This document shows positions 1 to 40,928 of a stretch of 40,928 bases of DNA, piece after piece (within the stretch, counting starts at the first letter, position 1; each line of letters starts with the position of its first letter). A program made the translations under genes and the position numbers. The DNA comes from a virus: the IMG/VR virus record IMGVR_UViG_3300025313_000054, positions 1 to 40,928 of that record. One strand, written 5' to 3'. The notes under the pieces were generated by a model. It saw only the letters and a list, made by a program, of their open reading frames with translations, had not been told where the DNA came from and searched no databases.

Positions 1-45
1 GGGCAGGTGAGCTGGTGAGCTGTCCGAGCTGTTTTTGAGCTGTTT

Positions 46-107
46 GAGCCGGTTGGTTGGTTGGGTTGGAGCCGGTTGGTTGGTTGGGTTGGAGCCGGTT
101 GGTTGGA
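46..107. repeat. 23-bp tandem repeat, about 2.7 copies
   Basis: A 23-bp unit that begins GAGCCGGTTGGTTGG and ends GGGTTG occurs at 46-68 and 69-91, with a partial third copy at 92-107. It is built from GGTT steps and lies just upstream of the first gene. The preceding 45 bases contain related GAGCTGT words. No gene is visible before 149. Function unknown; such repeats can arise by slippage or bind a phage protein. Confidence 0.8.
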
Positions 108-148
108 GTACGCAAATACCGACTAGCAGAAGAGGAAGAGGAGCTGAA

Positions 149-325
149 ATGAGGGAGATCGTGACAGGGCAGGTGTGGAAACGGCTGGAGGACGGGGCCA
201 GATTTAATGTCCTGTCTTGCGACGCACGCAACGTCAAGCTGAAGCGGGCCGTCCTGAGAGGACGACAGCATTGGGTCAGTCCTGAGGGATTGTCACACAA
301 ATATCGACTAGTAGAGGAGGAATGA
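149..325 (+). CDS. small hypothetical phage protein (58 aa)
   Basis: I do not recognise the family. The start at 149 is chosen because AGGAG lies a few bases upstream, while an earlier in-frame start would translate the GGTT repeat. The product starts MREIVTGQVWKRLEDG, is basic in the middle and acidic at the C-terminus, and has no membrane segment. A short modified-strand pattern (GARFNVLS, RQHWVSPEGL) resembles small SH3-like phage proteins, but this is only an impression. It ends 3 bases before the nucleotidyltransferase gene, so the two are probably co-translated at the head of the RNA-repair cassette. Confidence 0.6.
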   Translation: MREIVTGQVWKRLEDGARFNVLSCDARNVKLKRAVLRGRQHWVSPEGLSHKYRLVEEE

Positions 326-328
326 GGC

Positions 329-1009
329 ATGAACATCTTGCTTTCGGGGGTTGTTGGGTCAACGGCCTATGGTCTGACCGGTCCAGATTCCGACGTTGAT
401 TGGCTCGGAACGTATGCGGCACCGACAATCCAGTTTCATGGTCTAAATCCGCCGGTAGGTAAGGCTGCGAGCGTCGTTCGTAATGATCCAGATGTGACGT
501 ATCACGAGGCAGGGAAACTGGCAGCACTCTGCCTCAATGGCAATCCAACCGTGATGGAACTGCTGTGGTTGGATAGCTACACACACATGACGTATCACGG
601 ATCGGATCTTGTCAGCATTCGATCCGCTTTCCTCTCGCAGCGGCGTGTGCGGGACGCCTACTTTGGTTACGCGACAGCACAATTTCATCGCCTATTGGGT
701 AGCGGACTATTCGCGTCAAAGATGCGCAAGCGGGTGTCAAAGCACGGACGCCATCTGCTCCGTCTACTGGACCAGGGTCATGAACTTTACTCAACTGGCC
801 GCCTGACCATTCGTCTGGCAGATCCGCAGCGATACATCGACTTCGGGGAGCGCGTGACCGAAGATCCGGAATCGGCTCGACCCGCACTCGCAGAAGCGGA
901 AGCAAAATTCGACGCAACTCGATCGCCATTACCTGACCATCCGAACGAGGGTGCCGTAGAACGCTGGCTCCACGATGTTCGTGCTACCTACTATCAAGAC
1001 CCACGATGA
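329..1009 (+). CDS. nucleotidyltransferase, RlaP/YcgL-like
   Basis: The N-terminus carries the minimal nucleotidyltransferase signature GSTAYGLTGPDSDVDWLG (residues 10-27), with the Gly-Ser pair and two metal-binding aspartates (D22, D24) of the DNA polymerase beta superfamily. The length of 226 aa and the arrangement fit the predicted nucleotidyltransferases often linked to RNA ligases (RlaP). The substrate is not known; a terminal nucleotide transfer to RNA in repair is an inference from the neighbouring kinase/phosphatase. The start has GAGGAATGAGG in front of it, and its stop overlaps the next start as ATGA. Confidence 0.8.
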   Translation: MNILLSGVVGSTAYGLTGPDSDVDWLGTYAAPTIQFHGLNPPVGKAASVVRNDPDVTYHEAGKLAALCLNGNPTVMELLWLDSYTHMTYHGSDLVSIRSAFLSQRRVRDAYFGYATAQFHRLLGSGLFASKMRKRVSKHGRHLLRLLDQGHELYSTGRLTIRLADPQRYIDFGERVTEDPESARPALAEAEAKFDATRSPLPDHPNEGAVERWLHDVRATYYQDPR

Positions 1010-1218
1010 GCTTTGCTAACACATCCGCCAAGACGCTTCAGGCTATCCGAATTAATCTGCTCCACGGCTTGGATCTAGTCGCCGGACATCTCGACGCTGG
1101 CACCTTCGATGCAATCCCAGCAGGTAAGTCATCGCCACCATCGCAATCAGGACAGTTAACACTCGCATTACTTGCCGGCATCGACGCCGAATTGGTCACC
1201 AGAAAGGACGCAACATGA
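1006..1218 (+). CDS. small hypothetical protein (70 aa)
   Basis: Unrecognised. It is predicted to be helical with two mildly hydrophobic stretches (LLHGLDLVAGHL and LTLALLAGIDAELV) and no cysteine cluster. The start overlaps the nucleotidyltransferase stop (ATGA) and its own stop overlaps the next start in the same way, so it is an integral member of the RNA-repair operon. It could be an accessory subunit of a neighbouring enzyme, but nothing in the sequence proves this. Confidence 0.6.
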   Translation: MSFANTSAKTLQAIRINLLHGLDLVAGHLDAGTFDAIPAGKSSPPSQSGQLTLALLAGIDAELVTRKDAT

Positions 1219-1412
1219 CTACCTCCCCCAGTCCGACCATTGACGCCCAGCTACCAGCAGTCCACCTGGGTCGGGCGGCAGGCGGACCACTACTCGCCGA
1301 TGTACTCGATCAAGATCTGCTCGCCGAGATGGTCACCGGCGGCTATGTGCGAGTTCAGGTGCACCCAAGCTTGCCATATGTGATCCACAATTATGGAGAG
1401 GACACTGCCTGA
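1215..1412 (+). CDS. short protein resembling the N-terminus of phage RNA ligase
   Basis: The 65-aa product ends in GGYVRVQVHPSLPYVIHNYG, which recalls the opening of T4 Rnl1-type RNA ligases from actinophages (a pattern of the kind HPxLPLxIxNYT). The catalytic KxDG domain is absent. It sits between the RlaP-like nucleotidyltransferase and the polynucleotide kinase, where an RNA ligase gene would be expected, and it is coupled to both by ATGA overlaps. I infer either a ligase cut down by a clean deletion or an independent small domain. The resemblance is from memory and needs an alignment. Confidence 0.45.
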   Translation: MTTSPSPTIDAQLPAVHLGRAAGGPLLADVLDQDLLAEMVTGGYVRVQVHPSLPYVIHNYGEDTA

Positions 1413-2335
1413 TGCCCAGGCTCATCATCACCCGCGGCCTGCCGGCCAGTGGCAAATCCACAGCGGCTCGTAGTTGGGTCGGTGAAGATCCAGCCGGAAG
1501 GGCGCGGATCAATAAAGACGATCTTCGTGCCTTGATGCACGCTTCGGTCTGGTTGGGCGACGAAACTGAAAAGCAGATCGTAGCCGTTCGCGACGCCTCA
1601 GTCACCGCGCTACTGAAGCGCGGCATCGACGTCATTGCGGACGACACATACCTGCCCAATCGTGCGGTCAAAGATCTTCGACGCCTTGCTGTGCTCGCTG
1701 GCGCCGAATTTGAGGTGCGAGACATGACCAACATCCCGCTCGACGAATGTTTGCGCCGCAACGCCTGTCGGGAGGATTCGGAAAGGGTGCCAGAGGACCG
1801 GATTCGCCACATGTATCAGCGTTACATTGAAGGCAGGCCATATCCCCTGCCGCTCGGGGAAGTCTCGGATGAGATCGAGCAACGTGGCGCTGCGGCAGCA
1901 ATGTACGTTCCATCTACCGATGCCCCCAGGGCTGTGATCGTGGATATCGACGGCACTGTCGCTTTGAGGGGCGCACGAAATCCATATGACGAGAGTCGAG
2001 TCAGCGAAGACAGTCCTAATCTCCCAGTAATTGAAGCTGTGCGCGCAACGTACATGGCTGGCTATCGGATCGTGTTCTGCTCTGGTCGCACTGAGGCATG
2101 TCGAGATGAGACGGAGGAGTGGATCTCTCACCATGTCCCTGTCTTCTTCGACGCGCTCCACATGCGCGAGGTGGGCGACACGAGGAAAGATTCCGTTATT
2201 AAGGCTGAGATTTTCGACCGAGAGATTCGAGACAAGTACAATGTCCTAGCGGTCTTTGATGATCGTAAGCAGGTTGTCGACATGTGGCGCGGGCTTGGTC
2301 TGACTGTGTTCCAGGTGGCCCCTGGAGACTTCTGA
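1412..2335 (+). CDS. pseT: polynucleotide 5'-kinase / 3'-phosphatase
   Basis: This two-domain enzyme of 307 aa is close to T4 Pnkp (301 aa) in length and order. The N-terminal kinase has the P-loop GLPASGKST (residues 9-17). The C-terminal HAD phosphatase has VDIDGTVALRG near residue 175, CSGRT as the second HAD motif, and a late FDDR motif. T4 Pnkp heals 2',3'-cyclic phosphate and 5'-OH RNA ends so that a ligase can seal them, for example in tRNA cut by host anticodon nucleases. The same role is inferred here. It is the last gene of a tightly overlapped cassette. Confidence 0.93.
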   Translation: MPRLIITRGLPASGKSTAARSWVGEDPAGRARINKDDLRALMHASVWLGDETEKQIVAVRDASVTALLKRGIDVIADDTYLPNRAVKDLRRLAVLAGAEFEVRDMTNIPLDECLRRNACREDSERVPEDRIRHMYQRYIEGRPYPLPLGEVSDEIEQRGAAAAMYVPSTDAPRAVIVDIDGTVALRGARNPYDESRVSEDSPNLPVIEAVRATYMAGYRIVFCSGRTEACRDETEEWISHHVPVFFDALHMREVGDTRKDSVIKAEIFDREIRDKYNVLAVFDDRKQVVDMWRGLGLTVFQVAPGDF

Positions 2336-2336
2336 G

Positions 2337-2353
2337 CTTCAGGGGTATATACT
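2337..2353 (+). promoter_or_regulatory. putative promoter with CTTCAGGGG motif
   Basis: CTTCAGGGG is followed by TATACT (2348-2353), a good -10 box. Transcription would start near 2360, about 20 bases before the ATG at 2380. The CTTCAGGGG word recurs upstream of the leftward genes starting at 20476 and 30846, so it may be a phage-specific -35 element or operator. Confidence 0.5.
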
Positions 2354-2379
2354 GGTCCCATGTTAATGAGGAGACCGTC

Positions 2380-2817
2380 ATGACCGAAAAAAATGACTCA
2401 TTCCGTCCCCGCCCCTACGCCTGGACAGGGGACGAGACTGTTGACCGAAAGATCAACAGAGCCCGGCCCATCGTGGCCATGACCCAACCTCTACCACAGG
2501 GACCCGCGATAGAAGAAGCAATCACGTTGAAGGGAGTGCGATCAGAGCTAGCAGACCTGAAATCCGAGTACAGCGTTGTCCTCAAGACGATTTGGATATT
2601 CGGTCTAGTCGTAACGCTTGCTGGACTTCATCAACTCGTAGTCAACGAGTCTCGGGTGGGCGGTTTGCTTGCGATCGTGAGTGGTCTACTTATCAAATTT
2701 TATTCATTCCGCCGTAACCGAAAACTGAAAGGAGGAAGGAGTGAAGACAGCATTTCTGGAAGGACTGGCGACAAACGTGATCCTCCTGGGAGTCATATGT
2801 CTAGCGGCTGGAATTGA
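2380..2817 (+). CDS. two-span membrane protein
   Basis: The start at 2380 is preceded by GAGGAG. The 145-aa product has a soluble N-terminal region of about 70 residues, a short coiled-coil-like stretch, then two hydrophobic segments (TIWIFGLVVTLAGL and VGGLLAIVSGLL) separated by a short charged turn, and a basic tail. The two-hairpin shape could suit a holin or an inner-membrane accessory protein, but the family is not recognised. The C-terminal 25 codons overlap a second small reading frame with a strong ribosome binding site. Confidence 0.6.
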   Translation: MTEKNDSFRPRPYAWTGDETVDRKINRARPIVAMTQPLPQGPAIEEAITLKGVRSELADLKSEYSVVLKTIWIFGLVVTLAGLHQLVVNESRVGGLLAIVSGLLIKFYSFRRNRKLKGGRSEDSISGRTGDKRDPPGSHMSSGWN

Positions 2818-2842
2818 TCGGTACGCCACCTTCTACCTGTAG
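2741..2842 (+). CDS. 33-aa hydrophobic peptide overlapping the upstream gene
   Basis: A GTG start at 2741 is preceded immediately by GGAGGAAGGA, one of the strongest ribosome binding sites in the window. The peptide has one predicted transmembrane helix (TNVILLGVICLAAGI) and ends at a TAG at 2842. It overlaps the end of the two-span membrane protein in another frame. The strong binding site is the main argument that it is translated; its role is unknown. Confidence 0.5.
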   Translation: MKTAFLEGLATNVILLGVICLAAGIDRYATFYL

Positions 2843-2848
2843 ATTGAT

Positions 2849-2923
2849 CTGACGACGATCCCAGTCTGTACAACCCCGTCTCTTACTGACGACGATCCCA
2901 GTTCTGTACCACCCCGTCTCTTA
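2849..2923. repeat. 37/38-bp tandem direct repeat
   Basis: Copy one (2849-2885) and copy two (2886-2923) start CTGACGACGATCCCAG and end CCCCGTCTCTTA; they differ by one inserted base and one substitution. The repeat is the main content of the gene-free stretch 2843-3148, which also holds a dispersed repeat at 3030-3062. Nothing else is recognisable there. Confidence 0.8.
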
Positions 2924-3029
2924 TTTCGACCCGCCATCTCGGCCCTCCTCGCACGACAATCCATCTCAAAAACCAGTACCACCCGACGTGCCGGCCATGT
3001 AGGATCGTTTGCGCAGGTCATAAAGGGCA

Positions 3030-3062
3030 ACAATGTCAGTGTGCAGGCTTAAGTATCCGCAA
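3030..3062 (+). repeat. dispersed 33-bp repeat, copy A
   Basis: This stretch contains GGCTTAAGTATCCGC and matches 11440-11472 on the other strand at 29 of 33 positions by eye. Both copies include an ATG that opens a reading frame beginning M-x-V-x-R-L-K-Y-P. After that the two sequences diverge, so this is a DNA-level repeat and probably not a protein domain. Confidence 0.6.
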
Positions 3063-3148
3063 CAGTGCACACCGACACCACCTTCCGACACCGCCCGTCA
3101 AAAACGACATTTGCTGCCTTACGACCGAAAAGATTCTAAGATGATCTC

Positions 3149-3439
3149 ATGGCCGGTCGAATCAGCATCAACTTGGCGCTCCGACAGGGGGCAGACCAAG
3201 ACTGTTCAGATTTCGTGAGCGCGGGCAGTGTCACACATGCGGATGACACTGCCCGCCTCAAGGCATACTGGACCCACGGTAAAGGTGCGTTAAAGATCCG
3301 CTGGGGCACAGACGGATCGTTCAAGCGCTGCGTGCGCCACCTACGCAAATACTTCCCGCGGAATCCCGAGGGGCTCTGCGCCAATCTCGAAAAGCAGGCC
3401 ACAGGACATTGGCCCGCGGAGAAAATAATCCCCTCGTGA
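3149..3439 (+). CDS. conserved phage protein with ALKIRWGT motif
   Basis: The 96-aa product contains the run TARLKAYWTHGKGALKIRWG followed by FKRCVRHLRKYFP. This pattern recurs in many phage proteins, sometimes fused to capsid or MuF proteins, and its function is not known. No ribosome binding site precedes the ATG. Instead TAAGAT (3137-3142) lies 6 bases upstream, so a leaderless transcript is possible. The gene lies apart from the head genes at the right end of the window. Confidence 0.7.
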   Translation: MAGRISINLALRQGADQDCSDFVSAGSVTHADDTARLKAYWTHGKGALKIRWGTDGSFKRCVRHLRKYFPRNPEGLCANLEKQATGHWPAEKIIPS

Positions 3440-3471
3440 ATGGAATCGACGCCTTCGGTTACAATAATCTG

Positions 3472-3843
3472 ATGAGTGACGCCATTGTCCACCTGTACGT
3501 ACATCTCGATCAACCGGTGGATAGTCTCTCCCTTACTATCCATCTCCCAAACGGAGATCCAGGCGATCTCATAGAACTTAAGGAATTGATTATGGCTACC
3601 AAGGAAGAGGTTCTTGCCTCGATTGACGGGGTAAAGGCCACTCTTATTGAGCTTGGGTCGGATGTTGCCAGGATCGTCGCCGATCTGGAAGCAGCTATTG
3701 CCGCGAAGGATCTGACTGCTGTAGCGGCAGGCGTGACCGAGTTGGGCGCGCTCGCGACTGCTATCGACGACGCCGTTGAGGCTGCCTCCCCTGAGCCAAC
3801 CCCTGAGCCGACCCCTGAGCCGACTCCTGAGCCGACCCCATAA
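3472..3843 (+). CDS. small helical protein with Pro-Glu-Pro-Thr tail
   Basis: TACAAT followed six bases later by the ATG at 3472 suggests leaderless expression. A second in-frame ATG at 3592 has AAGGA upstream and would give the compact form that begins MATKEEVLASIDGVKATL. The central part is a short amphipathic coiled coil (VARIVADLEAAIAA), and the end is four copies of a Glu-Pro-Thr-Pro unit, a flexible spacer. Such modules occur in phage fibre-associated and decoration proteins, so a virion-surface role is possible but unproven. The two starts may both be used. Confidence 0.6.
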   Translation: MSDAIVHLYVHLDQPVDSLSLTIHLPNGDPGDLIELKELIMATKEEVLASIDGVKATLIELGSDVARIVADLEAAIAAKDLTAVAAGVTELGALATAIDDAVEAASPEPTPEPTPEPTPEPTP

Positions 3844-3886
3844 CCGTCGTCTTGGGGGTGTGAACTCCAAGACTCCAACACCCTCC

Positions 3887-3924
3887 GTCATGGTCCAGTC
3901 GCCTAAAGGTAGCTGGACCATGAC
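3887..3924 (+). terminator. 12-bp hairpin after the PEPT-tail gene
   Basis: GTCATGGTCCAG (3887-3898) pairs perfectly with CTGGACCATGAC (3913-3924) around a 14-base loop and is followed by TTT. It probably ends the preceding transcript. Its right arm lies only 8 bases before the TATAAT box of the next gene, so the hairpin overlaps the -35 position and could also be a repressor site. Confidence 0.55.
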
Positions 3925-3932
3925 TTTGCCCG

Positions 3933-3945
3933 TATAATATCAACG
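3933..3945 (+). promoter_or_regulatory. TATAAT box for a leaderless start at 3946
   Basis: A perfect TATAAT (3933-3938) is followed by seven bases and then the ATG. The transcript should start at or next to the A of the ATG, which is the usual geometry of leaderless mRNA in actinomycetes. No clear TTGACA -35 box is present. Confidence 0.6.
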
Positions 3946-5094
3946 ATGAAGATTGAAAGACATAAGTACGGACTGTGGCTGGCCTGCCTGATTGCTGCCT
4001 TGATTCTTGTATCCGGAACAGTTTTCGCCTCCCAACGACCCGGAGGCCAGCCACATATCAATGAAGCCGCATCCACGGCCAGGCTGCCCGATGGCACCAC
4101 CGTCGCCGAGGTAGGGCAATGGTGTGCCGACCATAACAACCCAGCCTTCAAGCGGACTTTGACTTCTAATGCGCGTGATTTCCTGAAGGCGTGCCTGGAA
4201 CTTTGGGGACATAGTCCAACGCCAGGCCCAACTCCCACCGCGGTTCCGTCAACTCCCACTCCTGGAAGCACCACACCGTCACCGACTACCCCACCCACAA
4301 CCCCACCTGGCACAACCCCTCCAACGCCAGTCATCCATGGTCGTGACATCAGCCAGGACAACACAGGCTACCTGGCTTGGACTGGAGAAGCTGGGCAGCG
4401 CTGCACAGACGCGACCCTGAAGGTCTATCCAGACAAGGTGACCGCGTCCAGTCTGGGCGCCTCGACTACCTGTGTATGGCTGAAGGCTGGCATCACGGTT
4501 GACACCCCGATTACTTTGACCGCGGCGCGCATCGACTCCGTTCGGGACAGTGACGCGGTTGTGCGCTCAGACGGGCCGAAGTTGATCATCCAATGGTCAA
4601 CTATTAACGGTGGTGGTACCAACGGAACTTACAGCGTCGGTGGCCATAACGTCGACGTGTATCGTAGCCAGATTATTGGCTCATCGGACGGGGTCCGCTT
4701 TGAGCAGATGAACCTGATCGAGGACTACATCAGGGTTGCCTTGACGAGCCCTGAAGATCACAACGATGGAATCCAGGCATATCAAGCGTCTGCGGGTGGG
4801 TCGATTGTGCGTTGCAACATTGACAGCCGGCCAGGCGGAGTCGGTGGCTCGGACACTGCACCCATTTTCCTAGCCGACAACAGTATTGGCGAAACGGTAA
4901 TCCGGGACAACTGGCTTGCCGGCGGCGGCTACACGCTGAGGCTGCACGAGGCCATGACGTATCGCGTGACCGGTAACGTGGTCGCCGATGGCACGTGGGG
5001 GGTTGGGCCGATCTCAACCAGCAATGCTATTTCTGGAGCATTCCTGGAATGGTCCAACAACACCACAAGTGCAGGCGTTACCCTCACCCCGTAG
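3946..5094 (+). CDS. secreted right-handed beta-helix protein with Pro/Thr linker
   Basis: The N-terminus has basic residues followed by a hydrophobic core (LWLACLIAALILVSGTVFA), a secretion signal or membrane anchor. A small domain with two cysteines follows (about residues 30-85), then a Pro/Thr/Ser linker of some 40 residues, then a domain with repeated short strands (IIQWSTINGGG, VDVYRSQIIGSS) typical of pectate-lyase-like beta-helices. It is 382 aa long. A phage gene whose product would be exported from the infected cell is unusual; it could modify host polysaccharide or the cell surface. A second protein of this type lies at 28285-29988. Confidence 0.75.
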   Translation: MKIERHKYGLWLACLIAALILVSGTVFASQRPGGQPHINEAASTARLPDGTTVAEVGQWCADHNNPAFKRTLTSNARDFLKACLELWGHSPTPGPTPTAVPSTPTPGSTTPSPTTPPTTPPGTTPPTPVIHGRDISQDNTGYLAWTGEAGQRCTDATLKVYPDKVTASSLGASTTCVWLKAGITVDTPITLTAARIDSVRDSDAVVRSDGPKLIIQWSTINGGGTNGTYSVGGHNVDVYRSQIIGSSDGVRFEQMNLIEDYIRVALTSPEDHNDGIQAYQASAGGSIVRCNIDSRPGGVGGSDTAPIFLADNSIGETVIRDNWLAGGGYTLRLHEAMTYRVTGNVVADGTWGVGPISTSNAISGAFLEWSNNTTSAGVTLTP

Positions 5095-5103
5095 AGACAT
5101 AAC

Positions 5104-5148
5104 TAAAAAAAGGCCAGACACTTTCCTTGCTGGGGAGTGTCTGGCCTT
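5104..5148 (-). terminator. strong terminator, probably bidirectional
   Basis: AAGGCCAGACACT (5110-5122) pairs with AGTGTCTGGCCTT (5136-5148). Read leftward, the stem is followed by seven T residues, so it is a classical intrinsic terminator for the leftward ring-nuclease gene. It also separates that gene from the rightward beta-helix gene. Confidence 0.85.
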
Positions 5149-5156
5149 CTGGGTTC

Positions 5157-5480
5157 CTAGTCGATGCGGGTTAGCACCTTGAGTGTGAATCCCACTTCCT
5201 CAAGTCCTGCGAGATCAAGTTCTACACCCGGTGCGGGGCGACCGTTCAGCTTGAACACCAGCGCCTCCTGTCCGCGCTCCTGGCTGAACAACTGTCGCGA
5301 CATCGGGATTTCTACGCCGAGCAGGCTTGTCAGTAGGCTGGCAGTAGCGTCGTGGCCAACTGCTGAGTCGATGTCATTGGCGGCGACGAGTTCTCGCGCC
5401 TCTGGAAGTGAGATTGTGCGGAGAGTGTAATCTCCGTCTGCTGTGGCGATGGCTGTGTTCAGGATGCCAATCTTCTTCAT
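5157..5480 (-). CDS. DUF1874 / AcrIII-1-like ring nuclease (putative type III anti-CRISPR)
   Basis: The 107-aa protein has the full pattern of the DUF1874 (STIV B116, SIRV1 gp29) family: an N-terminal ILNTAIATADGDYTLRTISL strand-turn, SAVGHDATASLLTSLLGVEI with the key histidine (H43, counterpart of His47 in SIRV1 gp29), and ALVFKLNGRPAPG with the conserved Lys/Arg region. Characterised members bind cyclic tetra-adenylate and cut it, shutting off type III CRISPR ancillary nucleases. The same activity is inferred here. It has its own TTGACT/TAAGCT promoter with an operator-like site and a strong terminator, so it is a single-gene unit. AGGAG precedes the ATG. Confidence 0.85.
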   Translation of the reverse strand: MKKIGILNTAIATADGDYTLRTISLPEARELVAANDIDSAVGHDATASLLTSLLGVEIPMSRQLFSQERGQEALVFKLNGRPAPGVELDLAGLEEVGFTLKVLTRID

Positions 5481-5523
5481 GCGCGTGTCTCCTAAAGGGT
5501 TCCCTATCTTCCTTGATGCCCGA

Positions 5524-5553
5524 AGCTTAGCGGGTATGTACGGGTAAAGTCAA
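5524..5553 (-). promoter_or_regulatory. sigma70-like promoter with embedded operator
   Basis: Read leftward, TTGACT (5548-5553) and TAAGCT (5524-5529) are separated by 18 bp. The spacer holds TACCCGTACATACCCG, two direct TACCCG half-sites. A related palindrome fills the spacer of the promoter at 26581-26608. It should drive the ring-nuclease gene at 5480 with a leader of about 35 bases. Confidence 0.75.
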
Positions 5554-5705
5554 GTCACCTGTCCCGACAACACGGAACGCGCGCAGGGAACGCCGCCGCC
5601 TCCATGGGCGAAGAGTGCGAATCCTAAAAATATCGCGACGCCGATAAGCAAAATTATGGTGAGCCAGTCCAGCCTGTGTCTTGGTAGAAGTCTCCTACGC
5701 GACAT
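5550..5705 (-). CDS. 51-aa single-span membrane protein
   Basis: An ATG at 5705 opens 51 codons: an arginine-rich start (MSRRRLLPRHR), a strong hydrophobic helix (IILLIGVAIFLGFALF) and a short glycine-rich end with one cysteine. GTGGGA lies upstream as a modest ribosome binding site. The gene fills the gap after the replication protein and ends inside the promoter of the ring-nuclease gene. N-in topology follows from the basic start. Function unknown. Confidence 0.55.
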   Translation of the reverse strand: MSRRRLLPRHRLDWLTIILLIGVAIFLGFALFAHGGGGVPCARSVLSGQVT

Positions 5706-5727
5706 CAATCCCACATTCTATTCGGCG

Positions 5728-8205
5728 TCAAAAAGTCCCCATGATTCCCGCATTGCCGTGTCCAAGATCAACCCAGCAATCGAATCCATCCCTTTTTACC
5801 CGTTTGTATTTCATCGCTTCCATGCGGCCGTAGAACCTAATCCTTCCCAGCCCCATCTGATGGTTTTCATTGCACCATTCTCGATACATAATAAACAGTG
5901 CGGAAGTCTTCATGCGCTGTCCCTCAGCCTTGATCAACCGTCCATCCGCGATGAACTCATTCATAAACTGGGCGACATCGTTTTGATCTTCCTTGTAGCC
6001 CTCCACGGCTCGCTGGACGCTTTCCGGAACGGCCAGACCGCGCTCACGATATTTCTTCAGGCCCTCAAGCATCCAATTTAAGATGCCGTCCACCTCAAGC
6101 CTGAACTTGTCAAGAATATGCGGATCGTCTACCGCGACCTCGGCAATTTTCTGCTCAAACTTGATGAGCTTCACGCGGCCCCAGATAGCGCCATCATCCG
6201 AGTTGACCTTCAAGAGATGATTCGTCGCCAACCAGATGACACACTGCGGCATCCAGGTCTGATTCTCTTCAAAAAGTCCACGAGAAGTCATCCGATCAAG
6301 GCCAGTCAGTCGCTTGACGAGTGCCTCATTCATTTTGACATCGCTGTCGAGCTCGGATATAGAAGCTAGGCGCGCCCCACGCAGATCATTCAGATCGTTT
6401 GACGGCCCCGCGTTGTCCTTCTTCGACTGAAACAGACTCGCCGCCGCCGTAGCGCCATAACTTCCCATCAGGATGTTCATCGTCTCGACAAAGCGAGACT
6501 TCCCGGTGCCTCCAGGACCATGCAGGATGGCCAGAGCCCGCTCGACAGGATTTCCGGTTAGCGTGTACCCCGCCATGCGTTGCAAGAAGTCTCGGGTTTC
6601 CTCGTTGGGTAACACCACATCTAGGTATTCGATCCAGCGTGGACATTGAGCCTCAGGGCGGTAGCTCGCGCCCATCATCTTCGTCACCATATGCTCTGGT
6701 GTGTGGGGTGCAAGTTCAAAGGTTTTAAGGTCTAGCAGGCCGTTGCCAACATTAAGCTTGTTGGAGTCAACGTCAAAGTCATCCATGCTGCCGGAGATGG
6801 TTTGCAGGTGTTGCACGAGAGCATTCTTTTTGTTATTCGTCATCAAACTAAGAGCGAACTTCACCAACTTCTCGTCGCTTGAAGCGCGAGCCTGTTCATA
6901 CAACTCCATGACGGATTCATGGATTTTATCCCGGATCTTTACGGCCTGCAGATCCGCTTCCCAGACATCCCCATCCCACCGCATCCACTTCTTCCGAGCG
7001 GGCACATAAATGAAAAAGCCCTCAATTTCCGTCTTGAGGACATCCGCCATGCCGAACTCTGTCAACGTGTACGGGCGCAGCGACCTGGGCGCTTTCTTTA
7101 CAGCACTACCATTGCTGGCGATAACCTCACCCGACAATGGTTCGGTTATCACGTCCCCCATGAAAGAAGTATCTGAACGCAAAATTGGTGTACCAAATCC
7201 CTGCTCGCGAAGGCTTCGGGCTGCGGCAGACATGTCGCCGCTATGCCTGTAATGGGCGTAAACGAAAAATTTGCTCAGCGGCTCCTCGGTAGGTAAACCG
7301 TCTGCGCTTGATGACCAGACATACAGTCCAGGCTTACCCATGTAATCCGTGGAAGCCGAATGTCCATCACCGCGGTTCTTGCCGGGACGTGTCCACAGGC
7401 GCTCCAAACCCGCGCCATTGCGAGAATGTAATGTCCAGCCAATTGGTTCGAGAATGTTAGCCCAGTCGATTCTCAGGTTGTAGTCATCTGCTGGCGACAG
7501 ATCGTTGCCGACTGGACGGGCAACCGGCAGGCGCGGACCGGAGGGAGTGGTGGTCGGTGATGAGCTCTCATCGAGCGCTGTCTTGATGGCAGCCTGGATA
7601 GCGCAACGCGCTTCCCAGTCGATCGTCGGAATGGTGGCGGGCGTGCCCGCAATCGCCATCCAGGGCCGGTCGTTCCACTCGTGGCAGGCCGCAGGGCTCG
7701 GCGCAACCACAACATAGCCGCCCTCACCGCGGGTCTCCGCCTTCGTCTTGGTTGTACCGGGCCGGTCGCCAGGCTTCGTGGCGATCTTCGTGTTGCCCGG
7801 TACAACGTGATTCACGATCCGGTACAGCACGTGCAGGCCGCCTTTCGGGGACCACTCCGAGTAGCCGTCAGACCACAGCGACCGCCAGACATCCAGCGTG
7901 CTGGCGTCCATTTTCGCTTCAATGCTGGCCATCGAGGCGCCGTCAACCCAGCCAGCCTCCAGCTCCAGCATCTCCAGACCGCCAGACACAGCACCACAGA
8001 TGACGGCCACCCCATGACCTTCAGGCCACGACTCAACCTGCCCCTGCGTCATCCTGACCTGCTGCAACGGCTCCCAGGGGCGATCAGGCTGCTTACGCTG
8101 CGTGGGCCTGACCGGTAGCACCGAGCAGCCAGCCAGCCACCAAGGCATGGCAATATTGCATTTGACATTAAGATCGATTTGACTTGCTTGCGCTACATCT
8201 GGCAT
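5728..8205 (-). CDS. primase-polymerase / SF3 helicase replication protein
   Basis: This 825-aa protein joins an N-terminal bifunctional primase-polymerase region (LPVRPTQRKQPDRPW, then GGLEMLELE and GYVVVAPSP) to a C-terminal superfamily 3 helicase of the D5/P4 type. The helicase has Walker A HGPGGTGKS near residue 565, a B-like ISELDSD motif and motif C WLATNHLLKV. It probably primes and unwinds the phage origin. The start at 8205 is chosen for the GAGGTGAG in front of it; an upstream start would lie beyond the terminator at 8227-8282. It is the only recognisable replicase in the window, so the DNA polymerase must lie elsewhere or be the host's. Confidence 0.88.
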   Translation of the reverse strand: MPDVAQASQIDLNVKCNIAMPWWLAGCSVLPVRPTQRKQPDRPWEPLQQVRMTQGQVESWPEGHGVAVICGAVSGGLEMLELEAGWVDGASMASIEAKMDASTLDVWRSLWSDGYSEWSPKGGLHVLYRIVNHVVPGNTKIATKPGDRPGTTKTKAETRGEGGYVVVAPSPAACHEWNDRPWMAIAGTPATIPTIDWEARCAIQAAIKTALDESSSPTTTPSGPRLPVARPVGNDLSPADDYNLRIDWANILEPIGWTLHSRNGAGLERLWTRPGKNRGDGHSASTDYMGKPGLYVWSSSADGLPTEEPLSKFFVYAHYRHSGDMSAAARSLREQGFGTPILRSDTSFMGDVITEPLSGEVIASNGSAVKKAPRSLRPYTLTEFGMADVLKTEIEGFFIYVPARKKWMRWDGDVWEADLQAVKIRDKIHESVMELYEQARASSDEKLVKFALSLMTNNKKNALVQHLQTISGSMDDFDVDSNKLNVGNGLLDLKTFELAPHTPEHMVTKMMGASYRPEAQCPRWIEYLDVVLPNEETRDFLQRMAGYTLTGNPVERALAILHGPGGTGKSRFVETMNILMGSYGATAAASLFQSKKDNAGPSNDLNDLRGARLASISELDSDVKMNEALVKRLTGLDRMTSRGLFEENQTWMPQCVIWLATNHLLKVNSDDGAIWGRVKLIKFEQKIAEVAVDDPHILDKFRLEVDGILNWMLEGLKKYRERGLAVPESVQRAVEGYKEDQNDVAQFMNEFIADGRLIKAEGQRMKTSALFIMYREWCNENHQMGLGRIRFYGRMEAMKYKRVKRDGFDCWVDLGHGNAGIMGTF

Positions 8206-8226
8206 GCTCACCTCATCTTTGGTTCT

Positions 8227-8282
8227 GTAGCAATGCCCTGAAAACCCCGGCGTAGCGAGCGCTGGGGTTTTCGCATTGCTAC
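8227..8282. terminator. long two-part hairpin upstream of the PrimPol gene
   Basis: An outer stem GTAGCAATGC/GCATTGCTAC (8227-8236 with 8273-8282) encloses an inner stem AAAACCCCGGCG/CGCTGGGGTTTT (8241-8252 with 8260-8271, one G-U pair). It lies 20 bases before the PrimPol start, so it could be an attenuator or a terminator of transcription coming from the SSB side. Confidence 0.65.
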
Positions 8283-8400
8283 GGGTCTTTCGCGACGTTC
8301 TCACAGCCTACGCGATCACGGGCTCCCGTTGGCAAGTCCAGACATGCCTTGTATGCTGACCTAGCTGAACGTCGGGCTTGGTCTCCTTCCGGTCGGTGCA

Positions 8401-8446
8401 GAAATTGAGCCCCCCACTCTGGGCTGAGAGTGGGGGGCTCAATTTC
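8401..8446. terminator. perfect 20-bp inverted repeat with 6-base loop
   Basis: GAAATTGAGCCCCCCACTCT (8401-8420) pairs without mismatch with the right arm (8427-8446). It lies in the gene-free stretch 8283-8561 between the SSB and PrimPol genes. It is long enough to work as a bidirectional terminator or as a cruciform. A reading frame crossing it (8279-8536) is therefore not believed. Confidence 0.7.
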
Positions 8447-8477
8447 TGCCATCACGGTCGACCTATCTAGTTGAACG

Positions 8478-8510
8478 CAACAACTTTGCTGAGCGCGTCG
8501 AAAGTTGTTG
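8478..8510. other. 10-bp inverted repeat CAACAACTTT downstream of SSB
   Basis: CAACAACTTT (8478-8487) pairs with AAAGTTGTTG (8501-8510), and a third CAACAACTT lies at about 8534. The cluster follows the SSB gene and may terminate it, although no U-run follows. Together with 8401-8446 it makes this gap between two replication genes rich in secondary structure; an origin is possible but unproven. Confidence 0.45.
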
Positions 8511-8561
8511 AGTATCGTGCAGAAGAATTCGAACACAACAACTTGCGAGCACCTGTCACGC

Positions 8562-9218
8562 CTAGAACGGTGGCTCTTCGGTTGAGTGGTGAGCTGGAGC
8601 GTTCACCACCGAGGCGGGGAAGGTGGAGTCGATCTCCGCCACCTGCTGGTCTCTCATCGCCTTCAAGGCGGCCAGGGTCGAGCTAGCCGCCGCAGGATCA
8701 TAGGTACCTGCGACCGGAGTGGCGGTCCGCAGCGGAGTCGCCTGCACAAAGGAATCGGTGACCGCGGACGGTGTGCTGTCCATGAAGGCAGGCTCCGCCT
8801 CCTGGATTGGAGGCTTGTACCACGCCTTCCAGCCGATCTTCGGAGCGTTGAAGCCCTTCTTGGTTACCGGCCCAAACTCTATAAACTGAAGCGCCAACTG
8901 GCCACCAATCTCGATATTTTTGGCGCCTGCGGCACGGATAGCTGCTCGTACGGCGTCAAGGCGCTTCCAGGACAAGTGGAGAGTCCGGATGCCGTCGTCG
9001 TACGGGTCATCAGAGTCGCGTAGTTCAGTCTGAATCTGAAGCCGATACATCCACTTTGGTTGCCCGTTGTCCCAGAAAGACAGCTCATTTGTGACCATGT
9101 CCCGCTGTTGTTCCTTGACGGGTGTCTGGACCACAACACCAGCAACTCGGTCACCAACATTGTCGAACGGGAAGGTCTTAAACCCGCCACCCATGAAGTC
9201 ATCTTGCTCATTTGCCAT
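8562..9218 (-). CDS. ssb: single-stranded DNA-binding protein
   Basis: The 218-aa protein has an OB-fold-like N-terminal half (FPFDNVGDRVAGVVVQ, WMYRLQIQTELRD, IRTLHLSWKRLDAVRAAI), a low-complexity Ala/Pro/Thr linker, and the C-terminal tip EEPPF. That acidic-hydrophobic tip is the hallmark by which SSB recruits partner proteins. It lies upstream of the PrimPol-helicase on the same strand, which fits a replication operon. The N-terminal family is the phage SSB type rather than the short bacterial Ssb type. Confidence 0.75.
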   Translation of the reverse strand: MANEQDDFMGGGFKTFPFDNVGDRVAGVVVQTPVKEQQRDMVTNELSFWDNGQPKWMYRLQIQTELRDSDDPYDDGIRTLHLSWKRLDAVRAAIRAAGAKNIEIGGQLALQFIEFGPVTKKGFNAPKIGWKAWYKPPIQEAEPAFMDSTPSAVTDSFVQATPLRTATPVAGTYDPAAASSTLAALKAMRDQQVAEIDSTFPASVVNAPAHHSTEEPPF

Positions 9219-9222
9219 GCTC

Positions 9223-9450
9223 TCAATGCTCCTGATTCAGATTTCTTTTCGGATCAACTCGGACGAGCTGAACCCAATCCTTGGTCTCCAGGTCTTTCCA
9301 CGGCAACGGGTCCTCGAACCAGTCGCCGCCATCCATCTTCCACCAATGGAAGTCAGGATTCACAAAATCTTCTTCACCGAAACTGTCATCGCGCATCCAG
9401 ACAGCATTATCCTCGACAAGGACCATGCTCGCATCCGGCGGCTCAGTCAC
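9223..9450 (-). CDS. acidic tryptophan-rich hypothetical protein (75 aa)
   Basis: A GTG start at 9450 overlaps the stop of the upstream gene as GTGA, with AAGGA nine bases before it. The product is acidic and rich in Trp (FHWWKMDGGDWFEDPLPWKD), without cysteine clusters or membrane segments. It resembles short acidic phage proteins that mimic DNA or inhibit host enzymes, but that is only a compositional remark. Family unknown. Confidence 0.6.
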   Translation of the reverse strand: MTEPPDASMVLVEDNAVWMRDDSFGEEDFVNPDFHWWKMDGGDWFEDPLPWKDLETKDWVQLVRVDPKRNLNQEH

Positions 9451-9797
9451 GTTGGTCGTTCCTTCTCCGCACGATCCGCATCTTTCTTCCGTTCATTACT
9501 TACGCGATCTTTGTCTGGCTGTCGCTCTCTGTCGGCTTCCTCTTTGCTCATCTCAGGTATGCGTTCCCAGGTCGCGATTGATTTTTCTACGTAGCTGTCG
9601 ACAACCTTCAGGCCCGGCGGATCGTAGAAACGAGCTCTGCTCCGCCTCTGTCGAGTCAGCTCGCTTTTAGCCTGTCCGACCGTCAGGTATGGGCCAAAAA
9701 TACTTCCCTGGACTTCGGCCCCATCCTCAAAGGTCGTTTCGAGGATGGCGCGGAACAGTTCAGTCTGTTGCCCATCAGTCCAGATGCGTCGAGACAT
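9447..9797 (-). CDS. conserved phage hypothetical protein (116 aa)
   Basis: The protein has a folded N-terminal part (ELFRAILETTFEDGAEVQGS, then FGPYLTVGQAKSELTRQRR) and a long charged Lys/Glu/Arg tail that should be helical and disordered. The GPYLTVGQAK stretch is a recurrent pattern in actinophage proteins of unknown function. The stop is coupled to the next gene by GTGA. It sits in the operon carrying SSB. Confidence 0.6.
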   Translation of the reverse strand: MSRRIWTDGQQTELFRAILETTFEDGAEVQGSIFGPYLTVGQAKSELTRQRRSRARFYDPPGLKVVDSYVEKSIATWERIPEMSKEEADRERQPDKDRVSNERKKDADRAEKERPT

Positions 9798-9799
9798 CG

Positions 9800-10087
9800 C
9801 TACTCAACCCGCTCAGGCCAGTGCCATGTATTGTGGCCATGGCTTGGATCATAATGCACGTTGCGGTTGAAGTTATGGAACTCTGGGTTAAGTACGCACA
9901 GTCCCAGCTCGCAGCGCGACTCTTCATCCCAATGCTCGATGTCCGCCTGGGCGAGGTCCATACCGTCGAGCGGGATGACTTCGGTGATTATCGCGGCTCG
10001 ACATACGGGCGTAAATCTCCAGATGCCATTAGGATGACGTTCAATGTCTCCGATGAAGTGGACGATCCGACCAACTGAAGGCTTCAC
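9800..10087 (-). CDS. conserved actinophage protein, CRAAI...LCVLNP type
   Basis: This 95-aa protein belongs to a family I recognise from many actinophages by its blocks VGRIVHFIGD, CRAAIITEV, LCVLNPEFHNFNRNVHYD and TWHWPERV. It is a small beta-rich protein with no known activity. The pattern of His, Cys and Trp is conserved in the family. Its operon places it near the replication genes. Confidence 0.7.
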   Translation of the reverse strand: MKPSVGRIVHFIGDIERHPNGIWRFTPVCRAAIITEVIPLDGMDLAQADIEHWDEESRCELGLCVLNPEFHNFNRNVHYDPSHGHNTWHWPERVE

Positions 10088-10091
10088 GTAA

Positions 10092-10289
10092 CTACTGCGC
10101 CTTCCTCGGCATTGGTTTTACGGCACATAACCAGTCTTTGAATACCGCAACGATGGCCGAATTCGGGTCATCCTCTTCGTGCAGCACGAGAATAGCCGAG
10201 TTTTCGTAATCCAACTCCAGGGACTCAGCGTTCTCCACCGTAATGACGGAGATATCCTCGCCATTACGGCGGATAGTTACCTGAATCAT
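10092..10289 (-). CDS. small acidic hypothetical protein (65 aa)
   Basis: The start at 10289 is preceded by AAGGGA and shares a base with the stop of the upstream gene (TGATG). An in-frame upstream start would lie inside that gene. The product is beta-rich with an acidic middle (LVLHEEDDPNSAIVAVFKDW). Family not recognised. Confidence 0.55.
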   Translation of the reverse strand: MIQVTIRRNGEDISVITVENAESLELDYENSAILVLHEEDDPNSAIVAVFKDWLCAVKPMPRKAQ

Positions 10290-10522
10290 CAGCGTCCCTT
10301 CCCAAGGTACAATATGGCCCATAGTTGAGCCTCCAGCAGAGCAAGCTTCCGGTCAGCCTCACTGCTCATTTCACAGGAGCGTGCAAGCGCTTCCAGTGCT
10401 TCCCGCTCATAGCTCAGGTCGTCACCTATCGCACTCCTGATGGCTTCAGCCCTAGCGGCACGATGCTCCTTCTCGGCTGCGTCTGCGATCAAAATCTTCT
10501 GTATCATTTGGTATGTATTCAT
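10289..10522 (-). CDS. small helical hypothetical protein (77 aa)
   Basis: The product is almost entirely helical with heptad-like spacing (REALEALARSCEMSSEADRK), so a coiled coil is likely. AAGG lies upstream of the ATG, within the end of the nuclease gene. It is followed by the 65-aa gene with a one-base overlap. It may dimerise; nothing more can be said. Confidence 0.55.
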   Translation of the reverse strand: MNTYQMIQKILIADAAEKEHRAARAEAIRSAIGDDLSYEREALEALARSCEMSSEADRKLALLEAQLWAILYLGKGR

Positions 10523-10528
10523 TCTCGC

Positions 10529-11470
10529 CTACCTTCCCGGGCAACCGTCAGCGTTGGCGGTCACACCCATCGCGACGTCCTGACTGATAAACCACGGGCA
10601 GTAGCCACATCCATCCGAGGGGTGAGCCTCGACCCGCTCTGCCGGAACTCCTTGCAGGAGCATATTCCCAATACCCTCCATCCGCGCAAGTGCCTCCTCG
10701 GCGATTTCACGGCGATACAGGTCACGCCACACGTGCACCCCGGACAGCAGACCAGCGCGAGGCAGGTACACGAGCGCAACTTCCTTAACCTGCCGTTTTG
10801 CGTTCTCGTGTCCCATTCCGTACAGATTGGCTTGGATTATGGCCTGACGTGGAGGACCCTGAGACCTGACCTGACGCATTTTGTCCGTCCCGGCCGTCTT
10901 CCAGTCGATCACCCGTTGCCGGAAATGGTCATAGACGTCAGTCGAGCCGGAAACGAGCGCGTTGACGGCTACCCGCATCTCGGTTTCCCAATTTACGCCA
11001 CCGAATTTCGGCGAGACGGTGTCCCGGTTCAAGGTGTAATTGTTGACCGCCCGCTCAAGCCATTGATGTATGGCTGTGCCCACCACCGCGGGCCACGGGT
11101 CGCGTACACGATTCATCTCTGGCGTTTCCAGCAGCCGGTAGGCTATTTTGCGCGCGCACGAGTCGCCGATCTCGCTGGGACCGATACGTTTCTGCCGGCT
11201 CCGCGGAGAGTCGTCGTCGGTCCTGCGGATGATTTTCTGGACATCATCCTTCAGCTTCAGGGCCTGCACATCGTCATGCGCACTGTCCCATAAACCACAA
11301 TTGACATGAAATGCGTAGTCTTTAGCAATCATCCACTCATCAAGCGGTTCCTTACAAATTAGGCATGATTGCACTTTTTGTCCAATTCGATTCTCGGGTC
11401 GCCAAATCGTATGCCTGTACCCTAGCCGCACCCACCGACGTCGCGGATACTTAAGCCTCCGCACTGGCAT
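10529..11470 (-). CDS. Cas4/RecB-like PD-(D/E)XK nuclease with Zn-finger N-terminus
   Basis: The core has the motifs of the Cas4/RecB family: GPSEIGDSCARKIAYRLLE (the first Cas4 cysteine), GTAIHQWLE, GSTDVY (metal aspartate), VIDWKTAG (D-x-K), QANLYG, and a C-terminal DGCGYCPWF cysteine pair with one more Cys at the end. Four cysteines could hold an Fe-S cluster as in Cas4. An N-terminal CLICK...HVNCG looks like a zinc ribbon. Phage Cas4-like exonucleases act in recombination, and some are linked to spacer acquisition. The start is uncertain: ATG at 11470 has no good ribosome site, and GTG at 11374 is an alternative. Confidence 0.75.
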   Translation of the reverse strand: MPVRRLKYPRRRWVRLGYRHTIWRPENRIGQKVQSCLICKEPLDEWMIAKDYAFHVNCGLWDSAHDDVQALKLKDDVQKIIRRTDDDSPRSRQKRIGPSEIGDSCARKIAYRLLETPEMNRVRDPWPAVVGTAIHQWLERAVNNYTLNRDTVSPKFGGVNWETEMRVAVNALVSGSTDVYDHFRQRVIDWKTAGTDKMRQVRSQGPPRQAIIQANLYGMGHENAKRQVKEVALVYLPRAGLLSGVHVWRDLYRREIAEEALARMEGIGNMLLQGVPAERVEAHPSDGCGYCPWFISQDVAMGVTANADGCPGR

Positions 11471-11472
11471 TG
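11440..11472 (-). repeat. dispersed 33-bp repeat, copy B
   Basis: Read leftward this matches 3030-3062 at 29 of 33 positions and includes GGCTTAAGTATCCGC. It covers the proposed ATG of the nuclease gene. A weaker relative, CGCGGACATCTAAGCCTCCG, occurs at about 26225. The position at the front of genes suggests a regulatory or recombination site. Confidence 0.55.
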
Positions 11473-11476
11473 AGGA

Positions 11477-11530
11477 AACGAGCCCCCGCCCAGGCCGGAT
11501 GGGAGTCCGACAGCCCAGCGGGGGCTCGTT
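11477..11530 (-). terminator. hairpin in the leader of the nuclease gene
   Basis: AACGAGCCCCCGC (11477-11489) pairs with GCGGGGGCTCGTT (11518-11530) around a GC-rich loop. Read leftward it is followed by TTTCC and then the ATG at 11470. It could end the transcript of the tRNA cluster or act as an attenuator of the nuclease gene. Confidence 0.7.
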
Positions 11531-11613
11531 AGGCGCTAGCGAGCGTGGACTCTCGCAGCGCGGGGTCTCAGGAAGGACCATCTAAAGTATACAAGCACTG
11601 TCGGCTCCACGTA

Positions 11614-11643
11614 TACCCGTCATCCTCGTACCCGTCATCCCCG
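11614..11643. repeat. 15-bp tandem direct repeat with TACCCG half-sites
   Basis: TACCCGTCATCCTCG (11614-11628) is followed at once by TACCCGTCATCCCCG (11629-11643). The TACCCG word is the half-site seen in the operator-like promoter spacers at 5530 and 26586. The repeat touches the 3' end of tRNA-Asn and lies upstream of the nuclease gene, so it may be another repressor site. Confidence 0.6.
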
Positions 11644-11716
11644 CTCGGATAGGAGGGCTCGAACCTCCACCTGGCGGATTAACAGTCCGCTGCCCTGCCA
11701 GTTGGGCGATATCCGA
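11644..11716 (-). tRNA. tRNA-Asn (GTT)
   Basis: The cloverleaf is complete: acceptor TCGGATA/TATCCGA, D-stem GCCC/GGGC, anticodon stem GCGGA/TCCGC with loop CTGTTAA, T-stem GGAGG/CCTCC. The discriminator is G, as in bacterial tRNA-Asn. CCA is not encoded. Confidence 0.92.
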
Positions 11717-11720
11717 TCAG

Positions 11721-11793
11721 TTGCGGGGGTCGGATTCGAACCGACGACCTCTCGGGTTATGAGCCCGGAATGCTACCGCTGCACTACCCCGCA
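11721..11793 (-). tRNA. tRNA-Met (CAT), elongator-like
   Basis: Acceptor TGCGGGG/CCCCGCA, T-stem GTCGG/CCGAC and anticodon loop CTCATAA are clear; the first anticodon-stem pair is C-A. The paired first acceptor base argues against an initiator tRNA. A tRNA-Ile2 with a modified CAU anticodon cannot be excluded. CCA is not encoded. It is 4 bases from tRNA-Asn. Confidence 0.9.
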
Positions 11794-11882
11794 TTGATAC
11801 TATCTATGCCTTGTCCAGAGCTCCGCCAGTCAGTTCCGCGACGCTGGGTTCGGTCATCACGGGTCAATGCTGTCACATAAAG

Positions 11883-11955
11883 TGGTTCGGGTGGGATTCG
11901 AACCCACGGCAAATACATTAAGAGTGTATCCCCTTGACCACTAGGGTACCGAACC
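11883..11955 (-). tRNA. tRNA-Lys (CTT)
   Basis: Acceptor GGTTCGG/CCGAACC, anticodon stem ATACA/TGTAT with loop CTCTTAA, T-stem GTGGG/CCCAC, discriminator A. CCA is not encoded. A spacer of 89 bases without visible features separates it from tRNA-Met. Confidence 0.92.
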
Positions 11956-12005
11956 GGGCAGACAATCAAGTAGTCGAACTCCTAGGCTTTACTCTAGCTC
12001 AGTTT

Positions 12006-12635
12006 TCACGCCGACCAGTTGCCTAACCACCAAGCGCCATTCTCCTCACGCGCCCCCGAGGAGATACTTTCCTGACCTGCGGAAGAGGCTGGACTCGAAC
12101 CCGCGAGCCCAAGAGGTGATACGTCGCCACTGGAATGGCCACATGTTGCTGCGTGTCCAGTGCGGTCGTCCACCTTGGCTAGCAGGCGTTCAGTATTGTC
12201 GCACCAAAAATTTCCGTTCAGGTCATACGGGTTGAAGCGAACCCACGGAAAATAATCATAAATGTCGGTCTGAATTATCTCTGCCATTTTCATGTAGTAG
12301 TCGCGCTCCTTGACCCTGCTCCCTTTTTCTCGCTTCATGAACGTAGAAAAAAAGTATGCGCGACTACCGTCAAACCAGACCGGCGTGAAGCCGTAGGCAA
12401 TGATCTGCCCGACAGCGTCACGACAACCGAACGGATTGAAACCCCACCCCATCACTATGTCCCTCTGTACGGGAAGTCGTGACAGAAACTTCTCGGGATC
12501 TTTCATGCACTCATAGGCGAGCCTATGACTATCCTCCTCCATGTCCACATGAAGGAAGCCATAACGATTCTGCAGGTCGGCTCCCGTGTATGTTTTACCT
12601 CCGCCAGGAACCCCACTCAGCAAGATCTTTGTCAT
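12006..12635 (-). CDS. P-loop kinase-like protein with a tRNA-derived C-terminus
   Basis: The N-terminus MTKILLSGVPGGGKTYTGAD is a Walker A motif of the AAA_33/zeta-like kinase class. The middle contains HVDMEEDSH, VMGWGFNP and a basic FMKREKGSRVKERDYY segment that may be the lid. A nucleotide or small-molecule kinase is likely; the substrate is unknown. The last 50 residues (GLAGSSPASSAG and following) are encoded by DNA that looks like the 3' end of a tRNA, so the C-terminus is probably a late addition. AGAGG precedes the ATG at 12635, next to a GATGGGAG start-associated site. Confidence 0.7.
   Translation of the reverse strand: MTKILLSGVPGGGKTYTGADLQNRYGFLHVDMEEDSHRLAYECMKDPEKFLSRLPVQRDIVMGWGFNPFGCRDAVGQIIAYGFTPVWFDGSRAYFFSTFMKREKGSRVKERDYYMKMAEIIQTDIYDYFPWVRFNPYDLNGNFWCDNTERLLAKVDDRTGHAATCGHSSGDVSPLGLAGSSPASSAGQESISSGAREENGAWWLGNWSA
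12079..12110 (-). other. fossil of a tRNA 3' end inside the kinase gene
   Basis: Read leftward, GGGTTCGAGTCCAGCCTCTTCC resembles a T-arm followed by an acceptor 3' strand, but the T-stem has a mismatch and no matching 5' half or anticodon arm is found upstream. It is most likely a remnant of a lost tRNA gene of the cluster, now read as the C-terminal codons of the kinase. Confidence 0.4.
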
Positions 12636-12890
12636 GTGCAATCCTCTCCCATCGATCTGGCAATAATGATGCCGCGAGCAGCCCAGGAGAATTTCACGCT
12701 CAGTCGCACTTGTACATTGGGGCCGCTGAAACCGTTTTAATGCGCGTTCAATTCACTCAGCACTTCACAGTAACTGTCTACTCACAACACTTACCTGACC
12801 TTTTCGACACTCCGGAGAGGGTCATTTCTATACAGGATCGATCCCACATGGAGGCTGCGTCCCGTAGTCAGGTAGATAGAACAACTTGCG

Positions 12891-12963
12891 CTCTCAGGCG
12901 AGGACTCGAACCTGCGATTACCGCGTCCAGAGCGCGGTGGCCTACCAATTAGCCGACCCGAGA
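12891..12963 (-). tRNA. tRNA-Gln (CTG) with a defective T-stem
   Basis: Acceptor TCTCGGG/CCTGAGA, D-stem GGCT/GGCC, anticodon stem CCGCG/CGCGG with loop CTCTGGA, discriminator G. The T-stem GCAGG/CCTCG has two mismatches next to the acceptor and keeps only three pairs. It may be non-functional or tolerated. The stretch 12654-12890 upstream of the kinase holds no other recognisable feature. Confidence 0.8.
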
Positions 12964-12967
12964 AAGA

Positions 12968-12997
12968 ATTGGTGACCCAGTGTCCCGAGTCACCAAT
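12968..12997 (-). terminator. hairpin immediately 5' of tRNA-Gln
   Basis: ATTGGTGAC (12968-12976) pairs with GTCACCAAT (12989-12997). Read leftward it is followed by TTCTTTCTC and, 4 bases later, the tRNA 5' end. It may terminate the operon that ends at 13009 or guide tRNA 5' processing. Confidence 0.65.
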
Positions 12998-13008
12998 CGC
13001 TTTACTAC

Positions 13009-13257
13009 CTACAGGGCCGACGTGTTGTCGTCGTCAGTCGAAACTGTAAGTGTGTTTACGAACTGGACAGGCTCGCGCACATCCGTCGCGGCCTCTGGGG
13101 TGTGGTTGCCGTCTGGAGCGTCGACACCAGAGCCTGCCGCATACTGGCTGTACGTCCAAGCCAGCACGCGCGTACGAGTGTCCACCTCCAGCTTGTCTAG
13201 AATCGCTACGATCTTCCGCATTGCGGCAAGCTCGTCAGCCACTGCACTCTTGGTCAT
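13009..13257 (-). CDS. small helical hypothetical protein (82 aa)
   Basis: GGAGGAGG lies upstream of the ATG. The first half is helical (VADELAAMRKIVAILDKL, RTRVLAWTYSQYA), and the second half is polar and probably disordered, ending in an acidic stretch. The first half resembles small actinophage proteins with a short helical hairpin; function unknown. A terminator hairpin follows. Confidence 0.6.
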   Translation of the reverse strand: MTKSAVADELAAMRKIVAILDKLEVDTRTRVLAWTYSQYAAGSGVDAPDGNHTPEAATDVREPVQFVNTLTVSTDDDNTSAL

Positions 13258-13357
13258 ACCATGCCTCCTCCTGCTGCCCTCACGTGCGTGAGGACAACTG
13301 TTACCAGATGATCCGTCAGCCTACCTCTCCACATGTGCGGAGAAGCTTGAGAGTGCT

Positions 13358-13389
13358 GTGCCGCGTCCAGGTAGGCGTGGACGCGGCAC
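13358..13389. other. 12-bp GC-rich hairpin in an untranslated leader
   Basis: GTGCCGCGTCCA (13358-13369) pairs with TGGACGCGGCAC (13378-13389). The 13258-13455 gap also holds two smaller hairpins, CCTCAC/GTGAGG and TCTCC/GGAGA. No convincing gene is present in this gap. The hairpins could stabilise the mRNA of the 82-aa gene. Confidence 0.5.
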
Positions 13390-13455
13390 AGGAAGAGGAC
13401 GAGATAGGAGATCGTCCTGATCTTCCACGACCGGCACTCGCGGCCGAGTCTGCCT

Positions 13456-13617
13456 CTATCCGAACTTCAGGTGCCAGCGAACCAGCTTCGCGGTCGCTGT
13501 TTTCAGTGTAATCGAACAGGCTTTGAGTCCACACTCGCACGTCAGAACAACTTTTCGCGGAGCTGAGGAGGTGTACTCAACTCTGTGCGGTTCACCGTCC
13601 ACCACAACCTCGATCAT
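13456..13617 (-). CDS. 53-aa zinc-ribbon-like protein
   Basis: An ATG at 13617 with GGAGAGGGC in front opens a 53-codon frame. The product starts MIEVVVDGEPHRVEYTSSAP and has a C-E-C-G-L-K-A-C cluster that could bind zinc with a nearby histidine. It follows one of the GATGGGAG start-associated sites. Family unknown; small Zn proteins of this kind are common in actinophage accessory operons. Confidence 0.6.
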   Translation of the reverse strand: MIEVVVDGEPHRVEYTSSAPRKVVLTCECGLKACSITLKTATAKLVRWHLKFG

Positions 13618-13629
13618 GCCCTCTCCCAT

Positions 13630-13929
13630 CTAGCCGAGCAGGTCAGCGATCACCGCGTTGAAGCAGTCGCTTGAGCAATGATCGGCCGCGGCTCCCGTGC
13701 TGTCAAGCCGGTAGGGTGTGCCACAATTGCCGCACTTGTTCCAGGCTATCCCATGCTTGACCTGCGAGTGTATCAAATCGTAGGCAACGTGCAACACGTA
13801 GTCATCAGGACGATCAGCCCCCTGAACGATCCGAGCCTCCTCCAGGATCTTGCTCCACTCCGAGCTGGCCTTGCTGATGTTGCTGGAGCCCGTTTCGGAA
13901 TGCTCCTGATCATACAAATCGATCATCAT
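13630..13929 (-). CDS. zinc-binding hypothetical protein (99 aa)
   Basis: The C-terminal half has KCGNCGTPYRLDSTG followed by HCSSDC, a four-cysteine treble-clef or ribbon. The N-terminal half is helical and acidic. GGGAGAGC precedes a double ATG (13929 and 13926). A DNA- or RNA-binding role is possible. It is preceded by a GATGGGAG start-associated site and followed 12 bases later by the 53-aa Zn protein. Confidence 0.65.
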   Translation of the reverse strand: MMIDLYDQEHSETGSSNISKASSEWSKILEEARIVQGADRPDDYVLHVAYDLIHSQVKHGIAWNKCGNCGTPYRLDSTGAAADHCSSDCFNAVIADLLG

Positions 13930-14041
13930 GCTCTCCCATCGTCAAGTGACGCTCTCGCCCCTGGATTCGTTGCGATCCTCGCTCGATGTACTGGTCGGGC
14001 GCAGCGAGTTCGGCGAACTTGTTGCGCAGCCCGGGATTCAA
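13910..14041 (-). CDS. possible 43-aa protein with TTG start
   Basis: A TTG at 14041 opens a frame reading MNPGLRNKFAELAAPDQYIE and then a basic stretch, ending 20 bases inside the next gene. The open frame extends further upstream without a better start. Composition is protein-like, but there is no proper ribosome spacing. An inverted repeat GCGCAGCCCG/CGGGCTGCGC (14024-14033 with 14068-14077) lies at its start and could instead mean that this gap is regulatory. Confidence 0.3.
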   Translation of the reverse strand: MNPGLRNKFAELAAPDQYIERGSQRIQGRERHLTMGEHDDRFV

Positions 14042-14097
14042 CTCCCTGCCGGTCGCACGGTTTCGCGCGGGCTGCGCGATACCTCTAACTGTACGGG

Positions 14098-14280
14098 TTA
14101 GGGGTGCGACAAGTTTCGATCATCCTTCTCCTGCGCGGCCTCCCGATGCGAACTGTGCTCAGTGAACTCGTAATCAGTGGCGCTGCCGTTACGGAAGCTT
14201 AACCAGTCAGAGTATTCAGCCACCCGAAACATGTTACTTGGGTTGGACAAACTCCTGGGCGGTATAATAATTGCGCTCAC
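14098..14280 (-). CDS. possible small hypothetical protein (up to 60 aa)
   Basis: The frame can start at GTG 14280 or at ATG 14232; the latter gives MFRVAEYSDWLSFRNGSA and a polar tail. No strong ribosome site precedes either. The longer version would run over the -10 box of the divergent holin promoter, so the shorter one is preferred. Weakly supported. Confidence 0.35.
   Translation of the reverse strand: MSAIIIPPRSLSNPSNMFRVAEYSDWLSFRNGSATDYEFTEHSSHREAAQEKDDRNLSHP
14263..14268 (+). promoter_or_regulatory. TATAAT box upstream of the holin gene
   Basis: TATAAT lies 53 bases before the ATG at 14321. TTGGGT is found 19 bp further upstream, a poor -35. This is the only rightward transcription unit in the 5-26 kb region, so a separate promoter is expected. 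Confidence 0.5.
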
Positions 14281-14320
14281 AAGATTTCCATCCCATCATT
14301 CTCGGCTAAAGAAGGTCATC

Positions 14321-14509
14321 ATGGACAAGTATGCTAAAGCGATTGTTGGCGCGTTGGTGAGCGGACTCTCCGCCCTTGGGGCCGCACTCGTTGACGGTCA
14401 GATCACCTCACAGGAATGGATCGTAGTGGCGTCTGCGGTTGTTGTTGCACTCGGCCTAGTGTGGGGTGTTCCGAACGCGCCCATGGTTGACGATCCGGAT
14501 TCACGCTGA
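14321..14509 (+). CDS. holin-like two-span membrane protein (62 aa)
   Basis: The product has two hydrophobic helices (AIVGALVSGLSALGAALV and WIVVASAVVVALGLVWGV) joined by DGQITSQE, and a short charged C-terminus. The length and the 'DGxxTxxEW' turn match small phage holins of the r1t type. Holins open the inner membrane at the end of infection so that endolysin can reach the wall. No endolysin is seen next to it. GAAGGT precedes the ATG. It is transcribed against its neighbours. Confidence 0.7.
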   Translation: MDKYAKAIVGALVSGLSALGAALVDGQITSQEWIVVASAVVVALGLVWGVPNAPMVDDPDSR

Positions 14510-14514
14510 CCTTG

Positions 14515-14589
14515 TCGGGACGACAGGATTTGAACCTGCGACAACTGGCTCCCAAAGCCAGGGCTCTGACCAAACTGAGCTACATCCCG
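14515..14589 (-). tRNA. tRNA-Pro (TGG)
   Basis: Acceptor CGGGATG/CGTCCCG, D-stem GCTC/GAGC, anticodon stem CTGGC/GCCAG with loop TTTGGGA, T-stem GCAGG/CCTGT, discriminator A. CCA is not encoded. It abuts a 17-bp hairpin on its 5' side and has a good promoter upstream. Confidence 0.92.
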
Positions 14590-14627
14590 AACATCCTGGC
14601 CTGCTGATGCCAGCAGGCCAGGATGTT
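14590..14627 (-). terminator. perfect 17-bp hairpin touching the tRNA-Pro 5' end
   Basis: AACATCCTGGCCTGCTG pairs with its complement around an ATGC loop and the stem ends directly at the tRNA. No U-run follows, so it may serve RNA processing more than termination. Hairpins in the same position are seen at tRNA-Gln. Confidence 0.6.
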
Positions 14628-14700
14628 AACGCTTACCGGTCTCGTCGCCAGTCGACGCCTTCCCGCCTGCGCCGAGCACCGCGGTTACTGCCTCCCTCAT
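14626..14700 (-). CDS. possible 24-aa peptide
   Basis: ATG at 14700 reads MREAVTAVLGAGGKASTGDE and stops at the hairpin. The sequence is low in complexity but looks like peptides I have seen in actinophage annotations. It has no clear ribosome site and starts about 18 bases after the predicted transcription start. Confidence 0.4.
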   Translation of the reverse strand: MREAVTAVLGAGGKASTGDETGKR

Positions 14701-14724
14701 TGGCTTCGACCGGCCAACACCCTG

Positions 14725-14753
14725 ACTATACGATCTTACCCGGATATCCGCAA
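14725..14753 (-). promoter_or_regulatory. sigma70-like promoter for tRNA-Pro
   Basis: Read leftward, TTGCGG (14748-14753) and TATAGT (14725-14730) are 17 bp apart. The transcript would cover the small peptide, the hairpin and tRNA-Pro. The -35 box resembles that of the Y-RNA promoter (TTGCGT). Confidence 0.7.
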
Positions 14754-14765
14754 TGCCAGTGTTAG

Positions 14766-14936
14766 CTAGGCGCCAGGACGGCGCGGAGGCTTGCCGGAGA
14801 ACTTTGGCGGTTTTCGCGGCCCTGGGCGAGGACTGCCGCCCCTGTTCGGCCCCTCAGTCGAGGGTCCTCGTGGCTTCTTGTCACCGTCTCCTGCGGGCAT
14901 GCCATCTGGGCGACCGGTATTAGGCTTATCGCTCAT
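14766..14936 (-). CDS. small Pro/Gly-rich basic protein (56 aa)
   Basis: ATG at 14936 is preceded by GGAG. The product is disordered: Lys, Arg, Pro and Gly make up most of it (PRPGPRKPPKFSGKPPRRPG). It belongs to a set of four short proline-rich proteins in this window (also 19228-19335, 19658-19750, 33884-34075). Basic, proline-rich peptides may bind nucleic acid or membranes; no function is known. Confidence 0.6.
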   Translation of the reverse strand: MSDKPNTGRPDGMPAGDGDKKPRGPSTEGPNRGGSPRPGPRKPPKFSGKPPRRPGA

Positions 14937-14999
14937 GGAATTCTCCAATCAATTCGCAGTGCTTGATTATGGTACTGGGGCCGTTGGTAGTGGCATGCG

Positions 15000-15473
15000 T
15001 CAGGTCGCGTCCTCGATTTCACAGGCTTCGGGTCGATCCCCCTCAGTTATGGGAGCTGTCAGCGACCAGCACGGATTTTCAACAGCCATCACTTCGGGAC
15101 ATGGCCAAAGATGACCGCAGCCATTGAGTATCCCAGCGTCAATCCTCCAGCCGCAGTAAGTTACGCCATCATCGTTGTATGGTTCATGTAGCTTCGTGGG
15201 TTCTGGCGGCGCGGGCACTAGCCATGTGAGGTCGTAAGCTTCCGCTAAGTCCCGCATGTCGAAACAGGGGTATTGCTCAAGCCAGCCATCCCCGCCTACC
15301 CAGAGATAGCGACAGGCAGGCATTTCCGGATCAATGTTTGTATGTACCGGGATCGGCGCGTGACGTTCAAGTGTCTTCAGATCCCGTTCGCAATGTCGGA
15401 TTATTACACTGGGGCCATTAGCGGCGATATGCGCCAGTTCTGCATAGCTAGTCCATGCCTTGGGTGCTCCCAT
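15000..15473 (-). CDS. hypothetical protein (157 aa)
   Basis: The product has an N-terminal helical part (TSYAELAHIAANGPSVIIRH), a CRYLWVGGDGWLEQYP segment, a Pro-rich linker and a C-terminal CGWRIDAG...GHLWPCPE region with several cysteines. I have not placed it in a family. The start overlaps the end of the upstream gene by 26 bases. It is the last gene of a long leftward block. Confidence 0.6.
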   Translation of the reverse strand: MGAPKAWTSYAELAHIAANGPSVIIRHCERDLKTLERHAPIPVHTNIDPEMPACRYLWVGGDGWLEQYPCFDMRDLAEAYDLTWLVPAPPEPTKLHEPYNDDGVTYCGWRIDAGILNGCGHLWPCPEVMAVENPCWSLTAPITEGDRPEACEIEDAT

Positions 15474-15612
15474 TTACATACACTCTGGACCATAGTCTGC
15501 GCTCACATTCCTGAGCTAATTCCAGGCGCGCGATGACCGCTGACTTCAGTTTGTCATGAAATTCGGTCGCGGTAGTCGTAGTAAAGTCTGACGAGTTCGG
15601 CGACGTATTCAT
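15448..15612 (-). CDS. small helical hypothetical protein (54 aa)
   Basis: ATG at 15612 with AAGGA nine bases upstream gives a Ser/Thr-rich start and a helical, charged body (FHDKLKSAVIARLELAQECE). It overlaps the end of the preceding gene by 59 bases and the start of the following one by 26 bases. Both overlaps are long but common in dense phage operons. Family unknown. Confidence 0.5.
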   Translation of the reverse strand: MNTSPNSSDFTTTTATEFHDKLKSAVIARLELAQECERRLWSRVYVNGSTQGMD

Positions 15613-15973
15613 CGAGTGAAGTCCTTCCATCGTCTTTGACCCCAAGCGCGGCAAGAAGCTGACTCCGCAGACGCTTGTTGCTGTCGTTGGCTAGAGAGCG
15701 ATGCGCATCGACACTCCGTAGCAGCGCGTCACGTTCGGCGGTCAAGTTGCCAACAAGGATTAGGAGCCTTTCGCGTTCATCCTCATGCCATCTGATCGCC
15801 TGATGTTCTTTGGAAAGCTCGGAGGGAGTCACGCCGCCTCGCATTTCCGCCTCCGTCTCGTAGGCGTCAAGCACCTGGAGCGCTGCCTGCAACCGGAACT
15901 TTTCGGGATAGTTTTCATTTTGCGTTATTCCATGCAATGCGGCAGCGAGCTGACTGCCCGAAAGTTTAGTCAC
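15554..15973 (-). CDS. coiled-coil hypothetical protein (139 aa)
   Basis: GTG at 15973 overlaps the end of the upstream gene, with GGAG upstream. The N-terminal part (LSGSQLAAALHGITQNENYP) is followed by a long charged helix (KEHQAIRWHEDERERLLILV) and a C-terminal helical bundle (LAALGVKDDGRTSLDEYV). A dimeric coiled coil is likely. Function unknown. Confidence 0.6.
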   Translation of the reverse strand: MTKLSGSQLAAALHGITQNENYPEKFRLQAALQVLDAYETEAEMRGGVTPSELSKEHQAIRWHEDERERLLILVGNLTAERDALLRSVDAHRSLANDSNKRLRSQLLAALGVKDDGRTSLDEYVAELVRLYYDYRDRIS

Positions 15974-16490
15974 GGCTGTAGAACTCCACAGAAATACCGG
16001 TCCGCTTGACTGTGATTTCAGCGTGATCGCCGAAGGCTTCCAGGAGTACGTTCTCGAATTCGCCGCCTTCTATGGCCTTCGATAGCAGCAGACAGCGATC
16101 GAAGCGATCCTCGTCTGGCCCTTCATAGGGCTTGTATGTCTTGGTCGCATAGTCGTACTCACGGGACCCTAGGGTCGGATGCTCATTGGATTCAAGGCCA
16201 TAGGAATTGGAATTGTAGTCACCGTAGTCGTCGTCACCATCATCGTCGTCAGCGTCGTCAGCGATATCGTTTACCGTTTTGATCCAAAACCCGTATGCAC
16301 TGAAGATACATGGATCGCCATCGTTGAAGTAGGGCGTGTACTGATGCCACCCGAACGAGTGAATGGTGTCATCATCGACCACTGTGCGAATAATCGGCTC
16401 CAGCTCGGACAGCGGGCGTTGAGGTATGCGCACATCCCCCCTGGAGATGTCACCTTCGACCGGGATTCCTAAAAAGTTGGTATGAGTCAT
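15966..16490 (-). CDS. conserved phage hypothetical protein with Asp-rich loop (174 aa)
   Basis: ATG at 16490 is preceded by GGAAAGAAATC. The blocks FGWHQYTPYFNDGDPCIFSA and EGGEFENVLLEAFGDHAEIT recur in unknown proteins of actinophages and jumbo phages. A stretch of about 18 residues is almost purely Asp/Tyr/Asn/Ser. This acidic loop may be a calcium site or DNA mimic; that is speculation. It follows the deoxyribosyltransferase-like gene with overlap in the untranslated part only. Confidence 0.65.
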   Translation of the reverse strand: MTHTNFLGIPVEGDISRGDVRIPQRPLSELEPIIRTVVDDDTIHSFGWHQYTPYFNDGDPCIFSAYGFWIKTVNDIADDADDDDGDDDYGDYNSNSYGLESNEHPTLGSREYDYATKTYKPYEGPDEDRFDRCLLLSKAIEGGEFENVLLEAFGDHAEITVKRTGISVEFYSRD

Positions 16491-16528
16491 GATTTCTTTC
16501 CGTTTCTCGAACAGGGCGTAATCTTGGC

Positions 16529-17071
16529 CTAGATATCGTCGCGCCAATGGGCGAGAACAGTCCAAATCTGGTAGATGGGGCAAGTAAACTTGCGGACCGC
16601 GATGCCAGCCTGACTGAGCACTACCAGGCAGTCTTGTGGGTTTCCGGGAATCCTGAATGCGTCTATAGTCCAGTCACCATAGGTGTCGCCTGCTATGGGG
16701 GCTGCGTCAGGTTCGAGATAGCGAACCGTCTTGCCAGCCGCGACTGCATAGAGGATCTCGGATCGGGTGGACGCGCCCATGTAGCCGTCGACATTGAGGA
16801 CGAGTATCTCGTCCGCATCGTCGATCTTTCGTTTATGAAGCTCGTCGAGCTTCGCCTTGATGTCGGCCAGTTCGTCGGGTGTCTTGTCTGCGAACTCGCT
16901 GGCGCGGGCGCGCATGTCGACACCGATAGTCAAGACGATATGTCCTGCAAGGGTTTCACGAAAGTTGGCTTCATCGAATGCCTTGACGAAGCGCGTGGAG
17001 CCGCAAAGAACGACTTTGACTGGCTTGGATGGTGGGGCGTCTCCTGTCGGAGTGTCCGTTGACTGGCTCAC
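16529..17071 (-). CDS. nucleoside 2-deoxyribosyltransferase-like protein (DUF4406)
   Basis: The pattern VVLCGSTRFVKAFDEANFRE near residue 20, HKRKIDDADEILVLNVDGYM and GASTRSEILYAVAAGKTVRY matches the nucleoside deoxyribosyltransferase/DUF4406 fold. In this fold the Asp and Glu around the DADEI and STRSEI loops bind the sugar. It could salvage or modify nucleotides. The C-terminal 60 residues are less typical. GTG start at 17071 overlaps the previous stop (GTGA). Activity is inferred from family only. Confidence 0.75.
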   Translation of the reverse strand: MSQSTDTPTGDAPPSKPVKVVLCGSTRFVKAFDEANFRETLAGHIVLTIGVDMRARASEFADKTPDELADIKAKLDELHKRKIDDADEILVLNVDGYMGASTRSEILYAVAAGKTVRYLEPDAAPIAGDTYGDWTIDAFRIPGNPQDCLVVLSQAGIAVRKFTCPIYQIWTVLAHWRDDI

Positions 17072-17439
17072 GATTTTTCCCGTCCTCCAAGTAGATGTGA
17101 TAGTGGGAGTTCTTTGCGCTGCTTACCGGACATCCAGGTTTCGATCACCATGCCGTCGATGTAATCTTTGGCTGACGGCAACCAGCCGAGGTCTTCGAGC
17201 ACATGCCTCTCAGCGATCAGGCGAACCGGCACCAGTGTTCCACGCTCACCTACAGCTCGGGTACGTCCAAAAATCTCCTGGCACAGCCAAACGCCCGCGG
17301 TGTGATGGTACATGGAGCGGTGCCTGACGTCGCCGATGATCTTTTTCGAAGAGTCAATGAACTCTTCGATGTCAATGTATTCTTCGGGCTCTCCGCCCCA
17401 CTTCTTCGCAGCGGACTGCGCATGAAACCAACTGTTGAT
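17068..17439 (-). CDS. DUF6915-like protein, apparent ATC start codon
   Basis: The full frame from 17439 begins with ATC: NSWFHAQSAAKKWGGEPEEY follows, which is the usual N-terminus of DUF6915-type actinophage proteins (HAQSxxKxWGG, then DSSKxxxxDxRHR). GGAGG lies six bases before this ATC. The first in-frame ATG (17313) would cut off 42 conserved residues. The C-terminal ERHVLEDLGWLPSAKDY is also typical. I therefore propose AUC initiation, or an ATG-to-ATC mutation or sequencing error. Function of the family is unknown. Confidence 0.7.
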   Translation of the reverse strand: MNSWFHAQSAAKKWGGEPEEYIDIEEFIDSSKKIIGDVRHRSMYHHTAGVWLCQEIFGRTRAVGERGTLVPVRLIAERHVLEDLGWLPSAKDYIDGMVIETWMSGKQRKELPLSHLLGGREKS

Positions 17440-17440
17440 G

Positions 17441-17728
17441 TCAGACCTCCCTGAGTTTCTTTTGCGCGATTACGCGCAAAAGTTGATCAGCCATCGACTG
17501 AGCTAACTCGATGGAGGCTCCGCACTGAGCAACGATCTCACCATCAGGGGTAAGTATCATGATGAGCAACGCTCCATCGCCATGCAGGCCAAACAGCACC
17601 TGATGGTAGTAACCTTTCCGGGAGCGGAAACGGCACATAAAAGCTCGAACGAGTCTGGAACGCCAGGTTGTGCGAGGTTCCACAACTCCTCGCGGCAAAA
17701 CTATCCAGTTCGCCCTCTGCTCAGTCAT
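17441..17728 (-). CDS. hypothetical protein (95 aa)
   Basis: ATG at 17728 with AAGGAG upstream. The middle is basic and aromatic (FMCRFRSRKGYYHQVLFG) and the second half is a beta strand pair and a helix (SIELAQSMADQLLRVIAQ). It overlaps the end of the methyltransferase gene by eight bases and its stop lies one base before the ATC start of the next gene. Not recognised. Confidence 0.6.
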   Translation of the reverse strand: MTEQRANWIVLPRGVVEPRTTWRSRLVRAFMCRFRSRKGYYHQVLFGLHGDGALLIMILTPDGEIVAQCGASIELAQSMADQLLRVIAQKKLREV

Positions 17729-18671
17729 TGGACTCCTTTTTCGGTTCGTCAACCATTGCGGCAACCCGGATCGGGCGCCTCGCTCGCTCAATCTGTCTAA
17801 GATCGGTGGTGCGCCATCGAGCTAGCCGACAATAATCGGCGGACATGTCGACAGAAATGCCATGTCGACCGAGCGCTGACGCGACCAGTGCGGTTGTTCC
17901 GGTCCCTCCAAATGGATCAACGATGATTCCACCAGGCCGCGACCAGCCAGAGATGATGCGTCGTGGCCACTCCATCGGAAACGTGGCGGAGTGACTGACG
18001 CCTAGTCCCTTTGGTACGACAAGCGGTTGAGTTGCGATCGTCCATACCGATCCGGGCAGTTTGCCAAGGTCGTTTTGTTTCGCGCTGTAACTATTTGATT
18101 CAGCGTAGGGTTCTCGGATCTCGTTGACCGCAGCAAAATAGCGTGGCTGCTTGACAAAATGAAACCACTGTTCATGATTGCGGCGAACTCGATCAGTTAC
18201 AGACTCAGGCATTCCGTTGGTCTTATTCCAGATAACTTCAGCTCGCAGAATCAAGCCCAACTGGTCAATACAAGCCAGTGCATACCGCCAGGGTAAGCCG
18301 AGTAAAGATTTTGACTTGATACCCTTTACGTCGAGTCCATTTCCGCCATTAACACGTTGCCGATGGTTATTTGTCTGAAGGTTGCCGTCCCCTCGGTTCC
18401 CATTATAGGCGTTGTATTTATCGCCAAGGTTTATCCACATCGACCCGGCGGGCTTAAGTACACGCATCCATTCGCGCGTACAGTCGGTCAGCGTAGCGAT
18501 ATATTCAGTTAGCGTGGATTCGCAGCCAACCTGGCCTGAATAGCACTTCCCGTCATCAGTATAGGAACGCAGGGCAAAATAAGGCGGGCTGGTAACAATC
18601 AAATCTACTGACGCATCAGTCAAGGCCAGTTTTCGTGCGTCGCCCTGAATCAGAGTGATAGTCATCCTCAC
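17721..18671 (-). CDS. site-specific DNA methyltransferase (N4/N6 type)
   Basis: The catalytic motif TSPPY (residues 27-31) and the AdoMet-binding FGGTGTTALVASALGRHGIS near residue 260 place it in the N6_N4_Mtase family with the beta order (catalytic motif first). The S-P-P-Y form is typical of N4-cytosine enzymes, but adenine methylation cannot be excluded. No restriction enzyme is next to it, so protection of phage DNA against host restriction is the likely purpose. The start is GTG 18671, overlapping the upstream stop; ATG 18665 is an alternative. Confidence 0.9.
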   Translation of the reverse strand: MRMTITLIQGDARKLALTDASVDLIVTSPPYFALRSYTDDGKCYSGQVGCESTLTEYIATLTDCTREWMRVLKPAGSMWINLGDKYNAYNGNRGDGNLQTNNHRQRVNGGNGLDVKGIKSKSLLGLPWRYALACIDQLGLILRAEVIWNKTNGMPESVTDRVRRNHEQWFHFVKQPRYFAAVNEIREPYAESNSYSAKQNDLGKLPGSVWTIATQPLVVPKGLGVSHSATFPMEWPRRIISGWSRPGGIIVDPFGGTGTTALVASALGRHGISVDMSADYCRLARWRTTDLRQIERARRPIRVAAMVDEPKKESND

Positions 18672-19222
18672 TACGCTCCCATCTCGGACAGAAATACCTC
18701 GATCTGCGCAAGGTGCCGCATGGTGAGTCCGGTCTCACCTAAAGGCGCAACAGGGAGAACGGGACCTGCAGCCATCAGGCTGGTTAGCTGCATGTAACTC
18801 AAACCACAAATCTCGTCGTCCGTCCAGATGAGTGGACGCTTTTCGATCTCGATCACTTGCCAAGCCGCAGGCAGCTTCCACCATATGTCATAAGATAGGT
18901 ATGATGCCCTATCCGTGAATTCAGGTGCATCCTGAACCTCGAAGTGCGGCAATCCGAGCGCGTCGGCGACATTCTGCGCACTGTGCTGCCACGTTGTGTG
19001 CCAACGGATTTCCGCGCGCCCGGTCTCATGAACTAGTTTTACGAACTCGATGACTGGCCGCGCGGAAAGAATCCGGAACTGTATGGCATCCGCGGCTACT
19101 GTGTCGATCCAGTTTGAAGCCGCCCACACCTGCGTTGGGGGCTTCCCCTTCCAGCCTACGGTAGCGTTTATCACGCCATCGATGTCGAGCAGCCATACTG
19201 GTTTTTCGGACACTCCAGCCAT
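18671..19222 (-). CDS. HAD-family protein of the RNA-repair-associated type
   Basis: The start PVWLLDIDGVINATVG is HAD motif I with its nucleophilic aspartate, and WHTTWQHSAQNVADALGLP is typical of the HAD domain found in 'Swiss army knife' RNA-repair proteins. A late LIWTDDEI supplies the acidic motif. A phosphatase acting on a nucleotide or RNA end is likely. ATG at 19222 is preferred for its AGGTGATC; GTG at 19231 is possible. Confidence 0.75.
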   Translation of the reverse strand: MAGVSEKPVWLLDIDGVINATVGWKGKPPTQVWAASNWIDTVAADAIQFRILSARPVIEFVKLVHETGRAEIRWHTTWQHSAQNVADALGLPHFEVQDAPEFTDRASYLSYDIWWKLPAAWQVIEIEKRPLIWTDDEICGLSYMQLTSLMAAGPVLPVAPLGETGLTMRHLAQIEVFLSEMGA

Positions 19223-19227
19223 TTTGA

Positions 19228-19335
19228 TCACCTATTCGGACGAGGTGGAGGGGTGGGCGGGCAGGCAGGTCGCGTTGACCACGGCTTTGGGGGCTTTGGG
19301 CTAACTGGCTCCGGCTTCGGCCTTGGCTTGGCCAT
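19228..19335 (-). CDS. 35-aa proline-rich peptide
   Basis: ATG at 19335 opens MAKPRPKPEPVSPKPPKP and a similar continuation, ending at TGA over the next start. About 40 percent of the residues are proline and most others are Lys or Arg. The ribosome site is weak (GGTAG). It belongs to the window's proline-rich peptide set. Confidence 0.5.
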   Translation of the reverse strand: MAKPRPKPEPVSPKPPKPWSTRPACPPTPPPRPNR

Positions 19336-19357
19336 TTCTACCGGTTTCCGCACGCCT

Positions 19358-19627
19358 TCACCGCTCCAGCCATGCCAACACACAGATCAGCACCATGACC
19401 AACACTACGGGCGAAAAAATGAACATGATGGCGCCCCCGAACCATGGCAACCCTCCTTGGGGGCAGTTATGAACCGTCAGCATTTCGGTTAGTTCTTCTT
19501 CGTCGAGACCACGTGCCTCGAAGCCACAGCCACATTTGACATAACTCATCGCGGACACTTCAGCACCGTCGCTCGGTGGTTCCCCGCCAAGCGTGTCAGC
19601 CCAACGCTTACGCTGCTCATCATTCAT
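19358..19627 (-). CDS. Zn-binding, single-span membrane protein (89 aa)
   Basis: ATG at 19627 has AGGAGA upstream. The soluble half holds YVKCGCGFEARGLDEEEL...HNC, a possible metal site. The C-terminal half is one long hydrophobic helix (GAIMFIFSPVVLVMVLICVL) ending in a basic residue. It is probably an inner-membrane protein with the Zn part in the cytoplasm. Family unknown. Confidence 0.65.
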   Translation of the reverse strand: MNDEQRKRWADTLGGEPPSDGAEVSAMSYVKCGCGFEARGLDEEELTEMLTVHNCPQGGLPWFGGAIMFIFSPVVLVMVLICVLAWLER

Positions 19628-19657
19628 TGTCAACTTCTCCTACCGACGACGCCGTAA

Positions 19658-19750
19658 CTATTTGGGATCTGGTCTCGGCCTAGGTTGTGGTGGAGGTTTC
19701 GGTTGTGATGGCGAACTCGGGTTCACTGGATGCGGAGTTGGTCTTGGCAT
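19658..19750 (-). CDS. 30-aa proline-rich peptide
   Basis: ATG at 19750 with AGGAG nine bases upstream. The peptide reads MPRPTPHPVNPSSPSQPKPP and ends in a PRPRPDPK-like tail. The good ribosome site supports translation in spite of the small size. Similar to the peptide at 19228-19335. Confidence 0.55.
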   Translation of the reverse strand: MPRPTPHPVNPSSPSQPKPPPQPRPRPDPK

Positions 19751-19834
19751 GCTTGTCGACTCCTGAATTGAGAGTTTGAAAATATCGTGCCGCCGCGTTG
19801 AGTGAAAACCGCGGCGGCACGCAATGTGGGCAGG

Positions 19835-20476
19835 CTAGCCCAAGAGCGCTGTGTCCAGGACAGTATAGGAGCCCCTGGCAACCCAGACGTACCCGTCGTT
19901 GTTGTCGTCGTCTAGCTTGAACATGGTGCTTTTGTCCACATTGGTGGCAGTGGGCGTTACGTGCTGACTGCCGAAAGCCAGGATCGGGTTGTTGTTTTGA
20001 TCGCAGATCTGAGCCACCCGAGCAGTGCCCGTGAAGACGTTCTTGATGTCCCGCCAGATGAAGTTGATCAACGGCACGCTGCGATTGTTGTTCTTGATCC
20101 GGACATCGGCGAACTGTTGCGAGTTCGCCATCAGATTGTCCTTGGCTCCATCCGTCATGTAAACGGATGTGAAGCCTACTGTCGAGAACTGCTGATTGCC
20201 GCAATTCACCTTGATCACTGAGGAATCTTCGATCTTCTTGCCGTTGGCATCGTGCCGGTCGTACGCGGCATCTGGCGCAAAGGCTAGACTTGCGCACCTG
20301 GCCTCGAACACGACCTGCCCGTCCGCGCCGTAGTTGGTGAAGGTGCCAGGAGTGTTTCCCAGGACGCGCATGATGTCGTCCACAGCGCTCTCGCAGGCTG
20401 AAGCGCTGGTGAAGGTGACGCCCATGATCGCGACACCTACAATCAGGAGCTTCTTTACCGTGGGGGCGATCTTCAC
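19835..20476 (-). CDS. secreted or anchored protein with signal peptide (213 aa)
   Basis: The start is placed at GTG 20476 because GGAGG lies five bases upstream; it gives a classic signal peptide (VKKLLIVGVAIMGVTFTSAS followed by Ala-Cys). The mature part is beta-rich with four cysteines and repeats of Asn/Asp turns (NNNRSVPLINFIWRD, DDDNNDGYVWVARG). Export through Sec is predicted. Its function is unknown; superinfection exclusion or host envelope change are possibilities for an exported phage protein. A CTTCAGGGG motif lies upstream. Confidence 0.65.
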   Translation of the reverse strand: MKIAPTVKKLLIVGVAIMGVTFTSASACESAVDDIMRVLGNTPGTFTNYGADGQVVFEARCASLAFAPDAAYDRHDANGKKIEDSSVIKVNCGNQQFSTVGFTSVYMTDGAKDNLMANSQQFADVRIKNNNRSVPLINFIWRDIKNVFTGTARVAQICDQNNNPILAFGSQHVTPTATNVDKSTMFKLDDDNNDGYVWVARGSYTVLDTALLG

Positions 20477-20500
20477 TTCATCCTCCATGACCTCAAGATC

Positions 20501-20527
20501 TCATGTGTATGTACCCCTGAAGTCTAG
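20501..20527 (-). promoter_or_regulatory. CTAGACTTCAGGGG motif upstream of the signal-peptide gene
   Basis: Read leftward the site is CTAGACTTCAGGGG followed by TACATACACATGAG. The first 14 bases recur exactly at 30905-30918 upstream of another anchored protein, and CTTCAGGGG recurs at 2337. A shared promoter or operator is likely. Confidence 0.5.
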
Positions 20528-20557
20528 CATGGAGGCAAAAGCGCCGTCATCTCCCAC

Positions 20558-21082
20558 TCAGGCGTCATCCCTCCAGCCAAAATCGAAATCATCCTCGAAC
20601 CGCATCTCGTGAGCAGTCCGATAGTCAAGTAGCTGCTGACTTCTGGCTGGCCAGAGCGGACAATCCTCGTCGCACATGACTTCTTCGCACATGGGACAGG
20701 AAAAGGAGTCAGCCTCGGCAGTCAGATCCAACTGCTCAACCTGACCGGCCAGCTCAAGCCACTCCTGATCGTCGACAGGACGAGCAACACCCCAGTGGGC
20801 GATCTGGCGCAGAGTCGCGACGACAGCGGCAACATCCTCTCGTTGCTGGCCGGAAGGTTGACTCGGTTTGGTCGACTCAGGTGAACAGTCCCCATCGCAT
20901 GTGATTTCCTGGCATCGGGGACAACAGAGAAAGCCAAGGGATTCGAGATGCTCAACCGCGATGGCCAGACCAGACCATCCCTGATCGTCGACAGGTCGAG
21001 CGTCGCCCAAACGGGCGATCAAACGCAAGGTCGCGACGACGGCGGCAACGTCTTCTCGTTGCTGACCGGAAGGTTCAGTCAT
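20558..21082 (-). CDS. tandem-duplicated Zn-ribbon protein (174 aa)
   Basis: Two copies of a 68-residue unit follow each other. Each starts PSGQQREDVAAVVATLR, continues with an ARPVDDQxW helix and ends with a Cys cluster (CCPRCQEITCDGDC in the first, CPMCEEVMCDEDC in the second). Each unit can bind one zinc. The DNA of the units is still highly similar, so the duplication is recent. The C-terminal tail is acidic. Family not recognised. Confidence 0.7.
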   Translation of the reverse strand: MTEPSGQQREDVAAVVATLRLIARLGDARPVDDQGWSGLAIAVEHLESLGFLCCPRCQEITCDGDCSPESTKPSQPSGQQREDVAAVVATLRQIAHWGVARPVDDQEWLELAGQVEQLDLTAEADSFSCPMCEEVMCDEDCPLWPARSQQLLDYRTAHEMRFEDDFDFGWRDDA

Positions 21083-21100
21083 GACCTGTCTCCTTGTGGC

Positions 21101-21436
21101 CTACGTTAGCGAAGTTGCTTCTATTTCGGTCCACCGGCCCCCAACTCGAACCTCGATCTTCACCTCGTGATCGGAGATGGTGAAGTTGTCCAGGTTGTTC
21201 TCTGCGACCACGGTGCGGCCGGTTTCGATCCGCAGCCAGAGGTCGAACTTTGGAGTTTTGATCATCCGCATGAAGGCGGTCTTCTTGTTCTGAAGTTGGC
21301 TGCGTTCTTCGCGGGATTCGCCACGAGCACCGGAGGGGTGATGAATAACCCGGACTCCGGTGTCGCGCTTGTTTTGGTTTTGGCCACCACTGCCGCCAGA
21401 GCGAAAAGTCTGGACCTCACAGTCATGGATGCTCAC
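21101..21436 (-). CDS. release-factor-like GGQ domain protein
   Basis: The motif RSGGSGGQNQNKRDTGVRVI (GGQ at residues 17-19) followed by HHPSGARGESREERSQLQNK is the catalytic domain of class I release factors, ArfB and related peptidyl-tRNA hydrolases. No codon-recognition domain is present. ArfB-type proteins free stalled ribosomes. At 111 aa it is shorter than ArfB and lacks the long basic tail, so ribosome rescue is inferred and not certain. It may keep translation going when host tRNAs or mRNAs are cut. Confidence 0.85.
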   Translation of the reverse strand: MSIHDCEVQTFRSGGSGGQNQNKRDTGVRVIHHPSGARGESREERSQLQNKKTAFMRMIKTPKFDLWLRIETGRTVVAENNLDNFTISDHEVKIEVRVGGRWTEIEATSLT

Positions 21437-21519
21437 ACTCAGGATGCGTCGTCTCGCCCCTGGCTCAGTCCCTCAATGAGTCATGAGGCGACTTTACCAG
21501 GAGAGATCGATCTTTACTC

Positions 21520-21551
21520 GCTGGCCGGAAGGTTCAGTCATGACCTGTCTC
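21520..21551 (-). repeat. copy of the start region of the Zn-ribbon gene
   Basis: This 32-bp stretch matches 21061-21092 at 31 positions by eye. It contains the ribosome site, the ATG and the first codons (MTEPSGQ), after which the frame stops within 15 codons. The gap 21437-21641 is thus a scar of a lost third copy or of a recombination event. Confidence 0.6.
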
Positions 21552-21641
21552 ATCTGCTTTCACTAGATCTTCTGGGCGCATGCCGAAAACCGTCCATGTG
21601 GCATTTCTCCGTTTTCGAGTTGACAGTTCGGGTAGCGCGCC

Positions 21642-22679
21642 TCAGATCAAGTAGAGATATTTGGTGCCAACCTTCAGCTTGCGGTTGATAGAGGTCGACT
21701 GTACGAAAACCGTGTAGTCCGGGTTATAGGAGGGCCTCACGCGCACCTGCATGTCCGGCAGTCCAAGCATCTGTCGAGCGTCGCCCCCAATGTAGACGTT
21801 TCCGCTGGAGTTGCGCTCCACGATCGCGATCTCTTTCTGTGGCTGGATGTCTTCAGGCTTGGACAGTTCGTAGTAGCCGCGCCCGAGGACGTAATTCTGG
21901 CCGCATGACTCGGTGAAGTCTTTGATGACACAGTCGCTCGGAACCGGGATTAGCATGTATTTGTTGCGCGCCAGGGGGACCATACTTGCCTGCTTGATGG
22001 TCGAAGCGTTGACGGCCGACGCATCTGTCGAGAACAGGGTTCGGGTGGAGCGCACACCAGACGCGCGGGCAGTCATATAACTGTCGGTGGTGGCTCGGAT
22101 GACGGCGCCGACCTCTTCCACGCCGCGCGTCGAGGTCGCATCCCAAACCTCCACGTTGCCTGCCGGGAATCCCATCTTCTTGGCCTGCATTTTGGACAGC
22201 GCGCTAGGCACCATGGCGGCTAGGGTCCAGTCGTCCGGAAGTCTGAGGATGCGTTCAGCCAGCTCGTGTGGCTTGCCCAGACTGTCGTTCTCCTCCCCGT
22301 CCGTGAAGGCGTACAGCAGGAAGGAATGGTCCCCGTAGCGGGTCGGGATTTCGCTCAGATCGCTGATGCTTTTCAAGGTCGCGTCGATGAGGGCCGTGTT
22401 ACCCGCAGGCCGATACATGGTGGCAATGCTGGGAAGGCGGAGCACATCCATGTCCCAGACTGCACAATGGATCTCAGTCCGGTAGGAGAACGTCCAGATC
22501 GAGATGCGTGTTTCCTGCTCAAGCTCTTGTGAGCGACGGGCAAGGTGCTTGACCTGCTCGTCAGCGACCCTGATCAGTGCTGGTGCCAGAGATCGCATGG
22601 ACGACGAGGCGTCCAGTACGAATCCGATGTGGTTGATGATGTTTGCGGGCTTGGTCGGTTGCGGGGTGCTGATTCTCAT
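21642..22679 (-). CDS. von Willebrand factor A domain protein (345 aa)
   Basis: The MIDAS metal site is intact: D-A-S-S-S (D23, S25, S27), a threonine in AGNTALIDATLKSI, and FTDGEEND near residue 130. The C-terminal 150 residues form a separate, beta-rich domain (GQNYVLGRGYYELSKPEDIQ) often seen behind phage vWA domains. It is the second vWA protein in the window after Ro60, but without a TROVE domain. A scaffold or chaperone-like role for a complex is likely. AAGG lies before the ATG. Confidence 0.8.
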   Translation of the reverse strand: MRISTPQPTKPANIINHIGFVLDASSSMRSLAPALIRVADEQVKHLARRSQELEQETRISIWTFSYRTEIHCAVWDMDVLRLPSIATMYRPAGNTALIDATLKSISDLSEIPTRYGDHSFLLYAFTDGEENDSLGKPHELAERILRLPDDWTLAAMVPSALSKMQAKKMGFPAGNVEVWDATSTRGVEEVGAVIRATTDSYMTARASGVRSTRTLFSTDASAVNASTIKQASMVPLARNKYMLIPVPSDCVIKDFTESCGQNYVLGRGYYELSKPEDIQPQKEIAIVERNSSGNVYIGGDARQMLGLPDMQVRVRPSYNPDYTVFVQSTSINRKLKVGTKYLYLI

Positions 22680-22754
22680 GGGCTGACCTTACGGCTCGGA
22701 TGTGACAAGAAACGTCTAGTCGATGTTGATGACCTACTCACTGGACGGCTTTCG

Positions 22755-23330
22755 CTAGAGCGCCTTCGTCGTCGTGACGTAAAAGGACTTTAAGGCGTCA
22801 ATGAATACGTTGACTTGTCGTATTGTGATGTCGAGCTTGGACTGGTTTTTGATCCATTCGGCCAAGTCCTTCTCATCCAGGTCCTTGGTGAAGCCCCAGC
22901 TCTCAGCCAGGGCGTGCGCATAGGCGTTCAATAGCTCGGATCGACGTTCGTCCGAATTCCAGACCTCTTCGAATCGATCTGGCACAAGAAGGACAGGGGT
23001 GCTGAATTCGCATAGCTGAGCCCATGAGTGCATCTCATCTCGCCCCACGCCATACCAGCCGTTCCCATGGCGCTCAAACACCCACGACTCTTTGTCTTCA
23101 TGGTCGCTCGGACGGAAGTCCGCACGCACGACAGACCCGAACGGCGGCTCCTCGGGTGTTGGAGCAGTAATCTGCTTCAACGTCATACCTTCAGGCATGG
23201 TAATGGTTATGCCTGTGGCAGTCCGGTACTCGGCTGACCCGCCAGGACAGCCGCCCGCACACCCGGGCCAATATTCGTTGGCCTCTATTTCTCCCCCGCC
23301 GAGCACGTCAGGCAGTCGATATCTTGCCAT
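22755..23330 (-). CDS. hypothetical protein (191 aa)
   Basis: The product has a compact N-terminal part with two cysteines (YWPGCAGGCPGGSAE), a beta region in which VVRADFRPSDH and WVFERHGNGWYGVGRD look like a small beta barrel, and a helical end. It recalls a family of actinophage proteins with an EPPxGSVVR motif but no function is known. It overlaps the upstream stop (TAATG). Confidence 0.6.
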   Translation of the reverse strand: MARYRLPDVLGGGEIEANEYWPGCAGGCPGGSAEYRTATGITITMPEGMTLKQITAPTPEEPPFGSVVRADFRPSDHEDKESWVFERHGNGWYGVGRDEMHSWAQLCEFSTPVLLVPDRFEEVWNSDERRSELLNAYAHALAESWGFTKDLDEKDLAEWIKNQSKLDITIRQVNVFIDALKSFYVTTTKAL

Positions 23331-23794
23331 TACTGGTCTCCTTCGGTGTTGCTACCATGCTTTCCGGGAATACCCCAAAGAACTTGCATATGATCCCGTT
23401 GGCCCTGATCGCTAATAGCAGCGGATTCGCGTCGTGGTGGTTCGGTATTGAAGACGGCTGCCAGCGCTTCCATCTGTTCGAGAGTCAAGTCATGCCCAAG
23501 CGAGAGCAACACTCCGTGCGTGCGAAGCGTGTCGCGTACGGACTCGCGGCGCCGATACATCTCGGCCCGCTCCAAGGTCATGAAATGACGCTGGCCGTAT
23601 TGGTCGTTTACTCTCTGGTCAGTGATTCTGAACTTCTCGACAGTTGTTATGTCTCCCTCGGCGCCGTACTCGATTGTCACCAAAGTTCGGCCAATCTTGG
23701 TGACAACGCCAGGGACACTAAATCCCTCAGACCTTCGAAGCCGACCGTAAACACAGACAGCATCACCAACCGCGAACTTTTTCTCAGTACTCAT
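23330..23794 (-). CDS. hypothetical protein with KOW-like N-terminus (154 aa)
   Basis: ATG at 23794 has GGGAG in front, part of a GATGGGAG start-associated site. The first 60 residues (VGDAVCVYGRLRRSEG, PGVVTKIGRTLVTIEYGAEG) read like a small SH3/KOW barrel, common in nucleic-acid-binding phage proteins. The second half is helical and charged. It starts a two-gene operon after a structured leader. Confidence 0.6.
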   Translation of the reverse strand: MSTEKKFAVGDAVCVYGRLRRSEGFSVPGVVTKIGRTLVTIEYGAEGDITTVEKFRITDQRVNDQYGQRHFMTLERAEMYRRRESVRDTLRTHGVLLSLGHDLTLEQMEALAAVFNTEPPRRESAAISDQGQRDHMQVLWGIPGKHGSNTEGDQ

Positions 23795-23820
23795 CGGACA
23801 CTCCCATCTCGCTAGAGACA

Positions 23821-23856
23821 CTTCAGGCCCCGTGCGGCGTTGGACGGGGCCTGAAG
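23821..23856. other. perfect 13-bp hairpin in a 5' leader
   Basis: CTTCAGGCCCCGT (23821-23833) pairs with ACGGGGCCTGAAG (23844-23856). It lies 27 bases before the start of the KOW-like gene. There is no U-run on either strand, so an RNA-stability or protein-binding hairpin is more likely than a terminator. Confidence 0.6.
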
Positions 23857-23915
23857 TGGACAGGCGATCGACCTGGAGACTGATCAGGGATCGCGGTCAT
23901 TGCAACGTTTTTGTA

Positions 23916-23990
23916 GCCTAGATGCAGTCTAGTACAGACGAGAGCCTGTGATCTCGCTACCTGCACTATGGGGAACGACTGTATCTAGGC
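23916..23990 (-). ncRNA. candidate structured RNA, long stepped hairpin
   Basis: GCCTAGATGCAGTC (23916-23929) pairs with GACTGTATCTAGGC (23977-23990) through 14 pairs with one G-U. Directly inside, TAGTACAG and CTGCACTA continue the stem with one mismatch, and CGAGA/TCTCG closes an apical hairpin. It lies in the 284-bp gap 23795-24078 and has no U-run. It may be a leader element of the KOW-like operon or a separate small RNA; strand is assumed from the flanking genes. Confidence 0.45.
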
Positions 23991-24014
23991 AAGAACACAG
24001 CCAGGGGGATAGCT

Positions 24015-24028
24015 CCAAGGCGCCTTGG
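24015..24028. other. 14-bp perfect palindrome CCAAGGCGCCTTGG
   Basis: The palindrome lies 50 bases downstream of the ParB-like gene and inside a wider CAGCC...GGCTG inverted repeat. It could be a terminator core or a binding site for a dimeric protein; the neighbouring ParB-like proteins make the latter worth noting. Confidence 0.45.
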
Positions 24029-24078
24029 CTGCAACACTCAACGACCATACTGCCTGTTGCCTCTCACATGCAAGGGGC

Positions 24079-24918
24079 TTATCTGCGCTGATAGTCTGGC
24101 AACTTAGCCGCGTCACGCTTGCCCTTGTTGTAGACGCCCGTCAGAACGTCACAGACCGCTACCGCGACGCGCCCACCCCTGGCCGCATGGTAAGGCTTCG
24201 CCAGGTCGACGATCTGCTTCGCGCCGTCAGCGCCTAGCTTCTTCAGGCTCCCCTTGAACCATTTGACATCCACGACTTCACCGTGGTACTCCAGGAAGGT
24301 TGTAAGCCCTTCCACGATGCGCCCATCAAGCGATCGCTTATCCACTGTGGTCCAAGCATCAGAGATGATGTCAAGTGCCCTGTCGAGCAGATCGAAGCCG
24401 TTTGGTCGTTCGACGATTCGCAGTGCGGTTTTGACTGCACTGAAAGAATCGGTGCTGATCTTCCCTCCGTACTCTTCGATGATAGAGATGATTCTTTGGG
24501 CTCGCTCTGAGCCTTCCACCGATTCGGCACGGAACAGGTCCACAGCGTGCATAGTGGTGGACTGATTTAGGAGCCTGAACAGTCTGGCTTCCTGTTGAAG
24601 TGTCAGGCCATGGAAAACACGACAGTGGAGCGCGGCGGGGGCGGTTGGAACCAGCTTGCATACCTCGCTTCGATGCCACCCGTCAAGCGCGATGAACGTT
24701 CCATTCTTGCGCTCGGACAGCACCAGTGTCCCGAGGGCTGGTGCATAGAACTTGGCGACCATTGCATTGAGTTTTTGCTTATTCAGCTTCGCTCGCTGCA
24801 CCTTGTGGTCAATCACAATCCGATCGACTGCAACAAGACGGAAGTCGCTCTGTAGGTCTTCCTCCTCTTCGATTTCGTTAACGATCTCGGAGAAGTCAGG
24901 CATCTTTGGTGGTGTCAT
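24079..24918 (-). CDS. ParB/sulfiredoxin-fold protein 1
   Basis: The N-terminal half has the ParB nuclease-like pattern: VAVDRIVIDHKVQRAKLNKQ, then LVLSERKNGTFIALDGWHRS, where GWHR replaces the usual GxRR box, followed by LTLQQEARLFRLLNQSTTMH. No clear helix-turn-helix follows. Proteins of this group bind nucleotides (CTP or ATP) and include phage DNA-modifying and host-takeover proteins. It is coupled by ATGA to a second ParB-like gene, so the two may form a complex. Confidence 0.75.
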   Translation of the reverse strand: MTPPKMPDFSEIVNEIEEEEDLQSDFRLVAVDRIVIDHKVQRAKLNKQKLNAMVAKFYAPALGTLVLSERKNGTFIALDGWHRSEVCKLVPTAPAALHCRVFHGLTLQQEARLFRLLNQSTTMHAVDLFRAESVEGSERAQRIISIIEEYGGKISTDSFSAVKTALRIVERPNGFDLLDRALDIISDAWTTVDKRSLDGRIVEGLTTFLEYHGEVVDVKWFKGSLKKLGADGAKQIVDLAKPYHAARGGRVAVAVCDVLTGVYNKGKRDAAKLPDYQRR

Positions 24919-25787
24919 TTTGGCTCTCGGTCCCCTTCGGTGACGTTCTGCTTGTACTGTTTCCGGATTTCCTTACGGACTGTGTAGATTCGCTGAAGGA
25001 TGTCCGTTATCGACTTGTCCCAGGCGACCAGCTCCTCCCGGTCGTGCCCCGGATCCAGGCTGTCTGGCGGTGGCAGCGCGAGCACTGTCCCCTGCAGTCC
25101 CGCAATGGCGCCAGTAAATGCTAGGCGTTGATCCTTTATGAGACTTTTGTCGGACACTTTTGGAGTCGACAAATACGCTGCACGCTTCATCGTCGCGATC
25201 AAACCGTAAGGCTGACCCTTCACCTCAACTTCCGGCACGACGGCACGCATTCGCTCGCGCGCCGCTGGGGAGTATGTAGCCTGGTCATTAATCATCGACC
25301 AGGCTCGACTCAGCTCAACGAGGACCTTCTTGGGCATCCCTATAGCACGCGGAAGCGCAAGACCGATTCCCGAGTTGCCCCCGCGGACAGTCTTAAGTCC
25401 TAGCTGCTTGGTGATGACTGCCTGCTGCCGGGAGATCGGTAGGTAGATCTCGCGGAGCAGCGCAATTAGCTCCATTGTTTCAAGCCAGGACATGGGCATA
25501 GCACTTGGTTTGGTGGCCTGCATCTGTTCCGTAATAACCGTGAAGTCTGCGGTGCACAGGACGCTGACCTCAGACCAGCCGAGCTTTGTCGCTGCCTCGA
25601 TCCGCCTAGCCCCGTCGATAACTCGATAGGACGGATCAACCAGTACTGGCATTAGTTGGCCGCCAAGCTTGCCTTTACCGTTCATGCTTTGCGCAAGCGT
25701 GTCAAGATTTCCCATGTTTTTGCGAATCCAAGCAGGATTTGCATTTCGAAGATGCTCGATCGGTAGTCGAGTGTCCGATGCGGACAA
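24915..25787 (-). CDS. ParB/sulfiredoxin-fold protein 2
   Basis: The protein starts MSASDTRLPIEHLRNANPAW and carries LMPVLVDPSYRVIDGARRIE, the canonical ParB box with the GARR arginines, then a helical region that could include a DNA-binding helix-turn-helix (ISRQQAVITKQLGLKTVRGG). The start is set at TTG 25787, seven bases after GGGAGG; ATG 25802 is possible but would use the ribosome site itself as codons. A role in plasmid-like partition, transcription control or DNA modification cannot be chosen from sequence alone. Confidence 0.75.
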   Translation of the reverse strand: MSASDTRLPIEHLRNANPAWIRKNMGNLDTLAQSMNGKGKLGGQLMPVLVDPSYRVIDGARRIEAATKLGWSEVSVLCTADFTVITEQMQATKPSAMPMSWLETMELIALLREIYLPISRQQAVITKQLGLKTVRGGNSGIGLALPRAIGMPKKVLVELSRAWSMINDQATYSPAARERMRAVVPEVEVKGQPYGLIATMKRAAYLSTPKVSDKSLIKDQRLAFTGAIAGLQGTVLALPPPDSLDPGHDREELVAWDKSITDILQRIYTVRKEIRKQYKQNVTEGDREPK

Positions 25788-25820
25788 TGTGTAGCCTCCC
25801 ATCTGTAACCTAGAGTAAGT

Positions 25821-25857
25821 CCGCCCCCCGGGGTGCACAAAATCCCTCGGGGGGCGG
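25821..25857 (-). terminator. GC-rich hairpin between the tRNA-like gene and parB2
   Basis: CCGCCCCCCGGG (25821-25832) pairs with CTCGGGGGGCGG (25846-25857) with one G-U pair. Read leftward it follows the tRNA-like gene and precedes the ParB-like gene, so it can separate the stable RNA from the mRNA as an attenuator. Confidence 0.6.
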
Positions 25858-25903
25858 GTTTGTCGTGGCCAAAAGATAGTGCGTATCAGTGAACCACGAC
25901 CAG

Positions 25904-26023
25904 TGGCAGCATTCGGATTTGAACCGAAAACCTTCGAGTCCCCATTCCGCTACTGTGTCCGTCTGACGAACCTCAGGTTTATACGGCTATGGTTCGATGC
26001 GCTACCGATTGCGCCATGCTGCC
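25904..26023 (-). tRNA. tRNA-like gene with an enlarged anticodon arm
   Basis: Acceptor GGCAGCA/TGCTGCC, D-stem GCGC/GCGC with loop AATCGGTA, and T-stem TTCGG/CCGAA with loop TTCAAAT are perfect; the discriminator is A. Between D- and T-arm lie about 70 bases instead of about 22. A four-pair TCGA/TCGA stem stands where the anticodon stem should be. The extra 45 bases can form CGAACC/GGTTCG and AACC-TGA-GGTT hairpins. The insert is far too short for a group I intron. It may be an unusual intron, a degenerate tRNA or a tRNA mimic. The amino acid cannot be assigned. Confidence 0.6.
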
Positions 26024-26053
26024 GTAAGAACCGATCCCCTTTAGTCCATGACT

Positions 26054-26061
26054 CTCCCATC
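26054..26061 (-). promoter_or_regulatory. orphan GATGGGAG start-associated site
   Basis: Read leftward GATGGGAG is followed by AGTCATGGACTAA, a two-codon frame. Elsewhere in the window the same octamer precedes the starts of real genes. This copy appears to have lost its gene, perhaps when the tRNA-like element was inserted. Confidence 0.5.
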
Positions 26062-26267
26062 TCGTCTACTGTCTACCGCCTACGCACTGTTTCTTGCCGA
26101 CGTGCCGCAATGTGTCCGATTGGATCGGATTGCCACATTTTGGGCACGGAATGCGTCTCCGCGGTCCCGAGAGCCCCAAATAGATGCGCTTAGCTTTGCT
26201 GAGTGGTTGCAAGCGACGCCTAATCGCGGACATCTAAGCCTCCGTGTTTTGGTCGCGGTCAAGCGAG

Positions 26268-26395
26268 CTGGAAGGTCCTGACGGATCAACGGTTTCTCAG
26301 TCTCCCACGAGCAGGGTCTGAGCGGCTTTTGAGCTACTATCCTGCCCGTTCCGTTGTGGTTTTAGCGACTCCACCTAGCCGTCAGGACCTTCCAG
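26268..26395 (-). ncRNA. candidate structured RNA of about 128 nt upstream of terminase
   Basis: CTGGAAGGTCCTGACGG (26268-26284) pairs without mismatch with CCGTCAGGACCTTCCAG (26379-26395). Nested inside are CAACGG/CCGTTG (26287-26292 with 26351-26356) and GCAGG/CCTGC (26311-26315 with 26341-26345). The gene-free stretch 26024-26663 holds this structure, an orphan start site and the palindromic promoter at 26581-26608, which points leftward into it. A leftward transcript is therefore assumed. The position before the terminase also makes a packaging-related role worth testing, without direct evidence. Confidence 0.55.
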
Positions 26396-26580
26396 TCTCT
26401 ACATGCAACGCGAACCTACCCATGAAGGGCTCAGCCTGCGGTGTGCCGCTCCGCCAGTAACAGGGAAGACGGGCGAAGCAACACGCTTGGAGTCTTGTTC
26501 AGCACCACCTTTGCCTGCGGTAGAAGTGGCGCTGAACCTTCCTCCTGAAGCTCGGTCCGCAGTTCCTCGCTTCGACCCAA

Positions 26581-26608
26581 AGCTTACACGGGTACGTACC
26601 CGTGTCAA
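26581..26608 (-). promoter_or_regulatory. consensus leftward promoter around a 20-bp palindrome
   Basis: Read leftward, TTGACA (26603-26608) and TAAGCT (26581-26586) are 16 bp apart. The spacer and box edges form the perfect palindrome ACACGGGTACGTACCCGTGT (26586-26605), an ideal site for a dimeric repressor. It should drive the structured RNA, the tRNA-like gene and the ParB operon. Confidence 0.8.
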
Positions 26609-26650
26609 GCCCGTTCACAGAGCAAACTAGGAATCGGACATATCCCCGTG

Positions 26651-26663
26651 TAAGCTGATTTTC
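26651..26663 (+). promoter_or_regulatory. TAAGCT box for leaderless terminase mRNA
   Basis: TAAGCT (26651-26656) is followed by seven bases and then the terminase ATG, without a ribosome site. The same -10 hexamer serves the leftward promoters at 5524 and 26581. A -35 box is not evident. Confidence 0.5.
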
Positions 26664-28088
26664 ATGGGTAAGTCACTAAAAGAGCTGTACGCCGACCTGC
26701 CTGTCAGCGAACTGCAGGCGTTCATCCGCGACTCTCCCGACTACCTGATAGACGAGATGCTCCGCGGCGAATGGTGGTGGACCGCACGCCCCGAGCAAAT
26801 CCCACCCAACTCATCCTGGTTCATCTGCCTCGCATGCGCAGGCCGCGGATTTGGAAAAACCCGGGCAGGCAGCGAATGGATGGTTGACCGCACCACCAAA
26901 CACCCCTACGACTCGCATGGCGTGCCGACAGAATGGCTACTGGTAGCCGAAACCCTGTCTGACGCGCGAGCGATCTGTGTAGAAGGGCCAGCTGGCATCA
27001 TCCGCGTACTCGACAGAAGGAAGATCAAACACCAGTACGTCAAATCCCCTCGGCCGCAGATCCGCTTCCCGAACGGAGTGAAGATCCACTGCGAAGGCGC
27101 TGACGACCCTGACGTTGGGCGCGGATACAACGCAGCAGGCGCCTGGCTAGATGAGATTTGTAAATGGAAATATAGCAAAGAGTCTTGGGATGAGGGTATC
27201 ATGCCCTCCCTGCGCGCTGACCTGATTGGCGACCAGCCTCGCGCATTTGTCACGACCACACCCAAGCCGATCAAGATTTTGCGCGAGTGGCTGGCCCGCA
27301 CAGACGGCAGCGTGCACCTGATGCGCGGCTCCACGTTCGACAACTCGGCGAATCTATCCGCAGCGGTCCTGACGGAGATGAAAAACCGTTACGAGGGAAC
27401 AGTTATCGGACGGCAAGAACTGTACGGTGAGATCATCGAAGCCTTCGAGGGCGCCCTGTTCTCCCGCCTGGATCTGGAAAACCACCGCGTTCAGGACGTG
27501 CCTGACGAACTGCTAAGCATCATCGTGGGGGTCGACCCGTCGCTGACCGGTGAGGACGACGAGATGGGTGTCGTGGTGGTCGGAAACACCCCAGATCGTC
27601 ACATGTATGTCCTAGCCGACCGGAGCATCATGGCCGTTGGTCGCGCTGCCGCGCTGCACACTTGGCGAGTTGTCGCCGAGCACGGCGCCGATCTGCTCGT
27701 CTATGAGTCCAACTTGGGAAAGCGTTGGATGCAAACAGTTTTCGAGGACGCCTACCAGGAGAGCATCGAGAACGGCCTGTTTCCCCGTGGCAGTCGACCA
27801 CCAATGAAGGCTATCGACGCCAAGATCGGCAAACGTACCCGCGGCGAGCCGGTAGCGATGCGCTCAGAGCAGGGACGGTTGCACATGGTTGGGCGCATGC
27901 CCGAACTGGAGGACCAGTGTTCAACCTTCGTGGCATGGGGGACGGCCGAGTCACCGGACCGGCTGGACGCCCTGGTCCACGCCTGCCGTTGGATCATGCT
28001 ACATGAGCGCAAATCGGCCAGCATAACCTCAGCGACAGACCTCTCCACCACCCTGCAGAGCCTGTTTGCGGAGACCGCAAGGTGGTAG
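26664..28088 (+). CDS. terL: terminase large subunit
   Basis: The 474-aa protein has an ATPase domain with Walker A-like CAGRGFGKTRAGSEW near residue 60, Walker B in GYNAAGAWLDEICKWK and the coupling TTTPKP motif, then an RNase H-like nuclease domain (IIVGVDPSLTGEDDEMGVVV, LLVYESNLGKRWMQ, DRLDALVHA). It drives DNA into the prohead and cuts it. No small subunit is visible beside it. The portal gene is 6.5 kb downstream, with the Ro60 region between them, which is an unusual distance. Confidence 0.95.
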   Translation: MGKSLKELYADLPVSELQAFIRDSPDYLIDEMLRGEWWWTARPEQIPPNSSWFICLACAGRGFGKTRAGSEWMVDRTTKHPYDSHGVPTEWLLVAETLSDARAICVEGPAGIIRVLDRRKIKHQYVKSPRPQIRFPNGVKIHCEGADDPDVGRGYNAAGAWLDEICKWKYSKESWDEGIMPSLRADLIGDQPRAFVTTTPKPIKILREWLARTDGSVHLMRGSTFDNSANLSAAVLTEMKNRYEGTVIGRQELYGEIIEAFEGALFSRLDLENHRVQDVPDELLSIIVGVDPSLTGEDDEMGVVVVGNTPDRHMYVLADRSIMAVGRAAALHTWRVVAEHGADLLVYESNLGKRWMQTVFEDAYQESIENGLFPRGSRPPMKAIDAKIGKRTRGEPVAMRSEQGRLHMVGRMPELEDQCSTFVAWGTAESPDRLDALVHACRWIMLHERKSASITSATDLSTTLQSLFAETARW

Positions 28089-28173
28089 CGGGATTGTTAC
28101 GCTCCCGTTGCCTACCTCAGCTCTCTTGTATCACTACCCAGCCAGCACTCGTACTCGAACCCAACAGGTACGG

Positions 28174-28202
28174 AGAGTACCCGCGAACCTGGAGGTTGTC
28201 AA
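28174..28202 (-). promoter_or_regulatory. leftward promoter-like sequence with GGTAC inverted repeat
   Basis: Read leftward, TTGACA (28197-28202) and TACTCT (28174-28179) are 17 bp apart and a GGTAC-GGAGA-GTACC inverted repeat overlaps the -10. The half-sites resemble the operator in other promoters. A transcript would run antisense to the terminase 3' end. No gene is found on that strand. Confidence 0.5.
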
Positions 28203-28284
28203 CACAGAGGCAGCGCGACTGAGCGTTGCAGGCTGATGCTCTAAAGTGTCCGCAACAACGGGCATCAAGCATCAGGAGTACGTC

Positions 28285-29988
28285 ATGAATAGAGCAGATC
28301 CATCCAGCATGTTGCCCGAAAGCGACACTAGTCCGCCCAAGGGGCAACGCAAACTCAACCGACCGCTCGTCTTCGGGGTCGCATCCTTGCTGGCTGCGGC
28401 CAGCGTAGTAACTGTGATCGCGCTCAGTGCTTCGTCCGAGCCGACGATCAGTAACGACTTCTCCACGGCAGACGAGGCGCTCACTGTCATTTCTGGTGGC
28501 AGTTGGGCTATAGAGAATCAAGCTTTCCGGCTTAGCACACCGGCAGTCTCAAGTAACGACATGCTGAGCAATCTGGCCGTCCACCCAGTTGTCATCAACA
28601 GTAAAGAGTGGCGCTACAACGCCACCGCTACAGTTACGAGCTTGACTGGTTTCGCGGTCGTATTCGGCTACATCGACAGTAGCAACTATTGGTATGTCGA
28701 CATAGACAGCCAGCACGGTGGGATGTTTTATATCAAGCAGGGTGTGGCCATAGAGGCTGCCAGCTTCACTCCCCCCATAGCTCTCAACAAGGTATACGCT
28801 GTTGAAGTCCGCAACGAGGGTGACAACATCAAGGTGTATCTTGATGGCGCCTATCTCGGCAAAGCCAAAAACGCGGTCGTGCCACCTAGCGGCAAGTTTG
28901 GTGTAGGTACCCGCGGCGGCGCTGCCACCTTCGACAATCTCCAAGTTGAGACGGAGGAACTGTCCAACACTTTGCCAACCGCGGCAGCACCTACCGTCAC
29001 ATCAACCATCACGCCAACGCCTGACGTCAGCGTAACCGTGCTACCTGCACCACCTGCTGGTATTCGACGTATCGACGTCAGCACCTCAGCCCAGCTCGCT
29101 GCAGCCCTAGCCGCAGCCAAGCCAGGCGACAACATCGAGATGGCCGATGGCAGCTACACTGGCAAGACCGCTATCGGCAAGTACACGGGATCTTTCGGTG
29201 TCACAGTCAGCGGCACAGCCTCAGCCCCAATCGTGTTGCACGGGTCGCGAGGTGCCGTCATAGATGGCGACGGACTGGGGGGACATTATGGCCTCTACGT
29301 CGTGGGCGCTCAGCATTGGCGGTTCGACGGTTTCACAGTCACCAACGCCACCAAGGGTGTTGTCCTCGATGGCAGTTCCAACAACGTACTGTCCAACTTG
29401 CGTGTCCACACGACAGGCCAGGAGGGTGTTCATTTCCGCGCCAACTCCAGCGACAACGCGCTGACTGGCTCGGAGATCACTGATACCGGGAAGAGAACCG
29501 CCACCTATGGCGAAGGTGTCTATGTTGGGAGCGCCAACTCCAACTGGAAAAACTATACTGGTGGCCAGCCTGACCGGTCCGATCGCAACCAGATCATCGG
29601 TAACGTCATCGCTCGTACTGGCGCGGAAAGTGTAGACATCAAGGAGGGCACCACTGGTGGTGTCATCCGCGGAAACCGCATGGATGGCGCTGGCATGAGT
29701 GGTAGCTGGGCGGATTCCTGGATTGACGTGAAAGGCAACAGTTGGACCATTGCTGGCAATTTTGGCACCAATGCTCTACTTGACGGCTTCCAGGTTCATG
29801 TCGCCATTGCCGGCTGGGGCTTGGACAATCTGTTCGCCGGGAACACTGCTACCGTCAATGGCCCAGGCTGGGGTTTGAGCATTCAGAAAGGTGCAACTGG
29901 TAACGTCTGGAAGTGCGACAATACTGTTGTCAGGGCAGCTAAGGGCGCGGCAGCGATCAATAATGCAGCGCTCGCCTGCACTTCCTGA
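28285..29988 (+). CDS. membrane-anchored beta-helix protein with concanavalin-like domain
   Basis: After a polar start a single hydrophobic segment (PLVFGVASLLAAASVVTVIAL) would anchor or export the 567-aa protein. Next comes a LamG/concanavalin-like jelly roll (WRYNATATVTSLTGFAVVFG, NYWYVDIDSQHGGMFYIKQG), a Thr/Pro linker near residue 240, and a right-handed beta-helix with pectate-lyase features (ASAPIVLHGSRGAVIDGDGL, repeated NxIxGN turns). A polysaccharide lyase or binding protein outside the cell is likely. AGGAG precedes the ATG. It shares domain logic with the product at 3946. Confidence 0.8.
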   Translation: MNRADPSSMLPESDTSPPKGQRKLNRPLVFGVASLLAAASVVTVIALSASSEPTISNDFSTADEALTVISGGSWAIENQAFRLSTPAVSSNDMLSNLAVHPVVINSKEWRYNATATVTSLTGFAVVFGYIDSSNYWYVDIDSQHGGMFYIKQGVAIEAASFTPPIALNKVYAVEVRNEGDNIKVYLDGAYLGKAKNAVVPPSGKFGVGTRGGAATFDNLQVETEELSNTLPTAAAPTVTSTITPTPDVSVTVLPAPPAGIRRIDVSTSAQLAAALAAAKPGDNIEMADGSYTGKTAIGKYTGSFGVTVSGTASAPIVLHGSRGAVIDGDGLGGHYGLYVVGAQHWRFDGFTVTNATKGVVLDGSSNNVLSNLRVHTTGQEGVHFRANSSDNALTGSEITDTGKRTATYGEGVYVGSANSNWKNYTGGQPDRSDRNQIIGNVIARTGAESVDIKEGTTGGVIRGNRMDGAGMSGSWADSWIDVKGNSWTIAGNFGTNALLDGFQVHVAIAGWGLDNLFAGNTATVNGPGWGLSIQKGATGNVWKCDNTVVRAAKGAAAINNAALACTS

Positions 29989-30022
29989 TCCGATCAAACC
30001 TGCGCATACCAAAGGATTCCGT

Positions 30023-30250
30023 GTGTCCAGCAAGAAAGAACCGCCAATCCGTCTTACCCGCATCGCGCGGAAGCTCACCTTTGCTCGCATCGCCTGCGAT
30101 CTGACGCAAGCTGAAGTCGCTAACGAGCTGGGCATATCTCTTGACACGATTCACAGTTGGGAGACGGGGCGCCGCGTGCCAACCATTCCCAGGCTTGAAT
30201 CATGGGCTAGCGCGGTCAGGTGCCAGTTGGACATTTCGCCGTTGGCGTGA
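30023..30250 (+). CDS. XRE-type helix-turn-helix regulator (75 aa)
   Basis: The HTH (LTQAEVANELGISLDTIHSW followed by ETGRRVP) covers most of the protein. GTG at 30023 follows AAGGA; an earlier ATG would overlap the beta-helix gene. Size and shape fit Cro/CI-like regulators, or an antitoxin. A strong terminator follows, then the convergent DUF397 gene. HTH plus DUF397 pairs are frequent in Streptomyces (WhiJ/BldB type), so the two may work together. Confidence 0.8.
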   Translation: MSSKKEPPIRLTRIARKLTFARIACDLTQAEVANELGISLDTIHSWETGRRVPTIPRLESWASAVRCQLDISPLA

Positions 30251-30252
30251 GC

Positions 30253-30303
30253 TAGAAAACAGCGAGGCTTTGAGGGATCGCCTCTAAGCCTCGCTGTTTT
30301 CTA
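30253..30303. terminator. strong bidirectional terminator
   Basis: TAGAAAACAGCGAGGCTT (30253-30270) pairs with AAGCCTCGCTGTTTTCTA (30286-30303) through 18 pairs, with T-runs on both strands. It separates the HTH gene from the convergent DUF397 gene. Confidence 0.9.
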
Positions 30304-30335
30304 TTAAATTGTAACGCTGGTCGCGCTGTCCTAGC

Positions 30336-30530
30336 TTAGCGCAGGTCGAACTCTCCAGCGCGCACGCCCGCAACAAATGCGTCCCACTCGCCTGGGTTGA
30401 AGGTCAATACCGGCGAGGCGTCGGGGCCGAGCTTCGAGTCACGGATCTGGATGGTCCCTGGGGCCGCCAGATTCGCCTCAACGCACGAGCCCTCAGAGCC
30501 ACTGAAGCTCGACTTGAACCAGTCGTCCAT
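30336..30530 (-). CDS. DUF397 protein
   Basis: The 64-aa protein has the family signature: WFKSSFSGSEGSCVEANLA, then IQIRDSKLGPDASPVLTFNP and GEWDAFVAGVRAGEFD. DUF397 proteins are actinomycete-specific partners of XRE regulators in development and antibiotic control. A phage copy suggests host-derived regulation or an attack on host development. GGGAG precedes the ATG and TATAAC (30542-30547) is a likely -10 box. Confidence 0.9.
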   Translation of the reverse strand: MDDWFKSSFSGSEGSCVEANLAAPGTIQIRDSKLGPDASPVLTFNPGEWDAFVAGVRAGEFDLR

Positions 30531-30636
30531 TTACTCTCCCTGTGTTATAAGGGTGGTTAGCTTTCAACATTGACCTTACCAGCATGCTGGCGGCTTCCGA
30601 AATGGATCAAGCCACCTCAAGGTCTCGACCCTCTAC

Positions 30637-30846
30637 CTAGTCAAGCTGGATGGTTCGACCGTCATCGCTCAGGCAAGCGCTGACGACACCCACGCCCACT
30701 TTGCCATTCACGATGACGGTACTGGTCTTCGCTTCGGTGTGTCCTCCGTGGGCCGCGCACTCGTCCCCTTCTCCAGCCCAGAATAAAACTCCTATCGTTG
30801 CAACGAGAAGAGCGACGATGCCAGCCCATATCAATTTTTCATTCAT
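30637..30846 (-). CDS. small membrane-anchored protein (69 aa)
   Basis: The start MNEKLIWAGIVALLVATIGV is a signal anchor; the exported part contains two cysteines that could form a disulfide (GDECAAHGG and VVSACLSDDG) and looks like a tiny beta domain. GGAG precedes the ATG. It may act in superinfection exclusion like other small anchored phage proteins, but this is a guess. The CTAGACTTCAGGGG motif is upstream. Confidence 0.65.
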   Translation of the reverse strand: MNEKLIWAGIVALLVATIGVLFWAGEGDECAAHGGHTEAKTSTVIVNGKVGVGVVSACLSDDGRTIQLD

Positions 30847-30900
30847 TTCAGTCGCTCCAACTGGGCTAGTTTTTTAGGACCTTCGCAAAGGGTACCTCCA

Positions 30901-30918
30901 TATCCCCCTGAAGTCTAG
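30901..30918 (-). promoter_or_regulatory. CTAGACTTCAGGGG motif, second copy
   Basis: Read leftward CTAGACTTCAGGGG is followed by GATATGG. The 14 bases are identical to those at 20514-20527. A variant, CTTCAAGGGG, follows 15 bases further upstream. Confidence 0.5.
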
Positions 30919-30972
30919 GATCGACCCCTTGAAGTGCTGGCACGAGTTCTACTGGTTGGCTTCTGAAATGGA

Positions 30973-31004
30973 TCATGGGCTCCAGGTTTCCCTAGAGCCC
31001 ATGA
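30973..31004 (-). terminator. hairpin after the CRISPR array
   Basis: TCATGGGCTC (30973-30982) pairs with GAGCCCATGA (30995-31004). Read leftward it lies 45 bases beyond the last CRISPR repeat and could end the pre-crRNA transcript. The flanking GCTTCTGAAATGGATCA also occurs, with one change, at about 30589. Confidence 0.5.
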
Positions 31005-31049
31005 CCTCTGCGCGTCTACCGGAGGTGATTGACGGGCGGCAGTGCCAGC

Positions 31050-31261
31050 CGGAGCACCCCCACGAGCGTGGGGCGGACGGCGAGCTAACTCCTGGGGCAT
31101 CGGTCCCCCCCGGAGCACCCCCACGAGCGTGGGGCGGACGCTGAGCTGCGGATATACGACATGATAGGCGACGGAGCACCCCCACGAGCGTGGGGCGGAC
31201 GCCCGCTGGACACCCTCGGCGATCGCAGCTAGCGGAGCACCCCCACGAGCGTGGGGCGGAC
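31050..31261 (-). CRISPR. type I-E-like CRISPR mini-array, 4 repeats and 3 spacers, no cas genes
   Basis: Four identical 29-nt repeats lie at 31050-31078, 31111-31139, 31172-31200 and 31233-31261. The three spacers (31079-31110, 31140-31171, 31201-31232) are each exactly 32 nt, so the period is 61 nt. Read leftward the repeat starts GTCCGCCCCAC, forms a CCCCAC/GTGGGG stem and ends GTGCTCCG, an 8-nt tag of the I-E type. That orientation agrees with the ro60 operon, whose last gene stops 25 bases upstream. There is no AT-rich leader and no cas gene in the window. It probably relies on host Cas6e and Cascade. Confidence 0.95.
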
Positions 31262-31286
31262 TGGGCTAGCGGTGCGGCGGGGCCAA

Positions 31287-31616
31287 TCACGTGGTTTCAG
31301 CGTCTAAGCTTGGCCCGCTAGGGCCAAGTGGTATGTCAACAGACACTACAGCATCCATCAAGGGTGTGCAACAGCCATCACATCCGTGTATGCCTGCGTC
31401 TTCGCCGAACCGAATACGGATGTCGTCAGGGTCGGGATGCCCGATACCATGAGGGCATGTCCGTTCCATGATTCCTCGATCGAAACGGAAATACTGCGGA
31501 AATTCTCGCATGCTGTGATCGCTGGGGGAATGAATGGGGCACGGTGGAGCGCAATCGTCTTCGACATGCGCGCGAATGCGTTGCCCACCATGCAACTTGA
31601 CAGCTTTAGTCGCCAC
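31287..31616 (-). CDS. conserved actinophage protein with CPHGxGHPDPD motif
   Basis: The 109-aa product contains a SPSDHSMREFPQYFRFDRGI block, CPHGIGHPDPDD and GIHGCDGCC, a conserved set in Streptomyces and related phages. His and Cys residues suggest a bound metal. GTG at 31616 has AGAGGGA upstream and overlaps the end of ro60. It is the last protein gene before the CRISPR array on the same strand. Confidence 0.75.
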   Translation of the reverse strand: MATKAVKLHGGQRIRAHVEDDCAPPCPIHSPSDHSMREFPQYFRFDRGIMERTCPHGIGHPDPDDIRIRFGEDAGIHGCDGCCTPLMDAVVSVDIPLGPSGPSLDAETT

Positions 31617-33171
31617 CAGTTCCCTCTTCGTGATCTTCTAGCCAGGGCCAGTTTCCGTTACGTCCCGACTCCAGAAGTCCGATCAGCTTGAATGAGGCAT
31701 CAGTCAAACCTCCACCGATCGTAACTCGATTCCTATTTGTAGGCATCGAGGCTGCATGGTAACCGACCAGGTTGAACACGTAGAGCGGAATGTTGTCCGG
31801 CACCGCGAGGTGCGGTGGCATGCCTGTGTGCTGCTCATCAGTGATCAGGATGACTCGCGTATGTTTTTGGGTGAGGTGACGTTGGATGGCCGCATAGGTT
31901 TGCGTCCATCCAAGATTACTAAAGTGCTTGATCACGTTAAGGACTGACATCCCAGCCGGTGGGTTAATTGTTGCCGAAGAGGTGCCGTATTCGACCAGGG
32001 TCGAATGCTCTCGGTTGCGCATGTGTAGTGCGGAACCGAAGATCGCTGCGATGTCCGCCTGACTTGTTCTTCCGTGCTCGGCTAGCGGGATGAACATGGA
32101 GCCCGAACGATCAACCATGATCAGCGTGTCGCCCGTCAATTCGGGCACGTTGGCCAGCGACAGGTTGAGCGCCACCTCCAGCGGGTAAGCCCATCGCAGA
32201 TTGTTCACTTCCCGTGACGCGGAAAGAAATCGGAACGGGAACTGACGAGACCTGCGAACCTCAATCGGGTCGGTGAGCTTGTCGATCACCAATTTGGCAA
32301 TCTCGTCCGACACGCCAGCCTCGTCGAAATTGCGCAGGTTACGCAGAAGTGCCATATATCCCATGCCGGCGAGGATTTGCTTCTCCCACGCCTCCTTCTT
32401 GTCGACGGCCGCGGAGATCGTATTCTCCCACGTCATGCCAGCAGCACGGATCTCACGCTCATCAAGGGCTTCAATCGCCACGCCTTTGACAGCATGGCGA
32501 GCCCTGATCAGCTTGAGAGATTCGGGGATCTCGGTGACCCTGCCGTGGCGACGATCCAGCGCATATCGGAAAAGATCCGAACGCCACCAGGCGTCAGGCT
32601 TCGGATGACACAAATCAATAACATCAGCGAACCTGAAGGGCTTGCCCTGAGTGTCGTATTTCAGGAGCGCCTTTTCGCTGTATAAACGTCGGGCACCGTC
32701 CGCGATTCCGCGCTTAACCGGCTTGGGGATGGAGCGACCATAGTTCGTCATCCAATAGGCGAGAGCTTCACCTGGCTCGTCAGGCCGATCCATGGAGGCT
32801 GCCACAATCGCCCGCGCACCTGGAATTTTCGCGTCAACCATTGCTTTCGCTGCTTCCAATGCGCCCATAATAGGGGCCGAGCGCAGGTTCGCCTCCTTGC
32901 GCAGCCATGGCAGGAATCCAGCCACCCAGGTCGGGTCTTGAAGCGCTACAGCGTGAATGGAGTTGATGAACCGCTCATCACGCTGCATGCCCTTCTCCCC
33001 GAAGGTCTTCTCGCCTACGAGGTTGGCGACGCCCAGCATGAACAGTTCAGACTTGGCGTCCCGCTCATAGCCTTCGCCGCCCTGATGGTTGACGATTGTC
33101 GGTGCGGCAGGGGCTTGGATTGGGGTGGTGCCGATTCGCGTACGAGCACCTGCCTTGTTGAACTTGGTCAT
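31606..33171 (-). CDS. rsr: Ro60-like TROVE / vWA RNA-binding protein
   Basis: The 521-aa protein has an alpha-helical-repeat TROVE domain (residues about 25-340, with DAKSELFMLGVANLVGEKTF, DPTWVAGFLPWLRKEANLRS and AYWMTNYGRSIPKPVKRGIA) and a C-terminal vWA domain with the MIDAS motif MVDRSGSM near residue 350 and LITDEQH. Bacterial Ro60 (Rsr) binds Y RNA on its outer ring and directs RNA decay with PNPase or stabilises RNA under stress. Three Y-RNA-like genes lie just upstream on the same strand. ATG at 33171 follows AGGAGA and overlaps the preceding stop. Confidence 0.93.
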   Translation of the reverse strand: MTKFNKAGARTRIGTTPIQAPAAPTIVNHQGGEGYERDAKSELFMLGVANLVGEKTFGEKGMQRDERFINSIHAVALQDPTWVAGFLPWLRKEANLRSAPIMGALEAAKAMVDAKIPGARAIVAASMDRPDEPGEALAYWMTNYGRSIPKPVKRGIADGARRLYSEKALLKYDTQGKPFRFADVIDLCHPKPDAWWRSDLFRYALDRRHGRVTEIPESLKLIRARHAVKGVAIEALDEREIRAAGMTWENTISAAVDKKEAWEKQILAGMGYMALLRNLRNFDEAGVSDEIAKLVIDKLTDPIEVRRSRQFPFRFLSASREVNNLRWAYPLEVALNLSLANVPELTGDTLIMVDRSGSMFIPLAEHGRTSQADIAAIFGSALHMRNREHSTLVEYGTSSATINPPAGMSVLNVIKHFSNLGWTQTYAAIQRHLTQKHTRVILITDEQHTGMPPHLAVPDNIPLYVFNLVGYHAASMPTNRNRVTIGGGLTDASFKLIGLLESGRNGNWPWLEDHEEGTGGD

Positions 33172-33356
33172 CGGTCTCCTTCTTTCTTGCCATAATCCGG
33201 GTGGTATTTGCCTTCTTGGACATCCATTATTAAGGCGATCCACTCTGGATTCTGATCGTCTGTGGCCAACTTGACGAGTTCGCGCACGGTCTCGGCAACG
33301 GCCGTCTTGACGCGGCGGGCGCATTCTCCCTCGCTGATACCTGCCCGGATTTGCAT
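33168..33356 (-). CDS. small hypothetical protein upstream of ro60 (62 aa)
   Basis: ATG at 33356 follows GGGAG, part of a GATGGGAG start-associated site. The product is helical and charged (AETVRELVKLATDDQNPEWI) with a Tyr/Lys-rich tail. Its stop overlaps the ro60 start (ATGA), so they are translationally coupled. It may be an RNA chaperone-like partner; no family is known. Confidence 0.6.
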   Translation of the reverse strand: MQIRAGISEGECARRVKTAVAETVRELVKLATDDQNPEWIALIMDVQEGKYHPDYGKKEGDR

Positions 33357-33372
33357 CTCGACTCCCATCGAT

Positions 33373-33411
33373 AAAAAAAGTGGCCCCTCGCATTACACGA
33401 GGGGCCACTTT
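33373..33411 (-). terminator. strong terminator after the Y-RNA c luster
   Basis: AAAGTGGCCCCTCG (33377-33390) pairs with CGAGGGGCCACTTT (33398-33411), and read leftward it is followed by seven T residues. It ends the Y-RNA transcript 12 bases after the last Y RNA and insulates it from the ro60 operon. Confidence 0.9.
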
Positions 33412-33422
33412 GGCGGAAAAGT

Positions 33423-33563
33423 GATGTCTGAGAACAAAGTTAGAGTAGGTATACGTAGGTGCTCTGCCATTGAGCTACACCAGAGATACCTCTGGCCCCA
33501 GGATTCGAACCCGAAACAACCCGCATAGGAGGCGAAGTAACCCACTCAGTCACACCAGACATC
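33423..33563 (-). ncRNA. Y RNA 1 (YrlA-like) with a circularly permuted tRNA module
   Basis: The ends GATGTCTG/CAGACATC form the base stem. Next come the motif CTGGTGTGACTGAGT on the 5' side and TTGTTCTCAG on the 3' side, shared by all three RNAs, and a second stem GAGTGGGT/ACCTACTC. The head is a tRNA mimic in permuted order: T-arm TCGGG-TTCGAAT-CCTGG (33498-33514), a closed acceptor-like hairpin CCAGAG-GTAT-CTCTGG (33480-33495), then D-arm GCTCAATGGCAGAGC (33461-33475). Bacterial YrlA RNAs have a tRNA-like effector module; the neighbouring Ro60 gives the partner. Confidence 0.85.
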
Positions 33564-33573
33564 AAGCGCTTTG

Positions 33574-33707
33574 GTGACCCCTGAGAACTAGGTAGATCCG
33601 GTTGTTGTTATCAAGAGCGGGACTTGAACCCGCACCTATTCCTCCGAAGGGAATTGCTCACCATTGAGCTATTTTGAAGTAACCGAATCAATCACACCAG
33701 GGGTCAC
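33574..33707 (-). ncRNA. Y RNA 2 carrying a tRNA-Arg(UCG)-like body in normal order
   Basis: Base stem GTGACCCCTG/CAGGGGTCAC, the shared CTGGTGTGATTGATT and AGTTCTCAG motifs, and second stem GATTCGGT/ACCGGATC mark it as a Y RNA. The head reads as a tRNA in standard order: D-arm GCTCACCATTGAGC on the plus strand (33656-33669), anticodon arm ATTCC-CTTCGGA-GGAAT (33638-33654, anticodon TCG) and T-arm GCGGG-TTCAAGT-CCCGC (33617-33633). The acceptor-like stem is weak (TTCAAAA with TCTTGAT, two mismatches). It is embedded, so a free 3' end for charging is lacking unless it is processed. Confidence 0.8.
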
Positions 33708-33728
33708 TTTAAAGTTGTCAAAGTTTAG

Positions 33729-33806
33729 GAACCCTGAGAACAAAATGAGTCAGCTTGCGATTCGCATTAGCAGTGTGAAGTAAGCCGACTCAGCGCACCA
33801 GGGTTC
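33729..33806 (-). ncRNA. Y RNA 3, minimal form without tRNA module
   Basis: Base stem GAACCCTG/CAGGGTTC, the shared CTGGTGCGCTGAGTC and TTGTTCTCAG motifs, and a perfect second stem TGAGTCGGC/GCTGACTCA (one G-U) form a 78-nt RNA. The head is only a short TTACTTC segment and a small TGCG-AAT-CGCA hairpin. It is the promoter-proximal member of the cluster. Confidence 0.8.
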
Positions 33807-33821
33807 TTGTTACTGGATCCA

Positions 33822-33850
33822 ACACTAACGGGCATGTATGAGCGACGCAA
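33822..33850 (-). promoter_or_regulatory. promoter of the Y-RNA cluster
   Basis: Read leftward TTGCGT (33845-33850) and TAGTGT (33822-33827) are 17 bp apart, giving a start near 33815, about 9 bases before Y RNA 3. One transcript could hold all three RNAs, with gaps of 21 and 10 bases between them, up to the terminator at 33373-33411. Confidence 0.7.
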
Positions 33851-33883
33851 CCCCATTTCCTAAATGTCCGAAAAGTCCTATTT

Positions 33884-34075
33884 CTACCAGGGGACGGGGA
33901 TCGGGTCTGGTGTCGGATACGGGGGCCTAGGTGTCGTGGGGCGCGGGGGCTGTCCAACTCCAGCCGCCGGTCGGATGGGCTGAGGGTATGTCGGGGGCAC
34001 GGGCCTTGGGGGCACGGGCCTTGGGAGCGGCGGGAGTGAGGGCTTCGGGCGATGTTTCAGCACGGGTGAGATCAT
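33884..34075 (-). CDS. proline-rich protein (63 aa)
   Basis: ATG at 34075 follows GAGGAGA. About half of the residues are proline (LPPLPRPVPPRPVPPTYPQP), with Arg and Lys in the first part. It is the largest of four short proline-rich proteins in the window and is likely disordered. It lies upstream of the Y-RNA promoter on the same strand. Role unknown. Confidence 0.65.
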   Translation of the reverse strand: MISPVLKHRPKPSLPPLPRPVPPRPVPPTYPQPIRPAAGVGQPPRPTTPRPPYPTPDPIPVPW

Positions 34076-34238
34076 CTTTCTCCTCATTTCATCGTTTTCC
34101 GATCACGTGCAAACGAAACCTTACCCCTATATCCCTGTCGAATGCCAGCGGGGAGAAGACGCAACGGCCCCTTGGGGCGAGATTCAAAATTCTTCCGCCT
34201 TGAGCCTGGTACTTGTATGGTTTCCATGATATATGCAC

Positions 34239-34251
34239 TAAGATCACCCAT
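34239..34251 (+). promoter_or_regulatory. TAAGAT box for leaderless DUF1360 mRNA
   Basis: TAAGAT (34239-34244) stands seven bases before a GTG start without a ribosome site. The same hexamer and spacing occurs before the gene at 3149, and in both cases a TTG-containing word lies 20 bp upstream. Confidence 0.5.
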
Positions 34252-34551
34252 GTGGCTATCCTCTGGTTTGCGGTGTTCGGGCTGGCCTGCGCCCGATTTA
34301 CACACCTCATCCGCGCCGACAAGATCACTGAGCGTTTTCGTCAACGCTGGGTAAGGCGCTTCGGCGGAGAGTCCCTACGGAGCTACATGATCGTTTGTGC
34401 GTGGTGTTTGAGTATCTGGTTCGCGCCTTTCTTCGCCGCAGGCTTCTTGCTCTCCATCCACGCCTCTGGCTGGCAATGGCTCCTTGTCGTGCCGATCTCA
34501 CTGGCTTACTCGCACCTGGTCGGCCTGCTGGCTGGCGTCGAAGGGGATTAA
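34252..34551 (+). CDS. DUF1360 membrane protein (99 aa)
   Basis: GTG at 34252 gives VAILWFAVFGLACARFTHLI, then RADKITERFRQRWV and YMIVCAWCLSIWFAPFFAAG, the conserved CxWCLSxW core of DUF1360, and a last hydrophobic segment. The family consists of small inner-membrane proteins of phages and Gram-positive bacteria, of unknown function. It lies directly before the portal gene and starts the head operon. Confidence 0.8.
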   Translation: MAILWFAVFGLACARFTHLIRADKITERFRQRWVRRFGGESLRSYMIVCAWCLSIWFAPFFAAGFLLSIHASGWQWLLVVPISLAYSHLVGLLAGVEGD

Positions 34552-34554
34552 TTC

Positions 34555-36522
34555 ATGGCCGCACGACGCAAGCCAGCCGTAGATGTCATCGACCCTGCGG
34601 ACGACGTGCCTTTCGCGCTGACAGCATCTGCGCTAAGAATGAATTTCGACGACGCCAGTTATACGAATTATCGCTTCCGCGACGAGACGTGGCAGCGAGA
34701 ACTATGGCGATTTTACGACATAATTCCAGAGCTGCGATTCGCGGCGTCATGGATTGGTAGCGCCTGCAGCAAGGTGGAAATTTTTGTTGCAGAGGTCGAC
34801 CGGCTAGGACGAGTGCAAGGGCGCGCGACGAAACCTAACGTGGCAGCCCTGTCGGACACCCTGCTTGGTGGTCCGGCCGCTAAAGCCGAAGCCATTAGAA
34901 TGGCTGCGATCAACCTGACAGTCGCCGGTGAATGCTACATTCTCGGCAAGCCCTCCGAGAAGCCCGGCGACAAAGATAAATGGTTCATCCTTTCCAGCTC
35001 CGAGATCCGGCGCGTGAAAGGCGGAATGGTTTTCTGGGGAGATAAGCAGTATTACCAGGAGATTTTAGACCTGACCAAAAGCATGGTCACCCGAGTCTGG
35101 ACTCCGCATCCCCAGCGGGTTTGGTGCTCGGATTCGCCAGCACGAGCATGTCAGGCGATCCTGCGTGAACTTGAGCAATTGACCAAGTTCGTTTTCGCTC
35201 AGATTGATTCGCGTCTTGCCGGCGCAGGAATGTTGATCATTCCCAATAATCTGGACTTCCCTGCCCAGGATGGTGTTACTACGGCGGGCGAAAGCCTCAT
35301 GATGCGCCTCGCCCAGGCCATGGCAGCCTCCCTCAAAGGTGACGGCACCGCGATGGCTCTCGTGCCTCTGATCGTTGAGGCGGCGCCCGAGGATATTGAA
35401 CGATCCTTCAAGCTGATTACGTTCGCCTCCGAGTTGTCCAAGCAGGCAGTCGAACTGCGGGACGAGGCCATCCGGCGCCTATCCCTCGGCTTGGACATTG
35501 CACCTGAGATTCTGACCGGCCAGGGCGACATGAACCACTGGTCATCCTGGTTTGTCGATGAGGCAACAGTTAAGCTGCACGTCGAGCCGTTGATGAACCG
35601 GCTCTGTGACGCTTTGACTGACGCCTACCTGAAGCCCGCCCTGAAGATCATGGGGCTTGATCCGCAGCGATACGTATACAGCTTCGACACAAGTCCGCTC
35701 ACTATTCGTCCCCAGCGCCTACAGGACGCACTCAACTTGTTTGAGAAGGGTGCTATCGGCTTCGAGGCGTTGAGGGTGGCTGGTTACTTCAAGGAATCAG
35801 ACGCGCCATCCGCAGAAGATCTCGCTACAGCATTTGCTAAAGACTTGATGCTGCGTGACCCGAACTTGGCCCAGCAGCCAGGATGGCGTCACCTCGCAGG
35901 GATCACGGACGAAATGTTGCCCGCCGATTCGCTGACCGCCCCTGTTCCTGGCGGCGTCGGTGGCGGTAGCAGCATGAGCATAGGCTCGGGTGGTGGTTCC
36001 GGGCCGCCTCCTCCTCCGGAGCCACCACTCGGCATCCAGAATGCCGGCATTTCCCCAGTCCCCGAGGGTGGCATGTCCCCACCTCCGTCCTCGGTGGGTG
36101 ACGGAGGAATGCCAGGGTTTGGTTCCGGCGCCCCGCAGGGAATCCAGTCCTCCGCCGCTGTGATTGGTGCTCAGGATCTGGGTGTGATTGTCGCCGCGCA
36201 TGCTGTGGTCCTGCGCGGCCTGGAGTTGGCAGGAAACAAGCTACGCACCCGCTCAACCTACTCTCAGTATCCAGATTTAGATAAGCATCAGGTGCACACT
36301 GTCATCCGTGCTCGCGATCGACTCCACGCCGCTTCTCTGCTTGAAGGGGCGTGGTCCCACCTTCCGAGCCTTCTCGGTCAATTCGCATCTGATGTCAGCG
36401 CGATGGATCTTCGACAGTCGCTGACTCGTTACTGCTCAGTCCTATTGTGTGAGGGCATCGAGCATGATCCAGTTGCGCTGATTCGTCTCCTTCAGCAGGA
36501 CGGCCATATCAGTGACCAGTGA
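34555..36522 (+). CDS. portal protein
   Basis: The 655-aa protein matches actinophage portals: YRFRDETWQRELWRFYDIIP at the N-terminus, FILSSSEIRRVKGG, FKLITFASELSKQAVELRDE and GDMNHWSSWFVDEATVKLHV in the clip/stem region. After residue 450 it has a Gly/Pro/Ser linker and then a helical domain of about 120 residues (GLELAGNKLRTRSTYSQYPD), a C-terminal extension longer than in typical portals. It forms the dodecameric DNA gate. It starts 3 bases after the DUF1360 gene. Confidence 0.88.
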   Translation: MAARRKPAVDVIDPADDVPFALTASALRMNFDDASYTNYRFRDETWQRELWRFYDIIPELRFAASWIGSACSKVEIFVAEVDRLGRVQGRATKPNVAALSDTLLGGPAAKAEAIRMAAINLTVAGECYILGKPSEKPGDKDKWFILSSSEIRRVKGGMVFWGDKQYYQEILDLTKSMVTRVWTPHPQRVWCSDSPARACQAILRELEQLTKFVFAQIDSRLAGAGMLIIPNNLDFPAQDGVTTAGESLMMRLAQAMAASLKGDGTAMALVPLIVEAAPEDIERSFKLITFASELSKQAVELRDEAIRRLSLGLDIAPEILTGQGDMNHWSSWFVDEATVKLHVEPLMNRLCDALTDAYLKPALKIMGLDPQRYVYSFDTSPLTIRPQRLQDALNLFEKGAIGFEALRVAGYFKESDAPSAEDLATAFAKDLMLRDPNLAQQPGWRHLAGITDEMLPADSLTAPVPGGVGGGSSMSIGSGGGSGPPPPPEPPLGIQNAGISPVPEGGMSPPPSSVGDGGMPGFGSGAPQGIQSSAAVIGAQDLGVIVAAHAVVLRGLELAGNKLRTRSTYSQYPDLDKHQVHTVIRARDRLHAASLLEGAWSHLPSLLGQFASDVSAMDLRQSLTRYCSVLLCEGIEHDPVALIRLLQQDGHISDQ

Positions 36523-37243
36523 TAAAGAGTCTGCGGAGAATGTTGTCTACCGGGCAGCCAGGTCAGGGCTGACCCGCTGGCTGCAGCGTGCGAAGTCTGT
36601 CGTCATGATGCCGTTCAACCAGTTCCGGGCGCAGCCAGATCCGAACGGGATTCTGTCAGTGCAGCCCGCCTGGCAGGCAGAAGTTGATCGCATCGTCGCA
36701 TCCCTTACACCAGCTTTGAAGGAAGGCTGGGGTGCCGCTCATCTGCCAGGGGATTACGATCCGCAGGATCCGTTCATCAAGGCAAACCTCGCACTGACTC
36801 GCAATCTTCTCGTCCGCATCCCCGACGAGATCCACAGCCTGGTCGTGCGTCAAATTCTTGAAGGCACCAATGCGGGGGAAACGACCGACCAGATTGCCGC
36901 TCGGGTAGACGATGTTTTGACGTATACCGGGAGCGAGAATTGGGATTTTCGAGCCAGGCGGATTGCTCAGACGGAATGCAACAGGCATAGGAATTCGGCC
37001 TTACTGGCTCATGGATTGCTTGTTGAACGTCAGGATCATACCCCGATGACCAAGACGTGGGAAACGCAGACTGACGGCAAGGAACGTGTCGAACACAAAG
37101 ACGCCGACCACCAGGAGCGCCCGCTGTCCCAGCCATACGACGTGGGCGGTTTCCCAATGCTGTTTCCAGGAGATCCGGAAGCGCCAGCGCATCTGGTTGT
37201 GCAGTGCCGTTGCAGTCAAACATTAAAGAAGGTCGCGTCATGA
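36512..37243 (+). CDS. MuF / SPP1 gp7-like minor head protein
   Basis: The C-terminal part carries the phage Mu F motif pattern: ARRIAQTECNRHRNSALLAH, KTWETQTDGKERVEHKDADH and APAHLVVQCRCSQT. MuF proteins sit inside or at the portal of the head and may be ejected with DNA. GTG at 36512 overlaps the end of the portal gene by 11 bases. The 243-aa length is normal for the family. Confidence 0.85.
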   Translation: MTSDKESAENVVYRAARSGLTRWLQRAKSVVMMPFNQFRAQPDPNGILSVQPAWQAEVDRIVASLTPALKEGWGAAHLPGDYDPQDPFIKANLALTRNLLVRIPDEIHSLVVRQILEGTNAGETTDQIAARVDDVLTYTGSENWDFRARRIAQTECNRHRNSALLAHGLLVERQDHTPMTKTWETQTDGKERVEHKDADHQERPLSQPYDVGGFPMLFPGDPEAPAHLVVQCRCSQTLKKVAS

Positions 37244-39585
37244 CTCTAAGTTTCCGTGGACTGTTCGAGCCGCACGAGGTGATGACTGGCGATCGCCGCA
37301 TGTTCGCGTCATTGGCGTTGACGAACCGTAATCTTCCGCTGCCCCTAATGCTGCGCTCGTCTTCTGGTGGCCACTCTGGCGCAGAGCTTGTCGGCGAGAT
37401 CACTAAGATCGAAAATGGCCCTAAGGGACGCTGGTATTCGGGCAGATTTTTCGACCCGAAGGTCATTCCTGAGGTAGCTAAAGCCATCTATCTGACCAAG
37501 AAGAAGGTAATCGGTCCGAGCGTGGACTTGGACCGGTCTTTTACGGTTGAACCTCGCCCTCATTCTGATGGCCGACCCATGGCCTACTTCACGGCAGGCA
37601 ATGTTATTGGCGTGACATTGGTCCCTATGCCTGCGTTCGCGGATGTGACTTTCGAAGTCACAACCGAAGACGTTGCCGAAGACATGGAATCTCTTCGCGC
37701 TTCCGGCATGGAGGTGACTTGGCAGAGACTTCCCGCCTACAACGTGGATGGGGACCCGTTACCGAGATCGTGGATGCTGTCAGACATAAAGGGCGAGTTC
37801 GCGGTTTCGCAGGCCAACTGGGACGGTATTCCGGTGGCTGCCCGAGACTACACGTTTGATGCCGACGATGCGGTCAAGAGGATCGCGCAGTGGTCTGGAG
37901 TGGGAACACCGCAGGCTGACACCAACAAGTATGCCTCAATGTTTTTGTGGCGTGGCGGGAACGAAACTGGCGACACTCTCGCGCAAGAAGATTTCCGCAT
38001 GCCGATTGGTGACATTATCAATGGTCAGCCGCATCTCGTCTTCCACGCCATCTATGCGGCTGCCGCATTGCTGTCAGGTGCGCATGGTGGCCTTCCAAAT
38101 ATCCCTGACGCAGAGAAAGACGCCATCAAAGGCGTTATCAACCAGATCTATCCTCGCATGGCACAGGCTTTCGGGGATGAGACGATGCACAGCCCGTTTG
38201 TGGCTGGCGACGGAGGTCAACAGCAAATGAGCCAGCCAGTTGAAGCGTTTGAGTTGAGCACCACGATGGTCCAGGAGTACGGCGAGTTGACCGAGGACAC
38301 CTTCAATACTGGGGCTACCGAGCCCTACGGAGATGTGGAGTACGCAGATCCGGGCTATCGCGAGGAGAAGAAGCGTTATCCCCTAGATTCTGAGGCTCAT
38401 TGCCGAGCCGCCTGGGCTTACATCAATATGCCCAAGAATGCTGATCTCTATACTCCTGAGCAGTTGGAACATGTGCGCGGTAAGATCATCGCGGCGCTTA
38501 AGAAGTACGGCGTCGACGTCTCCGAGGAGGCTAGTGAAATGAGCGCAGACCTCGGAGCCCTTGGGGATCTCGCTGAATTCGCTGTCAAGTCCGCAGGTAC
38601 TCAGCGTCCTTCATTGAAAGCTTTCGAGAATCCTTACCTCTCTGTAGCGACTCCTCTTACGGTGACCGATGACGGGCGGGTATTCGGTCACCTAGCGAAG
38701 TGGGGCGAGTGTCATGTTGGAATCGGCGACAAATGCGTTCTACTGCCAAAGTCGCGAACTGACTATCAGCTTTTCCGCAACGGAACTGTAAAAACCGCGG
38801 AGGGCTCAGACGTTCGAGTTGGCAAGATTACTCTCGGTACAGCGCATGCTCACCCTACGTATGGGATTGTGCCAAGTCGGGAGCATTACGACAATTCGGG
38901 CTGGTGTGCAGCAGTCGTGAACGTGGGCGAGGACAGCCACGGCGTATGGGTATCCGGCGTGCTCACCGATCCGAGCAAAGCTGACGAGCTTCGACGCTCA
39001 CCGCTTTCAGGCGACTGGCGCCGATACAACGGCAACTTGGAGCTAGTAGCCGCCCTTGCGGTCAACAGCAACGGATTCCCGGTTTTCCACATGCAAGAGA
39101 GCGAGGAATTCTCGCTGTGTGCCGCCGGAATTGTTGAGCATCCAGCAATGGAAATTCCAGCGGAATTCGCTGACCAGCCACCCCAGTCGCTATACACACT
39201 CATCGAATATGATGACGTCGTGGCGGAAGTTACGGCTACCCTGACGGCCTCCAGGGAGCGCACAGACCGCCTAGTGGCGATCCGTCAGACCGCAGACCGT
39301 CACCTCCAGGCCCAGCGCGCACGCCGGTTCGCTGCGATCACAGGCGAAGAGATCACTCCAGCCATGCCGCCGGAGAAGATGACGCCAGGAAAGGGCAAGC
39401 CGGCGACCACAGGCAAGGACCTGGATGGCGATGGTGTCATTGATCCAGATGCCGACCCGGACACGCCTGGAATTGCCGAAGTGGATGATCCAGGGCGTGA
39501 AACACTGATGGCACGCATGCGAAGCGTCCGCTACACAGTGATCGACGAACCAGAAGAAGATGAAGAAGAAGTCCAGCCGGCTTAG
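37240..39585 (+). CDS. large prohead-protease fusion protein
   Basis: ATG at 37240 overlaps the MuF stop (ATGA). The N-terminus (TLSFRGLFEPHEVMTGDRRM, GPSVDLDRSFTVEPRPH, VIGVTLVPMPAFAD) is a herpesvirus-type prohead protease fold. A middle insert (RYPLDSEAHCRAAWAYINMP) resembles small modules seen in phage head proteins. The C-terminal 350 residues contain KWGECHVGIGDKCVLLPKSR and HAHPTYGIVPSREHYD, common in actinophage capsid maturation proteins. At 781 aa it is much longer than a simple protease and may combine protease and scaffold. The end is acidic. Confidence 0.8.
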   Translation: MTLSFRGLFEPHEVMTGDRRMFASLALTNRNLPLPLMLRSSSGGHSGAELVGEITKIENGPKGRWYSGRFFDPKVIPEVAKAIYLTKKKVIGPSVDLDRSFTVEPRPHSDGRPMAYFTAGNVIGVTLVPMPAFADVTFEVTTEDVAEDMESLRASGMEVTWQRLPAYNVDGDPLPRSWMLSDIKGEFAVSQANWDGIPVAARDYTFDADDAVKRIAQWSGVGTPQADTNKYASMFLWRGGNETGDTLAQEDFRMPIGDIINGQPHLVFHAIYAAAALLSGAHGGLPNIPDAEKDAIKGVINQIYPRMAQAFGDETMHSPFVAGDGGQQQMSQPVEAFELSTTMVQEYGELTEDTFNTGATEPYGDVEYADPGYREEKKRYPLDSEAHCRAAWAYINMPKNADLYTPEQLEHVRGKIIAALKKYGVDVSEEASEMSADLGALGDLAEFAVKSAGTQRPSLKAFENPYLSVATPLTVTDDGRVFGHLAKWGECHVGIGDKCVLLPKSRTDYQLFRNGTVKTAEGSDVRVGKITLGTAHAHPTYGIVPSREHYDNSGWCAAVVNVGEDSHGVWVSGVLTDPSKADELRRSPLSGDWRRYNGNLELVAALAVNSNGFPVFHMQESEEFSLCAAGIVEHPAMEIPAEFADQPPQSLYTLIEYDDVVAEVTATLTASRERTDRLVAIRQTADRHLQAQRARRFAAITGEEITPAMPPEKMTPGKGKPATTGKDLDGDGVIDPDADPDTPGIAEVDDPGRETLMARMRSVRYTVIDEPEEDEEEVQPA

Positions 39586-39631
39586 TTTTCGTCTCGCAGA
39601 AGCTTCAACGGTACAGCTTTAGGAGTTTTGA

Positions 39632-40928
39632 ATGGCCCGCTTCTCGGACGCTTGGAATGAGTTGCTCCACCCACGGGACCGGCTTGGACGGTTTCGTTCC
39701 AAGTGGTCCCTGAAGGGTGCCAAGAAAGTTCAGGTCGACTCCATTCTGGATCGCTTCGAGCCAAGAGTGTTCTCTGACCCGAATCGTGCTGCGCGGTACG
39801 GAATTGACGAGAGTGCTGGCCAGACTCCAGCCCAGAAGCGGGCCATCAGAGACTATGTCACCCGGAACTTCCGTGCGATCGACGCGGAGCTGGCACAGGG
39901 AAAGACTTCGCCAGAAACCGAGGCCATCGACTCGGCAATGAAGCCACTCCGAGACGACCTCCTCCTCACCGTGTCTCTCGGTCCTGAAGCATTCGGCCTA
40001 AACCCAAATGACGCACAGGCGGTCGAGGAGCTGACCGGCAAGCTTATCGCGTCCGACACCTACACGCCCACATGGCTATCCGGCGGCACCAACAACGGTG
40101 GCATTGTCATGCACATCGTTGCCCCCAGGGGGACTCCGGCGATTTTCCCTGGCGGCGCGGAGGCGACCATCGCGCGGGGACAGCCTTTCCGTGTCACAAA
40201 AGTTGAACGCGACAAGGCCACAGGCCGTATGCGGATGTTCGTGGTAGCAGTCCCGAAGAGTGACGAGAAGGCTGAAACCAACCTTCCTGAAGCTGTCCGC
40301 CTTGGGCGCGAAGAGGGCAATGTTGAGGCAATGCAGCAGCGTGCCCGATTCCCTGAGCGCGCCGAGGAATTCCCCGTAGAGGACATTCCTGAGCCCCTCC
40401 CAGCACCCTCCGGTCCGGCTCCCGAGCGCCTCCCATCAAACCCTCAGGCTGGTGAGATTCAGCCAAAGACTGCACCGTCACCCACGGGTGACACTCCTGG
40501 TGGCGTGGAAGAAGACGGACGGCCGAGCTGGACGGTTGGCAATAACCCAATCGAGGTGCAGGCTCCGGGCGGTGGTGCCGGCCTGCGCGTGACGGCCGGG
40601 AATAGGGTCATTGTTCCGGACTCTGCCGACTTGGAAGACTTGGCCGTCAATGCTCAGCGTGCTGGCTTGCCTGAGGTTGCCCGCTGGGCGAAAGTGAACC
40701 AGAAGCGGCTGAAGGCTAGCGATTCCCCTGCTTCCGCACAGCGTGCGGCAAAGCGCGCGGTTGCCGCACGAGATCTGAAAGCTAATGGCGAGCCGAACGC
40801 TCCGCAGCCATCCGCTCCCGAGGCGAATGCTCCTGCGGCGACTCCGCAGCCATCCGCTCCCGAGGCGAATGCTCCTGCGGCGACTCCGCAGCCATCCGCT
40901 CCCGAGGCGAATGCTCCTGCGGCGACTC
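39632..40928 (+). CDS. ADP-ribosyltransferase-like head-associated protein, runs off the window
   Basis: ATG at 39632 follows AGGAG. Residues of about 20-200 resemble ART exoenzyme domains: AMKPLRDDLLLTVSLG supplies the arginine, SDTYTPTWLS the S-T-S-like strand, and AEATIARGQPFRVTKVERDK the late acidic motif followed by the typical 'ARGQ/FRV' strand. A catalytic E-x-E is not obvious. ART domains next to MuF genes are injected with DNA in some phages and modify host proteins. The C-terminus is Pro/Ala-rich with 14-residue repeats. No stop is reached by 40928. Confidence 0.65.
   Translation, partial: MARFSDAWNELLHPRDRLGRFRSKWSLKGAKKVQVDSILDRFEPRVFSDPNRAARYGIDESAGQTPAQKRAIRDYVTRNFRAIDAELAQGKTSPETEAIDSAMKPLRDDLLLTVSLGPEAFGLNPNDAQAVEELTGKLIASDTYTPTWLSGGTNNGGIVMHIVAPRGTPAIFPGGAEATIARGQPFRVTKVERDKATGRMRMFVVAVPKSDEKAETNLPEAVRLGREEGNVEAMQQRARFPERAEEFPVEDIPEPLPAPSGPAPERLPSNPQAGEIQPKTAPSPTGDTPGGVEEDGRPSWTVGNNPIEVQAPGGGAGLRVTAGNRVIVPDSADLEDLAVNAQRAGLPEVARWAKVNQKRLKASDSPASAQRAAKRAVAARDLKANGEPNAPQPSAPEANAPAATPQPSAPEANAPAATPQPSAPEANAPAAT
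40801..40928 (+). repeat. 42-bp tandem repeat in the last gene, 3 copies and open
   Basis: A 42-bp unit starting TCCGCAGCCATCCGCTCCCG repeats exactly at 40801, 40843 and 40885 and is cut by the window end. It codes for QPSAPEANAPAATP repeats, a flexible spacer. Identity of the copies shows recent expansion; an assembly break here would be understandable. Confidence 0.9.

Follow-up and report, generated by a model that had tools for sequence, protein, structure and literature searches.

We found that the window, meaning the whole 40,928-bp stretch analysed here (an IMG/VR virus record classed as linear), carries a short subtype I-E CRISPR array with no cas genes, and we consider it moderately probable that the phage uses this array to supply I-E guides to the Cas6e and Cascade of its host against competing phages. 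The array and its surroundings comprise the following features.

31050-31261, minus strand: cas-less subtype I-E array with leftward crRNA direction, recognised from the repeat/spacer pattern, the stem fold and the nearest host locus
31050-31078, 31111-31139, 31172-31200 and 31233-31261, minus strand: repeats of the array
31201-31232, minus strand: spacer 1, CTAGCTGCGATCGCCGAGGGTGTCCAGCGGGC, target not established
31140-31171, minus strand: spacer 2, TCGCCTATCATGTCGTATATCCGCAGCTCAGC, which reads antisense to a motif (AELRIYDMIG) of the ClpP-like head-maturation proteases of phages
31079-31110, minus strand: spacer 3, GGGGGGACCGATGCCCCAGGAGTTAGCTCGCC, no target found
31287-31616, minus strand: small ORF (109 amino acids) between ro60 and the array, with no family match and not common to the relatives
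31606-33171, minus strand: ro60 (TROVE) gene, identified by PF05731, phrog_850 and the relatives
30973-31004, minus strand: strong hairpin past the array, a candidate transcription terminator with no T run

The array consists of four identical 29-nt repeats (GTCCGCCCCACGCTCGTGGGGGTGCTCCG) and three 32-nt spacers, with start-to-start spacings of 61, 61 and 61 nt, dimensions that fit those of subtype I-E. The repeat had no match in 100 dinucleotide-preserving shuffles, even with three mismatches tolerated, and its RNA folds into a 6-bp I-E stem with a GCUC loop. Both the stem, CCCCAC/GTGGGG, and the tag, GTGCTCCG, are identical in the phage repeat and in the I-E repeats of Micromonosporaceae, and the arrays of Salinispora flank Cas3, Cse1, Cas7, Cas5, Cas1 and Cas2, a subtype I-E locus. 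The phage array was assigned to subtype I-E on the strength of this identity, in stem and 8-nt tag, with arrays that flank an I-E cas operon. The initial annotation, made from the letters alone, had described four identical repeats with three 32-nt spacers, an I-E stem and 8-nt tag in the leftward direction, and a start 25 bases past the last gene of the ro60 operon; the first of these descriptions proved correct to the base, the second agrees with the Micromonosporaceae arrays, and 25 bases do separate the end of the ORF at 31287-31616 from the first repeat. The I-E feature that the array lacks is a leader with a conserved junction. In many host arrays the first repeat is immediately preceded by a conserved leader end of approximately the sequence ccgcaggtcgcgaagt, and this junction was absent both from the phage array, which the initial annotation had also said to lack a leader of its own, and from a second phage-borne array, that of L148. 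As the host leader end is missing, addition of spacers to the phage array in the usual way is unlikely; competence for adaptation is thus doubtful, but the type of the array is unaffected, such a lack being usual among phage mini-arrays.

With genes for terminase, portal, head, Mu-F-like, protease, primase-polymerase and exonuclease proteins, the window is a genuine tailed phage, probably with an actinobacterial host; it also has six or seven tRNA-like genes. The terminase, portal and head genes, together with syntenic relatives, place the array within a viral genome. No cas genes were found in the window with the Cas7 model PF09344, by tblastn with six I-E Cas proteins, or in Pfam, PHROGs and PADLOC searches of the main ORFs, which bears out their absence as first annotated; the sole Cas-like match was a weak one to Cas4, from an ordinary exonuclease of phage type (10529-11581). 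Since the records of two relatives are about 55 kb long, the window probably represents about three quarters of the genome, and its cas-less status applies to the window. Tandem 42-bp units at 40800-40928 run off the right end of the record and are the likely cause of the assembly break. At 329-2335, on the plus strand, genes for an RlaP-type nucleotidyltransferase and a polynucleotide kinase/phosphatase adjoin, a likely RNA-repair pair in a phage also bearing ro60 and tRNA genes.

Relatives of the phage were retrieved from IMG/VR via the portal protein. One of them, L154, is the same phage from a second metagenome (portal 100% identical), on a contig that begins inside ro60 and does not include the array. 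The contigs L155 (the same contig as L001), L157, L158 and L160 have the same gene order, with terminase about 82%, portal 82-92% and ro60 58-61% identical, while L156 is a partial relative and L159 and L161 are relatives without ro60. A search of the whole records with the repeat pattern, allowing three mismatches, found no array in any relative (the L154 contig does not span the array site). In addition, the interval between terminase and ro60 is 3.5 kb in the window versus 0.5-0.7 kb in L155, L157 and L158, and its contents are unrelated. Relatives with the same terminase-ro60-portal layout thus lack the array, which is a lineage-specific insertion that arrived in a lineage-specific cargo region. 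A DUF397 protein with high GC at third codon positions is encoded beside the array in this cargo region (30336-30530, minus strand); DUF397 is a family known from actinobacteria. Two 23-bp inverted repeats, possibly terminators, occur at 8398-8449 and 30253-30303 (100% and 96%; loops of 6 and 5 nt).

On one side the array is bounded by the final ORF of the ro60 operon and on the other by the terminator-like hairpin. In L155, L157 and L158 a hairpin of this kind immediately follows the ro60 companion gene; the arrangement in the window would place the array inside the ro60 transcription unit. The ro60 ORF is open from 33408, with a likely start at the ATG at 33171, coupled to a small ORF at 33168-33368. 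This small ORF (minus strand) has an ATGA overlap with ro60 and resembles the companion ORF downstream of ro60 in L155, L157 and L158, so that the companion gene seems to have changed sides between these phages and the window. Three tandem Y-RNA-like elements lie upstream of ro60 (33418-33815, minus strand), each with a CTGGTG-type 5' motif and a TTCTCAG near the 3' end in a closing stem; two of the three fold far better than shuffles (z -3.9 and -4.1), and the middle one contains a tRNA-like domain called as tRNA-Arg. A promoter of the array's own was considered and set aside, as no consensus promoter was found in 30200-34600; a TTGCAC-N17-TAGTGT sequence inside the small ORF at 31287-31616 was spotted by eye only. 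The initial annotation had considered the pairing of a Ro60/Y-RNA unit with a CRISPR array apparently new. Because relatives retain ro60 without the array, a functional link is not supported, and the tie of the array to ro60 is probably incidental. In a full-text literature search with most subscription papers outside its reach, no title or abstract among the papers listed paired Ro60/Y-RNA with CRISPR in a phage.

The exact repeat had zero copies in 84,980 species genomes and zero in other IMG/VR contigs. In a relaxed scan, the nearest repeats among the matches listed, with closer ones possible elsewhere, had two mismatches and came from Salinispora oceanensis, Mangrovihabitans endophyticus and the viral contig L148. 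Repeats within two mismatches of the phage repeat, and none closer, were present in 12 of the 355 Micromonosporaceae genomes. Going from the Salinispora to the phage repeat, position 5, in the 5' flank, changes from T to G and the loop from GCAC to GCTC. G at position 5 is shared by the phage array and L148, versus T or C in all Micromonosporaceae repeats found within two mismatches. The initial annotation had pointed to Streptomyces and related hosts for comparison, but the closest repeats among the matches listed are those of Micromonosporaceae, none identical. A Streptomyces origin of the repeat was rejected, since the matching Streptomyces plasmids reach no more than about 70% identity across the region. 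The host is most likely an actinobacterium near Micromonosporaceae. Compared with the phage array, the Micromonosporaceae I-E arrays (Salinispora oceanensis L069/L174 and Mangrovihabitans L011) have the same 61-nt period, stem and 8-nt tag and 27 of the 29 repeat bases, but they are chromosomal, with a leader end of about ccgcaggtcgcgaagt and, in Salinispora, a cas operon alongside.

The search for spacer targets that the initial annotation had proposed gave a divided result, in that spacer 2 resembles phage head-protease genes but no spacer has a full protospacer. BLAST of the spacers against phages, and of the array region against phages and plasmids, gave chance-level spacer matches and no full-length protospacer. 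The related phages likewise yielded none, and outside the array the window contains no self-target. A scan of the 355 Micromonosporaceae genomes with spacers 1 and 2 alone, leaving the wobble positions free and allowing three mismatches, found no match. Seed scans of IMG/VR with free wobble positions yielded a single partial match, for spacer 1, whereas spacers 2 and 3 had no match. The spacer 1 match, in L164, extends over 24 nt with mismatches only at wobble positions 6 and 12; it is suggestive and we do not claim it, as by a rough estimate chance alone would give about 0.1-0.3 such matches and the protein could be assigned to no family. Matches of spacer 1 to the mycobacteriophages MarkPhew and Typha were attributed to chance, the genes being unrelated to each other and E about 3. 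In the reverse direction, the host-array spacers examined for hits on this phage and its relatives did no better than controls in reversed orientation.

For spacer 2, a looser seed was present in 45 IMG/VR contigs, and in 20 of them it fell in the same frame of one gene family. The motif at these 20 sites is close to AEVYLYDMIGE/D, followed by an SPGG or CEGG region, and the complement of spacer 2 encodes AELRIYDMIG. Two representatives matched the Clp protease family PF00574, and one, in a PHROGs search, matched phrog_133, head maturation protease. Over the 13 bases beyond the seed, the protease matches agreed with the spacer at a mean of 5.6 positions versus 3.5 for the other 25 and 3.25 for random sequence (Mann-Whitney p about 1e-5, approximate as the matches are partly redundant); the best, in L189, agreed at 10 of 13. 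Seed matches that concentrate in one family and one frame and extend beyond the seed indicate that spacer 2 most likely originated in a head-protease gene, that of a phage not yet sampled. In the carrier itself, the head-protease region matches other PHROG families. As for targeting of related or competing viruses rather than the carrier, the spacers show no self-target and no match in related phages, spacer 2 resembles phage head-protease genes, and none has a full protospacer.

From these observations, we infer the host, transcription, processing, loading and interference steps as follows. In an I-E-compatible host, most likely an actinobacterium near Micromonosporaceae, transcription would run leftward through the array, which would form the 3' end of the ro60 mRNA, as the initial annotation had also proposed, or be read from a promoter in the vicinity. 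Cas6e of the host would cut the array RNA at its intact stems into 61-nt crRNAs, with the predicted start GUGCUCCG, and these would be loaded into host Cascade for attack on competing phages. For the guide from spacer 2, the target would be the gene encoding the head-maturation protease in a phage whose protease is of the ClpP type. Having no host leader, the array probably has a fixed content and was probably acquired by recombination with a host array.

We prefer this guide-supply model as the best explanation because the seed matches of spacer 2 concentrate in one gene family, in the same frame and beyond the seed. The four identical repeats and exact 32-nt spacers support it as well, as do the stem and tag common to the Micromonosporaceae I-E repeats, the lack of a self-target and the precedents among other viruses; the points against it are that no full protospacer, no exact host repeat, no relative with the array and no consensus promoter were found, and with no such relative there is no evidence of conservation or of spacer turnover. 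Several of these points would also suit an inert fragment: recombination would have brought part of an orphan array from a host into the variable cargo that lies downstream of ro60, where it gives no crRNA. Such an origin could account for the absence of the array from all relatives found, for a 3.5-kb terminase-ro60 cargo unrelated to theirs, for the missing leader and promoter consensus and for two spacers with no target. We nevertheless regard it as rather unlikely, since all four repeats, the distal one among them, have stayed identical, although degeneration at the distal end is seen in several host arrays, and since the array stands before a hairpin at the operon end, where readthrough transcription is expected.

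The repeats might instead be transcribed mainly as an RNA anti-CRISPR decoy that occupies host Cas6e and Cascade with crRNAs lacking a useful target and so shields the phage, the spacers being secondary. Phage-encoded repeats have been shown to inhibit I-E systems experimentally (PMC10651486), and in the present array the stem and tag that bind Cas proteins are preserved while the loop and flank have drifted, with no full protospacer found for any spacer. Known RNA anti-CRISPRs (Racrs), like the phage array, consist of a phage-encoded CRISPR repeat with an intact Cas6 stem, but they are solitary repeats (PMC10651486), whereas the array has four repeats and three full-length 32-nt spacers, with spacer 2 looking like a genuine phage-derived guide and no anti-CRISPR gene recognised alongside; we therefore judge a decoy unlikely. 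That the array is foreign to the phage genome, through chimeric assembly or host contamination, is very improbable. In favour of this reading are the metagenomic origin of the contig, the absence of the array from the relatives and the failure of the second contig of this phage to span it. Against it, terminase and portal lie on either side in the same order as in related phages, and the window shows an even base composition throughout.

The guide-supply model has precedents. Leaderless CRISPR mini-arrays occur in many bacteriophages and prophages (Faure et al. 2019, as summarised in PMC6858448, PMC7099407 and PMC11656645), cas-less mini-arrays have been described for archaeal viruses (PMC6858448), and virus-borne cas-less arrays acting against related viruses are known (PMC6858448, PMC11656645), in line with the initial statement that some viruses carry mini-arrays using host Cas proteins. 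As far as those summaries describe them, the phage mini-arrays resemble the present array in being located in a phage genome without cas genes, in their small number of spacers, in lacking a leader and a self-target and in having intact repeats of host type, but the present array differs in having three spacers rather than one or two, a repeat identical to that of no sequenced host, no related virus demonstrated as a target and a position at an operon tail. By definition, mini-arrays have one or two spacers and host-identical repeats (PMC6858448); the array works like a member of this class with one spacer beyond the strict definition, and, with no exact host match among the matches listed, its likeness to host repeats rests on those with two mismatches. 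The mini-CRISPR arrays of the Sulfolobales viruses SPV1 and SPV2 are likewise virus-borne, cas-less and expected to use host Cas proteins, but they have promoter-containing leaders, conserved positions with spacer turnover and spacers matching the sister virus (PMC6858448), none of which the phage array shows.

Phage arrays without leader and cas genes are already described, and the present one is a variant distinguished by its three spacers, its repeat found in no sequenced host and its operon-tail position. It carries virus-against-virus theft of CRISPR guides over to a phage whose host is of actinobacterial type. The cassette is compact and testable, one of its guides probably stems from a phage, and sister phages with the same operon minus the array provide a natural comparison. 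If the guides are functional, the carrier turns host immunity into a weapon; if they fail, the array becomes a candidate RNA anti-CRISPR with multiple repeats.

A second phage-borne, cas-less I-E array is present in L148 (2167-2438; record G001, 27049-27321), a 45-kb temperate phage with integrase, terminase and portal. It resembles the present array in its 61-nt period, a repeat two mismatches away, G at repeat position 5 and no host leader end, but differs in belonging to an unrelated temperate phage with an integrase gene, in having five repeats and in lying beside a tRNA-like sequence, which resembles the 3' half of a tRNA. It is conceivable, though we would give the idea little weight, that these unrelated actinophages carry a variant of the I-E repeat adapted to phages, in which the stem and tag required by host Cascade are retained and position 5 is G, forming a stable guide cassette that uses host Cascade, evades host spacer acquisition or recombination and is expressed here as the tail of the ro60/Y-RNA operon. 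Similar arrays with a 61-nt period were observed without I-E cas genes in the contig DNA examined of L120, L122, L135, L137, L146 and L151, and alongside cas matches in L134, L141, L149 and L152.
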